A stretch of DNA of 50,758 nt from a bacterium (GTDB lineage: Bacteria > Bdellovibrionota_C > UBA2361 > OMII01). The DNA lies in NCBI GenBank assembly GCA_017853605.1, contig JAFMJG010000003.1:1-50758 (forward strand), read 5' to 3'. Position 1 is the stretch's first letter. Every line of letters starts with the position of its first letter. Under the pieces are notes generated by a model that did no database searches, had not been told where the DNA came from, and saw nothing but the letters and a program-made list of their open reading frames with translations. The position numbers were made by a program, and so were the translations under genes. Shown piece by piece: positions 1 to 50,758 of the stretch.

Positions 1-140
1 GCGGCGCCACCGCCTCAGGCCTCCCGATCGGGCTGCAGCTCATCGGCAAGCACTGGGACGAGGAGTCGCTCTTCGCCACGGCAGCCGCGTATGAGCAGGC
101 GACCGAGTGGCACAAGCGCACGCCGTCGATGGCGGGGTAA
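1..140 (+). CDS. gatA: Glutamyl-tRNA(Gln) amidotransferase subunit A, C-terminal end (partial)
   Basis: Reading from base 3, 45 codons followed by TAA give the typical end of the GatA amidase: a small-residue-rich stretch with [11 protein letters not shown], then a helix ending in a short charged tail. The rest of the gene lies upstream of the window. GatA releases ammonia from glutamine for the transamidation done by GatB. gatB begins 27 nt downstream on the same strand, the usual gatCAB arrangement, which supports the assignment despite the short fragment. Confidence 0.85.
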
Positions 141-167
141 GAAACAGTCTGCAGGAGGCACACCACC

Positions 168-1607
168 ATGGAATTTGAGACCGTCATAGGGCTTGAGGTT
201 CACGTCCAGCTCTCAACCCAGTCAAAGATGTTCTGCGGCGCCTCAGCCGCCTACGGCGGAGAGCCAAACGAGTACATCGACCCAGTCACGCTCGGGCTGC
301 CCGGCGCCCTTCCCGTGGCAAACAGGCGGGCCGTTGAGTTTGCGATTATGCTCGGCCTCGCAACGAGCTCCGAGATTCGGCGGTTCAACCGGTTCTCGCG
401 CAAGCACTACTTCTACCCGGACCTGCCAAAGGGCTACCAGATATCGCAGTTCGACGAGCCGATCTGCGAGCGCGGCAGCGTTGAGTTCTACATGGGCGAG
501 ACCAAGCGCATGATCGGGCTCAAGCGCATCCACATGGAGGAGGACGCCGGAAAGAACATCCACGACTCTCGCACGCAGTCGTCCCTCGTAGACCTCAACC
601 GCGCGGGCGTGCCGCTGCTCGAGATCGTCTCTGAGCCGGAGCTTCGCTCTCCTGCTGAGGCGGCCGCCTACCTGCGCTCGATCCGCCAGCTCGTCCGCTA
701 CCTCGGCGTGAGCGACGGGAACATGGAGGAAGGCAGCCTGCGCTGTGACGCCAACATCTCGCTCCGCCCTGTAGGGCAGCTCAAGTTCGGCACCCGGACT
801 GAGATCAAGAACCTCAACTCCTTCAAGTTCGTCGAGCGCGCCCTCGAGTACGAAGTGGCCCGGCAGATGGCGCTCCTCAAGAATGGGCAGCCGATCGTCC
901 AGGAGACCCTGCTCTTCGACAGCGCTTCAGGGGTAACGCGCCCGATGCGGTCCAAGGAAGAGAGCTCAGACTACCGCTACTTCCCCGATCCAGACCTCCC
1001 TCCCGTAGTGGTTGAGGAGAGCTGGGTGCGGGAAGTGGAGTCCAAGCTTCCGAAGCTCCCGTCAAAGTGGATAAACGACCTGGTCAGCGAGTACGGGCTC
1101 TCGCTGTACGACGCCACCGTGCTGACTGGGGAGAAGGCCGCTGTGGAGTTCTTCAACGATGTCGTGAGCGCCTGCAGCAACCCAAAGGCCGCCTGCAACT
1201 GGGTGACCTCAGAGCTCTTCGGCGCCCTCAATCGGGCCGGGATTGAGCTTGAGAAGTCCCCTGTGAGCGCCGGCGCCCTCGGTGATCTCATAAAGGTGGT
1301 CGACAGCGGAGAGCTCTCTGGCAAGATGGCCAAGGCAGTCTTCGAGGAGATGTTCTCGTCCGGAAAGGGCGCTGCGGCGGTTATCGCCGACAAGGGGCTC
1401 AAGCAGATCAGCGATGATGATTCGATCCTGGCGATCATTAGGCGCGAGTTCGATGCCAACGAGAAGCAGCTAGCCGGGTACCTCGCCGGAAACGAAAGGC
1501 TGCACGGATTCTTCGTTGGCCAGGTCATGAAAGCCACCGAGGGGGCAGCCAACCCCAAGAAGGTCAATGACCTGATCCGCCAAGAGGCGGCGCAACGGAA
1601 GGGCTAG
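168..1607 (+). CDS. gatB: Aspartyl/glutamyl-tRNA amidotransferase subunit B
   Basis: This 479-residue protein has the full length of GatB, the subunit that binds misacylated Glu-tRNA(Gln) or Asp-tRNA(Asn), phosphorylates it and transamidates it with ammonia from GatA. Visible signatures are the N-terminal GLEVHVQL, the YPDLPKGYQIS motif near residues 82-93, HMEEDAGK and the NRAGVPLLEIVSEPE block. The C-terminal 150 residues form the YqeY-like tRNA-binding tail. An AGGAGG at 153-158 lies 9 nt before the ATG, which fixes the start. It follows gatA and is probably co-transcribed with the small gene that begins 5 nt after its stop. No gatC is visible in the window. Confidence 0.97.
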   Translation: MEFETVIGLEVHVQLSTQSKMFCGASAAYGGEPNEYIDPVTLGLPGALPVANRRAVEFAIMLGLATSSEIRRFNRFSRKHYFYPDLPKGYQISQFDEPICERGSVEFYMGETKRMIGLKRIHMEEDAGKNIHDSRTQSSLVDLNRAGVPLLEIVSEPELRSPAEAAAYLRSIRQLVRYLGVSDGNMEEGSLRCDANISLRPVGQLKFGTRTEIKNLNSFKFVERALEYEVARQMALLKNGQPIVQETLLFDSASGVTRPMRSKEESSDYRYFPDPDLPPVVVEESWVREVESKLPKLPSKWINDLVSEYGLSLYDATVLTGEKAAVEFFNDVVSACSNPKAACNWVTSELFGALNRAGIELEKSPVSAGALGDLIKVVDSGELSGKMAKAVFEEMFSSGKGAAAVIADKGLKQISDDDSILAIIRREFDANEKQLAGYLAGNERLHGFFVGQVMKATEGAANPKKVNDLIRQEAAQRKG

Positions 1608-1612
1608 TCCGC

Positions 1613-1900
1613 ATGACGGAACGTGCCCTCTGCGAGTCAGCCGTCGAGCTCGACCCTGCCCTTGTCGCTTGGTATCTTGAGGTTCCCCGGCCCCAGATAG
1701 TACTTTTGCAAGCGTACTTTGAGCTGTACGATGGTGTCGGAACTGTCCGGACGCTTGAGGGGCAGGATGAGGTCGTGACGGTCCTCACCACTCCCTCACA
1801 GAAGGGCGACTGCATCGGTGTCCTCAATGCTATCCGGGAGCAGGTCAGCTGGCGAATTTGCGCCACGCTGCCTGACGACCCCCTGCGCGGCGCACCGTAG
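1613..1900 (+). CDS. Small DUF4911-like protein
   Basis: This is a 95-residue protein starting 5 nt after the gatB stop. The central pattern, an acidic/aromatic helix followed by YDGVGTVRTL and a strand of alternating valines, resembles DUF4911 proteins, small alpha/beta proteins of unknown role in other bacteria. There is no signal peptide or TM segment. The spacing suggests translation coupled to gatB. The family match is from memory of its pattern and is moderate; the function is unknown. Confidence 0.6.
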   Translation: MTERALCESAVELDPALVAWYLEVPRPQIVLLQAYFELYDGVGTVRTLEGQDEVVTVLTTPSQKGDCIGVLNAIREQVSWRICATLPDDPLRGAP

Positions 1901-1948
1901 GCCGCGCCGGGTATTCCCGTTATTTTTCCGCTGTCCTGCGAGACGACT

Positions 1949-3880
1949 ATGATCAAGCTGATCCACAAGTACAAGCGCTCAATCACCATCATCTTTATCC
2001 TCTTGGCATTCTGCTTTGCGCTGAGCGGTGTTGGCATCGACACGCTACACGACGGCAACCGCGCCCAGCGCCCCGCCATCTCCGTCAATGACCGGCAAAT
2101 TTCCCAGGTCGAGTTTCAGCGCACCGAGCGCAGCATCGAGGAGCGCTACCGCAGGATGTTTGGCACAAACTTTGAGCAGTTCGTGCAGGCATTCGGGGTC
2201 AACATCGCCCAGCAGGCGATCGACCAGAGTATCGACTCTGCGCTCCTCAACCAGGAGGCTGCCGGCATCGGCTTCGCTGCAGACGACGAGGTTGTGAGGC
2301 GCTTTATCCTCGAGAAGGTTTTCGCCGACGTGCCGTACGACGAGGGGAGATTTCGCGCCATCCTGCAGTCAGCCGGGCTGACCTACCGGGAGTTTGGCAG
2401 CGAGATTAAGGACGAGTACTCCAGGGAGACTCTCGCAAACGTCCTCCGGGACTCTGCCTACGTGAGCAAGCGGGACGTGGATGCGCAGATGGCGCGCCAA
2501 GAGACCGCCTACTCGGTGCTAGGGGCAGTCGTGCGAACTTCGAAACTGCTGGCCTCCGCACCGCAGCCCTCTGAGGAGCAGCTGAAGGCCTTCTACAGCG
2601 CTAACGGCTCGCGCTTTGAGGTTCCTGCCCAGGTGTCGTACAGCTTCATTGAGCTGGCACCCTCATCGTTCGAGAAGGAGGTCCAGGTCTCGCAGCAGGA
2701 TATCGAGGTGTACTACACCGAGAACTCTGGAAGCTTCACAAACCCAGAGCAGGTAAAGGTGCGCGAGATCACGGTTCTCTACCCAAAGGGCGCCGATGAC
2801 AAGGCGAAGGAATCGGCAAAAGCGCGCGCCAAGCAGGCCCGCGACGAGGCTGTCGCGGGAAAGGTCTTTGCGGATCTCGTGGCGAAGTATAGCGACAATG
2901 CGGACCTCAAGCGCTCGGGCGGCGATCGCGGCTGGGTCTCGCGGGGCCAAGAGTCGCCACAGTTTGAGCGCGTTGCCTTCGCCGCTGAGCCGGGAAGCGT
3001 GGCGGAGCTGATTGAGACTCCCGAAGGGTTGCGAGTCATCAAGGTTGAGGAGCGGAAGGCTTCCAGCCTAAAGCCGCTCGACTCCGTCCGGGCGCAAATT
3101 GAGTCCGCGATCCGCAAGGCTGAGGCCCCCTCGTACGCAGCAGCCAGGGCGCAGGAGATCCTCAAGGCTGCGCGCCGGGATGGCAAGCCTATCCTCGAGG
3201 TCGGTGGCGCTGCGGGCTTGCCGGTCAAGGACTCTGGCGGCTTGGTCGCGTCAGGCAAGGATCCCTCGCCCTCGCTTGCAGGGCTCTCTGCAAAAGTTCT
3301 CGACCTGTCTAGCAGTGATCGCGCGGGGCTTTCTCTCGTTGAGGCAGGAGACACCTCGGTCATCGTTCAGGTGAAGGAGTACAAGGAACCGTCAGTGGCG
3401 CCCTTCGCCGAGGTGCGCCCAAAGATCCTTGAGGCGGTAAAGGCTCAAGAGGCGCAAGGTGCGGCGGAGAAGCTGTCGCAGCAGATCTTGGCTGCCGTCC
3501 AGGGAAATCCTGCGAGCTTTGAGGCTGAAGCGAAGAAGCTTGGCGCTGAGATTGTGGGGCCAGTGGAGCTCTCGCGGGCCAATCCTAAGAGCTCTGAGCT
3601 GCAGGATCTTCCCAACCAGGCGTTCAACGCGATCTTCGCCACGGAAGCAGCCCCGTCGGTGCTGCAGCAGGCCTACCAGACCGAGTCGGGCTACGTAGCG
3701 CTCTCAGTTGTGAGCGTCAAAAAGCCTGATCCAACCAGGAAGCGAACCGCTGCTGAGGTGGCTAAGTTCCGCGCTGAAGCGAAGCAGCAAGCCGTGCGGG
3801 ATGCCATGGAATCGGCCCTAACCGTCCTCAAGACCTCCTCTGTAATCGACGTAGATCCAGCGCTCCAGCTCAAGCAGTGA
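1949..3880 (+). CDS. ppiD: Membrane-anchored peptidyl-prolyl isomerase, PpiD/SurA-like
   Basis: This 643-residue protein starts with a short basic cytoplasmic stub and one TM helix at about residues 9-30, so the bulk faces the periplasm. A SurA-N-like helical chaperone region covers roughly residues 40-190. One parvulin (PpiC) domain lies at about 265-360, with the family's 'A..FADLV.KYSDN...K..GGD.GWV' pattern. A long helical C-terminal region follows. This order matches PpiD, which assists folding of newly exported and outer-membrane proteins. The many barrels and multihaem proteins in this window are plausible clients. The start follows a short AT-rich gap. Whether its isomerase domain is catalytically active cannot be told by eye. 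Confidence 0.85.
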   Translation: MIKLIHKYKRSITIIFILLAFCFALSGVGIDTLHDGNRAQRPAISVNDRQISQVEFQRTERSIEERYRRMFGTNFEQFVQAFGVNIAQQAIDQSIDSALLNQEAAGIGFAADDEVVRRFILEKVFADVPYDEGRFRAILQSAGLTYREFGSEIKDEYSRETLANVLRDSAYVSKRDVDAQMARQETAYSVLGAVVRTSKLLASAPQPSEEQLKAFYSANGSRFEVPAQVSYSFIELAPSSFEKEVQVSQQDIEVYYTENSGSFTNPEQVKVREITVLYPKGADDKAKESAKARAKQARDEAVAGKVFADLVAKYSDNADLKRSGGDRGWVSRGQESPQFERVAFAAEPGSVAELIETPEGLRVIKVEERKASSLKPLDSVRAQIESAIRKAEAPSYAAARAQEILKAARRDGKPILEVGGAAGLPVKDSGGLVASGKDPSPSLAGLSAKVLDLSSSDRAGLSLVEAGDTSVIVQVKEYKEPSVAPFAEVRPKILEAVKAQEAQGAAEKLSQQILAAVQGNPASFEAEAKKLGAEIVGPVELSRANPKSSELQDLPNQAFNAIFATEAAPSVLQQAYQTESGYVALSVVSVKKPDPTRKRTAAEVAKFRAEAKQQAVRDAMESALTVLKTSSVIDVDPALQLKQ

Positions 3881-3948
3881 GGCGCCTTGGATCGCGTTGT
3901 TAGCCCCGTTAAGCGGCATTTCTGGCCCGGCCTGCCATACCTGGGGGT

Positions 3949-4560
3949 ATGCATGACACCAGAAACTTCCCACGATTGTACAGAGGCGAGGGCTCAGACT
4001 CGGCCCCTATCGACAGGCCCAAGCGCCTGCCAGGCGAGCAGCCCAAACTGAAGATCTTCCGCCCGGATGAGCCCGAGACAGGGGCGTCGGACGGCGCTGC
4101 TGTGCTTCCAAAGGCTCCCGCTGCGGCACAACAGCCACACCCTACTCCATCTTCGCCGATGCCGATCAGTGCGCTGCTTGAGGCTAAAAGCAACCTGAGC
4201 TTCCTGAAAGAAGAGCTCTTGGCCTTTGAAAAAGATCCTCTCCCATCTCCCGGGCAGTTCGAGGTGCCATTTGCTGATGGGCTCTCACGCCTCGTAGTCA
4301 CCGTGCTGCCTGAGGGCGCCGGCTATGTCCTTTTGATACCCTCTGGGGTTATTCCCCAGCTCCGGGGTGATGTTGAGGCAATTCTCTCCGCAACGGGGGA
4401 GGTTGTAGGCGGGACGATCGGCGGCCATGAGCCTGCCACAGCGAAGACGCTTCGCCAGGCGGTGCAGCACGTGGTTAGCCAGCGAATAGCAGAGTACACC
4501 GAGCACAAGTTTTTCCAGGCGCCGCTGTATCAGGCACGAAGGCTCGGAGCTGCCGGGTAA
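3949..4560 (+). CDS. Hypothetical protein with proline-rich N-terminus
   Basis: I do not recognise this 203-residue protein. The first 75 residues are low-complexity, rich in Pro, Ala and charged residues. The remaining 130 residues look like a compact alpha/beta domain with a strand-rich centre (LVVTVLPEGAGYVLLIPSG) and a long C-terminal helix. There is no signal peptide, TM helix or cysteine motif. It lies 68 nt after the ppiD-like gene and converges with the next minus-strand gene, with only 23 nt between stops. The N-terminus is uncertain because the early region is disordered-like, but GC-rich codon use and length support a real gene. Confidence 0.65.
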   Translation: MHDTRNFPRLYRGEGSDSAPIDRPKRLPGEQPKLKIFRPDEPETGASDGAAVLPKAPAAAQQPHPTPSSPMPISALLEAKSNLSFLKEELLAFEKDPLPSPGQFEVPFADGLSRLVVTVLPEGAGYVLLIPSGVIPQLRGDVEAILSATGEVVGGTIGGHEPATAKTLRQAVQHVVSQRIAEYTEHKFFQAPLYQARRLGAAG

Positions 4561-4583
4561 CATGGTGGCCGACTTCCGCAACC

Positions 4584-5294
4584 CTACTCGACAGGGAGCG
4601 CTCGATTAAGCTCATCGAAGAGCTTCACAAAGCTCTCGCTCGAGGCTGGGTAGCTCCGGCCAAACCGGCGAATGACAAGCGAATAAAGCTCCTCTGGGCT
4701 CGTTGCAACGATGAGCTCCATCCTGCGAAAGAGCGGGTGCTGGTCGAGAAGCGCCCGGCGCTTGCTGAAGTAATTTGCCTTGAGCCGTGTCTCCATCGAC
4801 TCCTGAAAGAAGCGCCGTGACTCGCCCTTGAGCGCGTGCATCGCCCGCGTGTAGCCCCGGTACTCCTCGCGGTCACGAAAGTCCCCATATCCCTTCTTGT
4901 TTCGGTAGAAGCGAACCGGGTGGTACTCCAGGAGCACCCCGTCCACAAGAAAGTCGACGCTGTAGGTGTTTCCCCTGCCGTCGGCGCCGATCGCGACCTG
5001 AAACGTGAGCCCAAGCTTGAGCTCAAATCCGGGCACGAAGCGCCGAAGCAGCTCTGCGCAGATCGCCTCGGAACGCGAGCAGAAGCCAGGCTGCGCCCGC
5101 GGTGGTGGCGTCATCTCAAAATGGGCGGGGCTGTCGAGGGGCCTGTCGCGGTTTTCGCTGTGCAGGCGCTTGAACTTTTTTCGGAGATGTCTGCGGGAGA
5201 AGTGCCGGGGCGCCTCAAGGGGGCCGGGGTCCACGGGGCTCGGCAGCTCGGGGGAGGAATCTTCAGCGCGTGCCGCTGTCTGCTCTTCTTTCAA
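4584..5294 (-). CDS. Hypothetical protein, possible PD-(D/E)XK-like fold
   Basis: This 236-residue protein begins with TTG at 5294, preceded by GAGGAG about 6 nt upstream. The N-terminal 65 residues are disordered and basic. The middle has SEAICAELL, then SVDFLVDGVLLEYHP, an E...D...(E)xH pattern with hydrophobic strands that resembles the core of DUF559/Vsr-type endonuclease-like folds. The last position is His instead of the usual Lys, so catalysis is doubtful. The C-terminus is helical and basic. It follows the 6-phosphogluconolactonase gene by 184 nt on the same strand. The function is unknown and the fold is only inferred. Confidence 0.6.
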   Translation of the reverse strand: MKEEQTAARAEDSSPELPSPVDPGPLEAPRHFSRRHLRKKFKRLHSENRDRPLDSPAHFEMTPPPRAQPGFCSRSEAICAELLRRFVPGFELKLGLTFQVAIGADGRGNTYSVDFLVDGVLLEYHPVRFYRNKKGYGDFRDREEYRGYTRAMHALKGESRRFFQESMETRLKANYFSKRRALLDQHPLFRRMELIVATSPEELYSLVIRRFGRSYPASSESFVKLFDELNRALPVE

Positions 5295-5478
5295 CCGCTG
5301 CTCCTCTTGAACGACGAGGACGTTAAACCGCTAAAACTTCTAACACCTACCTATTCTGATGAAGCTTGCGGCCCGGGGGGTTCAGGAACGGCGCGAAAAG
5401 ATTGCAGGCTGGCTATCTGCCATCGTTCTGGCGGCTTAGCCTCATCCTGCCCGGCAAAATCCTGGCAGCGCCAGCGCC

Positions 5479-6198
5479 CTAGGGCTCAAGATCCGTCAGC
5501 ACCACGCAGCGCTTGGCCTTCTCGGCAAAGAGCGCGGGACACTCCTGCGGCGCAACCTTGCCCGCCCTCAGGGTCTCCCACGCTTGCCGCTTTCCCTCCC
5601 CAAGAACGAGCACAACGCTCAAGTCAGCGCTTGTGATCAGGGGCACGCTCGCCGTCATGCGCGCCGGCGGCGGCTTTGGGGAGTCAAAAAACGAAAAGAA
5701 GCCGGGCTCCGCGTGCTCAAGGGCCGGGTGGCGCGGAAAGAGCCCGGCGATGTGCCCGTCCTCGCCCACTCCCAGCACCACAACGGTGAATCGCCCGCCG
5801 AAGGTCGCCAGCTCCACGCCGTACCCGGCGCAGCCGTGGTCGCGCTCCCGATCGTGCTGCACAAAGGGGTGAAGCTGATCTTCACGGATCGTGCCGTCCT
5901 TGACGAGCTTGTCGAAGAAGAGCTTTTTGAGGCCGCCAAAGTTGCTCTGATCATCGGAGAGCGGGACGAGGCGCTCATCGACCATGAAGAACTGCACCCG
6001 AGAGAGCAGCTCACGGGGCTGCGAGCGAGACTCCTTCTCCATCGCCGACAGCAGCCCGACAACGCTTCGGCCTCCGCACAGCCCAATCACGAGCGGAACA
6101 TCTGGCTCCTGGGACTTGAGCGCGGCGAATACCCGGCGGGCGGCCTCATGAAGCGCCTCATCGAGCGCGCTTCCAGCCTTTATGATTTCTACCGTCAT
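5479..6198 (-). CDS. pgl: 6-phosphogluconolactonase
   Basis: This 239-residue protein has the usual size of Pgl/DevB, which hydrolyses 6-phosphogluconolactone in the oxidative pentose phosphate pathway. Diagnostic segments are GLCGGRSV near the N-terminus (phosphate loop), VQFFMVDERLVP, and GVGEDGHIAGLFP with the catalytic-region Asp and His. The ATG directly follows the stop of the cyclase gene (TGA then ATG with no gap), so translation is probably coupled. No zwf or gnd is seen nearby, so this is not a classic pentose-phosphate operon. It resembles the glucosamine-6-phosphate isomerase superfamily, but the motifs favour Pgl. Confidence 0.9.
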   Translation of the reverse strand: MTVEIIKAGSALDEALHEAARRVFAALKSQEPDVPLVIGLCGGRSVVGLLSAMEKESRSQPRELLSRVQFFMVDERLVPLSDDQSNFGGLKKLFFDKLVKDGTIREDQLHPFVQHDRERDHGCAGYGVELATFGGRFTVVVLGVGEDGHIAGLFPRHPALEHAEPGFFSFFDSPKPPPARMTASVPLITSADLSVVLVLGEGKRQAWETLRAGKVAPQECPALFAEKAKRCVVLTDLEP

Positions 6199-8298
6199 TC
6201 ACTTCTCCGTCAGGTTCCAAACCGGCGAGAAGCCGGTTTCGCCAAGCTGCTTACTAGATGCTATCCGGGCGCAATATGCCCGACTGACGGGGTCATCGGC
6301 AAATGTCGCGAAGAGCTCCCCTGCTTCCACGACGTTGCCAGCCTCAAAGAGCTGCCTCGCCCGGTCGAATTCGCCGAGGCGCGAGAGGATCGCGCCATCA
6401 AGCCGGGGATGAAGCGGCTCGAAGAGCTGCACAGGCTCCTGGCGGCCAACAACCCTCGCCTGGCCCACCGTTCGCCATGCAAGCTCGTCTCCCGCCCGCC
6501 GGCGGGTGCTTCCTGAGACGAGCACATTCGTCCCGAAGACCTTGTTGACGCCCTCGAGGCGCGATGCAAGGTTGGCGGCGTCGCCGATAACGGTGTAGTT
6601 GAAACGGGTCGATGAGCCGAAGTTTCCCACGGTCACCGGCCCGGTGTGGATCCCTATGCGCATGCGGAGCGAGACGCCAAAATCCCGCTGAAACATCTGG
6701 CCGAGCTCCCGAAGGCGAAGCTGGCACTGGATTGCCGCATTCACAGCCCGCTTCTCGTGGTCGTGCACCTGCAGGGGCGCGTTCCAAAAGGCGATAATTG
6801 CGTCCCCCTCGTACTTGTCGATCGTCCCACCGGAGGCCAGAAGGATGTCTGTCATCTCGGAAAGGAACGTGTTGAGGAACGCCACGAGCTTCGCCGGCTC
6901 CATGCGCTCAGAGATGCTCGTGAACCCGGCGATGTCGGAGAAGAAGATCGTCAGCTCCCGCCTCTCGCCCCCCAGCGCCAGGCTCGAAGGGTCCTTAACG
7001 ATCTGGTTTATCACCTCTGGAGTGACGTAGTGCTGGAACGCTGCCTTTATGAATCGGTGCTGCCGGCCCTCAACCCGGTACTGGAGCAGAAACACCAACA
7101 GGAGCAGGTAGAGGCTCGAAAGGAGCGGGGCAACGACCGGAAGCCACCACCCCTGGGCAGCAAACGCGAAGCTTGCGCCCGCCCAAGCAAGCACGGCACC
7201 CAAGATGATCGCGGCCTGGTAGCGCGTTGCCCTCAGGCTGACAAGGGCAACGAGCCCGAGAAAGAGCGCCGTGAGCGCGAGTGCCGCTGCAGGCGGCACC
7301 TCACGGTAAAAGCTCGTGTGGAGGAGGTTGTCGAGAACCGTCGCATTGAGCTCAACCCCCGGATAGTTTCCCGCCACAGGAACCGGCCGCAGGTCGAGCA
7401 GCCCCGGTGCGTTCGTGCCGACAAAAACGTACGCATCCTTAAACACTTCAAGGGGGATGTCGGGCCTCTTTCCCTCACCGAGCTTCAGCCAGCTGTTGAT
7501 GACCGCCGCTATTGAGTACGTGTCGTAGGTCGCCTCCGGGCCGAAGAACCTGACCAGGAGCTTTCCGCCCTCTCCGGCCAGCGGCGCAACCTCCTCGCCC
7601 TTCCCAGACCCGGGATGCACGAGGGCATAGAGCGCCGCAGGAAGGCTCAGGACCGGTGTCTCGCCGACTCGCGCCCCGAGAGCAGCGTGCCGGAAGATCT
7701 TGTCGGCATCAGCCTCGGCAGACACGTTGCCGAGCGCTGGGCTAGCCTCGATAAGCATCGGTATCGGCAGGGTTGCCGACGGAAAGCGGGGGGACGCAAG
7801 GGAGGCGAGGAGGCGCTCGATCTCTCCCCTTCTCCTCTCTTGCGAGGACCGGAAGAGCTCCTCTGTTGCGGGATCACCATCGACGGAGTCACGCCGGGCG
7901 GATACCGCGCTCACAACCGGCAGTGAGCTCGCCACCACGTCAGCAAACTCCTTGTCGTCTCCGACGTGGGTTGAGCTCTCAGTAAAGAGCATGTCAAACG
8001 CCACGCCCCGCGCGCCGGCCCGCGCCAGGTAGAGGAGGACGGGATTGTACAGTGATCGCGGCCACGGCCAGTAGATCTGCTCTGTGCGCGCATAGTGGTC
8101 GATTGAGCTCTGGTCGACCATGATGATCTTAATCTTTGGGTCGTGAGCCTCCGGGCGAACAAGGGCCTGCTGCCGCATGTCCCAGGTCTTGCTCTCAATG
8201 TCCGCAAGCAGCCCTGAGCTGAGCAGAAGCCACGCCAGCAGCGCGGCAGAGAGCCATATAAAAAACACCCCCCGCTGTAGCTGTCTCGCCGCGCTCAT
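6199..8298 (-). CDS. CHASE2-domain class III adenylate/guanylate cyclase
   Basis: This protein of about 699 residues has one N-terminal TM helix, a CHASE2 sensor domain facing the periplasm (includes KIIMVDQSSID, the PWPR segment and GVAFDMLF), two to three further TM helices, and a class III cyclase domain in the cytoplasm. Catalytic metal-binding Asp residues are visible in FFSDIAGFTS and KYEGDAIIAFW; NYTVIGDAANLASRLE is the family's transition-state region. Substrate choice (ATP or GTP) is not certain. The open frame extends upstream to a GTG at 8346, but AAGGAG at 8308-8313 lies 9 nt before the ATG at 8298, so I chose that start. It makes the second messenger that cNMP-binding domains would read, and such domains occur in the electron-transfer operon at 28140. 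Confidence 0.92.
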   Translation of the reverse strand: MSAARQLQRGVFFIWLSAALLAWLLLSSGLLADIESKTWDMRQQALVRPEAHDPKIKIIMVDQSSIDHYARTEQIYWPWPRSLYNPVLLYLARAGARGVAFDMLFTESSTHVGDDKEFADVVASSLPVVSAVSARRDSVDGDPATEELFRSSQERRRGEIERLLASLASPRFPSATLPIPMLIEASPALGNVSAEADADKIFRHAALGARVGETPVLSLPAALYALVHPGSGKGEEVAPLAGEGGKLLVRFFGPEATYDTYSIAAVINSWLKLGEGKRPDIPLEVFKDAYVFVGTNAPGLLDLRPVPVAGNYPGVELNATVLDNLLHTSFYREVPPAAALALTALFLGLVALVSLRATRYQAAIILGAVLAWAGASFAFAAQGWWLPVVAPLLSSLYLLLLVFLLQYRVEGRQHRFIKAAFQHYVTPEVINQIVKDPSSLALGGERRELTIFFSDIAGFTSISERMEPAKLVAFLNTFLSEMTDILLASGGTIDKYEGDAIIAFWNAPLQVHDHEKRAVNAAIQCQLRLRELGQMFQRDFGVSLRMRIGIHTGPVTVGNFGSSTRFNYTVIGDAANLASRLEGVNKVFGTNVLVSGSTRRRAGDELAWRTVGQARVVGRQEPVQLFEPLHPRLDGAILSRLGEFDRARQLFEAGNVVEAGELFATFADDPVSRAYCARIASSKQLGETGFSPVWNLTEK

Positions 8299-8355
8299 GA
8301 TCGCCATCTCCTTGGGGCGCGAGCCCCTCAGAGCAGGGCATACCACGCCTCAGCC

Positions 8356-8388
8356 ACCCTCACCAGGAGGGTAGGAGCGCGAGCTCCT
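8356..8388. repeat. Two adjacent perfect hairpins between RAP and cyclase genes
   Basis: Two short inverted repeats stand back to back: ACCCTC (8356-8361) with GAGGGT (8367-8372), and AGGAGC (8373-8378) with GCTCCT (8383-8388). They fill the gap between the RAP-protein stop and the cyclase start. No T-tract follows on the minus strand, so they are not a classic terminator. They could be an RNA-processing or attenuator-like structure. Confidence 0.45.
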
Positions 8389-8404
8389 GCTATCTACCGG
8401 CGCG

Positions 8405-9547
8405 CTACTTGCCGTGCGAGAGGCGAAGCTTGTCCGCCAAGAGGTCCTCGTGGGGAATCTCGCTCCACTCCTGGGACGTTATGTGCACGACCTCGAGGCC
8501 GTGCTCCTCAACGATCTTGCGCTGCAGCTCGTCACGCCCGAATCGCCTGCCCCCGTCCGGCCCAGAGGAGAAGTGATAGTGGTACCCGTCGGCCTCGATG
8601 GCGATGAGGCGCCCGCTGCTCCTCAGGTGCACGACGAAATCAACGAGAACCCCCCCGATGCTCTGCTCCTCACGAATCTCATGATCTGTGCCGTAGAGAA
8701 AGCTCCGTAGCGCCCCCCCAACCGAGGCCTGCAGCGCTGACTCCCTGCCGAGCTGCCCATCGGTGATTCTCGCGCCGGCCCACCCCGTGAAGCCGGCTTC
8801 CGTTGGTGAGCACATTCCTGCGGCAACGAGCGTTTGGTAGATAAGCTGGTACACCTCCGGGTCGCAATCCTCCTCCCTAAGCATGGACTCCGACATCAGC
8901 GTGCGGAGCTTTTCAGGCGCCAGGCGCGCCAGGGGCCAAGCGATGCGGGCCCTCGACTCGATTGGAAGCTCGTCGATTCTTGAGATCCTGAGAGCGCTAC
9001 GCAGCAGCGCCTTGGTCAGCTTTGGGTCGTCGATGTCGAGGTGATTGAGCGACCACAAGAGGTTGGCGATCTGCGCCTGTGTCAGCTGCTTTTGCTTCTC
9101 CTGCACCTGCTGGCCGATGAGCGAAAAGAGGGCCTCATCCCGATAGCCAAGCATCGCAAGAGCCCTGGAGATCTTGGATGACATGTAGGTCGAGAGGTGC
9201 GGCGCATGCTTGGCGATATCGAGGCAGCTTTGGGCGAGCACGCTGTACTCGAAGCTCTCCCGATCACAGAGCCGCTTGCGCAGGCTGCCCGCCTCATGGT
9301 CCTGCAGCCTGGCCAGGTCACTCAAGCCATGGCCGAGCAGCTCGAGCGCGTACCACTCGCTGGAAGCGCGGCTGGCGTTCTGCCGGACAAGCTCCATCGC
9401 CATCACGGGATCTTCATGAAAGTGTCGGAGGACGAGGTCGGTGTCCCGATGGGGCATCTCTGGCTGCTCGCCCAGCGCGGCAGGCGGCTTGGCGCAATCG
9501 TGCTCTCTCTTCAGCTGCTGCCTGTACTCTTGCCGACGAAACCCCAT
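8405..9547 (-). CDS. RAP-domain protein with helical-repeat N-terminus
   Basis: This 380-residue protein has an all-helical body (residues about 60-260) with segments such as QIANLLWSLNHLDIDDPKL that resemble the helical repeats in FAST-kinase-like and octotricopeptide proteins. The C-terminal 80 residues match the RAP domain: VDFVV near 302-306, LIAIEADGYHYH near 314-325, then a helix, GLEVVHI and EW at 360-361. In eukaryotes, RAP proteins bind organellar RNA. RAP has an endonuclease-like fold and the D303/E318 pair is retained here. No export signal is present, so it should act in the cytoplasm. The start is uncertain; the Met at residue 31 is an alternative. A DUF559-type reading is possible but fits the helical-repeat architecture less well. 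Confidence 0.75.
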   Translation of the reverse strand: MGFRRQEYRQQLKREHDCAKPPAALGEQPEMPHRDTDLVLRHFHEDPVMAMELVRQNASRASSEWYALELLGHGLSDLARLQDHEAGSLRKRLCDRESFEYSVLAQSCLDIAKHAPHLSTYMSSKISRALAMLGYRDEALFSLIGQQVQEKQKQLTQAQIANLLWSLNHLDIDDPKLTKALLRSALRISRIDELPIESRARIAWPLARLAPEKLRTLMSESMLREEDCDPEVYQLIYQTLVAAGMCSPTEAGFTGWAGARITDGQLGRESALQASVGGALRSFLYGTDHEIREEQSIGGVLVDFVVHLRSSGRLIAIEADGYHYHFSSGPDGGRRFGRDELQRKIVEEHGLEVVHITSQEWSEIPHEDLLADKLRLSHGK

Positions 9548-9645
9548 AGGCTCGCTAGTGTACCAACCCGAAGAGCCTTACTCCAAACTGGGGGAAGCGC
9601 GGCGCGTGCTGGGCGGGCCTAAAACGAACTCCTCCGATCCCGTCG

Positions 9646-10554
9646 CTACTTTAGGGCCGCGAAACGGGCTTTCCGGGAAGCCGGGACATCCGTGGCCGGC
9701 GGAAAGGTAAAGTCGCTGTTTAGCTCCTCAATTCTGTCTGCCGGCCGTGGGTGAGTGGCAAACCACCCGTCGTGCTCACCCTTCGCGTGGGTCTCCAGGA
9801 TCGCCAGCACCCGCACCAAGGCATTCGGGTCGTAGCCTGCCCGCTGCAAGAGCTCTGCAGCATACAGGTCTGCCTCATACTCCTGGCTTCGGTCGAACCC
9901 CTTGGTCAAGAGGGTGTCCACCACGCCGGAGACACTTTCAGCAAATACTCCGGTGATCGGCCCAAGGTTGACGGGGCTCGAAACTTTGCTCGCCGCGATG
10001 GAGGCCCCAGCCTGCGAAGCCTCTGTCAGCGCCGAAAAGAGCTGAGCATTTGAGATTGCGTTTATTCCGTGGCGCTTCACGACATGAGCTATCTCATGTG
10101 CCAGGACAGCAGCCGTGGCGTCCTCATCGGGCAGCTCGGAGACAAAGGCCGAGGATATGTAGACGAAGCCTCCCGGGGCCGAGAACGCATTAATCTCGCG
10201 CGACTCAACAACCGCAAAACGGTACCCTGCAAAGGTCTCCGGCGTGTCAGACACGCTCACGAGGCTCATCCCGATCTCGTTAAGGTAACGGCTCGCCGGC
10301 GCGCTGCGGCGCGGCGGGAACTTTGCGAGGAGGCTCGCAGAGACAGCCCGACCCAGGTAGTACTCCTGCTCTGGAGTGAGATCCTCCTGGGACTTCACCA
10401 GGCCGGTGCCCGCTGACAGGAGCCCGTTGGCCTGATCCGTTGTGACGTACCCGGTGGAGGCAAGGACCCCCGCTCCCATCTGCTGCAGGCCCGGGTGCGA
10501 GCACCCGGTGCCAAGCACAAAGACCATCGCTGTGACTAGCCCTCTGCGTGACAT
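9646..10554 (-). CDS. M48-family zinc metalloprotease lipoprotein
   Basis: This 302-residue protein starts with a signal peptide ending in LGTGCSH, a plausible lipobox, so it is probably a periplasmic lipoprotein. The catalytic HEIAHVVKRHG (HExxH) and the downstream YEADLYAAELL, which supplies the third zinc ligand Glu, define the M48/BepA-LoiP type. These proteases take part in envelope protein quality control. The ATG at 10554 overlaps the upstream gene's stop by one base (TGATG), so the two are translationally coupled. A GTG one codon earlier is the alternative start. The partner is a secreted SH3-domain protein. Confidence 0.93.
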   Translation of the reverse strand: MSRRGLVTAMVFVLGTGCSHPGLQQMGAGVLASTGYVTTDQANGLLSAGTGLVKSQEDLTPEQEYYLGRAVSASLLAKFPPRRSAPASRYLNEIGMSLVSVSDTPETFAGYRFAVVESREINAFSAPGGFVYISSAFVSELPDEDATAAVLAHEIAHVVKRHGINAISNAQLFSALTEASQAGASIAASKVSSPVNLGPITGVFAESVSGVVDTLLTKGFDRSQEYEADLYAAELLQRAGYDPNALVRVLAILETHAKGEHDGWFATHPRPADRIEELNSDFTFPPATDVPASRKARFAALK

Positions 10555-11009
10555 CACTTGCCGAGCCCTCCCTGCTTCATGAACTGCTGCACCTCTGCCG
10601 GCGAAACTCGCGAGCTCTGCTCTACGTAATCGACGAGGTCGTAGCGGGAGCCCGACGCTTCGGAGCGGTAGCGCTGCTCCACCTCCTTGCTGAAGCCCTT
10701 GCCAGCAAGAACCACCTCTGCCGAGTCCGCACGCACCTTAAGCAGCTCCGCGCTTGAGAGGACGATCTGGTCTTGCGACACCGCAGAGAGGGGCAGGTAC
10801 CCCTGTTTCGCGGCGAGCTGGACCTTAACCCAGCCCCCATCTTCTGAGAGCTTCTCAAGGCGCTCGCCGTAGCGCACCGGGCCGAGCGACTGCGCATAGA
10901 ATTTCGGCTGGGACCGAACCTGTGACTGCCGGACCTGCACCCAGATGGGCTCTGCGTGCGCCTGGGATGCGGCCAGCATGCAGATAGCCGCAACGATGCA
11001 TCTCTTCAT
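10554..11009 (-). CDS. Secreted bacterial SH3-domain protein
   Basis: This 151-residue protein has a cleavable signal peptide (residues 1-19, ending in SQAHA), then an SH3b-like domain at about 25-85 with VRSQPKFYAQSLGPVRYGE and GWVKV...GYLPLSAV, the usual 'walled strand plus GWv.V' pattern. The C-terminal 60 residues are helical and charged. The partner gene directly downstream encodes an M48 protease, with a 1-nt overlap. SH3b domains often bind cell wall or proteins, so it may guide or regulate the protease; that role is inference. Confidence 0.82.
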   Translation of the reverse strand: MKRCIVAAICMLAASQAHAEPIWVQVRQSQVRSQPKFYAQSLGPVRYGERLEKLSEDGGWVKVQLAAKQGYLPLSAVSQDQIVLSSAELLKVRADSAEVVLAGKGFSKEVEQRYRSEASGSRYDLVDYVEQSSRVSPAEVQQFMKQGGLGK

Positions 11010-11069
11010 GGTACCCCTCGTTCGTGGCGGTGCCCGATGGGCCCCGCACCCTACGGAGGGGAGTATAGC

Positions 11070-12419
<1,350 letters not shown>

Positions 12420-12558
12420 CTAAACGCGCCATGTATAGCGGATTATCCAACTATTTGAAATAATTCCCGGGGTGATCTACGGTCGGGAGGGCTCGCTGTG
12501 CGCGAGCGGCTCATAACCGGTTTTGTAGGCAAAACAACAACTTCTGCAAGCCACAGCG

Positions 12559-13899
12559 ATGTCAACTCCCGCCCCAACCTTCAACAAGCTGGCCGAAGCC
12601 CTGAACATCCCAACCCTCGCCACCGCCCTGCCCCAGATTGCGATGCTGGGCATCGAATGTCTCGACAACGCCTGCGCCAAGCGCGGCGGCCCGGCCTGTG
12701 CCTGGGACTCAAGCCAGATTCCCCTGCCAGATCCCGCTGAGGAGGAGCAGCCGCACCCGTGCGTGCTGATTGACGTCGGCGGCACCCAGACAAAGGTTGG
12801 ATTTCAAAACGGGGATGGGGAGCTGCGCAGCCTCTTTGATCACCCTAACACCTGGTTCAAGAGAGAGGCTGCTGCAGGCGACGCCCCTCTTGAGGGCTTC
12901 CTCGCGACGCTTATCGCTGAGATCCAACGCGCCCTCCCTGGTGTTGAGCAGGGGTGTAGGCTGGGGCTCATCTGGTCTAACCAAGTGCTGTGCGTCCCGA
13001 TAGAGACTCCCCATACGCGCGGCGTTTCGGGGATAGTGCAGGGCACCAAGAGCGGCGGATACCGCAAGGGCGAGTGGTTTCTGCAGGGCGTCCGAGACGG
13101 TGACGACGTCGGCGCCCTCTTCCTGCGGGCGCTCGGCAAGGTTGGCTGGCGGCCCTCTGTGTTTCTGCTGGGGAACGACACTGTTTTTACGCTCTTTGCC
13201 ATCTCTCACTCAACGGCCGGAGTTGTCATGTCCTCGGGGGGCAACTGCACCGCGATCGGCGAGGCGGGAGGGGAGAAGGGCCACATCATCAACACCGAAC
13301 TTGGCGGGCACCTAAAAATTCCAGGCTCGCTGCTCTCTGATGGCGACCGGTTCTTCGCCGAGTCTCGTGGAGTCTCCTCGCTCTCGCTCGAAGAGCTGGC
13401 TGCTGGCACATGGTTTCCGGGGCTCGTGTATGCCCACGTGTGTGCCGCGGCCCAGATACCCGAGGGCGAGGGTCTCGTGCCGCTGCGCGATGCGCTCGTG
13501 TCCGGCGAAGTGACGCTCAATAACCGCATGCTCGTGGCCTCTCTGTGTGAAGCAAGCCCGGACAGGGTGCCCACGGCTATTCTGGATGCCGGCAGCCTCT
13601 TTACAGAGCTGCTGACCGCCCTCGTGCTTCGTGGAGGCAGCCTTGCGGGTGTCCTCTGCTACCTCTCTGTTGCCTCCCAGCTGGCCAATCCTATTCGGCC
13701 CGTTGTTGTCGCTCTCGACAGCTCGATGTCGCGGCACTTTCCGGGCTTTTATGATGCGGCAACGAGCGCATTCAGGTTGCTGTGCGCAGGCAAGGCTGCG
13801 GAGGTTCACCTCGTTCGCCCCCTCGAAACCCGAGGGGGGAGCGACATCTCTGTCCCGATGCAGGGCATGGCTCGCGCGCTCAACACCTTTTGTCCCTAG
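12559..13899 (+). CDS. Hexokinase-type sugar kinase
   Basis: This 446-residue protein carries the actin-fold sugar kinase motifs in hexokinase order: phosphate-1 DVGGTQTKVGF near 72-82, a sugar-site segment with GTKSGGYRKGEW, GNDTVFTLF near 204-212 with the putative catalytic Asp, a second phosphate-type loop SSGGNCTAI, then INTELGGH, similar to the hexokinase INTEWG. Overall size and layout resemble eukaryotic-type hexokinases more than bacterial ROK or Glk kinases. The substrate is unknown; the next gene is nagB, which suggests glucose, glucosamine or N-acetylglucosamine. The N-terminal 60 residues are an unusual extension. The start at ATG 12559 lacks a strong SD. Confidence 0.7.
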   Translation: MSTPAPTFNKLAEALNIPTLATALPQIAMLGIECLDNACAKRGGPACAWDSSQIPLPDPAEEEQPHPCVLIDVGGTQTKVGFQNGDGELRSLFDHPNTWFKREAAAGDAPLEGFLATLIAEIQRALPGVEQGCRLGLIWSNQVLCVPIETPHTRGVSGIVQGTKSGGYRKGEWFLQGVRDGDDVGALFLRALGKVGWRPSVFLLGNDTVFTLFAISHSTAGVVMSSGGNCTAIGEAGGEKGHIINTELGGHLKIPGSLLSDGDRFFAESRGVSSLSLEELAAGTWFPGLVYAHVCAAAQIPEGEGLVPLRDALVSGEVTLNNRMLVASLCEASPDRVPTAILDAGSLFTELLTALVLRGGSLAGVLCYLSVASQLANPIRPVVVALDSSMSRHFPGFYDAATSAFRLLCAGKAAEVHLVRPLETRGGSDISVPMQGMARALNTFCP

Positions 13900-14005
13900 C
13901 CTCATTCTCCCGGCACCGGGCTGTGCCACTTGGGCTCCCGCCGTGGCGACTGCTGGCCCTTGCCCGCCCAGCGGTTGCGGTGTAACGATTCAAGGGCCGG
14001 ATCAC

Positions 14006-14010
14006 GGAGG
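14006..14010 (+). promoter_or_regulatory. Shine-Dalgarno GGAGG that places the nagB start at ATC
   Basis: GGAGG ends 5 nt before ATC at 14016. No ATG, GTG or TTG occurs in frame between the upstream stop at 13983 and the GTG at 14061, which is 51 nt from this SD and so too far to be served by it. Confidence 0.65.
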
Positions 14011-14015
14011 CTGCC

Positions 14016-14816
14016 ATCGAAGTCATTATCAGCAAAACTGCCGAAACGGCGAGCGCCCTCGTGGCAGAGCTTATCGCCGCAACCGTTCGCTCAAAGCCTC
14101 GCGCCGTCTTGGGCCTCGCGACGGGCCGAACACCAGAGACTGTGTACAAAATTTTGGGCGAGAAGCACCGAATTGAGGGGCTCGATTTCTCGCGCACGGT
14201 CACCTTTAACCTCGATGAGTACATCGGCATCCCTGCGGAGGATCCTCGCTCCTACCGAGGCACTATGGAGGAATCCCTCTTTCGCCACGTCAACATCAAG
14301 CCGGGCAACACACACCTACCGGACGGCATGGCTGTTGATCTCGACGCCGAGTGCCGGCGCTATGAGGAGAAGATCGCCGCAGCCGGAGGGATCGACCTGC
14401 AGCTGCTCGGCATCGGCCTCAACGGCCACCTGGCATTCAACGAGCCGCTTTCTTCGCTGACCTCAAGAACGAGGACGAAATCGCTGACTCCGGAAACGCG
14501 CGCGCAAAATGCCACCTTCTTCGGCGGGGCAGAGAATGTCCCGTCGCGCGCAATAACGATGGGGGTTGGAACGATCCTTGAGAGCCGGTGGTGCATTATG
14601 CTCGCTACTGGCGAGTCCAAGGCCGGAATACTGAGGGAAGCGATCGAGGGGCCCGTGCGCTCGGTGGTGACAGCGAGCGCGCTGCAGATGCACCAGCGCT
14701 GCACCGTCGTTGTTGATGAGCTCGCCGCAGCCCGGCTTGAGCACAAAGAGTACTACCGCTGGGTGTTTCAGAATGAGCCGGAGTGGCTGCCCTTTAGGCC
14801 GATCCTGTCTCGCTAG
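14016..14816 (+). CDS. nagB: Glucosamine-6-phosphate deaminase, apparent ATC start
   Basis: NagB converts glucosamine-6-phosphate to fructose-6-phosphate and ammonia. The motifs are GLATGRTPETVY (phosphate loop), TFNLDEYIGI, GIGLNGHLAFNEP with catalytic-region Asn and His, and GVGTILES. Read from ATC 14016 the protein has 266 residues, equal to the E. coli enzyme, and opens with IEVIISKTAETA, which aligns with the family's first strand. The first canonical start, GTG 14061, would cut off 15 residues including that strand. A GGAGG lies 5 nt before the ATC. It follows the hexokinase-type gene by 116 nt. Either a rare AUC start or a base error (ATG read as ATC) explains this. Confidence 0.9.
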   Translation: MEVIISKTAETASALVAELIAATVRSKPRAVLGLATGRTPETVYKILGEKHRIEGLDFSRTVTFNLDEYIGIPAEDPRSYRGTMEESLFRHVNIKPGNTHLPDGMAVDLDAECRRYEEKIAAAGGIDLQLLGIGLNGHLAFNEPLSSLTSRTRTKSLTPETRAQNATFFGGAENVPSRAITMGVGTILESRWCIMLATGESKAGILREAIEGPVRSVVTASALQMHQRCTVVVDELAAARLEHKEYYRWVFQNEPEWLPFRPILSR

Positions 14817-14827
14817 GCAGAACGGCG

Positions 14828-14855
14828 TTAACACACAGAGCGTTATGACTAATTT
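14828..14855 (+). promoter_or_regulatory. Candidate sigma70-type promoter for the barrel gene
   Basis: TTAACA (14828-14833) and TAATTT (14850-14855) are separated by 16 nt in an AT-richer stretch between nagB and the outer-membrane barrel gene. This is a by-eye match; the -10 box is only moderate. Confidence 0.35.
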
Positions 14856-14934
14856 CGGTATTGTTCCGGGGGATGGGGCTGAGATAGCCTCTCTGACGGG
14901 TAATCAATCCCATTATTCAATAAGGAAAGAGAAG

Positions 14935-15600
14935 ATGAAGAAGATACTGTCTTTGTTCACGCTTGCTGTAGCATTCAGCGCTACCGCAGCTTCCGCTGAT
15001 CCGCTCATGAAGTATAACTTCTTGGATGTCGCCTACCAGTGGAATGACTCCAAGGGTTATGGGCCGGTTACGCCGACTAACGGCATCGATACCCGCCTCT
15101 CTATCAGCCCTTTTGAGTACTTCGCTCTCGAAGGCGGCTACAACTACTCCCAGGGCGACTTCTCACAGACCGCCCAGAATGAGGTGGCCCCTATTTCGCT
15201 CGGAAGCATTAACTACAACACCTGGACGTACGGAGCTCTCGGCTACTACCACATCTGCCCAGGGTTCGACATCCTTGGCCGTGTGGGTGGCGCTCACTAC
15301 AACGTGAACAGCTCCGCTTCAGTTGACGTTGAGGACATCAACTTCAGCGAGGACTACACGCTGGTTGGCAAGGATCGCGTGTACGCTGGTGTAGGAACTC
15401 GTTACCTGCTCCTCGACGACGTGGAAGTTGACGCTAACATCCTGTACCAGAACGGCAATGCGGCTAAGGACACTGCCGTATGGTCGTACTCTGGCACCGC
15501 CCTCTACACCATCCTCGACAACGTAGCCCTCAAGGCTGACGCGGGCATCGACAGCGACTCAGCTGTTACGCTCGGAGCTGGTGTGCGCTTGGCGATGTAA
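14935..15600 (+). CDS. Small outer-membrane beta-barrel protein
   Basis: This 221-residue protein opens with a classic signal peptide (MKKILSLFTLAVAFSATAAS, cleaved near ASA-DP). The rest consists of alternating hydrophobic/polar strands with many Tyr, Asp and Asn (for example YFALEGGYNYSQGDF), as in 8-stranded porin-like barrels. AAGGA at 14922-14926 stands before ATG 14935 with good spacing. Its own promoter candidate and a strong terminator make it look like a single, well expressed gene. A two-cysteine pattern or OmpA peptidoglycan domain is absent. The exact family is not recognised, and the last residue is Met rather than the usual aromatic. Confidence 0.8.
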   Translation: MKKILSLFTLAVAFSATAASADPLMKYNFLDVAYQWNDSKGYGPVTPTNGIDTRLSISPFEYFALEGGYNYSQGDFSQTAQNEVAPISLGSINYNTWTYGALGYYHICPGFDILGRVGGAHYNVNSSASVDVEDINFSEDYTLVGKDRVYAGVGTRYLLLDDVEVDANILYQNGNAAKDTAVWSYSGTALYTILDNVALKADAGIDSDSAVTLGAGVRLAM

Positions 15601-15625
15601 TCGAGCTGATTACTGCCAATCCGGA

Positions 15626-15657
15626 AAGCGCCTCCCGAAAGGGGGGCGCTTTTTTTT
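15626..15657 (+). terminator. Rho-independent terminator after the barrel gene
   Basis: AGCGCCTCCC, loop GAAA, then GGGGGGCGCT form a GC-rich stem followed at once by seven further Ts. It lies 25 nt past the stop codon and is the clearest intrinsic terminator in the window. Confidence 0.9.
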
Positions 15658-15852
15658 GCCGTAGCGGCGGCAAGAGAGGGAGCGATGGCTAAATCTCTGC
15701 GGGAGACTCGGGCTCTCGGCCAGATACCAATGCCGCGCTGCAACCCGAACACACCCAGGCCCACCGCAGCTGCCCAAACAGGGCGGGATGCCTTTAGGAA
15801 CGCACGGACGGGATCGCAGGCTCGCCTGCACCCCGCTCCTGTGCCGCCTTGC

Positions 15853-18800
15853 CTAGTCTACTGTCCAAACCTTGCCTTCACTGTTGAGGAACATCTTTTT
15901 CATCTCGTCGAGGGTGAAGGGCCGGGAGCCGAGGCGCCCTAGGACGCTTACCTGGTTGCCGGTCTCGTCAACCGCACGATCACGATCGAGGGGCTTTGAG
16001 ATCGCGAGTGCCGGTCCGGCCATCTGCTTGCGCGCGATCACGATCGGCCTGACTGGGGGAGAGAATCCGTAGAACCCAGGAACCCGGTCCGGGTCGGTAA
16101 GCTGGATGACAACGAGCCCGTTTCTTCCGTCAGCAACGTAAGCAAAGAGACTCGCGTTGGTGCTCGCTACTTTGACGTCGTGCGTGTCGTTGAGCCTGCC
16201 TCCATCCGTAAACTTCTCGTGCACGAAGGGGGATTCCGGCCTCTCAATGTCGACTATCACAAGCCCCTCGGCCCCGCCGGCGACATACGCGTACGTGCGC
16301 GCCACGTAGAGATTTCTGGCGTCAGCGAGGGGGACCGAAGCCGCCGGGACAACTCTTGGCGCTGAAGGATGGGTGATGTCGATGACGTGGAAGCCCTCTT
16401 CATCGGTCATAAAGGCGTAGCGGAACTGGATGGCGACCGCCGAAGGGCGTTTCGCCGGCCACGCTGCCTCCACCCGAGGCTCAAGAGGGTCATCGATGTT
16501 TAGGACAACCACTTTGTCCTCGGTGCCAATAAAGGCACGCGCGCCTGCGAGGGTGATACACCGGGCTCCTGTGAGAATGCCGTCCTTGTTCCAGGTCAGC
16601 TCCCGCTCCAGGAAGTTGTTGCGGGGCTCCCCATCCTGCAGGGTATCGACATTGACAACGATCAGCCCCTCCTCGCTGTCTGAGATGAATGCGTAGTGGT
16701 AGATCGGGTGCATCGGCGCCTCAAGGTTCTCAGGGAGCTGCTTCTTGAACGGCGCTACAGGCATGGTGGTGGGAAGCGCGACACCGGTCGCATTTTCGCT
16801 TGCAACGTGCGTGTCCTGCCCAAGCGGAGAGACAGGGCTGGTCACGATGCGCTCCGAAAATCCCTTGTTCGCGATGTTTGCGATGTCGTACACCCGGAAA
16901 CCGTCCGAGCCAGCCGCCGTGTAGAGGTACTCCCCGCGCATCTGTATCGAGCGCGTGCTGCCCCCGGCTCCGTGGTGGCGGTGGCTCTCCTCAAGCTCCA
17001 TCCCACGCTCCCGGTGGGCCTTGTAGTAGTCAGGGTAGGCGTAGCGGTGCAGGTAGCTTCCGATAACTGCCTGTGGCTCGTCCCACTCGGTCACCTGGAC
17101 GGCCTCAAGCCCCTCCTCGCCGGCCGCAACCCAGGCGTAGTGACCCATAAAGTTGACGAAGTTTGTTCCGAGCAGCAGGAGCTGGGCCATGATGGCGTTG
17201 TTGTCGTTCTCCTTCGACACATGGCAGTCCTTGCATTCCTTGGTCTCGCGGGTGCGGACGGTGTGCGGAAAGTGCGGCGCGAAGGCCTGCGAGCTGTGCC
17301 CGCTCCCCGAGGTCGGCGGCTGCTGGATGTAGATCTTTTGGCGATTGGTGTCGGTTGAGCTCAACATCAGGGCGCTGGATGAGCGGACCGGAACGATCTT
17401 GCCGTTCTTGGCCGGGCCATGGCGGCCGAGCTGGTACATATCGTCTCGCGCAACCTGAGGGTTGTAGGTAGCCCAGTTGCGCGTGACCTTTCCTTCGTAG
17501 TGCTTGGTACGGCTCTTCCAGTTTGCCTGAATCGGCAGGTGGCACCCGCCACAGGCCGTTGTCCACGAGCTGTGGCAGGCGAAGCACGACATGTCGCCAT
17601 TAGGGTGCGCAAGCTTCTCGTTGGCGTTGGGCTGCGCGGCCTCCCTGCTCGACGCGAACGAGTACGTGACCGCGCCATCCTCAAGCTTCTTTACCAGCTT
17701 GGCCCGGGCTGACTTGCGGTTGTAGTCGCTGCTCCCGGGGTTAATTGAGTCCACTACCTGCTTGACCCGCCACTCGAGCCCCTTGGTGACCATCGAGCGC
17801 TGCATGAGCTGGTCGCCCTTCCAGACAAAGAGCCGCTCGCCCCATGGTGTGCGCTTGAGGGAGAGATCCTCGCCCCCCTCTGGGGCCGCTGGTCCAGAGG
17901 TGCGGAGCGTTGCCCGCCTAGAGACGTCACCATGGCAGTCTTCGCACCCGATCTGGACAGCCTGTGCCACCTCTCCGTATATATTGCCGTCCCCGTGCAC
18001 ATCCTGAGCGAAGTGGCAGTCAGAGCACTGCATCCCGAAGTCCACGTGTATGTCCTGAAGGTGAACCGCCCTCTTGAACTTCTCGGGATCGTCAAACGGG
18101 ACGATCTTGCCATCCTTGTCGAGCAGATGGCCTTTGCGGTCGCGCTTGAACACCGCCCGGAAGTTCCAGCCGTGGCCGTGGTAGTCAGCAAACTGGGTCG
18201 TCTTGAGCTTCGGGTTGAGGTCGGCAACCCTCCTGAGGAAATCAATGTCAGTCCACTTGCCGCGTATCGCAGCCTCCTCGGGATTGTGGCTGATAGAGGT
18301 GAAGGCCTCCTCATCCGTTGGGTAGCGCTGCTTTTCAGGCCACATCGCCGGCGCGTCTGCCTCGTAGTCCCACATGGTGTAGCCAACGTACGTGTTGAGG
18401 AACATGTTAGGCTGGTGCATGTGGCACACCATGCACTGGCTCGTCGGGATCGCCCGAGTAAAGACGTGCTTCAGCGGGTGCCCCTCCTCGTTCTTGGGTA
18501 TCGTGGGATCAACGGAAACCGACTTTCCGTCATGCCCATACTTCGCGTACGGCCCCGAGTGGGCAGGCGCCCGGTCATTTGCGTACACCGCGTGACACGC
18601 CGTGCACCCGCTGCTTCGGTAGTCTCCGGGGTGATCGTTGGTGCCGAGGAAGCTTAAGTGGGGATCATTGAGGCGGGTCTTGTGAATGTTGAGGAGCGGC
18701 ACGGCTATGCGCGCGCCAGTGCCCGGGCCGCGATTTGAGGCCTTCACGTCCGGCTTGCCGGAGTCCTCGAGGGGGTTGGGAACGCCGATGTCGGAGAACT

Positions 18801-19590
18801 GGCTACGAATAAAGATGCCGCCCCGCTCAAAGACGCGAAAGATGTCGGCCGGCGCAAATACCTCCCAGGTGGGCAGCGGCAAGAGCTTTCCAAGCGCCCC
18901 GCGCGCCCGCATCTGCGGGGTGAGAGGGCGATGATGGTCATGCAAGATTGATGCAGGCTCGCCCTGCTGCGTGTACGCCTCGCCGAGCAGGTAGACCTTG
19001 TTCGGGAGCAGCCCATTATTGTAGGCGGCCCCGCCAAACAGCATCGCCGACGTTGTCATGAGGCTCTTCTTGACGGCAGTGGTGATCTGCGAGTGGCACC
19101 CTCCGCACGCCTGGGGCGCGGCACGAAGGTCTCCGGGGTTGATGAATCGCGCGAAGTCCAGCGACTCCTTCGTGAGCTCAGTGTACGAGCCGCGCGGATT
19201 CGCCGATGTGGGCCACCATTCGGGGTGGCGCGGCTGCACGTGGGCCACCCTCTTGGCAGCTTCGTAGGCCACGCTGCCAGCTTTGAGGCCCTCCGCCCTC
19301 GCCGTGGGATCGCCCCCATGGCATTCAGCACATCCGATGTGAACCGCGGGGTTCTCGTGCATGGTGGGGGCGTCCGTCTTTGTGTGGCAATCGAGGCACC
19401 CGGTGCTGGACGACCTCATCACCTCGGGGCTTCCCCAGGGCTGAAGCACATTCTCGTACGGGTCCTCCGCGCCCGCCTGTTGCACGACTGCGGCAAGCTG
19501 GCAAGCAAGGGCGAGCACAACGGGAGCAACCGCTGCCCTGCTCCAACTTCCTAGCCGTGATCCCTCCTGTTTCGCCATCCTGTGCACCAT
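15853..19590 (-). CDS. Exported decahaem cytochrome c fused to LVIVD-type propeller
   Basis: This 1245-residue protein has a signal peptide (cleaved near residue 41, AGA-ED). Ten CXXCH haem sites lie between about residues 65 and 790: CLDCH, CAECH, CGGCH, CTACH, CMVCH, CSDCH, CEDCH, CFACH, CGGCH and CKDCH. After these come about seven LVIVD-type blade repeats (for example AYVAGGAEGLVIVDI and AFMTDEEGFHVIDI). It is therefore a large exported redox protein, likely at the cell surface, whose propeller could bind a partner, a mineral or another protein. It is the last gene of the six-gene operon. Its ATG overlaps the barrel gene's stop by 1 nt (TAATG); ATG 19578 is an alternative start. No lipobox is evident. 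Confidence 0.9.
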   Translation of the reverse strand: MVHRMAKQEGSRLGSWSRAAVAPVVLALACQLAAVVQQAGAEDPYENVLQPWGSPEVMRSSSTGCLDCHTKTDAPTMHENPAVHIGCAECHGGDPTARAEGLKAGSVAYEAAKRVAHVQPRHPEWWPTSANPRGSYTELTKESLDFARFINPGDLRAAPQACGGCHSQITTAVKKSLMTTSAMLFGGAAYNNGLLPNKVYLLGEAYTQQGEPASILHDHHRPLTPQMRARGALGKLLPLPTWEVFAPADIFRVFERGGIFIRSQFSDIGVPNPLEDSGKPDVKASNRGPGTGARIAVPLLNIHKTRLNDPHLSFLGTNDHPGDYRSSGCTACHAVYANDRAPAHSGPYAKYGHDGKSVSVDPTIPKNEEGHPLKHVFTRAIPTSQCMVCHMHQPNMFLNTYVGYTMWDYEADAPAMWPEKQRYPTDEEAFTSISHNPEEAAIRGKWTDIDFLRRVADLNPKLKTTQFADYHGHGWNFRAVFKRDRKGHLLDKDGKIVPFDDPEKFKRAVHLQDIHVDFGMQCSDCHFAQDVHGDGNIYGEVAQAVQIGCEDCHGDVSRRATLRTSGPAAPEGGEDLSLKRTPWGERLFVWKGDQLMQRSMVTKGLEWRVKQVVDSINPGSSDYNRKSARAKLVKKLEDGAVTYSFASSREAAQPNANEKLAHPNGDMSCFACHSSWTTACGGCHLPIQANWKSRTKHYEGKVTRNWATYNPQVARDDMYQLGRHGPAKNGKIVPVRSSSALMLSSTDTNRQKIYIQQPPTSGSGHSSQAFAPHFPHTVRTRETKECKDCHVSKENDNNAIMAQLLLLGTNFVNFMGHYAWVAAGEEGLEAVQVTEWDEPQAVIGSYLHRYAYPDYYKAHRERGMELEESHRHHGAGGSTRSIQMRGEYLYTAAGSDGFRVYDIANIANKGFSERIVTSPVSPLGQDTHVASENATGVALPTTMPVAPFKKQLPENLEAPMHPIYHYAFISDSEEGLIVVNVDTLQDGEPRNNFLERELTWNKDGILTGARCITLAGARAFIGTEDKVVVLNIDDPLEPRVEAAWPAKRPSAVAIQFRYAFMTDEEGFHVIDITHPSAPRVVPAASVPLADARNLYVARTYAYVAGGAEGLVIVDIERPESPFVHEKFTDGGRLNDTHDVKVASTNASLFAYVADGRNGLVVIQLTDPDRVPGFYGFSPPVRPIVIARKQMAGPALAISKPLDRDRAVDETGNQVSVLGRLGSRPFTLDEMKKMFLNSEGKVWTVD

Positions 19591-21398
19591 TAGTACTGAA
19601 GTATGAGGTTCGTAAAGGTGTCGTACAGCGTCTGGCTGCCGAAGAGGTTCTCCTGGCCGCTGCCGGGGAGGAGAACCGCAACGCCAGTGCGGATGATGAC
19701 GTTATTGTTGAGAAACGGGCGGTAGACGAAGCCGGCAGAGAGATCTACGCCGATGTCCCTCGTGATCGACCCGTCTTGGCGAAGGTCCTGAAGGACCGCC
19801 ACCTGGTCGAACTGCAGGAAGCTCGTGTTGGTGACGAGCTTGAGCTCGGGGAGCAGATCGAAGTCGACGCCCACGTTGTACACCCGTATGCCCGGGTTGA
19901 CGAAGTTGGCTTGGCCGAGCTCCTTGCCGGCCTTCAGGTCGGGCAGCAAGCTGTTCCTGTTGACGAGGTTGACTCCGCCGCCGCCCACGAAGGGGATCGC
20001 CTCGCGCTGAAAGAACCCCAGGTCTCCCCCTGCAAAGTTCGGGTTGTCAAAGATTGAGTCGAACCCGGTACCGCGGCTGTCGTAAGGATCGCTGTCACCC
20101 GATGCCCAAAAGAATGAGGCACGGAACCTGACATAGTCTAGGTCGTACGAGAGCTCCTGGGCGAACATCTGCGCGCTGATGTCGACCTGCCGGTTTGCGA
20201 TAGGGTTGTGGCTCTCCGAGCCCATCACGTAGTAGTACTGGGTCGTCGTGTTGACGCGCCCAATATGGCCGTCGCCGCCGACGCCAAAATAGGTGGAATT
20301 GAGGTTCTTAAATCGCTCATCGCCGATCGGGGCGGGGCGCACGAGGAACCCGTTCCGGTCGTACGTGTAGCCCGCGTCCCCTGCGTTGTCCCGCCGGTTG
20401 ACCACGCTAAAGAGCATCGTGTGGCCGGGGGCAATCATGTCCTGGCGGTACATGTTTGCCACAAAGACATCCTGGTGCCTGTAGTCGAAGGTCGTGTTGA
20501 TGCCGGTGTTGGTGTCCTTGTCGAGCAAGAAGAATGCCGCTGCGTTAAACTGAGTCCTGTTATTGTCATAGTTTCCGAACACTCGGACACCGGGCTCGTT
20601 GTCGTTGAACAGGAACCCCCGGAAGTCAGCGTTGAACTGCTGGATTCCGAGCCGTGTCGAGACAAAGTCATAGCGCTCTGAGAGGTTTGCCAGGTGAATG
20701 TCAGCAAAGAGCTCCTGGAAGCCAAACGCCTGGGCGGTTCGGGTGTCGCCGAAGGCAGGATCCGCCTTGAGAAGGCCGTCCTCTTGCGCGTACAGCCGGT
20801 TGACCTGGAAGATCGGCGCAATTCGCAGCTCAAAGTCTGGCGGCTTGAAGGCTGTGTCGCCCTTTATGAGGCTGAAGGATGCGATGACGTTCTCGGCAAA
20901 GAAGTTCTGGTCCCCGTCGCCAAAAACGTTGTTGCTGTTGGGCCTCTTGGTGCTCGCCTGGCCCACCGGCACCGGTATGCGCCGCGCCTCGAAGAGGGTG
21001 TCCGAGATAACCGAGACCTCCGTAAACCATTCCTCTCCAGGCTTCCCAAAGGCTGGTATGTCGGCCTTGAGCGCGTTTTGGTTGTAGGGATCATAGTACT
21101 TGCCCGCGTAAAACATGCGCCAGCGATCCGGCACGGCGATGAACTCTGTGGCAGAATCATGAACGGGCTGGATCGACTCATAGATCGTGTCTGGAAACGG
21201 TGCCGGCTCGCTGTCGGGCATGCGGCGTGGCGCCTCGCTGGTCACCGACAGGCCGCCAAGAGATCCCGCTTCCTCCTGGGCGAGCGCCGGCCGCACAGAG
21301 GCCCCAAGAGCGAGCACGAGCACGGCACCCAGCAGTGCGTCGGCCGACGCCCGGCGGGAAGCCCCCTCGCCCGACTGTCTCGGAGCCCGCTGCCCCAT
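19590..21398 (-). CDS. Predicted outer-membrane beta-barrel of the cytochrome operon
   Basis: This 602-residue protein has a signal peptide ending near residue 40 (ALA-QE). The mature part alternates strands and short turns, is rich in Asn, Asp, Tyr and Phe (for example YAGKYYDPYNQN and FGNYDNNRTQFNAAAFFLLD) and ends in LILQY, an aromatic terminus typical of barrels. It has no CXXCH. The position between the FHA/decahaem gene and the surface-type decahaem gene suggests it is the barrel of a porin-cytochrome conduit. It is not an obvious MtrB by sequence: no N-terminal CXXC was seen. A role in housing haems across the outer membrane is inferred from context. Confidence 0.8.
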   Translation of the reverse strand: MGQRAPRQSGEGASRRASADALLGAVLVLALGASVRPALAQEEAGSLGGLSVTSEAPRRMPDSEPAPFPDTIYESIQPVHDSATEFIAVPDRWRMFYAGKYYDPYNQNALKADIPAFGKPGEEWFTEVSVISDTLFEARRIPVPVGQASTKRPNSNNVFGDGDQNFFAENVIASFSLIKGDTAFKPPDFELRIAPIFQVNRLYAQEDGLLKADPAFGDTRTAQAFGFQELFADIHLANLSERYDFVSTRLGIQQFNADFRGFLFNDNEPGVRVFGNYDNNRTQFNAAAFFLLDKDTNTGINTTFDYRHQDVFVANMYRQDMIAPGHTMLFSVVNRRDNAGDAGYTYDRNGFLVRPAPIGDERFKNLNSTYFGVGGDGHIGRVNTTTQYYYVMGSESHNPIANRQVDISAQMFAQELSYDLDYVRFRASFFWASGDSDPYDSRGTGFDSIFDNPNFAGGDLGFFQREAIPFVGGGGVNLVNRNSLLPDLKAGKELGQANFVNPGIRVYNVGVDFDLLPELKLVTNTSFLQFDQVAVLQDLRQDGSITRDIGVDLSAGFVYRPFLNNNVIIRTGVAVLLPGSGQENLFGSQTLYDTFTNLILQY

Positions 21399-21403
21399 CT
21401 CCG

Positions 21404-23284
21404 CTACCCTTCCGTGCAGACACCCTGTTCATTGCTGCCACTGAAGGGGGCTTCAGGACAGTTGACGTAGCGAAGCCGCGAATTGCGCTGAGGAACGATC
21501 TGGTCCGCCCGTATCTCAAGCGGCGCGTTGAAGCCAAGGTAGGGATCACCGACGGTGGTGTACCCAACGTAGTCGAGCCCCCGGCGGCTCGCGCCATAGA
21601 AGGCCACCATGTCATCCTGGTCCACGCCGTCTCCGCTGACGCCGATCGCCCCAATCAGCACCCCGCCCCGGTACAGCGGCACGGCGCCGGGGAAGATCTG
21701 AATGCCGTTCCTCAAGCGGCCCCCAAAAACCGCGCTCGTGCACGAGCTGGGCACGGTGCCGGGCTGCAGTATCGGACCAACGAGACTGCCAAACACGAGG
21801 TCGAGCTGCAGGCCGGTATTGAAGACCGACCAGCTCGGGCCTGCCGCTGTCCCGGGGAACGGCAGCGAGAAGGGGCCGTTGGCGGTGCCGTTGATTCCAT
21901 CCGGGAAGAAGGGCCGTGAAACGTTTCCCACCGAGCGGTTGGCGAATGCGTGGCTGCCATCGAGCGAGACACCCGTGAACGCCGCGAAGCTCGCTGCGTA
22001 GTTCGGCGAAACGCCGGCAGCAAGCAGGGTGCCGGCGCTCGCGGAGCTCATGAAAGCCGCCGTGCGCGCCTTCTGGAGCGAAACGTCCACGCCAAACACG
22101 GGGGCATCCTGGGAGCGGATAAAGCCCAGCGGGTTTCCGCTCTCATCAACCACAAAGATCGACACCCGCGCAGAGGTGTCGAGCGGCTGACGTATCGCGG
22201 CCCGGGCGCGGTAGGCGGTGGTGAGCGCCGAGTCGAGCAGGGCGTTCACATCGCTGGCAGAGAGCTGGGCTCCGCCAGGCAGGGGCCTGCCCCCGATGGT
22301 TGGGAACCTCCCAACCAGCACAGCCGCAGGAATTCCCGCCTTCTCTGTTGCGACGATGCCGGAAGGGGCTGTGCCAAACGTGGTGCCGGCCCTGATCTGG
22401 CCATTGGTGTACGAGGGCTGTGACTTGAAGCCTGCCGGGTCGAGGGGCTCAAGCTCCGCAGGCGCCACGATCTCGTTGTACGTCGTGTCTGAGTAGCGCA
22501 GAGACCGGCCCGCCAGCGAGATGCTGTTGCCCGTCCGTTGCGCAGGCGCCTCAAACCCGAGGCTCGCCGTCATGGCCACAACTTCCTCAGGCGACTCCTG
22601 GTAGTCCTGCAGGTTTGGATCGATGGTGTAAAGCCCGTCGAACTCTGCGCTGACACCGCCAACCACGTCTCCCTGCTTGTAGAGCGGGAATCCCCCTGGA
22701 TCGGCCGAAAGCCCAAGCGGCAACGGCCTAGGCCCCACAGGGCCGTTTGCCCTGGTGATGTCGCTGCATATCAGCTGCGAAAACTGAACCCCAAAGAGCG
22801 GCCCGCCCGGCTGGTCGTTCTGGCCGGGAAGGTAGTTCTGCTGGATAATCTGCCCCGCCGTCCGGGAGGAGAATGCGTTTCCCTGCGAGCTTAGGTAGGC
22901 TCCGGTTCCAGCTTTTGAAATCGCGGCAAGCGTCGAGGGAACTGCTATCCCTTCAAGCCCGCCGCTGGCTCCCGTCTGCCCATTAATGGTCGTTGTCTGG
23001 GGCGCTCCGCTCATCTGGTACAGGGCGAGAACATTGCCGGTCCGGTCAGTGATGGCGAACGTCGCTGCCGTCCCCATCCCCTTTGCCGCTGCGACCCCCT
23101 GCTGCAAAATAGTGGTCACCTCCTCAACCGACAGGGACTGGTTAGCGCAGCTGCCATCACAATTAAAGTTGGCAGCGGGGTCCCCGCCGCTCGTCTCGCC
23201 CGCACTTCCGCTGCCGCCCCCGCAGCCGAGCAGCGCCGTCATGAGGGCAGTGGCAGAGATCATCGTCAGTTTCTTGTGGGCCAT
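21404..23284 (-). CDS. Lipoprotein with two GlcG/HbpS-like domains
   Basis: This 626-residue protein starts with a lipoprotein signal, TALLGCGGG. Two GlcG/HbpS (haem-degrading PF03928-type) domains are visible. The first starts near residue 50 with LSVEEVTTILQQGV and AITDRTGNVLALY. The second starts near 330 with LSASDVNALLDSAL and IFVVDESGNPLGF, and ends with PLYRGGVLIGAIGVSGDG. Single-domain HbpS proteins bind haem or metal and sense redox state. A tandem lipoprotein form inside a cytochrome operon suggests haem handling or scaffolding on the periplasmic side. No CXXCH is present. The gaps are 12 nt after the upstream gene and 5 nt before the next. Confidence 0.82.
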   Translation of the reverse strand: MAHKKLTMISATALMTALLGCGGGSGSAGETSGGDPAANFNCDGSCANQSLSVEEVTTILQQGVAAAKGMGTAATFAITDRTGNVLALYQMSGAPQTTTINGQTGASGGLEGIAVPSTLAAISKAGTGAYLSSQGNAFSSRTAGQIIQQNYLPGQNDQPGGPLFGVQFSQLICSDITRANGPVGPRPLPLGLSADPGGFPLYKQGDVVGGVSAEFDGLYTIDPNLQDYQESPEEVVAMTASLGFEAPAQRTGNSISLAGRSLRYSDTTYNEIVAPAELEPLDPAGFKSQPSYTNGQIRAGTTFGTAPSGIVATEKAGIPAAVLVGRFPTIGGRPLPGGAQLSASDVNALLDSALTTAYRARAAIRQPLDTSARVSIFVVDESGNPLGFIRSQDAPVFGVDVSLQKARTAAFMSSASAGTLLAAGVSPNYAASFAAFTGVSLDGSHAFANRSVGNVSRPFFPDGINGTANGPFSLPFPGTAAGPSWSVFNTGLQLDLVFGSLVGPILQPGTVPSSCTSAVFGGRLRNGIQIFPGAVPLYRGGVLIGAIGVSGDGVDQDDMVAFYGASRRGLDYVGYTTVGDPYLGFNAPLEIRADQIVPQRNSRLRYVNCPEAPFSGSNEQGVCTEG

Positions 23285-23296
23285 GTGCGGTGATTC

Positions 23297-24970
23297 CTAG
23301 CGAGTTAGGCTTTTAAGGTACGAGGCGATATCTTCCTTTCTTTCGCCCGGAAAACCAAGCGAATCGTGGTACGAGTGGCACTCTGTGCAGTCCGAACGCA
23401 CAAAGCCTTCAGTATCCTCGCTGCGGTGGCACTCCTGGCACAGCTGCTTGCGGGGCAGAAGAAGATCTTTTGTCTCTGACGAGCCACGGGCTTTTTCGTG
23501 GCACGACTCGCAGGTGAACTTCTCGTGCGCGCCGTGGCTGAAGTGCGCCTGCGGAAACCACACCGAAGGGATGTTGGGCTCAGCGACAGAGTAATGGGCA
23601 TTCGACACAGTCTGCTCGCTACTTGGCTTTTCGGCTATTGAGTGGCAGAGAAAGCACGCTGTTTTCGTGAAGAGCTGCTTTTCAGCATCTCGGGCGCTGC
23701 CCAGCACCGCAGCGATGCTCTGTGGCACCGGAGCCTCCTCCGCGCCAGGAACGGAGCCAGGCATGTCTCGCGTGGAGTCATGCGCAGGGTTCGGCACCGA
23801 CTCATCTTCCTTAAGCAGCACAACCTTTGAGTATGCGGCAAAGAGCGACTCGAACACAGATTCAGCGTCCCCGTGCGGAACCTCTTCGTACGGAAGTCGC
23901 TCGTCGAAGCCCAGCGAGTGGCAGTCGCGGCAATGCTTGTCAAAGCGTATCGGCTCCAGCTGCCTGAAGTCGGGGCCAAGCCTGTGGCACGCGCCGCATT
24001 CAAGGGTGACAGGCCCCTCTTTGCCCCTCAGGCCGCGCTTGAGGTGAAGCTTATGGTTAAGCTTGATGCGGGACGAGTCGACCGCGCGCTCTTGGTCATC
24101 GAGGCTAACGCGGGACACCGTCCCTTGGGGGCCAGGGACTGAAATTTTGAACTGCGGGTGCAGGTCAAACGACGGCACGTTCTCTGCCGTGGCTCCAGGC
24201 TGCAGAGACGCCATCCTCGCGTGGCACGAGGAGCACTGCCGCGAGTCGTGAGTGATGACCCCTGAGTCCCCGTTGTGCTCCATGTGGCATTGGGCGCAGC
24301 GCGCCTGGAGCGCCGGATGCCGCGCATTGAAATCCCCGATGCCCTTGGCGTGCTCAGTCATGTGGTGGCAGGTGAGGCACTGGGCGTCCTGCACCGGCTG
24401 GAAGGGCTTGGCGTGGCATTGTCCGCAGTCCTCCTCGATGAGCTGGTGCGCCCTCGAGACCGGCCCTGTGCTCCACGCATCTTTTTCGCCAGAGCCAATC
24501 GGCAGGGCGAGGAACACCAGCGAGACCAAGACGGCAGCTGCCAGCGAGAGCATCCTCATCGGCGGCACGTGGGACTCAATCCCGAGCGCCGCGAGGCCCC
24601 TTGCCGCGAGATCCTGATCCTGCGCCGGCTGGGCGAGCCCCTCGACCAGCGTAAGCTCCGCCTCCTGCCCCTGCAGCCGCACGCGAGCCTCAATATCGCC
24701 CAGGGACACCACGTCGCCGTCGGCAAGCGCAGCTCGAGCAACACGCCGCCCATTGACCCGGATTCCCGCAAGGCTCCCTAGGTCAAGCACGGCGAGTGCG
24801 CCCCCTTCCCAGGCGAACCGCGCATGCTCTATTCCGATGCGCTGGCCAACGAGGATGACGTCGGACTCGCCGCCCCTGCCCAAGACTATTTCTTGTTGCT
24901 CAACCCGGGTCTCGCTGCGCTCGACTGAGCCGTTGCTCCCGTGCCTCTCGTGGATGATTCGGAACGCCAT
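23297..24970 (-). CDS. FHA domain - TM helix - periplasmic decahaem cytochrome c
   Basis: This 557-residue protein has no N-terminal signal. Residues about 20-100 form an FHA domain (VLGRGGESDVIL, IEHARF, DLGSLAGIRVNG). A TM helix lies at about 139-159. After it come ten CXXCH sites from C182 on: CGQCH, CLTCH, CAQCH, CSSCH, CGACH, CRDCH, CFLCH, CESCH, CQECH and CTECH. The FHA domain should thus be cytoplasmic and the haems periplasmic. The usual FHA Ser before the conserved His is Gly here (GIEH), so classical phosphothreonine binding may be weakened. It can pass electrons from the membrane to the outer-membrane module. Gaps are 3 nt and 12 nt to its neighbours. Confidence 0.9.
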   Translation of the reverse strand: MAFRIIHERHGSNGSVERSETRVEQQEIVLGRGGESDVILVGQRIGIEHARFAWEGGALAVLDLGSLAGIRVNGRRVARAALADGDVVSLGDIEARVRLQGQEAELTLVEGLAQPAQDQDLAARGLAALGIESHVPPMRMLSLAAAVLVSLVFLALPIGSGEKDAWSTGPVSRAHQLIEEDCGQCHAKPFQPVQDAQCLTCHHMTEHAKGIGDFNARHPALQARCAQCHMEHNGDSGVITHDSRQCSSCHARMASLQPGATAENVPSFDLHPQFKISVPGPQGTVSRVSLDDQERAVDSSRIKLNHKLHLKRGLRGKEGPVTLECGACHRLGPDFRQLEPIRFDKHCRDCHSLGFDERLPYEEVPHGDAESVFESLFAAYSKVVLLKEDESVPNPAHDSTRDMPGSVPGAEEAPVPQSIAAVLGSARDAEKQLFTKTACFLCHSIAEKPSSEQTVSNAHYSVAEPNIPSVWFPQAHFSHGAHEKFTCESCHEKARGSSETKDLLLPRKQLCQECHRSEDTEGFVRSDCTECHSYHDSLGFPGERKEDIASYLKSLTR

Positions 24971-24973
24971 ATC

Positions 24974-25789
24974 CTACCGGTAGAAGAGCACGACAACGAT
25001 GTGGATAGCGAGCGCAACACACAGCGCGCACGAGAGGGGGATGTGGGTGTAGAGCCAGAGCTTAAGCAGCGCCTTGATCCGCGCCTGCTCCAGGAGCGAC
25101 CGAATCAGGTCAAGCCGCTGGTCGAGCAGCCCAATCATTGCTATGGCATCACGCTGCTCCGCATCGGAGATAACTGAAAGCATCACTGCTGCCGCTTTTT
25201 GGTTCACCGACGGGTGCCGCTCCTTGACGATAATTGACCAGAGTGAGAGGTCGAGCGGCACATCAAAGGCGTTGTAGACCTGGAGGAAGGCTTCGCTCTT
25301 TCCCGCGCAGAGTGCCTCTGCCTGCTTGCCAAGCTCCCCTATTCGCTCAAGCATTGTCGCGTCCGTTGCCCCTCCCCGGTGCGCCGTGATCTTGCCCGAC
25401 AGCCGCGAGTAATTCACTGCCCCCCAGATGCCGGTGGCGATGGTGCCTACCATCAGGACGTAGGCGGTTGTGTGGACATCAAGCCCGAAGCTAAATCCTG
25501 AGTGGAGGGGCACGAGCAGAATGAGCCCGATACCGATCCAGACGTGGGCAGCAAGCCAGCCTTCGACGGTTCCCAGCGAGGATCTGTAGGCCCGCTTGCG
25601 GGCCGCATACGCCATGAGCAGACCGATGCCGAGAGCGGCGATCGTGCCAAAGGCGTACCCAAGCGCCGTGCCGCCATTGTTGCCGCCCACGGGGCTATTG
25701 AGGGCATACATCGTGGTGCACACAAGCAGCCCAACCGCAGTGATCCACAGCCACCTAAACCGCTTGTAGGAAATGAACGTCTCCTGCAT
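24974..25789 (-). CDS. Putative di-haem b membrane subunit
   Basis: This 271-residue protein has about five TM helices (near 12-30, 43-62, 80-98, 105-127 and 245-269) and a cytoplasmic or periplasmic helical loop at 140-240. Two helices each contain a His pair exactly 14 residues apart: H82/H96 and H249/H263. That H-x13-H spacing is the one used by cytochrome b of bc1 complexes to hold two stacked b haems, so I infer a di-haem quinone-reactive subunit. No family is recognised by name. The frame is open back to 25918, inside the previous gene, but ATG 25789 has an upstream GAGG and gives a clean start with an 8-nt gap. Confidence 0.75.
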   Translation of the reverse strand: MQETFISYKRFRWLWITAVGLLVCTTMYALNSPVGGNNGGTALGYAFGTIAALGIGLLMAYAARKRAYRSSLGTVEGWLAAHVWIGIGLILLVPLHSGFSFGLDVHTTAYVLMVGTIATGIWGAVNYSRLSGKITAHRGGATDATMLERIGELGKQAEALCAGKSEAFLQVYNAFDVPLDLSLWSIIVKERHPSVNQKAAAVMLSVISDAEQRDAIAMIGLLDQRLDLIRSLLEQARIKALLKLWLYTHIPLSCALCVALAIHIVVVLFYR

Positions 25790-25797
25790 CTCGCCCC

Positions 25798-28140
25798 TCA
25801 AATCCTCTTTAGGCCGGCTATCTCCACCAGCTTGCTCGAGTGCACTCGCATGGCGGCGCCCGTTGGGCATGCCCGCACGCACGCCGGGCCGCCTGGCAAG
25901 CTGGCGCACATGTCGCACTTTGCCGCTTTTGCTGGCCCCTTCTCCTTCTTCGCCAGGCCCAAAAGTGCCCGGAGCGAGAAGCCGTCACTGGCCTTGTCGT
26001 ACACGATCTTGATTACGCCGTAGGGGCAGTTAGTGACGCAGTTCCCGCAGCCGATGCACGAGTCGCGGATGATCACCTCGCCACTTGGAGTGCGGGTGAG
26101 CGCATCCGGAGGGCAGTCGGTCATGCACAGGGGATTCTCGCAGTGGCGGCACGAGATCGGAACCTGAATCGAGGCGAAGCTCTTGCCCCCCTTCCGATCG
26201 AGGCGAGAGTACCCGTTGTGGGTCGCGGCGCACGCAGCCTCGCAGTTGTCGCACGAGACGCAGAGGTCTGAGTTGATGAGAAGCACGTTCTCGGCATCCG
26301 AGAGCCCCTGCTGCATCATGAAGTCGAGGAGCGAGCCTGCTTCCTCGCTCCAGTCCGCCATCGCATTCTGCACCCGACGGCGGTCCACCTCGCGATGGAT
26401 GGATGCGCGCGTGTCCGGGAACTCCCGCAGCAGCTGGATCACGTCGTCCTTTTTTAGGGCGATCAGGTCGCATGCAACAGCAGCCGTGCATGTTGCCGAC
26501 CTCGGGGTGGGCTCCTCACTGACTACGGCCATCTCGCCGATGTAGCTGCCGGCCGGGACATAGGTGCGCGCGATGTCCTTGCCGGACGGCGCGAGCCGCG
26601 ACACCTTGACTGAGCCCTTGCGGATAACGTACGCCGCATCTCCGAGATCCCCCTCCCTGAAGATGACCTCCCCCTTCTTGAAGCTCTTCATCTCGGCACG
26701 CTTCACGAGCGCCTGGAGGAATGGCTCTGGCGTGTCCGGGAACACGGCGGTCTGGAGGGCGCGAAACATGAAGAGCTCATCGAGGGCGCGCTTGACCGAT
26801 CCAACTGAGGCGATCAGCTTGAGGACCTGCTTGCGGGGCGTCTCAAGCAGGAGCGTTCCGGGCGCAGCCACGCGAACCGTTGCCACACGGCGCCTTCCAG
26901 AGAGGAGGCCCATCTCGCCGAAGAACTGCCCCTGCCCGAGCTTGATTGTGCGCCCTAGCCCTATCTCTATCTCGACCGCGCCTGACACAACGCTGAAGAA
27001 CGTGTCGGTGTAGTCGTTCCTCTCAAAGACAACTGCCCCAGGCTCCTTAAGGTGCAGCGTCGAGTCGATCAGCATTTCACGAAGCTGGGGCGCGCTGAGA
27101 TCCTTAAAGAGCGGAAGGTTTGCCGATATTTTCGGGAAGTTTTCGGCAAACCCTCCTGGCAGGCCCACGAACCGCTCCTCAAGAAGCGGCTGGTCGGCAG
27201 GCTGCACCGGCTCGCCGCGAATGTGCTCGATAACCTCGTAGCCCTGGTTCATGGCCTGCTTAATAAGCGGATAGCCGATCAAGGCGCCGAGCACATAGAG
27301 GCCTGGAACGCTCGACTCGTACCGGTGGCTCACGGACGGCACAGCATTGGGATCAGGGCTTGGGAAGGTGATGCCCGCTGTCTCAAGAAACTTGCGCGGC
27401 AGGACGCAGCCGAGGCGGGCGATGATGTGGTCACACGGCACCGTGACCTCGCCATCGGGGGTGTTGATATGGGCGGACTGGGGCTCGATTCGCGCCACCG
27501 TCGCGCCATAGAAGCACCGTATCTTGCCGCCCTCAATTGCCCCCAGGATCAGCTTCGAGTTGGCGTCCTTCGCGCGCGCAAACTCAGTTCCGCGGTTCAC
27601 GAGCGAGACCGTGTTTTTTTCGGCGAGCGCCAGCGCGTTCTCAATAGCGGCGTCTCCGGCGCCAACCACGATGATGTGCTTGCCGCTGAAGGCGCCCGGA
27701 TCTGAGAGCGTGTACGCCACGTTGCCCTGCTCCTCGCCTGGCACCCCGAGCTTGCGCGGGGCACCCTGCACGCCAATCGCCAGAATGACGTGCTTGGCAG
27801 TGCAGGTTCCCCCCTGGTACCCGACCTCAAACGTTTCGCCCTTTTTCTCAATCCGAAGAACCTCTGCCCTCCTGAGGTTGGCCTTCAGCCTTCCCAAGTC
27901 CTCCTGGTACTCCTGCAGGATCTTTTCCCGGCTCCCAGCCTCAAAGCGGCAGTGGGCCCGGAGGGGAAGCCGCCCAGGCTCCGCCATGACATGCTTGCGC
28001 AGCTGGTAGTCATAAATCGTGTTGGCGATCTCGCCCTTCTCGAAAAGGACGTGGGGGAGGCCGTGGTGCGCTGCGCTTGCGGCGGCAGCGAGCCCGGCTG
28101 GGCCGGCTCCGATAATCGCAATCTCAAAATGCTCGGACAT
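25798..28140 (-). CDS. Flavoprotein - two cNMP-binding domains - four-cluster ferredoxin fusion
   Basis: This 780-residue protein has no signal or TM segment, hence is cytoplasmic. Residues 1-315 are a two-Rossmann flavoprotein resembling YpdA/thioredoxin reductase-like enzymes (GAGPAG at 11-16, VGAGDAA at 159-165) without the CxxC disulfide of thioredoxin reductase. Two cyclic-nucleotide-binding domains follow, at about 345-460 (FGEMGLLSGRRRVATV) and 465-590 (YIGEMAVVSEEPTPRSAT). Residues 620-765 carry four cysteine clusters of DmsB/HybA type: CVSCDNCEAAC, CRHCENPLCMTDC, CIGCGNCVTNC and CDMC...CVRAC. It may link NAD(P)H, or another donor or acceptor, to the membrane b subunit. The start at 28140 fits the flavoprotein fold; 28173 is also open. 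First gene of the operon. Confidence 0.92.
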   Translation of the reverse strand: MSEHFEIAIIGAGPAGLAAAASAAHHGLPHVLFEKGEIANTIYDYQLRKHVMAEPGRLPLRAHCRFEAGSREKILQEYQEDLGRLKANLRRAEVLRIEKKGETFEVGYQGGTCTAKHVILAIGVQGAPRKLGVPGEEQGNVAYTLSDPGAFSGKHIIVVGAGDAAIENALALAEKNTVSLVNRGTEFARAKDANSKLILGAIEGGKIRCFYGATVARIEPQSAHINTPDGEVTVPCDHIIARLGCVLPRKFLETAGITFPSPDPNAVPSVSHRYESSVPGLYVLGALIGYPLIKQAMNQGYEVIEHIRGEPVQPADQPLLEERFVGLPGGFAENFPKISANLPLFKDLSAPQLREMLIDSTLHLKEPGAVVFERNDYTDTFFSVVSGAVEIEIGLGRTIKLGQGQFFGEMGLLSGRRRVATVRVAAPGTLLLETPRKQVLKLIASVGSVKRALDELFMFRALQTAVFPDTPEPFLQALVKRAEMKSFKKGEVIFREGDLGDAAYVIRKGSVKVSRLAPSGKDIARTYVPAGSYIGEMAVVSEEPTPRSATCTAAVACDLIALKKDDVIQLLREFPDTRASIHREVDRRRVQNAMADWSEEAGSLLDFMMQQGLSDAENVLLINSDLCVSCDNCEAACAATHNGYSRLDRKGGKSFASIQVPISCRHCENPLCMTDCPPDALTRTPSGEVIIRDSCIGCGNCVTNCPYGVIKIVYDKASDGFSLRALLGLAKKEKGPAKAAKCDMCASLPGGPACVRACPTGAAMRVHSSKLVEIAGLKRI

Positions 28141-28203
28141 GCAGCCTGCCAGCCCCCAGCCGGAATTCTCCATCGGCCGTAATCAGCCGCCAGGAGAGGC
28201 ACA

Positions 28204-28233
28204 AATATACGTGTGACCGATGATGCGAGGCAA
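28204..28233 (-). promoter_or_regulatory. Candidate promoter of the electron-transfer operon
   Basis: On the minus strand TTGCCT (28233-28228) and TATATT (28209-28204) are 18 nt apart, about 60 nt before the first gene of the operon. The -10 matches five of six consensus positions. It is a by-eye sigma70-type match in a 230-nt divergent intergenic region. Confidence 0.45.
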
Positions 28234-28326
28234 TTCAATACGCGAGCTGCAGCATCAATTTGGCGGGCGCCAGACTGCGCAGCGCGCAGCTCCGCAGGCA
28301 CTGGCGGGGGGCTGCGTGAATGATCC

Positions 28327-28355
28327 TTGAAAAGCGCACCCGTTTCAGGGATACC
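28327..28355 (+). promoter_or_regulatory. Candidate promoter of the divergent cytochrome gene
   Basis: TTGAAA (28327-28332) and GATACC (28350-28355) stand 17 nt apart, roughly 50 nt before the inferred start at 28407. The -35 is good and the -10 weak. Confidence 0.35.
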
Positions 28356-28406
28356 TCCGGAAGCCGTTACCGCGCTTGAACACAAGGGTGAAGAGAGGGG
28401 GCTTTT

Positions 28407-29684
28407 ATAGAACGCTTTTTTATCCGACTGATCGCCGTCGTTGCCTGCGTCTTTCCCGCCGCTGCTGAGGGATCGCCCGACACGTACGTGGGCACAGGCT
28501 CCTGCTCGTCATCTACCTGCCACGGCAGCGTGCGCGCCCTGCGGGGATCAAACGTCCTGCAAAACGAGTACTACACCTGGCTGAAGCACGACAAGCACTC
28601 AGGGGCCTTCACGGTGCTCCTCAAGCCTGACGCCCGCCGAATGGCATCGCTGCTTAACCTCGGGGATCCTTCACGCGAGCCCCTCTGTTTACAGTGCCAC
28701 GCCACCTACGTTCCAGACGCCGAGCTGCGCGGCGAGAAGTTTGACATTGAGGACGGGGTCTCGTGCGAGTCGTGCCATGGGGCTGCGGGGCGGTGGCTTG
28801 AGTCGCACGCCGTTGCTGGCGCCACGCATGCGGAGAATCGTGCCCGGGGCCTAACTGACACGGTGTCGCTGACAAGCCGCGCGGCGCTTTGCCTGTCGTG
28901 CCACTACGGGGACGGCGACAAGCGGGTAACGCACGACCTCTACGGAGCCGGACACCCTCGCCTCAGCTTTGAGCTCGACACCTTTGGCGTCATGGAGCCC
29001 AAGCACTGGGTCATAGATGACGATTACCTCAAGCGAAAGGGCCCGTACGTCCCCGTGGCCGCATGGATCATCGGCCAGCAGGCGCTGGCGGAGGGGATCG
29101 TTCGCACCCTCAGCTCGCCTGAGCTTTCGCGCAACGGCATGTTCCCGGAGCTCTCGGTTTTTGACTGCTACTCGTGCCACCACAGCCTCTCTGAGGAGCA
29201 GTGGAAGCGCCGCACCTACGGCGGAAAGCCCGGCCGGCTCGCAGTCAACATAGCTCCGCTCCTCATGATCAGGGAGGCGCTCGTGGCGCTGAACCAGCCG
29301 GATGCGCCGGAGTTTGCAGCCCTCGTATCGACGCTTCATGACTCATACCAGTCTGACGGGGCCCCTCAGGCGCTCGCGCGACTGCAGGCCCTCCTGGCGG
29401 GCAGCGTGGGCGATTTCGCTAGGCGCATGCCGGGAGATGAGGCAGCGTCCCTAGCGATCATGCGGCAGTTGGCTTCCTTCGGCGCACAGGCAGAAGCGCT
29501 AAAGTACGAAGCTGCAGAGCAGATCGGAATGGGCATCCAGGCTGCGATGGCCACCTCGCCCCGCCTTTCAGCGAAGTTTAAGGCTCCGCTAGACAGGCTC
29601 TTTGTCACGCTTGAGAGCGCGCGGAGCTTCAGCCCCGCGAAATTTAAGGAGGCCGCGTCACAGCTCGCCCTTAAGCTTTCCTGA
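28407..29684 (+). CDS. Pentahaem cytochrome c, c554-like, apparent ATA start
   Basis: The open frame has no ATG, GTG or TTG before GTG 28488, yet the codons upstream spell a convincing signal peptide (IERFFIRLIAVVACVFPAAA) with GAGAGGGGG just before ATA 28407 and an in-frame stop at 28389. Starting at GTG 28488 would give a haem protein with no export signal, which cannot mature. From ATA it is about 425 residues. Haem sites are one CX4CH (CSSSTCH), CLQCH, CESCH, CLSCH and CYSCH. The first 250 residues resemble cytochrome c554-type proteins; the last 150 are helical and haem-free. It diverges from the electron-transfer operon and could be a soluble periplasmic carrier for it. Confidence 0.85.
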   Translation: MERFFIRLIAVVACVFPAAAEGSPDTYVGTGSCSSSTCHGSVRALRGSNVLQNEYYTWLKHDKHSGAFTVLLKPDARRMASLLNLGDPSREPLCLQCHATYVPDAELRGEKFDIEDGVSCESCHGAAGRWLESHAVAGATHAENRARGLTDTVSLTSRAALCLSCHYGDGDKRVTHDLYGAGHPRLSFELDTFGVMEPKHWVIDDDYLKRKGPYVPVAAWIIGQQALAEGIVRTLSSPELSRNGMFPELSVFDCYSCHHSLSEEQWKRRTYGGKPGRLAVNIAPLLMIREALVALNQPDAPEFAALVSTLHDSYQSDGAPQALARLQALLAGSVGDFARRMPGDEAASLAIMRQLASFGAQAEALKYEAAEQIGMGIQAAMATSPRLSAKFKAPLDRLFVTLESARSFSPAKFKEAASQLALKLS

Positions 29685-29689
29685 TCATC

Positions 29690-31006
29690 CTACAGCTGCT
29701 CCGGGGCCAGGGCCCTGTCGGGCAGCGGGGTGAGGCACCCAACCCAGCCCCAAAAGATGCGGAAGCTTGGGCTCGTCTCAGGCGTGAAGTCAAAGTAGGA
29801 GAGGCTAGAGCCGCTCACAAGGATTCTCCCGTCCTCGAGCGCCTGCGCGCTCGAAAGCTGGTCTGACACTGCCAATACCTCGCCAGCGTGCCAACCTATC
29901 CCCTCAACGCGGCGAAGGACGTGGAGCGAATGTCCGGCCTGAACGAGGATCTGCCTGCCCATGAGCGGCTGAAGGCCTCCGATGCTGCGCCCCGCGCCGA
30001 TGCCGGCGGTAGAGCTGATGCCCCACGACCCATCCTCGCTGCGCTGCCAAAACACGATCGTTCCTGAGTTGTCAGGGGCCGCTATCGCTATCGTTCCATC
30101 CGGCAGGACAGAACAGGCGCTGCCAGGCTGCCACACCGGAGTGACACTCTCTGGCACCGTGGTGCGCCCGTCGAGGCGCCAAACCTCCAGGCCCCGCGCC
30201 GCACACGCCGTCAGCACCCGCCCCCTTCCTGCATAGCGCACGAGCTCTATGCCAGTCAGGCCGATCAGCGGCTCTGCCTGAAAGCCCCCCTCAGCGCGGG
30301 GGACCATGCGGAAGATCTCCCGCTCTCCCCCTCCCGCTAAGACGGACCCATCGATGGCAACATCAAACGTGACTATGCCCAGCTCGTCCGTGATTGTGAC
30401 TGGGGCCGCACCGTCGGCGGCGCGCCCCCTGGTCAGCACCAGCCTTGCGATCTGGGCCAGCGGCGTCGGGCTCGTTGTGGGCGCCCCAAGCTCAGGAACT
30501 ACGGAGCCTCCCGCAGGGTAGCGCACAATCCTTCCCATATCGCCGGTTCCAAGCGCGCCACTTCGGGCGCGCTCACTGATAACCTCACGTGACCATGAAC
30601 CGTCAGCTTGCTCTGTGGCAGCCTCAACACACCCACGATTGTTCCAGATTATGACCCCAGGAGACTCATGGCTCGCGAACATCCCAATGCTGCTGCCCCA
30701 CCGCCACGCTGGCGCCGCCGCGGAATCGATGCTACCCCCGAAGAAAAGCTGCTTCATCGAGTATTCCTGCCCATGGCGAATCGGGGCTCCTTGGCTGCAG
30801 AGGAATCGCTCTTCGCCCGCAATCGCCTCCAGCTCCTCCGTGAGCCCCTTGCAGAGCCTGGCGATCTCGGCCGCTGGCTGCTGCTCAAGCTTTGCAGAGA
30901 TCTCCCGCCTGACCTGCTCAACTGCCCCGCCGCACCACAAGGCAGACAGAGCTCCAGCTTCCTGTGTAGCGTCCTGTTGCGGAGCTCCGCTTGGCCCCAT
31001 ATACAT
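29690..31006 (-). CDS. Hypothetical beta-propeller-like protein
   Basis: I do not recognise this 438-residue protein. From about residue 110 it is strand-rich with repeated 'G..I.W....DGSW' and 'V...DGTIAIAAPDNSGTIVFWQRSEDGSW' style blades, so a WD40- or PQQ-like propeller is likely. The first 100 residues are helical and contain three cysteines. No clear signal peptide is seen from this start, so its location is open. Its stop is only 5 nt from the stop of the convergent cytochrome gene. The function is unknown. Confidence 0.65.
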   Translation of the reverse strand: MYMGPSGAPQQDATQEAGALSALWCGGAVEQVRREISAKLEQQPAAEIARLCKGLTEELEAIAGEERFLCSQGAPIRHGQEYSMKQLFFGGSIDSAAAPAWRWGSSIGMFASHESPGVIIWNNRGCVEAATEQADGSWSREVISERARSGALGTGDMGRIVRYPAGGSVVPELGAPTTSPTPLAQIARLVLTRGRAADGAAPVTITDELGIVTFDVAIDGSVLAGGGEREIFRMVPRAEGGFQAEPLIGLTGIELVRYAGRGRVLTACAARGLEVWRLDGRTTVPESVTPVWQPGSACSVLPDGTIAIAAPDNSGTIVFWQRSEDGSWGISSTAGIGAGRSIGGLQPLMGRQILVQAGHSLHVLRRVEGIGWHAGEVLAVSDQLSSAQALEDGRILVSGSSLSYFDFTPETSPSFRIFWGWVGCLTPLPDRALAPEQL

Positions 31007-31211
31007 ACCTCGCGCGGGAGCCGCTTATGCGGCTCCGTTTAGGCAACCCTGCGAGAGGATACCCCAGGTGGCGGGCGCTCTTAAACTCCCCGAGCGCCTC
31101 CTGAACCCCCATCCACCTTTGACCTCTGAATAGCACCCCACACCCCTGTGCCGATTGCCCCCATCCGGCTGCTTGCCGGGGATAGGGGCTGCCAACCCTA
31201 GGGCTGCAGCG

Positions 31212-34160
31212 CTAGTTAAGGAGCGCTAGCTTGCGCTGCTCATCAGCAGAGAACGCTACCCCGGCAACGCGCGCCAGCATCTGGGCTTGGCTTAGGTCCC
31301 TGAGCGGCAGCCTGTCTGACTGAATGCGCAGGAACTCCTCGCGTGCCTCCGGAAAAAAGCCGCTGGCCGCCAGGGTCATTACAAGCCGCCCGCGGCAGTC
31401 TGCGCTCTCAGCGCGCATATCCCTAAAACACGGCGCCGCATACGCCCTAATCCTCGCAGCATCGAGCGCCAACAGGGGCGCCCCGTACTCAGCGATCCAG
31501 TCAAGCCCCAGCGAAGCTTCCTCAACTCCCACAGCCGGCACAACCGCCTGGCTCGAGCCCGGGGCGAGCGAGAGGAAGAGGTCCTTAACCGGCTGCGTCA
31601 CCGTCTTGTTCGGGGGGATCTCTCCCCGAACTACCATCGCCACGAGCGCCTGCCGGCAGAGCTGCGTCTGCTGGCTCCACGAGCTGTCAGCGCTCGTGTT
31701 GCCGGCTGAGCAGTGAAGCAGCGCCAATGACCGCAGCTTGTCCGCCTCCGCCTCACTGCCGTACGCAATGCCCATGAGGGTCCTGGGAAACGCGCGCCGT
31801 GAGTAACCACGGTGCTCTGGAAGCATCGAGAACCGTGCCGCATCCACAGAGGCCTCCGAAAAGAAGTCTCGCCCAGCCCGGTATGAGAGCGTTGGGTGCC
31901 CCAGCGTTTGGAGCGGCGCGCCGCCTAGCCCCTCCCAAGGCATCGGGACTTCGCGCGCCAGGAGGTCTTTTGGCGCGCTCACGCCGACATCTGAGAGATC
32001 GTCGCGGATTGCATCACGCCCGAACCTCTCTCTCATGCGCTTGAGCGACTGCGCATCGAGGGGCTCCTTAGAGCCGATGAGCACAACATCGCTGTCGCGC
32101 TCAAACAGGTGCACGTTCGGGAAGGAGGCATGGAACGTTTTCAGGACGAGGGCCATAGTGTCCTGCGAAATCGAGTACGTGTGAAACCACTGGGCGTAGA
32201 TCCCTCCGGGAGCAAGCTTGTCCCGGGCGATGTCGAAGAACTCCTTCGAGTAGAGCCGCTCCACTCCGCCAACCCACGGGTTGCTCGGCTCAGAGGCGAT
32301 GATCGCGTAGCCGTCCCGGCTCTCCAGAAGAAACCGGTACGCGTCCCCAAGGTGCCAGGAGATCTTTGGGCTCCGGGATGCGCCGGAGTTCTCGCCATCA
32401 AAGAGGGGCGAGAAGCGCCGCACCGCCGGCGATATCTCCAGTATGTCGATGCGGTCAACCTCATCGTACTTGGCAAGGGATCCCACCGTGATGCCAGTTC
32501 CAAAGCCAACAACCGCAGCGCGCCTGCTCGACGAGGACTGCAGGAGCCCAGGAAGGTGCGCCATCAGCTTCGTGGTAATCCTGTCGCCCGAGCGGGTGCT
32601 GCCGTCTGACTTTCCGTTCACGAGTATCGAGCGCGACCCGTCGCTAGACTCCATCACGGCAACTGTTGTGTTGGGGTCGTCCTTATACGCGAGGATGTCT
32701 TGGGAGCCCATAAATGTGCCGTAGAAGGCGGCGAATCCGCTGTAGCTCTCATCGAGCGCCTTGGTCAGGCGGAAGGTGCCTCGGGCAAATGCGTACTCGG
32801 GCCACGGCATGGCGACCAGAGGGAAGAAGGCTGCTGCCACAGCGCTGGCCCGCATCGCTGAGAACCCCCTCCCGGGCTCCCGCCAAGCGATGGCGAGGAG
32901 CACAAGCCCTGCAGCAACAACACAGCCCAGCAGCACCTCTGCAAGGTTGAGCACGTAGAGCGAGAGGTAGCCGCCAAGGATCGCGCCGACAACGCAGCCA
33001 GCGGTGTTTGCGCCGTACACGAGCCCAACGCGGCGCCCCAGCGACTCCCGGCGATCCCTGCTCTCGCGAAAGAGGATCGGAAGCATGGCGCCAATGCACC
33101 CCACAGGCAGCAGTATTAGCAAGCATAGGGCGACAAAAGCCGCCGCGTTGTACAGCCAGAAGCTGGGGCCAACCGAGGTGAAGAGCGTGCGCAGCATGTG
33201 GCTTCCGTAAGGAAGAAAGGGGGCGGCGAGGTAGATGCCGATGAGGCCTGCCACGATCCCCGCCTGGTTGGCAGCGAGCGAGACCCGCCCGCCGGAGCGC
33301 TCAGCGATTACCCACGCCCCTAGGGCCAGCACGAGGATAAAGGCGCTCAGCACCATCGCAAAGGTGTACACCGACGCACCGAGGGCGAGCGCCGTAATCC
33401 GCAACAGGACCGTCTGCAGCGTGATGGAGATGAAGCCGCCAGCGCACGCAAACCCGGCAAGCGCGGCGATGCGCTGCCTAGAAAGGGGCTCGCCCGAGCC
33501 ATCGGCGCCCTCCGCCCCAGGCTGAGCCCTCCCCTCCGACCCGAGGAAGGAGCCGAGCGCGCCGAAGCACGCCCCCGCCCCAAGGTTCAGGGCGCCCATC
33601 ACGAGCATTGTGCGCTCAAGGCCGAGGGAAGGAATAAGCACAAACCCGCCAAAGAGCGCCCCGAGAAAGGCGCCAAGCGTGTTGACGATGTATATTTTGG
33701 CGTGAAACGGGGCTGCATCCTCAACGCCAAGCGAGAGCCCGTGAGTCAGGAGCGGAAGCGAGGCGCCCATCATGACCGTAGGGGCGCCGATGAGCAGAAC
33801 CGCAATGACGATGTCAGCGAAGAGCGAGCCCTCGAAGGAATGGTGCTCAAAGTGAAGCCGCCACAACACGCGCTCAAGGAGCGGAAAAAGAAGGGCCCAG
33901 GCGCCGATCAGGCCCTCAAGGAGAGCGCACCCCATCACAGACTGGCGCGGTGATCGTCCTGCTGAGCAGCGGCCGAAGAGGGCGTAGCCCGCAGCAAGCC
34001 CTCCGAGAAACGTTGCGACTATCAGCGCTGCAGAGCGCGCTTGGCTGCCGAGCAGATTCGCTAGGTAGTATTGCCAAGTCACCTCGTACACGAGCGCTGT
34101 GAAGCCCGTGATCACCGTTAGGGCCAACGCCGAAACCCGCACTGCCGAGATAGCCTTCAT
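31212..34160 (-). CDS. Multi-TM protein fused to a spermidine-synthase-like domain
   Basis: This 982-residue protein starts at ATG 34160, 8 nt after AAGGAG. About 12-14 TM helices fill residues 1-460, resembling the membrane part of SpeE-fusion proteins. The soluble domain at about 490-700 has the methyltransferase-like fold of spermidine synthase (VVGFGTGITVGSL, ILEISPAV, GDAYRFLL). The acidic catalytic pair expected for aminopropyl transfer is replaced by ASEPSNPWVGG, as in many fusion members, so true spermidine synthesis is doubtful. A further C-terminal 280 residues are helical, with several Cys (for example CRQAL, CFRDM), and are unassigned. It may act on a membrane-linked substrate; the role is unknown. 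Confidence 0.82.
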   Translation of the reverse strand: MKAISAVRVSALALTVITGFTALVYEVTWQYYLANLLGSQARSAALIVATFLGGLAAGYALFGRCSAGRSPRQSVMGCALLEGLIGAWALLFPLLERVLWRLHFEHHSFEGSLFADIVIAVLLIGAPTVMMGASLPLLTHGLSLGVEDAAPFHAKIYIVNTLGAFLGALFGGFVLIPSLGLERTMLVMGALNLGAGACFGALGSFLGSEGRAQPGAEGADGSGEPLSRQRIAALAGFACAGGFISITLQTVLLRITALALGASVYTFAMVLSAFILVLALGAWVIAERSGGRVSLAANQAGIVAGLIGIYLAAPFLPYGSHMLRTLFTSVGPSFWLYNAAAFVALCLLILLPVGCIGAMLPILFRESRDRRESLGRRVGLVYGANTAGCVVGAILGGYLSLYVLNLAEVLLGCVVAAGLVLLAIAWREPGRGFSAMRASAVAAAFFPLVAMPWPEYAFARGTFRLTKALDESYSGFAAFYGTFMGSQDILAYKDDPNTTVAVMESSDGSRSILVNGKSDGSTRSGDRITTKLMAHLPGLLQSSSSRRAAVVGFGTGITVGSLAKYDEVDRIDILEISPAVRRFSPLFDGENSGASRSPKISWHLGDAYRFLLESRDGYAIIASEPSNPWVGGVERLYSKEFFDIARDKLAPGGIYAQWFHTYSISQDTMALVLKTFHASFPNVHLFERDSDVVLIGSKEPLDAQSLKRMRERFGRDAIRDDLSDVGVSAPKDLLAREVPMPWEGLGGAPLQTLGHPTLSYRAGRDFFSEASVDAARFSMLPEHRGYSRRAFPRTLMGIAYGSEAEADKLRSLALLHCSAGNTSADSSWSQQTQLCRQALVAMVVRGEIPPNKTVTQPVKDLFLSLAPGSSQAVVPAVGVEEASLGLDWIAEYGAPLLALDAARIRAYAAPCFRDMRAESADCRGRLVMTLAASGFFPEAREEFLRIQSDRLPLRDLSQAQMLARVAGVAFSADEQRKLALLN

Positions 34161-34466
34161 GATGTGCGCTCCTTGCCCTCGGGCCTGCTCCACTAATGCC
34201 CTGTTCGCCTAGCCCTCTCGAGGCAGCTTCCCCTAAGTACCCTGAAAACCACGCTCTCGGAAGCTCCGTACCCGACCGTGTTTACCCCCTTTACCTCTCT
34301 CGATAGAATGCCGAAATACCATGAGTACTGGGGCCGCTTTAGCGGCTGCCAGGCAGGTCGGGAGATGGGGTGATGGCGCTCGCTACGTTGTTGCGGTGCG
34401 GAGCCATACAAATAGGCGACGCTGCGCCGCAAGCGCCATCGGGTGCCTGTTGTTCGGGAGAGAATC
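34161..34466. other. Intergenic region between divergent genes, one small hairpin
   Basis: About 300 nt separate the fused membrane protein from the STAS-like gene. The only structure noticed is GCCGC (34333-34337), loop TTTA, GCGGC (34342-34346). GGGAGAG lies just upstream of ATG 34467. No convincing promoter or small gene was recognised. Confidence 0.4.
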
Positions 34467-35321
34467 ATGGGGAGAGGATCAGGGCTTGAGCATGTGCCTC
34501 GGCGCCAAGCTGCCGTCAGCGGCGCTGCAGCCGCCCCAGCGCGGGAGACACCAGCATCGATCGCCGCTTTCTCCGACGGCAGCGTCCTCATCACAATTCG
34601 TGACTGCCCGTCCCCCGTGCTCTCCACGCTGCTCAAGGAGTCCCTGGGACTCGTCAAAGGCGTGCCATCCGTTACCCTCGACCTGCGGGGCGTGCCGCGC
34701 CTCACCGATGCCGAGTTTGGTCCCATATTCAACCGGGTGTCGAAGGGCAAAACAGCCCTCATCATTAACTCAGAGATCCGCCGCAACCTCGAGGAGAACC
34801 ACACCTTCTCGCTCGTGACCCGCCATACCGGAGGCCGGCTTGAGCTCCACACCGTCTTCGCCGAGGCCACACATGGGCAGCGCGATGAGGCAAGAAGCGC
34901 CGCCCTGGAGGGAGCACTGCAAGAGAGGCTCAGCCCTCATGCAGTTTCCACGCTCGATCTCGCCGAGGCCCGCGCGCCACAGGCGCAGGAGGCTCCAGCG
35001 CTTTCGGTTGACGACACCCCACAGCGCTTCACGCTGAGGCTCCTCGCCCTGCCAGACTCCTCGGATGGAGGCGGCGCGTGGCTGCGCGCGCTCAAGGATC
35101 TTCCACTCGATAATCGCCCCGTTGTGATCGATCTGCGCTCTATCGAAGCTAACCTCAGTGACGTTGCCGGCTATCTTATGGTGGCCGGCAAGGAGCGACA
35201 GAGAGCCGGGGGGGCGCCACTTGAAGTTTGGCTTGCCCCGTCGGCAAAGCGAATCGAGCAGCTGCTGTCGAGGCATGCCGCGGAATTTGGGCTGTTCATA
35301 TCGAGCCCCCGGGACCCCTAG
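34467..35321 (+). CDS. Double STAS-like (anti-sigma antagonist-like) protein
   Basis: This 284-residue cytoplasmic protein has two similar alpha/beta halves. Each contains a buried strand and loop typical of STAS domains: SVTLDLRGVPRLTDAEFGPI (first half) and PVVIDLRSIEANLSDVAGYL (second half), followed by helices and KTALIINS or LEVWLAPSAK strands. STAS domains usually regulate partner-switching kinases or transporters. The Ser that is usually phosphorylated is not obvious: 'LTDAEF' and 'LSDVAG' occupy its site. The ATG at 34467 has GGGAGAG in front; a GTG at 34443 is also open. The next gene encodes a TerB-like protein. Confidence 0.62.
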   Translation: MGRGSGLEHVPRRQAAVSGAAAAPARETPASIAAFSDGSVLITIRDCPSPVLSTLLKESLGLVKGVPSVTLDLRGVPRLTDAEFGPIFNRVSKGKTALIINSEIRRNLEENHTFSLVTRHTGGRLELHTVFAEATHGQRDEARSAALEGALQERLSPHAVSTLDLAEARAPQAQEAPALSVDDTPQRFTLRLLALPDSSDGGGAWLRALKDLPLDNRPVVIDLRSIEANLSDVAGYLMVAGKERQRAGGAPLEVWLAPSAKRIEQLLSRHAAEFGLFISSPRDP

Positions 35322-35449
35322 CAGCCGCCTGTTCCCATGCAGATCAGCATGTTGCCCCCTTTGCCCCCGAAATCACTGCCGAGCCTAAGGCACTCCCCTA
35401 CTCGAGCCGACCATACCCCGTAATAGGTGTTCGCCTGGAGGCCCTGCGT

Positions 35450-35911
35450 ATGAACAACTCCCCCACTGGCCTGAGTGCTGAGGCGCTCTTCGCCCAGATG
35501 CAGTCGCTTCAGCAGCGGCGAACCGTGCAACGGAACAAGCAAGAGCTCTCGCTTGCAACTGCGATCGTTCTCCTTGAAATTGCCTCGTCAGACAGCAGGG
35601 TTGACCGCTTTGAGCAGTCGGTGATTCACCATGGGATAAAGGCCCTCTTTGACGTGTCCGACCAGACAACGGCCAGCATCCTGGCTAAGGCGCGTGCACA
35701 CCTGAGCAACATGCGCAGCAGCTCTGCTGAAGCGTCAGTGCTCAAGGAGATGCTCGACTCCGCCACGAAGCGCGCGATGGGAAGTATTATGGACAACCTT
35801 ATCAGGTGCAACGGCGTGGTCGACGGCATGGAGCTGTACCTGCGCAAGCGGTTCAGAGACTTAATCGGGCTCCCTGACGAGCCTCTCGCTCCCCCCTCTC
35901 CCGAAGAGTAG
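35450..35911 (+). CDS. TerB-like helical protein
   Basis: This 153-residue protein starts at ATG 35450, 8 nt after GGAGG. It is all-helical, and the segment IVLLEIASSDSRVDRFEQSVI is the usual 'aDG.vd..E...i' opening of TerB/DjlA-N domains, followed by a long helix. TerB proteins bind metal or phosphoprotein partners in many stress and envelope systems; the role here is unknown. It lies about 130 nt after the STAS-like gene and 350 nt before flagellin. Confidence 0.65.
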   Translation: MNNSPTGLSAEALFAQMQSLQQRRTVQRNKQELSLATAIVLLEIASSDSRVDRFEQSVIHHGIKALFDVSDQTTASILAKARAHLSNMRSSSAEASVLKEMLDSATKRAMGSIMDNLIRCNGVVDGMELYLRKRFRDLIGLPDEPLAPPSPEE

Positions 35912-36000
35912 CGCCCGCACTCCGCCGGCCCGCCCCTGCCCGCTCCCTCCTGCTGGGCGCTTACGCCCGCACCGGAGTGATTCTGCGAGCAGGCCGATAT

Positions 36001-36037
36001 TTCAGCGCCAAAACCTTCAGCGCCGCTCCGAAGCGCC
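36001..36037 (+). repeat. Direct repeats in the flagellin leader region
   Basis: TTCAGCGCC occurs at 36001-36009 and 36016-36024 (15-nt period) and a related GAAGCGCC at 36030-36037, about 230 nt before the flagellin start. A perfect AGGAGG follows at 36051-36056 with only a 10-codon open frame behind it. GTGC/GCAC flank another TTCAGC near 36103. The whole 35912-36260 stretch has no recognised gene. These may be regulator-binding repeats or part of a structured leader. Confidence 0.4.
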
Positions 36038-36260
36038 GAAAACAATTACTAGGAGGTAATGGGCTCGCGTGTCCTGTTTGGCACGCCATGAGGAGCAGCG
36101 CTTGTGCTTCAGCGCACTTATCTGGTTCCTGCGCGGCGGCACAAGCCATTACCGTTGGGCGAGGTGCCCCCTGGACGCGCTGCGTTCACGGAGTTGGCAT
36201 CGAGTGTGTTGCGTGAATCGGCCCTGGCCGGGGGCGCCTCGCCTATTTTTTTGTTGACGT

Positions 36261-37082
36261 ATGCCAAAGCTTGGTTCGCTGTCGAACGACATTGGAGGGC
36301 TAAACAACCTCAACAAGGTGCTGTCAGAGCTCTCTGACTCGTACGGGAAGCTCTCGTCCGGCAAGCGGATCACGAAAGCCTCAGACGACGCAGCAGCGCT
36401 CTCTATCGCCGCCCAGCTCGAGTCGTCCCTCGGGGCCTTGGGCCAGGCCTCCCGCAACGTGCGGGATGCTGGCTCGGCGCTCGCGATCGCAGATGGGGCT
36501 GTCGCGCAGATCCAGGAGATCTCGGGGCGCCTCGAGGAGCTGGCGGTGCAGTCAGCCAACGGCACCTACTCTGACCAGCAACGGGCTGCCATCAAGGCAG
36601 AGTACGACTCGCTCGCCCAAGAGGTGGGCCGCATCGCCGGAAGCACCGAATTCAACGGAGTAAAGCTCCTTGATGGCTCACAGCTCTCGATTCAGGTGGG
36701 CACGGGGAGCGGCGCCGAGTCACAGCTCGCGGTCGGTGGCGCAAACATCTCGGCGCTGGTCTCGCAAGTGTCATCGCAGAATATCGGCACCCAGGGCGGC
36801 GCCCAGGCAGCGATCGGCGCCATCCAGCAGTTCTCGCAGAGCCTCGGGGCCGTTCGCACCAAGTCATTCGGCGCGTCACAGGCGCGCCTCGACACCATTG
36901 AGCAGAATATCGGGTCGCAGCGCATCGGGGAGGCCGAAGCCTTCTCGCGCATCGTTGACCTGGACTACGCCTCGCAGGCCGCATACCACACCAATAAGCA
37001 GATTCAGGCGTCCAACAGCGTTGCGCTCCTCGCGCATGGCAAGAGGCTCAACGGCTCAGTGCTGCAGCTGCTCGGCTTCTAG
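36261..37082 (+). CDS. fliC: Flagellin (short type)
   Basis: This 273-residue flagellin consists almost only of the conserved filament-core regions: the N-terminal helix with SYGKLSSGKRITKASDDAAALSI in short form, GLSI-like packing, and the C-terminal helix with RIVDLDYASQAAYHTNKQIQ. The variable outer domains are nearly absent, so the filament surface should be simple. ATG 36261 is fixed by an in-frame stop at 36255, but no SD precedes it; the upstream bases are T-rich. Export is by the flagellar apparatus, so there is no signal peptide. No other flagellar gene is in the window. Confidence 0.93.
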   Translation: MPKLGSLSNDIGGLNNLNKVLSELSDSYGKLSSGKRITKASDDAAALSIAAQLESSLGALGQASRNVRDAGSALAIADGAVAQIQEISGRLEELAVQSANGTYSDQQRAAIKAEYDSLAQEVGRIAGSTEFNGVKLLDGSQLSIQVGTGSGAESQLAVGGANISALVSQVSSQNIGTQGGAQAAIGAIQQFSQSLGAVRTKSFGASQARLDTIEQNIGSQRIGEAEAFSRIVDLDYASQAAYHTNKQIQASNSVALLAHGKRLNGSVLQLLGF

Positions 37083-37129
37083 CCGTCCCGCCGGGGAAAC
37101 TTTGGCCCCACGCTGCCGAACAGCGGGCC

Positions 37130-37552
37130 ATGAGCACAAATCGGGGCTTCTCCCTCGCGGAACTTGTGGTGTGCATGGCGCTCTCCGGCCTGATCCTCTC
37201 AGCCGCTCTCGCCACCCTTCCAGCGGTCCTCCGCCAAGACCGCGCATGCGGAGAAGCCAAGAGGCTGCAGCTCCTCATTGAGAGGGCCCGCACAGCTAGC
37301 CTTGCCTCATCGCTCCCCGTGACCGTAGAGCTGCGCCCGGGGGAGGCGCTGCTGCGGACCCCCGGAGGGGACGAGGTGGAGCGGCTGCTGCTGCGCAAGG
37401 GGCTTGCCCTCACAACGACGGGCAACGTTGAAGGCTCGCTGACGCTCTTTCCGAGCCACACTGCCACGCCAGCAACGATCACGTTGCAGCTCAACGGCGC
37501 CTCCGCCACTGTCGTTGTCTCGCTCCGCGGCCGCACGAGGGTGGCATGCTGA
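37130..37552 (+). CDS. Prepilin-like protein, GspH/FimT type
   Basis: This 140-residue protein begins with MSTNRG-FSLAELVVCMAL, a class III signal with prepilin-peptidase cleavage before Phe and Glu at mature position 5. The hydrophobic helix is followed by a strand-rich domain with LPVTVELRPGEALL and a C-terminal GRTRVAC, as in FimT/GspH minor pilins. It opens a row of four prepilin-like genes and overlaps the next one by 7 nt. Flagellin lies 47 nt upstream. Confidence 0.82.
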   Translation: MSTNRGFSLAELVVCMALSGLILSAALATLPAVLRQDRACGEAKRLQLLIERARTASLASSLPVTVELRPGEALLRTPGGDEVERLLLRKGLALTTTGNVEGSLTLFPSHTATPATITLQLNGASATVVVSLRGRTRVAC

Positions 37553-37788
37553 GGACGCGCGCACGAAGGGGGCCAGAGGACGGCATCTCACTATTTGAGA
37601 GCCTTGTCACGCTCTGCATCGTTGGCGCGCTCTCTGCAGGGCTTGCAACGTTCGCCACCCGCCTCTCGCGGGCTGCGCTCGCCAACCACCCGCCAAACGG
37701 CCCCGCATGCCCCACGCCCCGGTGCGCCCCCGCTGGCGCAGGGCTCTCCTGCGCATGCGGAACTCGGACCTGGCAGGTTGCTCTCTGA
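37546..37788 (+). CDS. Very short prepilin-like protein, PilV/GspI type
   Basis: This 80-residue protein has EDG-ISLFESLVTLCIVGAL, a class III signal with the Glu at +5 and a hydrophobic helix, then only about 40 residues rich in Pro, Ala and Cys. It overlaps the upstream prepilin gene by 7 nt and ends 10 nt before the next. Its size is below that of usual minor pilins, so it may be a tip component or the remains of a longer gene. Confidence 0.7.
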   Translation: MLRTRARRGPEDGISLFESLVTLCIVGALSAGLATFATRLSRAALANHPPNGPACPTPRCAPAGAGLSCACGTRTWQVAL

Positions 37789-37798
37789 GGAGGCCAGC

Positions 37799-38641
37799 AT
37801 GAGAGAGAGCGGCACGACTATTCTTGAGTGCCTCGTGGCGATCGGCATGGCCGCCGCGGCAGCAAGCGTGCTCTACGCCGGGGCCTCGGGCTGGCGCAGG
37901 GCGTGCGGTGCGGCCCTTGGCGCCCTGCACGACCATGCTGCGGCAGCGGCGCTGTCAGGTGCGGTTCGGGCGGGCGTGCGTGCGCAGGCAGCATCCCGGC
38001 TTCCATACGCAGTGACTCTCGCCCCCTCAAGCGTTGAGCCCCTGCCCAACGGCGCTCCACACCCGCTCTCCCGCATGCGGGGAGCATCGAGCCCGCGCCC
38101 AGGCTCAGCTGTCGTTACCTTCCTTGAGCTTGATCCCGGCTCTCGCGGCACAGTTCAGGCGAGCAGCGGCGGCCCAAGCCAGCTGGTGATCGAGGTCTGC
38201 GGGCTCAGCGCAGCCGCAACTGGGGCGGCCTTCCGCAGCTACGTGGCGCTCGGCCCTTCTGGGGATGTCCAGGTGTCGGGCTCACTGGCGAGGGCCGCCA
38301 CTGGGTGTGCCACGCTTCGGGGTGCGGCAGTGCCGGGGATCGTCAGCGACCCAGCCCATGTCCTTCCTTCCTCGCTTTCTTCGGTGGCCGGAGTGCTTCG
38401 CGAGTACTCGCTCTTTGTAGACAATTTAGGGCAGCTGCGGCTTGCTTCACACCTTGGCACTCAGGTGCTTGAAAACCAGCCCATCGTGGCTGGCCTCGAC
38501 TCGTTTCAGGCGCGCTGGCTCCGGAGCAGCTGGGGTGCGGTAGGGGTTGCCCTGGAGATTCGGGGGGCTCACGGGCTCTCCTCATCGGATGTCGCGCCCC
38601 TGAGCCTAACCGCCCAGTGGCAGCTGGGGTGGGTACTGTGA
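37799..38641 (+). CDS. Prepilin-like protein, PilW/GspJ type
   Basis: This 280-residue protein starts at ATG 37799 after GAGGAGG. MRESG-TTILECLVAIGMAA has the cleavage Gly and Glu at mature position 5. The rest is strand-rich, with cysteines (for example CGLSAAA and GCATLRG). The size and the position third in the row fit PilW/GspJ minor pilins. The open frame extends upstream to 37595, but that part is a shadow of the previous gene. The next start is 3 nt after this stop. Confidence 0.8.
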   Translation: MRESGTTILECLVAIGMAAAAASVLYAGASGWRRACGAALGALHDHAAAAALSGAVRAGVRAQAASRLPYAVTLAPSSVEPLPNGAPHPLSRMRGASSPRPGSAVVTFLELDPGSRGTVQASSGGPSQLVIEVCGLSAAATGAAFRSYVALGPSGDVQVSGSLARAATGCATLRGAAVPGIVSDPAHVLPSSLSSVAGVLREYSLFVDNLGQLRLASHLGTQVLENQPIVAGLDSFQARWLRSSWGAVGVALEIRGAHGLSSSDVAPLSLTAQWQLGWVL

Positions 38642-38644
38642 TCC

Positions 38645-39469
38645 ATGCACACGCTGCAGCCAAGGACAGCACGTGGCTACACCCTTCCGCTTGCGCTCGT
38701 GGCGCTCGTCATCGCGCTCTCGTTGCTGCGGGAGCTGCACGGAACGTCGGTGCACCTGCTCAGAACGTGGAGACTCGAGGCTGCAGGCGAGGCTCTCCAG
38801 CTTGCCTTTTCGCAGGCCATCGCTGCGGCAAGCCTCTCTCCCGGGCCTTGCCAGCAGCAGCCGATACAGGGCCCGCTCGGGGATGCCGCCGCCCTTCTCT
38901 GTCCAGAGCGGCCTAGCGGGCTCTCGTCTGTGCCACCGCTGCCGCTTGCCCCGGGCCGAATCGACTACGAACAGGTTTTTGCCATCGCCCAGCCATGCCC
39001 CGGAACGCTCTCGACTGTGCGGGCACAACGCTTCGTCTCTCCCCAGTCACACCACACCTGCTCTGTGGCCGGGGCGGCACGGTCGCCTCTCGTTGTGTTG
39101 GAGAACCTGGCAGCCCAGGACGTCATCCTCGCGGCCCAGGAGGAATCGCCCAGCAACACGATCGCCTCGCTCGGGTTCGTCACGGTTCGCGGCGTGCTGG
39201 CGGCAACCCGGCCACTGGTCATTCTTGCTGGAGGGGACGTGTCTATCGACGCTATCCAGGCAGCGGGACGGGAGCCCGTGCCCGTCACCGTCATCTCAGC
39301 GCGCGGGGCCGTCGAGGTTCGCGCAGCACGGGGAGTCTCACTCGTTGTCGTCGGCTCGGGCTCGCTTCAGGCGCCACTCAGCCCGCTCCCGCCGCTCCCT
39401 TTTCCATTTCCGCCCACCCGCCCGTACCGCCTCGTCGGTGCGGCCCTCCTTGACAGGAACGGGGCATAG
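38645..39469 (+). CDS. PilX/GspK-like prepilin-type protein
   Basis: This 274-residue protein opens with TARG-YTLPLALVALVIAL, a prepilin-like helix without Glu at position 5, as in PilX/GspK proteins. The body has strands and a low-complexity Pro-rich C-terminus (SPLPPLPFPFPPTRP). It completes a row of four prepilin-type genes in the usual H-V-W-X order, suggesting a pilus or secretion pseudopilus tip complex. Its last 132 nt overlap, in antisense, the end of the methyltransferase gene. No pilus motor or secretin is in the window. Confidence 0.7.
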   Translation: MHTLQPRTARGYTLPLALVALVIALSLLRELHGTSVHLLRTWRLEAAGEALQLAFSQAIAAASLSPGPCQQQPIQGPLGDAAALLCPERPSGLSSVPPLPLAPGRIDYEQVFAIAQPCPGTLSTVRAQRFVSPQSHHTCSVAGAARSPLVVLENLAAQDVILAAQEESPSNTIASLGFVTVRGVLAATRPLVILAGGDVSIDAIQAAGREPVPVTVISARGAVEVRAARGVSLVVVGSGSLQAPLSPLPPLPFPFPPTRPYRLVGAALLDRNGA

Positions 39470-40453
39470 CCTGAACACCACCGGAGAGCGCCAGATCGGC
39501 TTGAGCGTTTCGGTGACACGCTCTATCAAAAATGCCTGCTCGGCGGACGATGGGGCCTCTCTGCTCTTGAGGAGGGCGCAGAAGGCCCCTGCACCGTGGC
39601 CATCCTGGGGAAAGAGCCGGTACATCGGCCCATCTGCATGCCCCGACTGAAACGCTGTGAGCAGCCCGACGGGCAGGAGCGAGAGGTGCGGGTGGCCCTT
39701 GAGAAGCCACTCGATTACCTCCTCGTTTTCTTCGCGGGAGAATGTGCACGTTGAGTACAGCAGATGCCCACCCGGCCGCACAAGGCGCGCGGCACATGCG
39801 AGTATCCTCCTCTGCCTGCGGGCATTCATGGAGATGGTTGCGGGATGAAAGGCGCCGGGCGCTGCACGGTCCTTCAGCACTAGGGACTGCCCAGAGCACG
39901 GGGCATCAACGATGACAACGTCTGCCGCCTGCGGCACGGAAGACGCAAGCGCCGCAGGATCTCGCGAGACAACGATCGATGGGTCGATGCCGCACCGCTT
40001 GAAATTTGCGATGAGCTGGCTGCTCCTCTTTCGTATCGCCTCGTTCGCCACCACAAAATCTGGCGACAGGTATCGGCTCGCCAAGATGCTCTTGCCGCCG
40101 GGCGCAGCGCACAGGTCAAGGAGCAGCGGCACCGGGCCACGCACCTCAGAGAGCGCCGCACACGCAAATGTGGATGAGAGGTCGAGGCAGTACACCTCGC
40201 CACTGTCGTGCCGCTCGCTCTTGCCGGGCCGATCGCCGCTGTCGGCAACGATGATCCACTCAGGAAGCCACGGAGGGCGTGGAGAGCCCCCTGAGCCCTG
40301 GTAGGGGCTGCCACGAATCGCCGCCACAGCCGTCCTTGCCCCGTCCCCGCTCGCCAAGGCCGCCAGAAACGCCTCCCGCTCGGCGGAATCTCCGAAGAGG
40401 GAGCGGGCAACCTTCTCGGCGTTGCGGGAGACCGTGCTACCTCTTTCGCGCAT
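39338..40453 (-). CDS. RNA m5C methyltransferase-like protein (RsmB/NSUN family)
   Basis: This 371-residue protein has the SAM fold of RNA cytosine-C5 methyltransferases: LLDLCAAPGGKS (SAM loop), VVIVDAPCSGQS with the catalytic-type PCS motif, and LLYSTCTFSREENEEV with the second Cys of the TC motif. No NusB domain is present, so it is closer to small NSUN/RsmF-like enzymes than RsmB. The C-terminus carries a basic tail of about 70 residues (for example KWKRERRERAEWRLKRARA), probably RNA-binding. It overlaps the Ham1 gene by 17 nt at its start and the pilin gene by 132 nt at its end. ATG 40453 chosen; TTG 40468 is open too. Confidence 0.88.
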   Translation of the reverse strand: MRERGSTVSRNAEKVARSLFGDSAEREAFLAALASGDGARTAVAAIRGSPYQGSGGSPRPPWLPEWIIVADSGDRPGKSERHDSGEVYCLDLSSTFACAALSEVRGPVPLLLDLCAAPGGKSILASRYLSPDFVVANEAIRKRSSQLIANFKRCGIDPSIVVSRDPAALASSVPQAADVVIVDAPCSGQSLVLKDRAAPGAFHPATISMNARRQRRILACAARLVRPGGHLLYSTCTFSREENEEVIEWLLKGHPHLSLLPVGLLTAFQSGHADGPMYRLFPQDGHGAGAFCALLKSREAPSSAEQAFLIERVTETLKPIWRSPVVFRLCPVPVKEGRTDEAVRAGGRKWKRERRERAEWRLKRARADDNE

Positions 40454-41027
40454 GCTCAAACCGCTCAAGCTGGGCGCGAAGATCGTGGAGCGCCTTGACG
40501 CGCATGCTGAACGAAGCCTTCTCTTCCTTCGTCATCTCGCCCATAGTCTTGCTGCTGCCTTCGGGCTGGAAGATTGAGTCCCACCCGAACCCGGTGCCCC
40601 GCGGCGCGACGACCTCGCCCTGCACCACTCCCTCGCCGTAGATGAAGCTCTGCGGGCCAAGCGCAAGCCCAAAGATCGTGCGCACCTCGGCGCGACAGTC
40701 CTGGCGCGAAGCTGCTAGCTGGTGCACCCCCTCCCCCCCGAGCGCCTTAAGAAACCACTTGATGAGCGGCCCTGGCAGCCCGTTGAGCGCGTGTATCGAG
40801 AGCGATGTGTCTTCGATCAAGACGGGCGAGTAGCCCTGCTCGATCGCCGCCTGCGCCTTTGCTATCACCACTTTGCGCGGCTCAAGCTCCTGCACCTCCG
40901 GAAGGTCGAGCTGCACGTGCCTCATCTTGCCCAGCACAGCTTCCGTCTCCTCAAGCTTGAAGCGGTTGCCGGTGACGAAGAAAACGTCCTTGAGCACCTT
41001 GTCGATCTTGTCCCAGCGTCCCGGCAT
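40437..41027 (-). CDS. XTP/dITP pyrophosphatase (Ham1/RdgB family)
   Basis: This 196-residue protein has the family opening VFFVTGNRFKLEETEAVLG, the IEDTSLSIHALNGLPGPLIKWFLKALG region and GTGFGWDSIFQPEGSSKTMGEMTKEEK, which together define house-cleaning nucleoside triphosphate pyrophosphatases. They remove ITP, dITP and XTP from the pool. The long spacing and 'IKWFLKALG' resemble the eukaryote/archaea-like ITPase branch. The start is uncertain: ATG 41027 leaves 13 residues before the conserved strand; a TTG at 41066 is in frame. It overlaps the methyltransferase gene. Confidence 0.9.
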   Translation of the reverse strand: MPGRWDKIDKVLKDVFFVTGNRFKLEETEAVLGKMRHVQLDLPEVQELEPRKVVIAKAQAAIEQGYSPVLIEDTSLSIHALNGLPGPLIKWFLKALGGEGVHQLAASRQDCRAEVRTIFGLALGPQSFIYGEGVVQGEVVAPRGTGFGWDSIFQPEGSSKTMGEMTKEEKASFSMRVKALHDLRAQLERFEHARKR

Positions 41028-41349
41028 AATGAATGAGGAGGAGGCGTGCGCGCCCCGCAACGGCAACGCTCAGGATACCCCTTACTTATAAGATGAGGAT
41101 ACCCGCGAAACTGGCGCCTGCCCCCTGCAAGTGCTCAACTATGCGAGGGCAATAGAAAAACAGGGCCCCGAGCGATGTGGTGCCCAGGTCACGGCAAACG
41201 TCTCGCCCATAGGCGCACAGGCCATTACCTCGCTTCCTAACGAACACGGCGGGTTTCCTGCCATGCCGCAACTGGCGCGCTCGGCGGGCACAGTCGGGCA
41301 CAGCGCCCCCCGGCGCTCGGGAGGGACGGCCCGCGCCTGGCGAGGCAGC
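41028..41349. other. Intergenic region without recognised features
   Basis: About 320 nt separate Ham1 and the yjbQ stop on the same strand. No ORF with convincing codon use, RNA gene or strong hairpin was seen. Confidence 0.5.
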
Positions 41350-41754
41350 TCAGCTACAGTGCACCACAACCTGCCGCACACCCCCGTGGCGCCGGTGCTC
41401 CCAGACGTAGATCCCCTGCCACGTGCCGAGCGCCAGGTTGCCATTCATCATGGGTATAGAGAGCGAGACATCGGTGAGGATCGACTTAATGTGCGATGGC
41501 ATATCGTCCGGACCCTCCGCAGTGTGGGTAAAGAGCTCGTCGCGCTCCGGCACAAGCCGGTTGAGCCACGCCTCTAGATCTCGCCGTGCAGAGGGATCCG
41601 CATTCTCCTGAATCGTGAGGCTAGCTGAGGTATGCCGGATGAAGACCGTGCAGATTCCCTCGAGCGTGCCCGAGCTGCGCGCGATACTGCCGACCTCCTC
41701 AGTAATCTCGAAGAGACCCTGCCCCGTTGTTCGCACCGAAAACGTCTTTACCAT
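41350..41754 (-). CDS. yjbQ: YjbQ/UPF0047 family protein
   Basis: This 134-residue protein matches the small YjbQ family in length and motifs: GICTVFIRHTSASLTIQENADP near residues 33-54 and NLALGTWQGIYVWEHR with the final VVVHC. YjbQ is reported to have weak thiamine phosphate synthase activity; the physiological role is unclear. The His residues in HTSASL and WEHR are conserved family positions. About 300 nt of featureless sequence separate its start from the next (plus-strand) gene. Confidence 0.95.
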   Translation of the reverse strand: MVKTFSVRTTGQGLFEITEEVGSIARSSGTLEGICTVFIRHTSASLTIQENADPSARRDLEAWLNRLVPERDELFTHTAEGPDDMPSHIKSILTDVSLSIPMMNGNLALGTWQGIYVWEHRRHGGVRQVVVHCS

Positions 41755-42051
41755 CGCCTCGCCCCGACCCTCGCTCCCTCAGCGGGGAACGCGCCCCCCA
41801 TTGCCGCACTCTACACGAGCCCGCCCTGCCCCTCCACCGCGCGAAGCGCGACTGTTCACGGCCACTGGCTGCCGTGGCCACCAGGCCTGCGCCTCACCGG
41901 ACTAGCGGCGCGCTGCCGAAGCAGGCCCCTCATCCAGCCCTTCAACCGAGCGAATCCTTATGCTTAGACGCCGAGAGCGGCCTGACTTTAAACTTCCCTA
42001 AGGATCCAATTCCCGGTACACTCCGGGAGCACATTTTTTTGGTGGCAGCCG
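41755..42051. other. Divergent intergenic region without recognised features
   Basis: This is the roughly 300-nt region between yjbQ (minus) and the small hypothetical gene (plus). A T-rich run (TTTTTTTT) lies just before 42045, but no paired hairpin was found beside it. Overlapping short frames look like noise. Confidence 0.45.
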
Positions 42052-42306
42052 ATGGCAAAGATACCTTGGAGCCAAATTCGGGAAGCTTTCGAAGGTCAGT
42101 GGGTTGAGCTCACCGACTACTCGTGGAAGCCAGAGTCGGTGCACCCGCACGCGGCCAAGGTGCGCCACTTCAGCGAGAGCCGAAACGAGCTGCTTTCAAT
42201 GATTGCCCGCTCGGGGAGCATCGAGGGCGCTGTCGTGCTCTTTGTCGGCCCTGCCTTTCCCGGCATTTACACGACACAACACGGTTCGTTCGCGAGCAAC
42301 TTCTAA
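42052..42306 (+). CDS. Small hypothetical protein
   Basis: This 84-residue protein is rich in aromatic and charged residues (QIREAFEGQWVELTDYSWKP) with a C-terminal hydrophobic strand and GPAFPGIYTTQHG. There is no signal peptide or metal motif. It ends 30 nt before the GH3-family gene on the same strand and is probably part of that transcript. The family is not recognised. Confidence 0.55.
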   Translation: MAKIPWSQIREAFEGQWVELTDYSWKPESVHPHAAKVRHFSESRNELLSMIARSGSIEGAVVLFVGPAFPGIYTTQHGSFASNF

Positions 42307-42336
42307 TTCTCGCAAAGTTCCCGTATCGTTGCCGGC

Positions 42337-43926
42337 ATGCTAGATGCCACCCCCCTTCTCCGACTGTACTCCCGCTGGCGCAACGAGCAGCTCCAAAGCC
42401 AAAATCCAGCGGATGTCCAGCGCTCGCAGCTCCTCTCGCTCGTGAAGCGCGCGAAAGAGACGCGCTTTGGCGTTGATCATTCGTTCGCCTCAATCCGCTC
42501 TCTTGAGGAGTACCAGCAGCGGGTGCCGCTGCGCAGGTACGAGCAGTTCTGGGAGGAGTACTGGAAGGGAACCTTCCCCGTGCTGAGCGGCTGCACCTGG
42601 CCCGGGACAATCCGCTTCTTTCCCGTCAGCTCGGGGACATCATCTGGAACCACGAAGTACATCCCATGCTCGGGCGAGATGATGCGCTCCAACACAAAGG
42701 CGGGCATCGACCTCCTCGTGCACCACGTCACCAACCGCCCGCGATCGAGCCTACTGGGGGGCAAGAGCTTCATGCTCGGGGGGAGCACAGACCTGACTGA
42801 GCCATCGCCCGGCATCTTCTTTGGGGACCTGAGCGGCATCGCCGTCAAGAACCTTCCGTGGTGGCTTAGGTCGCGCTACTTCCCCCCCGCCAGCCTGGCT
42901 CTCATCAAAAACTGGGAGGAGAAGGTCGACACACTGGCCAAGCTCTCTCTCGACCAGGACATTAGGATGATATCGGGCGTCCCTGCTTGGCTTCTCATCT
43001 TCTTTGACAAGCTGGCCTCGCTGAGGCCCGAGGCAGCCGGAAATATCTGCAAGATCTACGAAAACCTCGAGATGGTGGTTCACGGCGGCGTTAACTTCGC
43101 TCCCTATGTGGACCGCTTCCGGGATGTCCTGGCTGGAGGCACTGCGGAGCTGCGCGAGGTATATCCTGCAAGCGAGGGATTCATCGCCATCGCCGACAGG
43201 GGATACGGTGATGGGCTTCGCTTGAACCTCGACCACGGCATCTTCTATGAGTTCGTGCCGCTTGAGGAGCTTGACTCCCAGTCGCCCTCCAGGCACTGGA
43301 TCGGAAACGTCCAGCCCGACATCAACTACGCCGTCGTGATGACGACCTGTGCAGGGCTCTGGTCGTACGTAATCGGGGACACAGTGCGCTTCGTCGACAC
43401 TGCAACACCGCGCGTCTTGGTGACGGGACGCACATCCTACTACCTCTCCGCGTTCGGCGAGCACCTGATCGCTGAGGAGGTCGAGGACGGCGTGGTCACA
43501 GCCGCCAAGGCGATCGGCGCTGAGGTCGCCGACTTTACAGTTGGGCCGATCTTCCCGGAGCGCCCCGGTGATCTCGGCGGGCACATCTACATTGTCGAGT
43601 TCCGGGGCGAGGTGCCCGCTGCCGGGCGCATTGCATCATTCAGCGAGGCGCTCGACCGCAAGCTCTGCCAGCGCAATGAGGACTACGAATCCCACCGCTC
43701 TGGCGGGTATGGCCTCAAGGCGCCAGCTGTGGTGCCCGTGCCGGATGGCTGCTTCGCCGCCTGGATGAAGCACCGGGGTAAGCTAGGGGGGCAAAACAAG
43801 GTGCCTCGCATCATCACGAGCCGCGAGCTGCTGGCAGATCTGCTCTCGTTTGTCGGGGCTCAGCCGGGGCCCCAGGCGGGTGCCGTGCCGCCAACGCCTG
43901 GCCAGGCTGGCCCGACCAGCGCGTAA
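42337..43926 (+). CDS. GH3-family acyl-adenylate-forming protein
   Basis: This 529-residue protein has the size and motifs of GH3 (auxin-responsive-like) proteins: FFPVSSGTSSGTTKYIP (an ATP/AMP-binding S/T-rich loop), the YPASEGFIAIAD segment, and GLWSYVIGDTVRF followed by VTGRTSYYLSAFGEHL, the hinge and C-terminal signatures. Plant members link acyl acids to amino acids through an AMP intermediate. Bacterial members have unknown substrates. It is cytoplasmic, with no TM. The C-terminal 25 residues are Pro/Gln/Gly-rich. It lies in a cluster with a desaturase, which fits lipid-like substrates, but this is inference. Confidence 0.9.
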   Translation: MLDATPLLRLYSRWRNEQLQSQNPADVQRSQLLSLVKRAKETRFGVDHSFASIRSLEEYQQRVPLRRYEQFWEEYWKGTFPVLSGCTWPGTIRFFPVSSGTSSGTTKYIPCSGEMMRSNTKAGIDLLVHHVTNRPRSSLLGGKSFMLGGSTDLTEPSPGIFFGDLSGIAVKNLPWWLRSRYFPPASLALIKNWEEKVDTLAKLSLDQDIRMISGVPAWLLIFFDKLASLRPEAAGNICKIYENLEMVVHGGVNFAPYVDRFRDVLAGGTAELREVYPASEGFIAIADRGYGDGLRLNLDHGIFYEFVPLEELDSQSPSRHWIGNVQPDINYAVVMTTCAGLWSYVIGDTVRFVDTATPRVLVTGRTSYYLSAFGEHLIAEEVEDGVVTAAKAIGAEVADFTVGPIFPERPGDLGGHIYIVEFRGEVPAAGRIASFSEALDRKLCQRNEDYESHRSGGYGLKAPAVVPVPDGCFAAWMKHRGKLGGQNKVPRIITSRELLADLLSFVGAQPGPQAGAVPPTPGQAGPTSA

Positions 43927-43975
43927 CGCCGCCGCGCATTTGCAAAAGGGAGCCGCTCGCGCCTAGAATCCCCGC

Positions 43976-44707
43976 ATGGACATCGCGGCGGCAGCGTCAG
44001 TCATCATTCTCTACCCACTTGTCCTGCTCGGGGATGGCTGCCTCCTGATCGCCATCGCTGTGGCCAGCACCACCCGCGGGCACTCCCTGCTGTGGGGAGC
44101 CTCCTTCGCCCTCTTCCACGCCCTCTACGGGGTGCTCGGGATCCTGCTGGCTTCGCAGCTCCTCGTATACTCTGGTATCTTGGGCGAGCTCTTCATGCTC
44201 GCCGGAGCTGTCTTCCTCCTCTGGCACTTCGCCCACCATCGGCTGCATCACCGGATGCACCACGACTGCAGCTGCGAGAACCACCCATCGGCGCAGCTCT
44301 CTGCGCTCGGTGTCATCTCTTCCGCGGCCGCGCTCTCCCTGCACGCCCTGGCGGGAGGCGCCATCGTGCAGAGCATCATGCCGGAGGCCTCAACCGCCTC
44401 AACGGTGTCGCTGCTCATCGCAGCTTCCGTCGTGTTAGGGCTCCTCTCATTCGCGATTCTCAAGATAGGGGAGCTTGAGCAACAGCACATACTAAAGCTC
44501 CTTGACCGCCTCCCTGGAATAGTAGGTTTCATCCTCACTGCCCTTTGCTTTGGGGTGCTCTACCACATCATTGATGATGCCCTGGCCTCCTCACCGCTGC
44601 TCCTCTCGGGCTTCATCCTTGTGGCAGCAGTGGCGAGCGCCTGTGTTGGTCGGCTCCTGCATGGAAGACGGGCACCGCCGGTGGTGAAGATCGGCGCGAA
44701 AAAGTAG
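43976..44707 (+). CDS. His-rich polytopic membrane protein
   Basis: This 243-residue protein has about six or seven TM helices (for example near 8-28, 40-62, 65-86, 118-136, 148-168, 180-200 and 205-225). A soluble His-rich loop between the third and fourth (HFAHHRLHHRMHHDCSCENH) looks like a divalent metal-binding site. The overall layout resembles small metal efflux carriers of the MntP/LysE kind, but no exact match is recognised. It lies 49 nt after the GH3 gene. Metal transport or sensing is a guess from the His cluster. Confidence 0.6.
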   Translation: MDIAAAASVIILYPLVLLGDGCLLIAIAVASTTRGHSLLWGASFALFHALYGVLGILLASQLLVYSGILGELFMLAGAVFLLWHFAHHRLHHRMHHDCSCENHPSAQLSALGVISSAAALSLHALAGGAIVQSIMPEASTASTVSLLIAASVVLGLLSFAILKIGELEQQHILKLLDRLPGIVGFILTALCFGVLYHIIDDALASSPLLLSGFILVAAVASACVGRLLHGRRAPPVVKIGAKK

Positions 44708-44833
44708 CCAACATGCTGAATTCGTCGGCAAAGGCCGGCATTGATCCGCAACAATCGGCCTACGGAGGGTTTCCAGTGGTGCCTATTTCCTCTACTATCG
44801 CGGCAGCCGTGCAACCCAGGAGCAGTCGCTAGC

Positions 44834-45745
44834 ATGTCAACTCGAGGCCAGCCCTTTCATCCGTTCAATATCGTCAAGCAGAGCGCCTTCTGGGCGATCC
44901 ACCTCGGTTGCTTGGGTGTCTATTGGGTTGGCTGCAGCTGGACTGCCATCACGATCTGTCTCGCCCTGTACGTCATTCGGATGTTTGCGGTAACCGGCGC
45001 GTACCACCGCTACTTCTCCCATCGATCATACCAAACCAGCCGCGTGTTCCAGTTTCTTTTGGCGCTGCTGGGGACTACGGCCGCCCAGAAGGGTCCCATC
45101 TGGTGGGCATCTCACCATCGCCACCACCACAAGCACTCGGACACAGAGGAAGATATCCATCCCCCCGGCATTTACGGCCTGTGGTGGGCGCACGTTGGAT
45201 GGGTCCTCAGCACCCAGTTTATCGAGCCGCGCTCAGAGCTTGTGAAGGACCTCTGCCGATTTCCGGAGCTGCGGGTGCTCGATAAGCACCACATCGTGCC
45301 ACCCCTGCTGCTGATGGGAGCACTGGCCGCCCTCGGCTCGTACCTCGGGGCACACGCGCCCGAGCTGCACACCTCCGCGGGGCAGCTCATCGTGTGGGGA
45401 TTCTGCGTCAGCACAACGCTCCTTTACCACGGCACGTTCTGCATCAACTCGCTCGCGCACGTCATTGGCCGCCCGCGCTTCAAGACCGGCGATGACAGCA
45501 AAAACAGCTTCATCCTCGCCCTGATCACGCTCGGCGAGGGGTGGCACAACAACCACCACCGGTACCCAGGCTCAGAGCGTCAGGGGTTCTACTGGTGGGA
45601 GGTCGACATCTCTCACTACATCCTGAGGGGCCTGTCCCTCTTCGGCCTCGTGTGGGATCTGCGAGAGCCCCCAGCCCGCATCTACCAGGAGGCCCTCGAG
45701 CGGCAAGAACCGCAGGAGCCGCCTCAGATGCCCTTGGCGGCGTAG
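44834..45745 (+). CDS. Acyl-CoA/fatty acid desaturase
   Basis: This 303-residue membrane di-iron enzyme shows the three His boxes of the stearoyl-CoA desaturase family: HRYFSH near residue 58, HHRHHHKH near 95, and HNNHH near 237. It introduces a double bond (usually delta-9) into saturated acyl chains. Four TM helices surround the boxes. The frame is open to 44741, but ATG 44834 has AGGAG upstream and gives the usual N-terminus. Neighbouring GH3-type and glycosyltransferase genes suggest an envelope/lipid-modification neighbourhood. Confidence 0.93.
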   Translation: MSTRGQPFHPFNIVKQSAFWAIHLGCLGVYWVGCSWTAITICLALYVIRMFAVTGAYHRYFSHRSYQTSRVFQFLLALLGTTAAQKGPIWWASHHRHHHKHSDTEEDIHPPGIYGLWWAHVGWVLSTQFIEPRSELVKDLCRFPELRVLDKHHIVPPLLLMGALAALGSYLGAHAPELHTSAGQLIVWGFCVSTTLLYHGTFCINSLAHVIGRPRFKTGDDSKNSFILALITLGEGWHNNHHRYPGSERQGFYWWEVDISHYILRGLSLFGLVWDLREPPARIYQEALERQEPQEPPQMPLAA

Positions 45746-45811
45746 TCCTGTCACTCTCCACAACGCAGCCTCCTGTCTTAAAAAACATCCCTAATTTAGC
45801 CTGTTACAAAG

Positions 45812-45842
45812 GGATTTTGCGGCCTCCGCCGGCGCAAAATCC
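45812..45842. repeat. Perfect 10-bp inverted repeat before the glycosyltransferase gene
   Basis: GGATTTTGCG (45812-45821) and CGCAAAATCC (45833-45842) are exact reverse complements around an 11-nt loop, 67 nt past the desaturase stop and 75 nt before the glycosyltransferase start. The following 10 nt are not T-rich, so terminator function is weak; an operator is as likely. A GCGC-rich, A-rich stretch follows (AGCGCCAAAAACGC and GGGCGCAAAA). Confidence 0.55.
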
Positions 45843-45916
45843 TTGGTGCTCTTTTGGGCCGGCAGCCATCTTAAACCTAGCGCCAAAAACGCATCGCAAG
45901 GGCGCAAAAAAACGGC

Positions 45917-47188
45917 ATGAATATCCTGCTCCTCAACCAAGACTGGTTCGCTACAGAGCTCCGCTCCTTTGGCCACTCCGTGCTCACGTGTGGCACTGCC
46001 CCACACCTTGAAGTGCGGCTTCTTCACCCCGTCGTGCAGATACGCGAGCTGCTTGAAAGCCTGCCGGGGGGATTCCAGCCGGATGTCGTCGTATGGTTCG
46101 ACGACAGCGCGCCGGTTATGTTCCTTGGCCTTGAGGACTGCCCCCTTCCAACGGTCTTCTACTCGGTCGACACTCACCACCACTGGGAGCTCCATTCAAG
46201 GCTTGCGCACTGCTTCGATCACGTCTTCGTCGCGCAAAAAGACTACCTGCACCACTTTAGCGCCTCCGGCACCCCGCATTCGTGGCTGCCCCTGTGGGCG
46301 TCGCGGCACGTTGAGGCATCCGACAGCAAGCAGATGGAGCTGTCGTTTGTCGGCACAATGAACCCGAAGCTGAACAAGAAGCGGGTCGATTTCTTTTCTG
46401 CGCTTCAAGAGACACTTCCGATCACTATCCGGCAGGGAAACTACTGGGAGATCTTTCCGTTCTCGGAGATAGTCATCAACCAAACCGTCAGCGGGGACCT
46501 AAACTTCCGCGTCTTTGAGGCGATGATGTGCGGCTGTATGCTCCTTACCGAGAGAAGCTCAAACGGCCTGCTTGAGCTGTTTAATGAAGGCGAGCACCTA
46601 GTAACCTACACCGCAGGAGATGTGCACGACGTGGCAGAAAAGGCGCAGGAGCTCCTTGCGGCCCCTAGCCGCATGCGGGCCATCGCCCGGGCGGGACGGG
46701 ATCGCGTGTTGGCGTCCCACACCGCCCTGCACCGGGCCGGGCAGCTTCATGACGTTCTGCTCTCTCTCTCAAAGCGCCCGAAAAGCCCAAGCCGCCACCT
46801 GCCGATGATGATTAACCATGCCATATCGAGCTCGCTTCATGAGCAGAGGAATCCGCAGCTTGCCGCATATGCGCTGCGAGGCGCGATCGAATGCGCGACT
46901 GCCTCACTGAGGGAGGGAGCAGTGCCTAGCGAGGTAGAAACAGCGCACCTGATCCGCACGTACCTGCGGTGGGACCGCTTCTCCAAGGACCGCTCGGGAT
47001 CCCAGCTGCTCATTCGGCACGCTGAGGCCCTCCCCTCAAACTGCCTGCTGACGCTCGCTCGCGTTAGGGCCCTCCTGAATGGAGGAAATCGTCTTGAGGC
47101 TGAGGTCATCGCCTCGCGGATCTCTGACGAGGGCGCCTCCCATGTCTTCTCAATCGCAGAGGAGACCGTAAACCTCCTGCTGGCGTAG
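45917..47188 (+). CDS. CgeB-like glycosyltransferase
   Basis: This 423-residue protein has the architecture of GT-B, CgeB/spore-type glycosyltransferases. The N-terminal Rossmann-like half has DVVVWFDDSAPV and VFYSVDTHHHWE. The C-terminal half has LNFRVFEAMMCGCMLLTE, the typical nucleotide-sugar binding 'E-x7-E'-type segment in this family. It then carries a 120-residue helical tail (about 300-423). It is soluble, with no TM. Such proteins modify envelope polysaccharides or flagellin; a flagellin gene lies about 9 kb away, but the target is unknown. Confidence 0.82.
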   Translation: MNILLLNQDWFATELRSFGHSVLTCGTAPHLEVRLLHPVVQIRELLESLPGGFQPDVVVWFDDSAPVMFLGLEDCPLPTVFYSVDTHHHWELHSRLAHCFDHVFVAQKDYLHHFSASGTPHSWLPLWASRHVEASDSKQMELSFVGTMNPKLNKKRVDFFSALQETLPITIRQGNYWEIFPFSEIVINQTVSGDLNFRVFEAMMCGCMLLTERSSNGLLELFNEGEHLVTYTAGDVHDVAEKAQELLAAPSRMRAIARAGRDRVLASHTALHRAGQLHDVLLSLSKRPKSPSRHLPMMINHAISSSLHEQRNPQLAAYALRGAIECATASLREGAVPSEVETAHLIRTYLRWDRFSKDRSGSQLLIRHAEALPSNCLLTLARVRALLNGGNRLEAEVIASRISDEGASHVFSIAEETVNLLLA

Positions 47189-47196
47189 GGGCACGG

Positions 47197-47700
47197 CTAC
47201 TGCCTCGGCAGCCGCTGGCTCTCTGCTGTGGCATTTGGAATTAGGTTGCCCACAACAATCGTTCCGCGCTGGTTGATGATGTAAATGGCGAAGGGCTTTT
47301 CTAGCCCCTGTGCGGTCTCAAAGGTGCGAAAGAATGCGAGACCCGGATCCCCCGCAGCATCACGGGTCGTGACGGTGGTGACCGTGTCGGTTAGCCGGGC
47401 AAAATCTGAGAAGAACGGGACGAAACGGGTCTCTATAATCTTGTCGATCGTCAGTCCGCCCTGGCTGCCATGCTTGATGGTCTCCTCGCTCAACATGCCC
47501 TGAAAGCACCGCACATCGCCCCTGACGAGGCACCCAACGGCCCGGTCAACGGCCTCGCTGTAACGGTCAGCCCGTCCAACATCAAGCTCATCGTCCTGAA
47601 CTGGAGCCTGGAGCGCGGTTGGCGTCGCAGCAGGCGCTGCTGCTGCAGCCGGCGGCCCTGCGAACACGAGCGCGGCAGCACATAGAGTTACACGTATCAT
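47197..47700 (-). CDS. Secreted hypothetical protein
   Basis: This 167-residue protein starts at ATG 47700 with a signal peptide (MIRVTLCAAALVFAGPPAAA). The mature part is a small alpha/beta domain with two Cys (VGCLVRGDVRCFQG) that could form a disulfide, and strands ending in RGTIVVGNLIP. The family is not recognised; it faintly resembles NTF2-like folds. The frame extends to 47736. It lies just downstream of the large TadE-like gene on the same strand. Confidence 0.62.
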   Translation of the reverse strand: MIRVTLCAAALVFAGPPAAAAAPAATPTALQAPVQDDELDVGRADRYSEAVDRAVGCLVRGDVRCFQGMLSEETIKHGSQGGLTIDKIIETRFVPFFSDFARLTDTVTTVTTRDAAGDPGLAFFRTFETAQGLEKPFAIYIINQRGTIVVGNLIPNATAESQRLPRQ

Positions 47701-47793
47701 GCGCCCAAGTATCTGCCAGGGCTCCGGGCTTAGCAAGCGATGCTTGCGCCCGGCAGATCGAGCGCAACGCGCCAGCGAGGGGCATCGACGCCG

Positions 47794-50175
47794 CTAGTCA
47801 CGCACAAAGCGCTGCTCAAGCACGCGCGACTCGCTGTGCGCAACGGTCACCGTTTCGGCGCCAAATAGGGCTGAGAGCCGCAGCGGAACCGAGACCTGGG
47901 CGCGCACGCTCACGCTCTGCAGCGAGTGATTGTGGGTCGCCGATACGGTGAGGCAGTGTGCTGGTGACCTGCCAGAGCACGCTGGCTGCCAGCTCGCTTG
48001 GGGATAGGCGGCCTGCACAACGTCAGCGACGCGCCGCTGCGCCCGCTCTACAGACACTCCGTAGGGCTCACTCCGTGGGGCCGCTTGGCTAACCCGAATC
48101 GGGGTGATTGAGCAGCGCCCCGAGAAGCTGGAGCAACACGCCGCCGCCGCATCACCCGTAAGCAGGGAGCCGCACGAGCGCCGCGGGCCGGCCTTGTAGC
48201 TCGGCGTGGAAACGGTGCAGGGGTCTGCCGGAGGCTGCGGCAGGACGGAATCCTCTGCCGGCGCGGATCCCACCGAGATCTGAACCTGTCCAGGAACCCG
48301 GTGCCGGCGTCGATACTCCGCCTCTATATCGGGCGAAGGGCCGCACTTTGATTCCGGCAGGGGGCCAATGACGAGCCGCGGCGGAGAGTGGATCCTTGCC
48401 CGGCTGCACGAAGCGCCTGCCCCTGCATTCCACACATAGCGTGACACCTCTTGGGCATTTGGAGCTGCACACCCCGGCAGGGGCTGGGCGCTGCATCCGA
48501 GGCGGCGCTCCTCCCTGCCAGTCGCGTGCCGCTCGCAGGAAACGCGCACGACCACATCGCGGCCCGGCTGGAACTCAGGGTCCGCGCACCCTGGCGGCAG
48601 GGAGACTCCTCCCTCAACCTCCCGGCACTCCTGGCACCCCTTCAGGTGCTCGCGGAACGCTCCTCTGCACTGAACCCTTCGTCGAAGGGGCGCGCACAAC
48701 CCCCCTGGCCCTTCGCCATCGAGCTGGTAGAACTTCGTGGGCTGCAGCGCCTCGCCACGAGCTGCCTTCGCTGCGAGTCGGCTGAAGAGCTCGCCGGGAT
48801 CGCCCTGGAACCCCTCAGGAGGGGTCCGGGCGCAGGCTGTCTCATCCGTGGCGCGGCTCGTGGGCGCCCTGGCAGCATCAGATGTGGCAAAGAGGGGGCG
48901 CGGATGGCCAGCTTGCTCACATCGGGCCGGGTAAGGCGAGAGCGGGCACGGCACGCTCTCGGGCACGAATGCGAAGGAGGGATAGTAAAGCTCGAGCGCC
49001 TCACCCTGCCATGCAACCTGCCCCCCATTAAGGCTCACCAGATACGCATCCAGGTGCACCGTGGCATCTACCGGCACCAAGAGCTCTGAGCCATGCCGCG
49101 AGATCTCCTCGTGGTATGCACCGCCTGGGGGGCTATAGGGGGCTCGCGCGCTCTTGGCGATGTCATCGAGCGTGGCCCCCCGCACTACGAAGTTTCCGCT
49201 TCCGCCTTGCCCGATGAGCCTGCCCCCCAGCTCCTGCTTTTGCTCCTCCGTGCCCCTCTCCCACCGGATCGAGATGAGTGCCTTGCCCTGCGCCCCCCTG
49301 AGCGTTCCGCGCGTGCTGCCGGACACCCTCAGCATGAGCGGCACATAGAGCTGGCGATCACGCCACAGCTGCTGGCCAGCGCGATATGCGCACGCTGCCG
49401 GAGCCGGGCTTGCGGCCCAGTCAAGCCTAGGCGGCGCGGAACCGCGCACAAGCGTGCCAGCGTAACAAGGGATCCGAATGCCGTGCGCGCCCTCAAGTGA
49501 CTGGATCACAGCCACGTCCTGCTCGCGAGTCGCCCACGCATCAGCGAGCCGAAAGCGCACCGAGCCGATCTTAAACTGGGGCTCAAATCCTCCCTGACTC
49601 CCAACGAGCGAGGCCCTGGTCTTGCCGCTGACAGCTCTCAGGTCGACCGTCTTGTGGGGAGCCACTGGGCGGTGAAATATGCGGTCGCGGAACTCCGGCG
49701 CAAGCGGATCCGAGCCTCCAACCAGCGGAAGCTCTCGCTGCTGAAGGATATGCGGATGGTGCCCCTGAACCGGAAAGAGCACCTCGTGGATCCGGTAACG
49801 GTCGCGCGCCAAGTCAACCTCCGCGACAGAGATGCGCTCCTCCTCGAGCGGGATCGCAAGCTCCGGCTCCGTCATCCATGACGCGCTCGCGCTCCACGTT
49901 GCGTTCCTGACTAGGTACGATGCAGCCTCATCCCACACATCGACGTTGTAGCGCATGAGGGAGGGGGAGAGCTGCTCAGGGATGCTCTGCGAGCACGCTG
50001 CGTCAGTTGGGTAGAGGCACCGCACCCCCTCTCGAACGCCAGCCCGAACCGCGCTTCGGGCGTGAAAGATGCGCGCCACATCAGAAGCGCCAACCAGGAA
50101 GAAGCTCACGCCGAAAACGACGAAGGCCGCCTCTAGGAGGTAGTGTCCACGGGTCCGGGATGGAGGCGAGCGCAT
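47794..50175 (-). CDS. Very large TadE/TadG-like pseudopilin-type protein
   Basis: This 793-residue protein starts at ATG 50175, 8 nt after GGAG. The N-terminal part GHYLLEAAFVVFGVSFFLVGASDVAR followed by RSAVRAGVREGVRC is the TadE-type membrane anchor with the conserved Glu in the hydrophobic helix. The remaining 700 residues are extracytoplasmic. The second half is Cys- and Pro-rich (for example CQECREVEG, CCSSFSG, CSARSP-like pairs), suggesting several disulfides. TadE/TadG proteins are usually 150-450 residues. The C-terminus (ETVTVAHSESRVLEQRF) resembles the end of TadG proteins. It may be a surface or pilus-associated structural protein. No tad pilus genes are nearby. Confidence 0.68.
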   Translation of the reverse strand: MRSPPSRTRGHYLLEAAFVVFGVSFFLVGASDVARIFHARSAVRAGVREGVRCLYPTDAACSQSIPEQLSPSLMRYNVDVWDEAASYLVRNATWSASASWMTEPELAIPLEEERISVAEVDLARDRYRIHEVLFPVQGHHPHILQQRELPLVGGSDPLAPEFRDRIFHRPVAPHKTVDLRAVSGKTRASLVGSQGGFEPQFKIGSVRFRLADAWATREQDVAVIQSLEGAHGIRIPCYAGTLVRGSAPPRLDWAASPAPAACAYRAGQQLWRDRQLYVPLMLRVSGSTRGTLRGAQGKALISIRWERGTEEQKQELGGRLIGQGGSGNFVVRGATLDDIAKSARAPYSPPGGAYHEEISRHGSELLVPVDATVHLDAYLVSLNGGQVAWQGEALELYYPSFAFVPESVPCPLSPYPARCEQAGHPRPLFATSDAARAPTSRATDETACARTPPEGFQGDPGELFSRLAAKAARGEALQPTKFYQLDGEGPGGLCAPLRRRVQCRGAFREHLKGCQECREVEGGVSLPPGCADPEFQPGRDVVVRVSCERHATGREERRLGCSAQPLPGCAAPNAQEVSRYVWNAGAGASCSRARIHSPPRLVIGPLPESKCGPSPDIEAEYRRRHRVPGQVQISVGSAPAEDSVLPQPPADPCTVSTPSYKAGPRRSCGSLLTGDAAAACCSSFSGRCSITPIRVSQAAPRSEPYGVSVERAQRRVADVVQAAYPQASWQPACSGRSPAHCLTVSATHNHSLQSVSVRAQVSVPLRLSALFGAETVTVAHSESRVLEQRFVRD

Positions 50176-50303
50176 CACGAGTCTCCAGGGATAGCGCAGG
50201 GCACGGCCGGTAATGGGCCTGCACACTATGAGCCCTGTAGCCCACTTTCAAATGAAAAATTTGAGAAGCCGACCCAAGCCTACAGATCGGCACACCGGTC
50301 CCC

Positions 50304-50758
50304 TCACTGGGGAGGGACGAGAAGCGGGGTTCCCTGGAGGAAGTCATCCATCCCCTCGCGCCAGAGGCAGTACACGTCGCCGTCATCGCCGCCGGTGGTG
50401 ACAACGCACGGCTCACCGTGGCGATCGAGCGCATGGATGATGACTGGGCCGAGGTACCCCCCTTTGAGTTCCCGCAGATCGCCGATCGCCTCGTGGCACG
50501 CCTCGGATACTGATGCGCCCCGCTTCATGTAGAGCACAACCGAACGGGCAGTGCCCGCGCGGATCGTCATCTCTCCGGTGTGGGTGCAGGCAGCTCCACC
50601 GTACCGGTTGTCAACGTACATCCCAGCGCCAACCACAGGAGAGTCGCCAAGACGGCCCGGATACTTGTAGGCCCAGCCTGAAGTGCTGACACCTCCGTAC
50701 AAATGACCATTCCTCTCCCTGACGAGAAAGGTCACGGTGCCCTTCGAGAGGTCCGGCT
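50304..50758 (-). CDS. Glycosylasparaginase/isoaspartyl peptidase-like, C-terminal part
   Basis: This is an incomplete gene: the frame runs off the right edge. The translated part starts with the last residues of the alpha chain, then the Thr of KGTVTF, at the place of the self-cleaving Thr nucleophile, followed by GGVSTSGWAYK, the GRLGDSPVVGAGMYVDN block and the CHEAI helix. These match the beta subunit of N-terminal nucleophile glycosylasparaginases. They hydrolyse N-linked glycosyl-asparagine, or isoaspartyl peptides in related members. The usual Gly two residues after Thr is Thr here. The substrate cannot be settled without the missing alpha chain. Confidence 0.85.
   Translation of the reverse strand, partial: PDLSKGTVTFLVRERNGHLYGGVSTSGWAYKYPGRLGDSPVVGAGMYVDNRYGGAACTHTGEMTIRAGTARSVVLYMKRGASVSEACHEAIGDLRELKGGYLGPVIIHALDRHGEPCVVTTGGDDGDVYCLWREGMDDFLQGTPLLVPPQ

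Follow-up and report, generated by a model that had tools for sequence, protein, structure and literature searches.

An FHA domain fused to a membrane-anchored decahaem cytochrome in a putative bacterial electron conduit

The Hmc and Tmc complexes combine an Fe-S subunit, a cytochrome b and a multihaem cytochrome c. One operon of the window (the whole 50,758-nucleotide stretch of DNA that was analysed) likewise encodes a cytoplasmic 4Fe-4S protein, a membrane b-type subunit and a periplasmic multihaem cytochrome c together, but differs in that its Fe-S protein also carries FAD and a pair of cNMP domains, its cytochrome has an FHA domain, and putative outer-membrane components are encoded as well. 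With the curated Hmc models, HmcA was not among the matches of the FHA-decahaem protein, and HmcB scored 41.4 bits against 420 on the Fe-S protein. The operon may also resemble the porin-cytochrome and Ext clusters of Geobacter and Shewanella, in that a putative outer-membrane barrel and multihaem cytochromes are encoded in one operon. Its candidate porin-cytochrome features are a porin-like ORF and a decahaem protein with LVIVD repeats; the latter matches ExtM weakly and in part (score 66.9, cut-off 800). We know of no described porin-cytochrome or Ext cluster with inner-membrane-anchored FHA-decahaem and cNMP-FAD-FeS subunits. In the library searched, no paper joined an FHA domain with a multihaem or decahaem cytochrome; FHA domain and c-type cytochrome co-occurred there in one paper, on corynebacterial two-component systems.

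In GarA and OdhI, the FHA domain is used for cytoplasmic control of metabolism. The FHA consensus comprises Gly, Arg, Ser, His and Asn, and the phosphopeptide is contacted by Arg, Ser and Asn (PMC4037201). OdhI binds its enzyme via its FHA domain (PMC10415282), and OdhI in its unphosphorylated form inhibits a metabolic enzyme (PMC9769921); on the strength of these accounts, FHA docking of a metabolic kind has a precedent. A cytoplasmic FHA domain adjoining one transmembrane (TM) helix, as in the window protein, is found in proteins of the YscD/PrgH type (PF16697), in GltG and in TagH.

The third gene of the window operon encodes an FHA domain, a single TM helix and a periplasmic domain with ten c-haem motifs (Table 1). 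The first-pass annotation had proposed this architecture without stating the strand, and Pfam, hydropathy and the CXXCH count uphold it; the gene is on the minus strand, and a plus-strand reading of the same interval was ruled out, its frame being full of stops. The FHA profile score, which that annotation had named as a check, was 43.6 bits (PF00498, E = 4.2e-11), above the cut-off of 20.7, and the domain also exceeded the cut-off for PF16697 (34.3 against 33.2 bits). A structural model of the FHA domain built from seven sequences (pLDDT 93.1, pTM 0.85) contained 11 strands, in keeping with the eleven-strand β-sandwich of FHA domains. Foldseek comparison of this model with the PDB returned GarA (6i2p, E = 5e-8), OdhI, TB39.8 and EmbR among the best matches, and Rad53 was matched too; by sequence, the PDB matches were GarA (6i2q, E = 3e-9), TB39.8, Rv1747, DgcB and OdhI. 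A chance FHA match was rejected, since the Pfam score, the PDB sequence matches, the model and Foldseek all support an FHA domain, and an assembly chimera was rejected because the same fusion occurs in many independent genomes. The GltG and TagH models gave weak scores, far under their cut-offs, and in contrast to the secretion and motility FHA proteins the window protein has a decahaem periplasmic part in place of a secretion-ring or gliding part, in an operon without secretion genes.

The ten CXXCH motifs span residues 182–532 and follow the export/anchor helix, as in multihaem c-type cytochromes. Their Cys and His are invariant in all ten motifs across five aligned homologues, and Cytochrome_C7 of Pfam matches the protein (1.6e-9). 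A sequence search of the haem domain against the PDB gave no match at E ≤ 0.01, and prediction of the full-length protein gave no confident model (pLDDT 42).

The TM helix is the sole strongly hydrophobic segment of the protein (mean Kyte-Doolittle 2.56), and no CXXCH was found N-terminal to it. As c-haem attachment takes place in the periplasm and there is one helix only, we infer that the FHA domain faces the cytoplasm, the orientation first proposed for it. In 13 of the 14 own-phylum FHA-decahaem proteins that span the helix, K+R residues are more numerous on the FHA side; the window protein departs from this, with one such residue on that side against two. Ten Acidobacteriota relatives are built as FHA-TM-10 haems-TM-FHA, with both FHA ends on the same side (L089, L090, L092, L093, L096, L129, L130, L132 and L134, plus L133, whose second FHA lies in a separate open stretch owing to an in-frame stop). 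A second FHA domain behind a second TM helix fits an N-in/C-in arrangement and supports the cytoplasmic placement. In L089–L096 and L129–L134, the linker before the second FHA domain carries repeated T-x-M-like motifs, which are possible phosphorylation sites.

The operon is tight, with all genes on the minus strand and gaps of a few bases. Its order is the YpdA-like FAD/twin-cNMP/4Fe-4S protein, the 4-TM putative di-haem b subunit, the FHA-decahaem protein, the lipoprotein, the putative porin and the decahaem-LVIVD protein. The first of these, which is kept in homologous operons, matches Pyr_redox_3 (3e-35), cNMP_binding (2e-36, two stretches) and Fer4_7 (2e-11) in Pfam; its best NCBIfam match was YpdA, under the YpdA cut-off. 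For the 4-TM subunit, the listed ORF from 25918 is too long, homologues beginning at an ATG near 25789, and no Pfam family scored above cut-off. It has four invariant His in the pairs 83/97 and 250/264 (numbering of the first alignment row), each pair 14 residues apart, which is the spacing of di-haem cytochromes b. The porin-like protein had no match in Pfam. The putative lipoprotein is unusually large, and its position beside multihaem genes is conserved.

Taken together, the operon probably encodes a cytoplasm-to-outer-membrane electron conduit, with the window protein as its membrane-anchored decahaem subunit. Electrons would pass from NAD(P)H through the FAD/4Fe-4S protein and the di-haem b subunit to the periplasmic c-haems, and from the periplasmic haem domain to the putative outer-membrane barrel and the second decahaem protein; the flow might also run in reverse. 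About 7.5 kb past the operon end, the window also encodes a CHASE2-adenylate/guanylate cyclase (6199–8346, minus strand). The genome has three class III cyclases, and this one might supply the two cNMP domains with their ligand. A separate 993-residue protein (31212–34193, minus strand) joins a multi-helix N-terminal part to a spermine synthase-like domain.

Table 1 Positions of the FHA-decahaem cytochrome, its parts and the neighbouring genes in the window
Feature	Position	Strand	Evidence
FHA-TM-decahaem cytochrome, 557 aa	23297..24970	-	
FHA domain, aa 1-103 (Pfam aa 28-91)	24662..24970	-	Pfam, PDB sequence matches, model, Foldseek, residue counts
Single transmembrane helix, aa 140-158	24497..24553	-	Hydropathy and flanking charges
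Periplasmic decahaem domain, aa 166-557, ten CXXCH	23300..24475	-	Pfam, motif scan, homologue alignment
FAD/NAD(P) (YpdA/thioredoxin-reductase-like) protein with two cNMP-binding domains and 4Fe-4S ferredoxin-type domains, 791 aa, putative electron input	25798..28173	-	
4-TM putative di-haem b-type subunit	24974..25789	-	Invariant His, homologue starts
Putative lipoprotein with HbpS-like domains, 626 aa	21404..23284	-	Pfam HbpS-like 1e-20; lipobox-like LLGCGGG N-terminus
Putative outer-membrane beta-barrel (porin-like), 602 aa	19590..21398	-	Signal-like N-terminus, C-terminal aromatic residue, conserved position
Exported decahaem protein with LVIVD repeats, 1245 aa	15853..19590	-	Pfam LVIVD 1e-19, Cytochrome_C7 4e-9; ten CXXCH
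Cytochrome c554-like protein, 4 CXXCH, divergent	28488..29684	+	Pfam Cytochrome_C554 7e-12; place conserved

To place the fusion among its relatives, we compared loci from genomes that are mostly metagenome-assembled, with ORF-based gene calls made by profiles and checked against Pfam for a subset. When a single genome of each species was scanned, four close homologues (46–57% identity) with the same operon were found. The b-type subunit was found in 18 of the 46 genomes of the window's own phylum, and a homologue of it in 74 of 396 Acidobacteriota genomes. The FHA-decahaem fusion is present in nearly every complete own-phylum locus, and a fused N-terminal FHA domain was counted at 15 loci of this phylum and 13 of Acidobacteriota. 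On a tree of the concatenated Fe-S, b and decahaem domains, the own-phylum loci except L052, together with L089–L097, form one clade with support of 100/96; L052 is a paralogue outside it. Judged by these counts, the fusion is old and is conserved across two bacterial phyla; the gene order of the operon is kept as well.

Other arrangements of the FHA domain were observed. It is carried by the cNMP/4Fe-4S protein in L007 and L052, and by a FAD protein in L102–L121. One Acidobacteriota locus type has FHA on both ends of the decahaem protein with a soluble FHA protein nearby, and another has tandem-FHA and FAD-FHA-FHA proteins next to an FHA-less decahaem protein. On the concatenated tree, the fusion at L117 and L119 stands apart; at these loci cNMP, Fe-S and b-type domains lie in one 820-residue chain, and the adjoining FHA-multihaem protein has an FHA domain with Ser and Asn kept. 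In L120, L123 and L124, also from Acidobacteriota, proteins with 22–24 CXXCH are encoded next to a protein distantly homologous to the b-type subunit.

Within the 100/96 clade, FHA was lost twice. The L049 and L050 operons encode the same decahaem protein with no FHA domain and no upstream room for one, and keep the rest, which argues that the domain is dispensable for electron transfer itself. The b-type subunit of the FHA-less L049 operon (2292–3200, minus strand) has an extra C-terminal CXXCH, possibly an added c-haem. These two losses, and the degenerate phosphopeptide-contact residues described below, would suit a domain with a structural role in dimerisation or assembly, or a remnant that is in slow decay and binds no specific ligand. 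Against this, FHA is retained in most loci of two phyla, and its sequence is better conserved than its surroundings: pairwise identity is 38.5% in the FHA domain but 22.7% in the linker next to it, and within the domain conservation is higher in the three binding loops (0.66–0.84) than elsewhere (0.57), although binding-loop conservation is partly structural in any FHA domain. The domain, binding loops included, thus appears to be under purifying selection and not decayed, and we regard a structural or remnant role as improbable.

The pocket residues bear on what the domain might bind. The window FHA domain keeps Gly31, Arg32 and His49. The first-pass annotation was correct that Gly replaces the consensus Ser (Gly46, in GIEH), but missed that Asn is also replaced (Ala68), so that two of the three phosphopeptide contacts are lost; its suspicion of an altered ligand specificity is supported. 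The clade has 28 fused N-terminal FHA domains, all of which contain Gly, Arg and His, and none of which contains Asn. Eleven of the 15 own-phylum members retain Ser, against 0 of 13 from Acidobacteriota, and Gly takes its place in three of the 15 (the window, L003 and L006). Gly-for-Ser was on these counts rejected as the key pocket change, the uniform change being the loss of Asn; it appears to be a recent sublineage event, later than the Asn loss, and not a family hallmark. In comparison, none of the five consensus residues is missing from any C-terminal (second) FHA domain on the Acidobacteriota proteins (11/11), and Asn is present in 33 of 37 FHA domains encoded by separate genes nearby. 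Since Asn is absent from every fused first FHA domain of the clade and kept in nearly all of these controls, canonical phosphothreonine recognition was probably lost early, and we infer that the window FHA domain does not read phosphothreonine.

Several observations nevertheless favour a genuine reader, in which a kinase would phosphorylate a cytoplasmic partner whose binding switches the conduit on or off. The invariant Arg32 is compatible with an anionic or phosphorylated ligand and, with the Ser kept in most own-phylum members, counts against docking without phosphate; the canonical second FHA domain of the Acidobacteriota relatives also favours a reader. Kinases are present in all 46 own-phylum genomes, with four strong ones in the window's own genome, and in one Bryobacterales operon (L007, 11116–13380) the decahaem and c554-like genes enclose a PP2C and a Ser/Thr kinase gene of the same orientation. 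With kinases in every own-phylum genome, however, co-variation of kinase and operon is uninformative. Kinase genes near the operon were sought at the suggestion of the first reading: no kinase or phosphatase was found in the own-phylum operons examined, and near 37 Acidobacteriota loci nine kinases were observed against 5.4 expected (P = 0.10), which is not significantly above background, the expectation being approximate (at least 55 kinases in some genomes, as first-look candidates, with the observed number from a separate profile). The own-genome Ser/Thr kinase-FHA-PP2C cluster (G000:C177, L053 1669–6574) adjoins Flp/Tad pilus genes (RcpC/CpaB, AAA_31) and is not near the FHA-decahaem operon. 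A PP2C-kinase pair adjoins the operon in L112, and a receiver-kinase lies just downstream in L108; kinase proximity as such is weak evidence. With Asn lost throughout and Ser lost in the window, we consider a phosphothreonine-reading role for this domain unlikely. Of the kinase control first envisaged, the reading of phosphothreonine by the window FHA domain was thus not upheld, but phospho-control may still operate in the wider system, above all in Acidobacteriota.

The likeness to GarA and OdhI, which with TB39.8 are among the nearest FHA domains by sequence and fold, suggests another role: the FHA domain could bind a soluble enzyme of central metabolism without phosphate, as OdhI binds its enzyme, and so tie metabolic flux to electron export. 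GarA and OdhI are soluble, keep Ser and Asn and have a phosphorylatable N-terminal Thr, whereas the window protein is membrane-anchored on a cytochrome and has lost both residues; alignment shows the same difference between GarA and the window family. No conserved Thr was found in the 139 cytoplasmic residues, which argues against a GarA-type self-ligand and self-inhibition. The NCBIfam OdhI model scored 31.1 bits on the window protein, below its cut-off of 200, and the operon has no candidate enzyme. We therefore rate this role as quite improbable.

To the remaining reading, which we prefer, we give an even chance: the window FHA domain would be a phospho-independent docking module, and the protein the decahaem subunit of a transmembrane conduit. 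The cytoplasmic N-terminal FHA domain would recruit or position a cytoplasmic partner without phosphate. As a guess, we favour the FAD/cNMP/4Fe-4S input protein, encoded two genes upstream, because in sister systems FHA is found on just this subunit or on a FAD protein; alternatively, the partner would be some other FHA-binding protein. As a more tentative reading, less likely than not, the two cNMP domains of the input subunit and the cytoplasmic FHA domain of the decahaem subunit could jointly set electron exit, giving a signal-gated conduit; in Acidobacteriota relatives, the canonical second FHA domain and the kinase and PP2C of one operon would add a phosphorylation input.

Multihaem conduits are usually viewed as wires whose behaviour depends on redox potential and on how strongly they are expressed. 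A conserved family in which the input subunit bears cNMP domains and the decahaem subunit an FHA domain, both of them signalling modules, suggests that electron export is controlled at the protein level. The Acidobacteriota cytochromes that carry a degenerate first and a canonical second FHA domain on one chain offer a clean test of phosphate reader versus dock. A signal-gated conduit, if true, would mean that extracellular electron transfer is under direct post-translational control.
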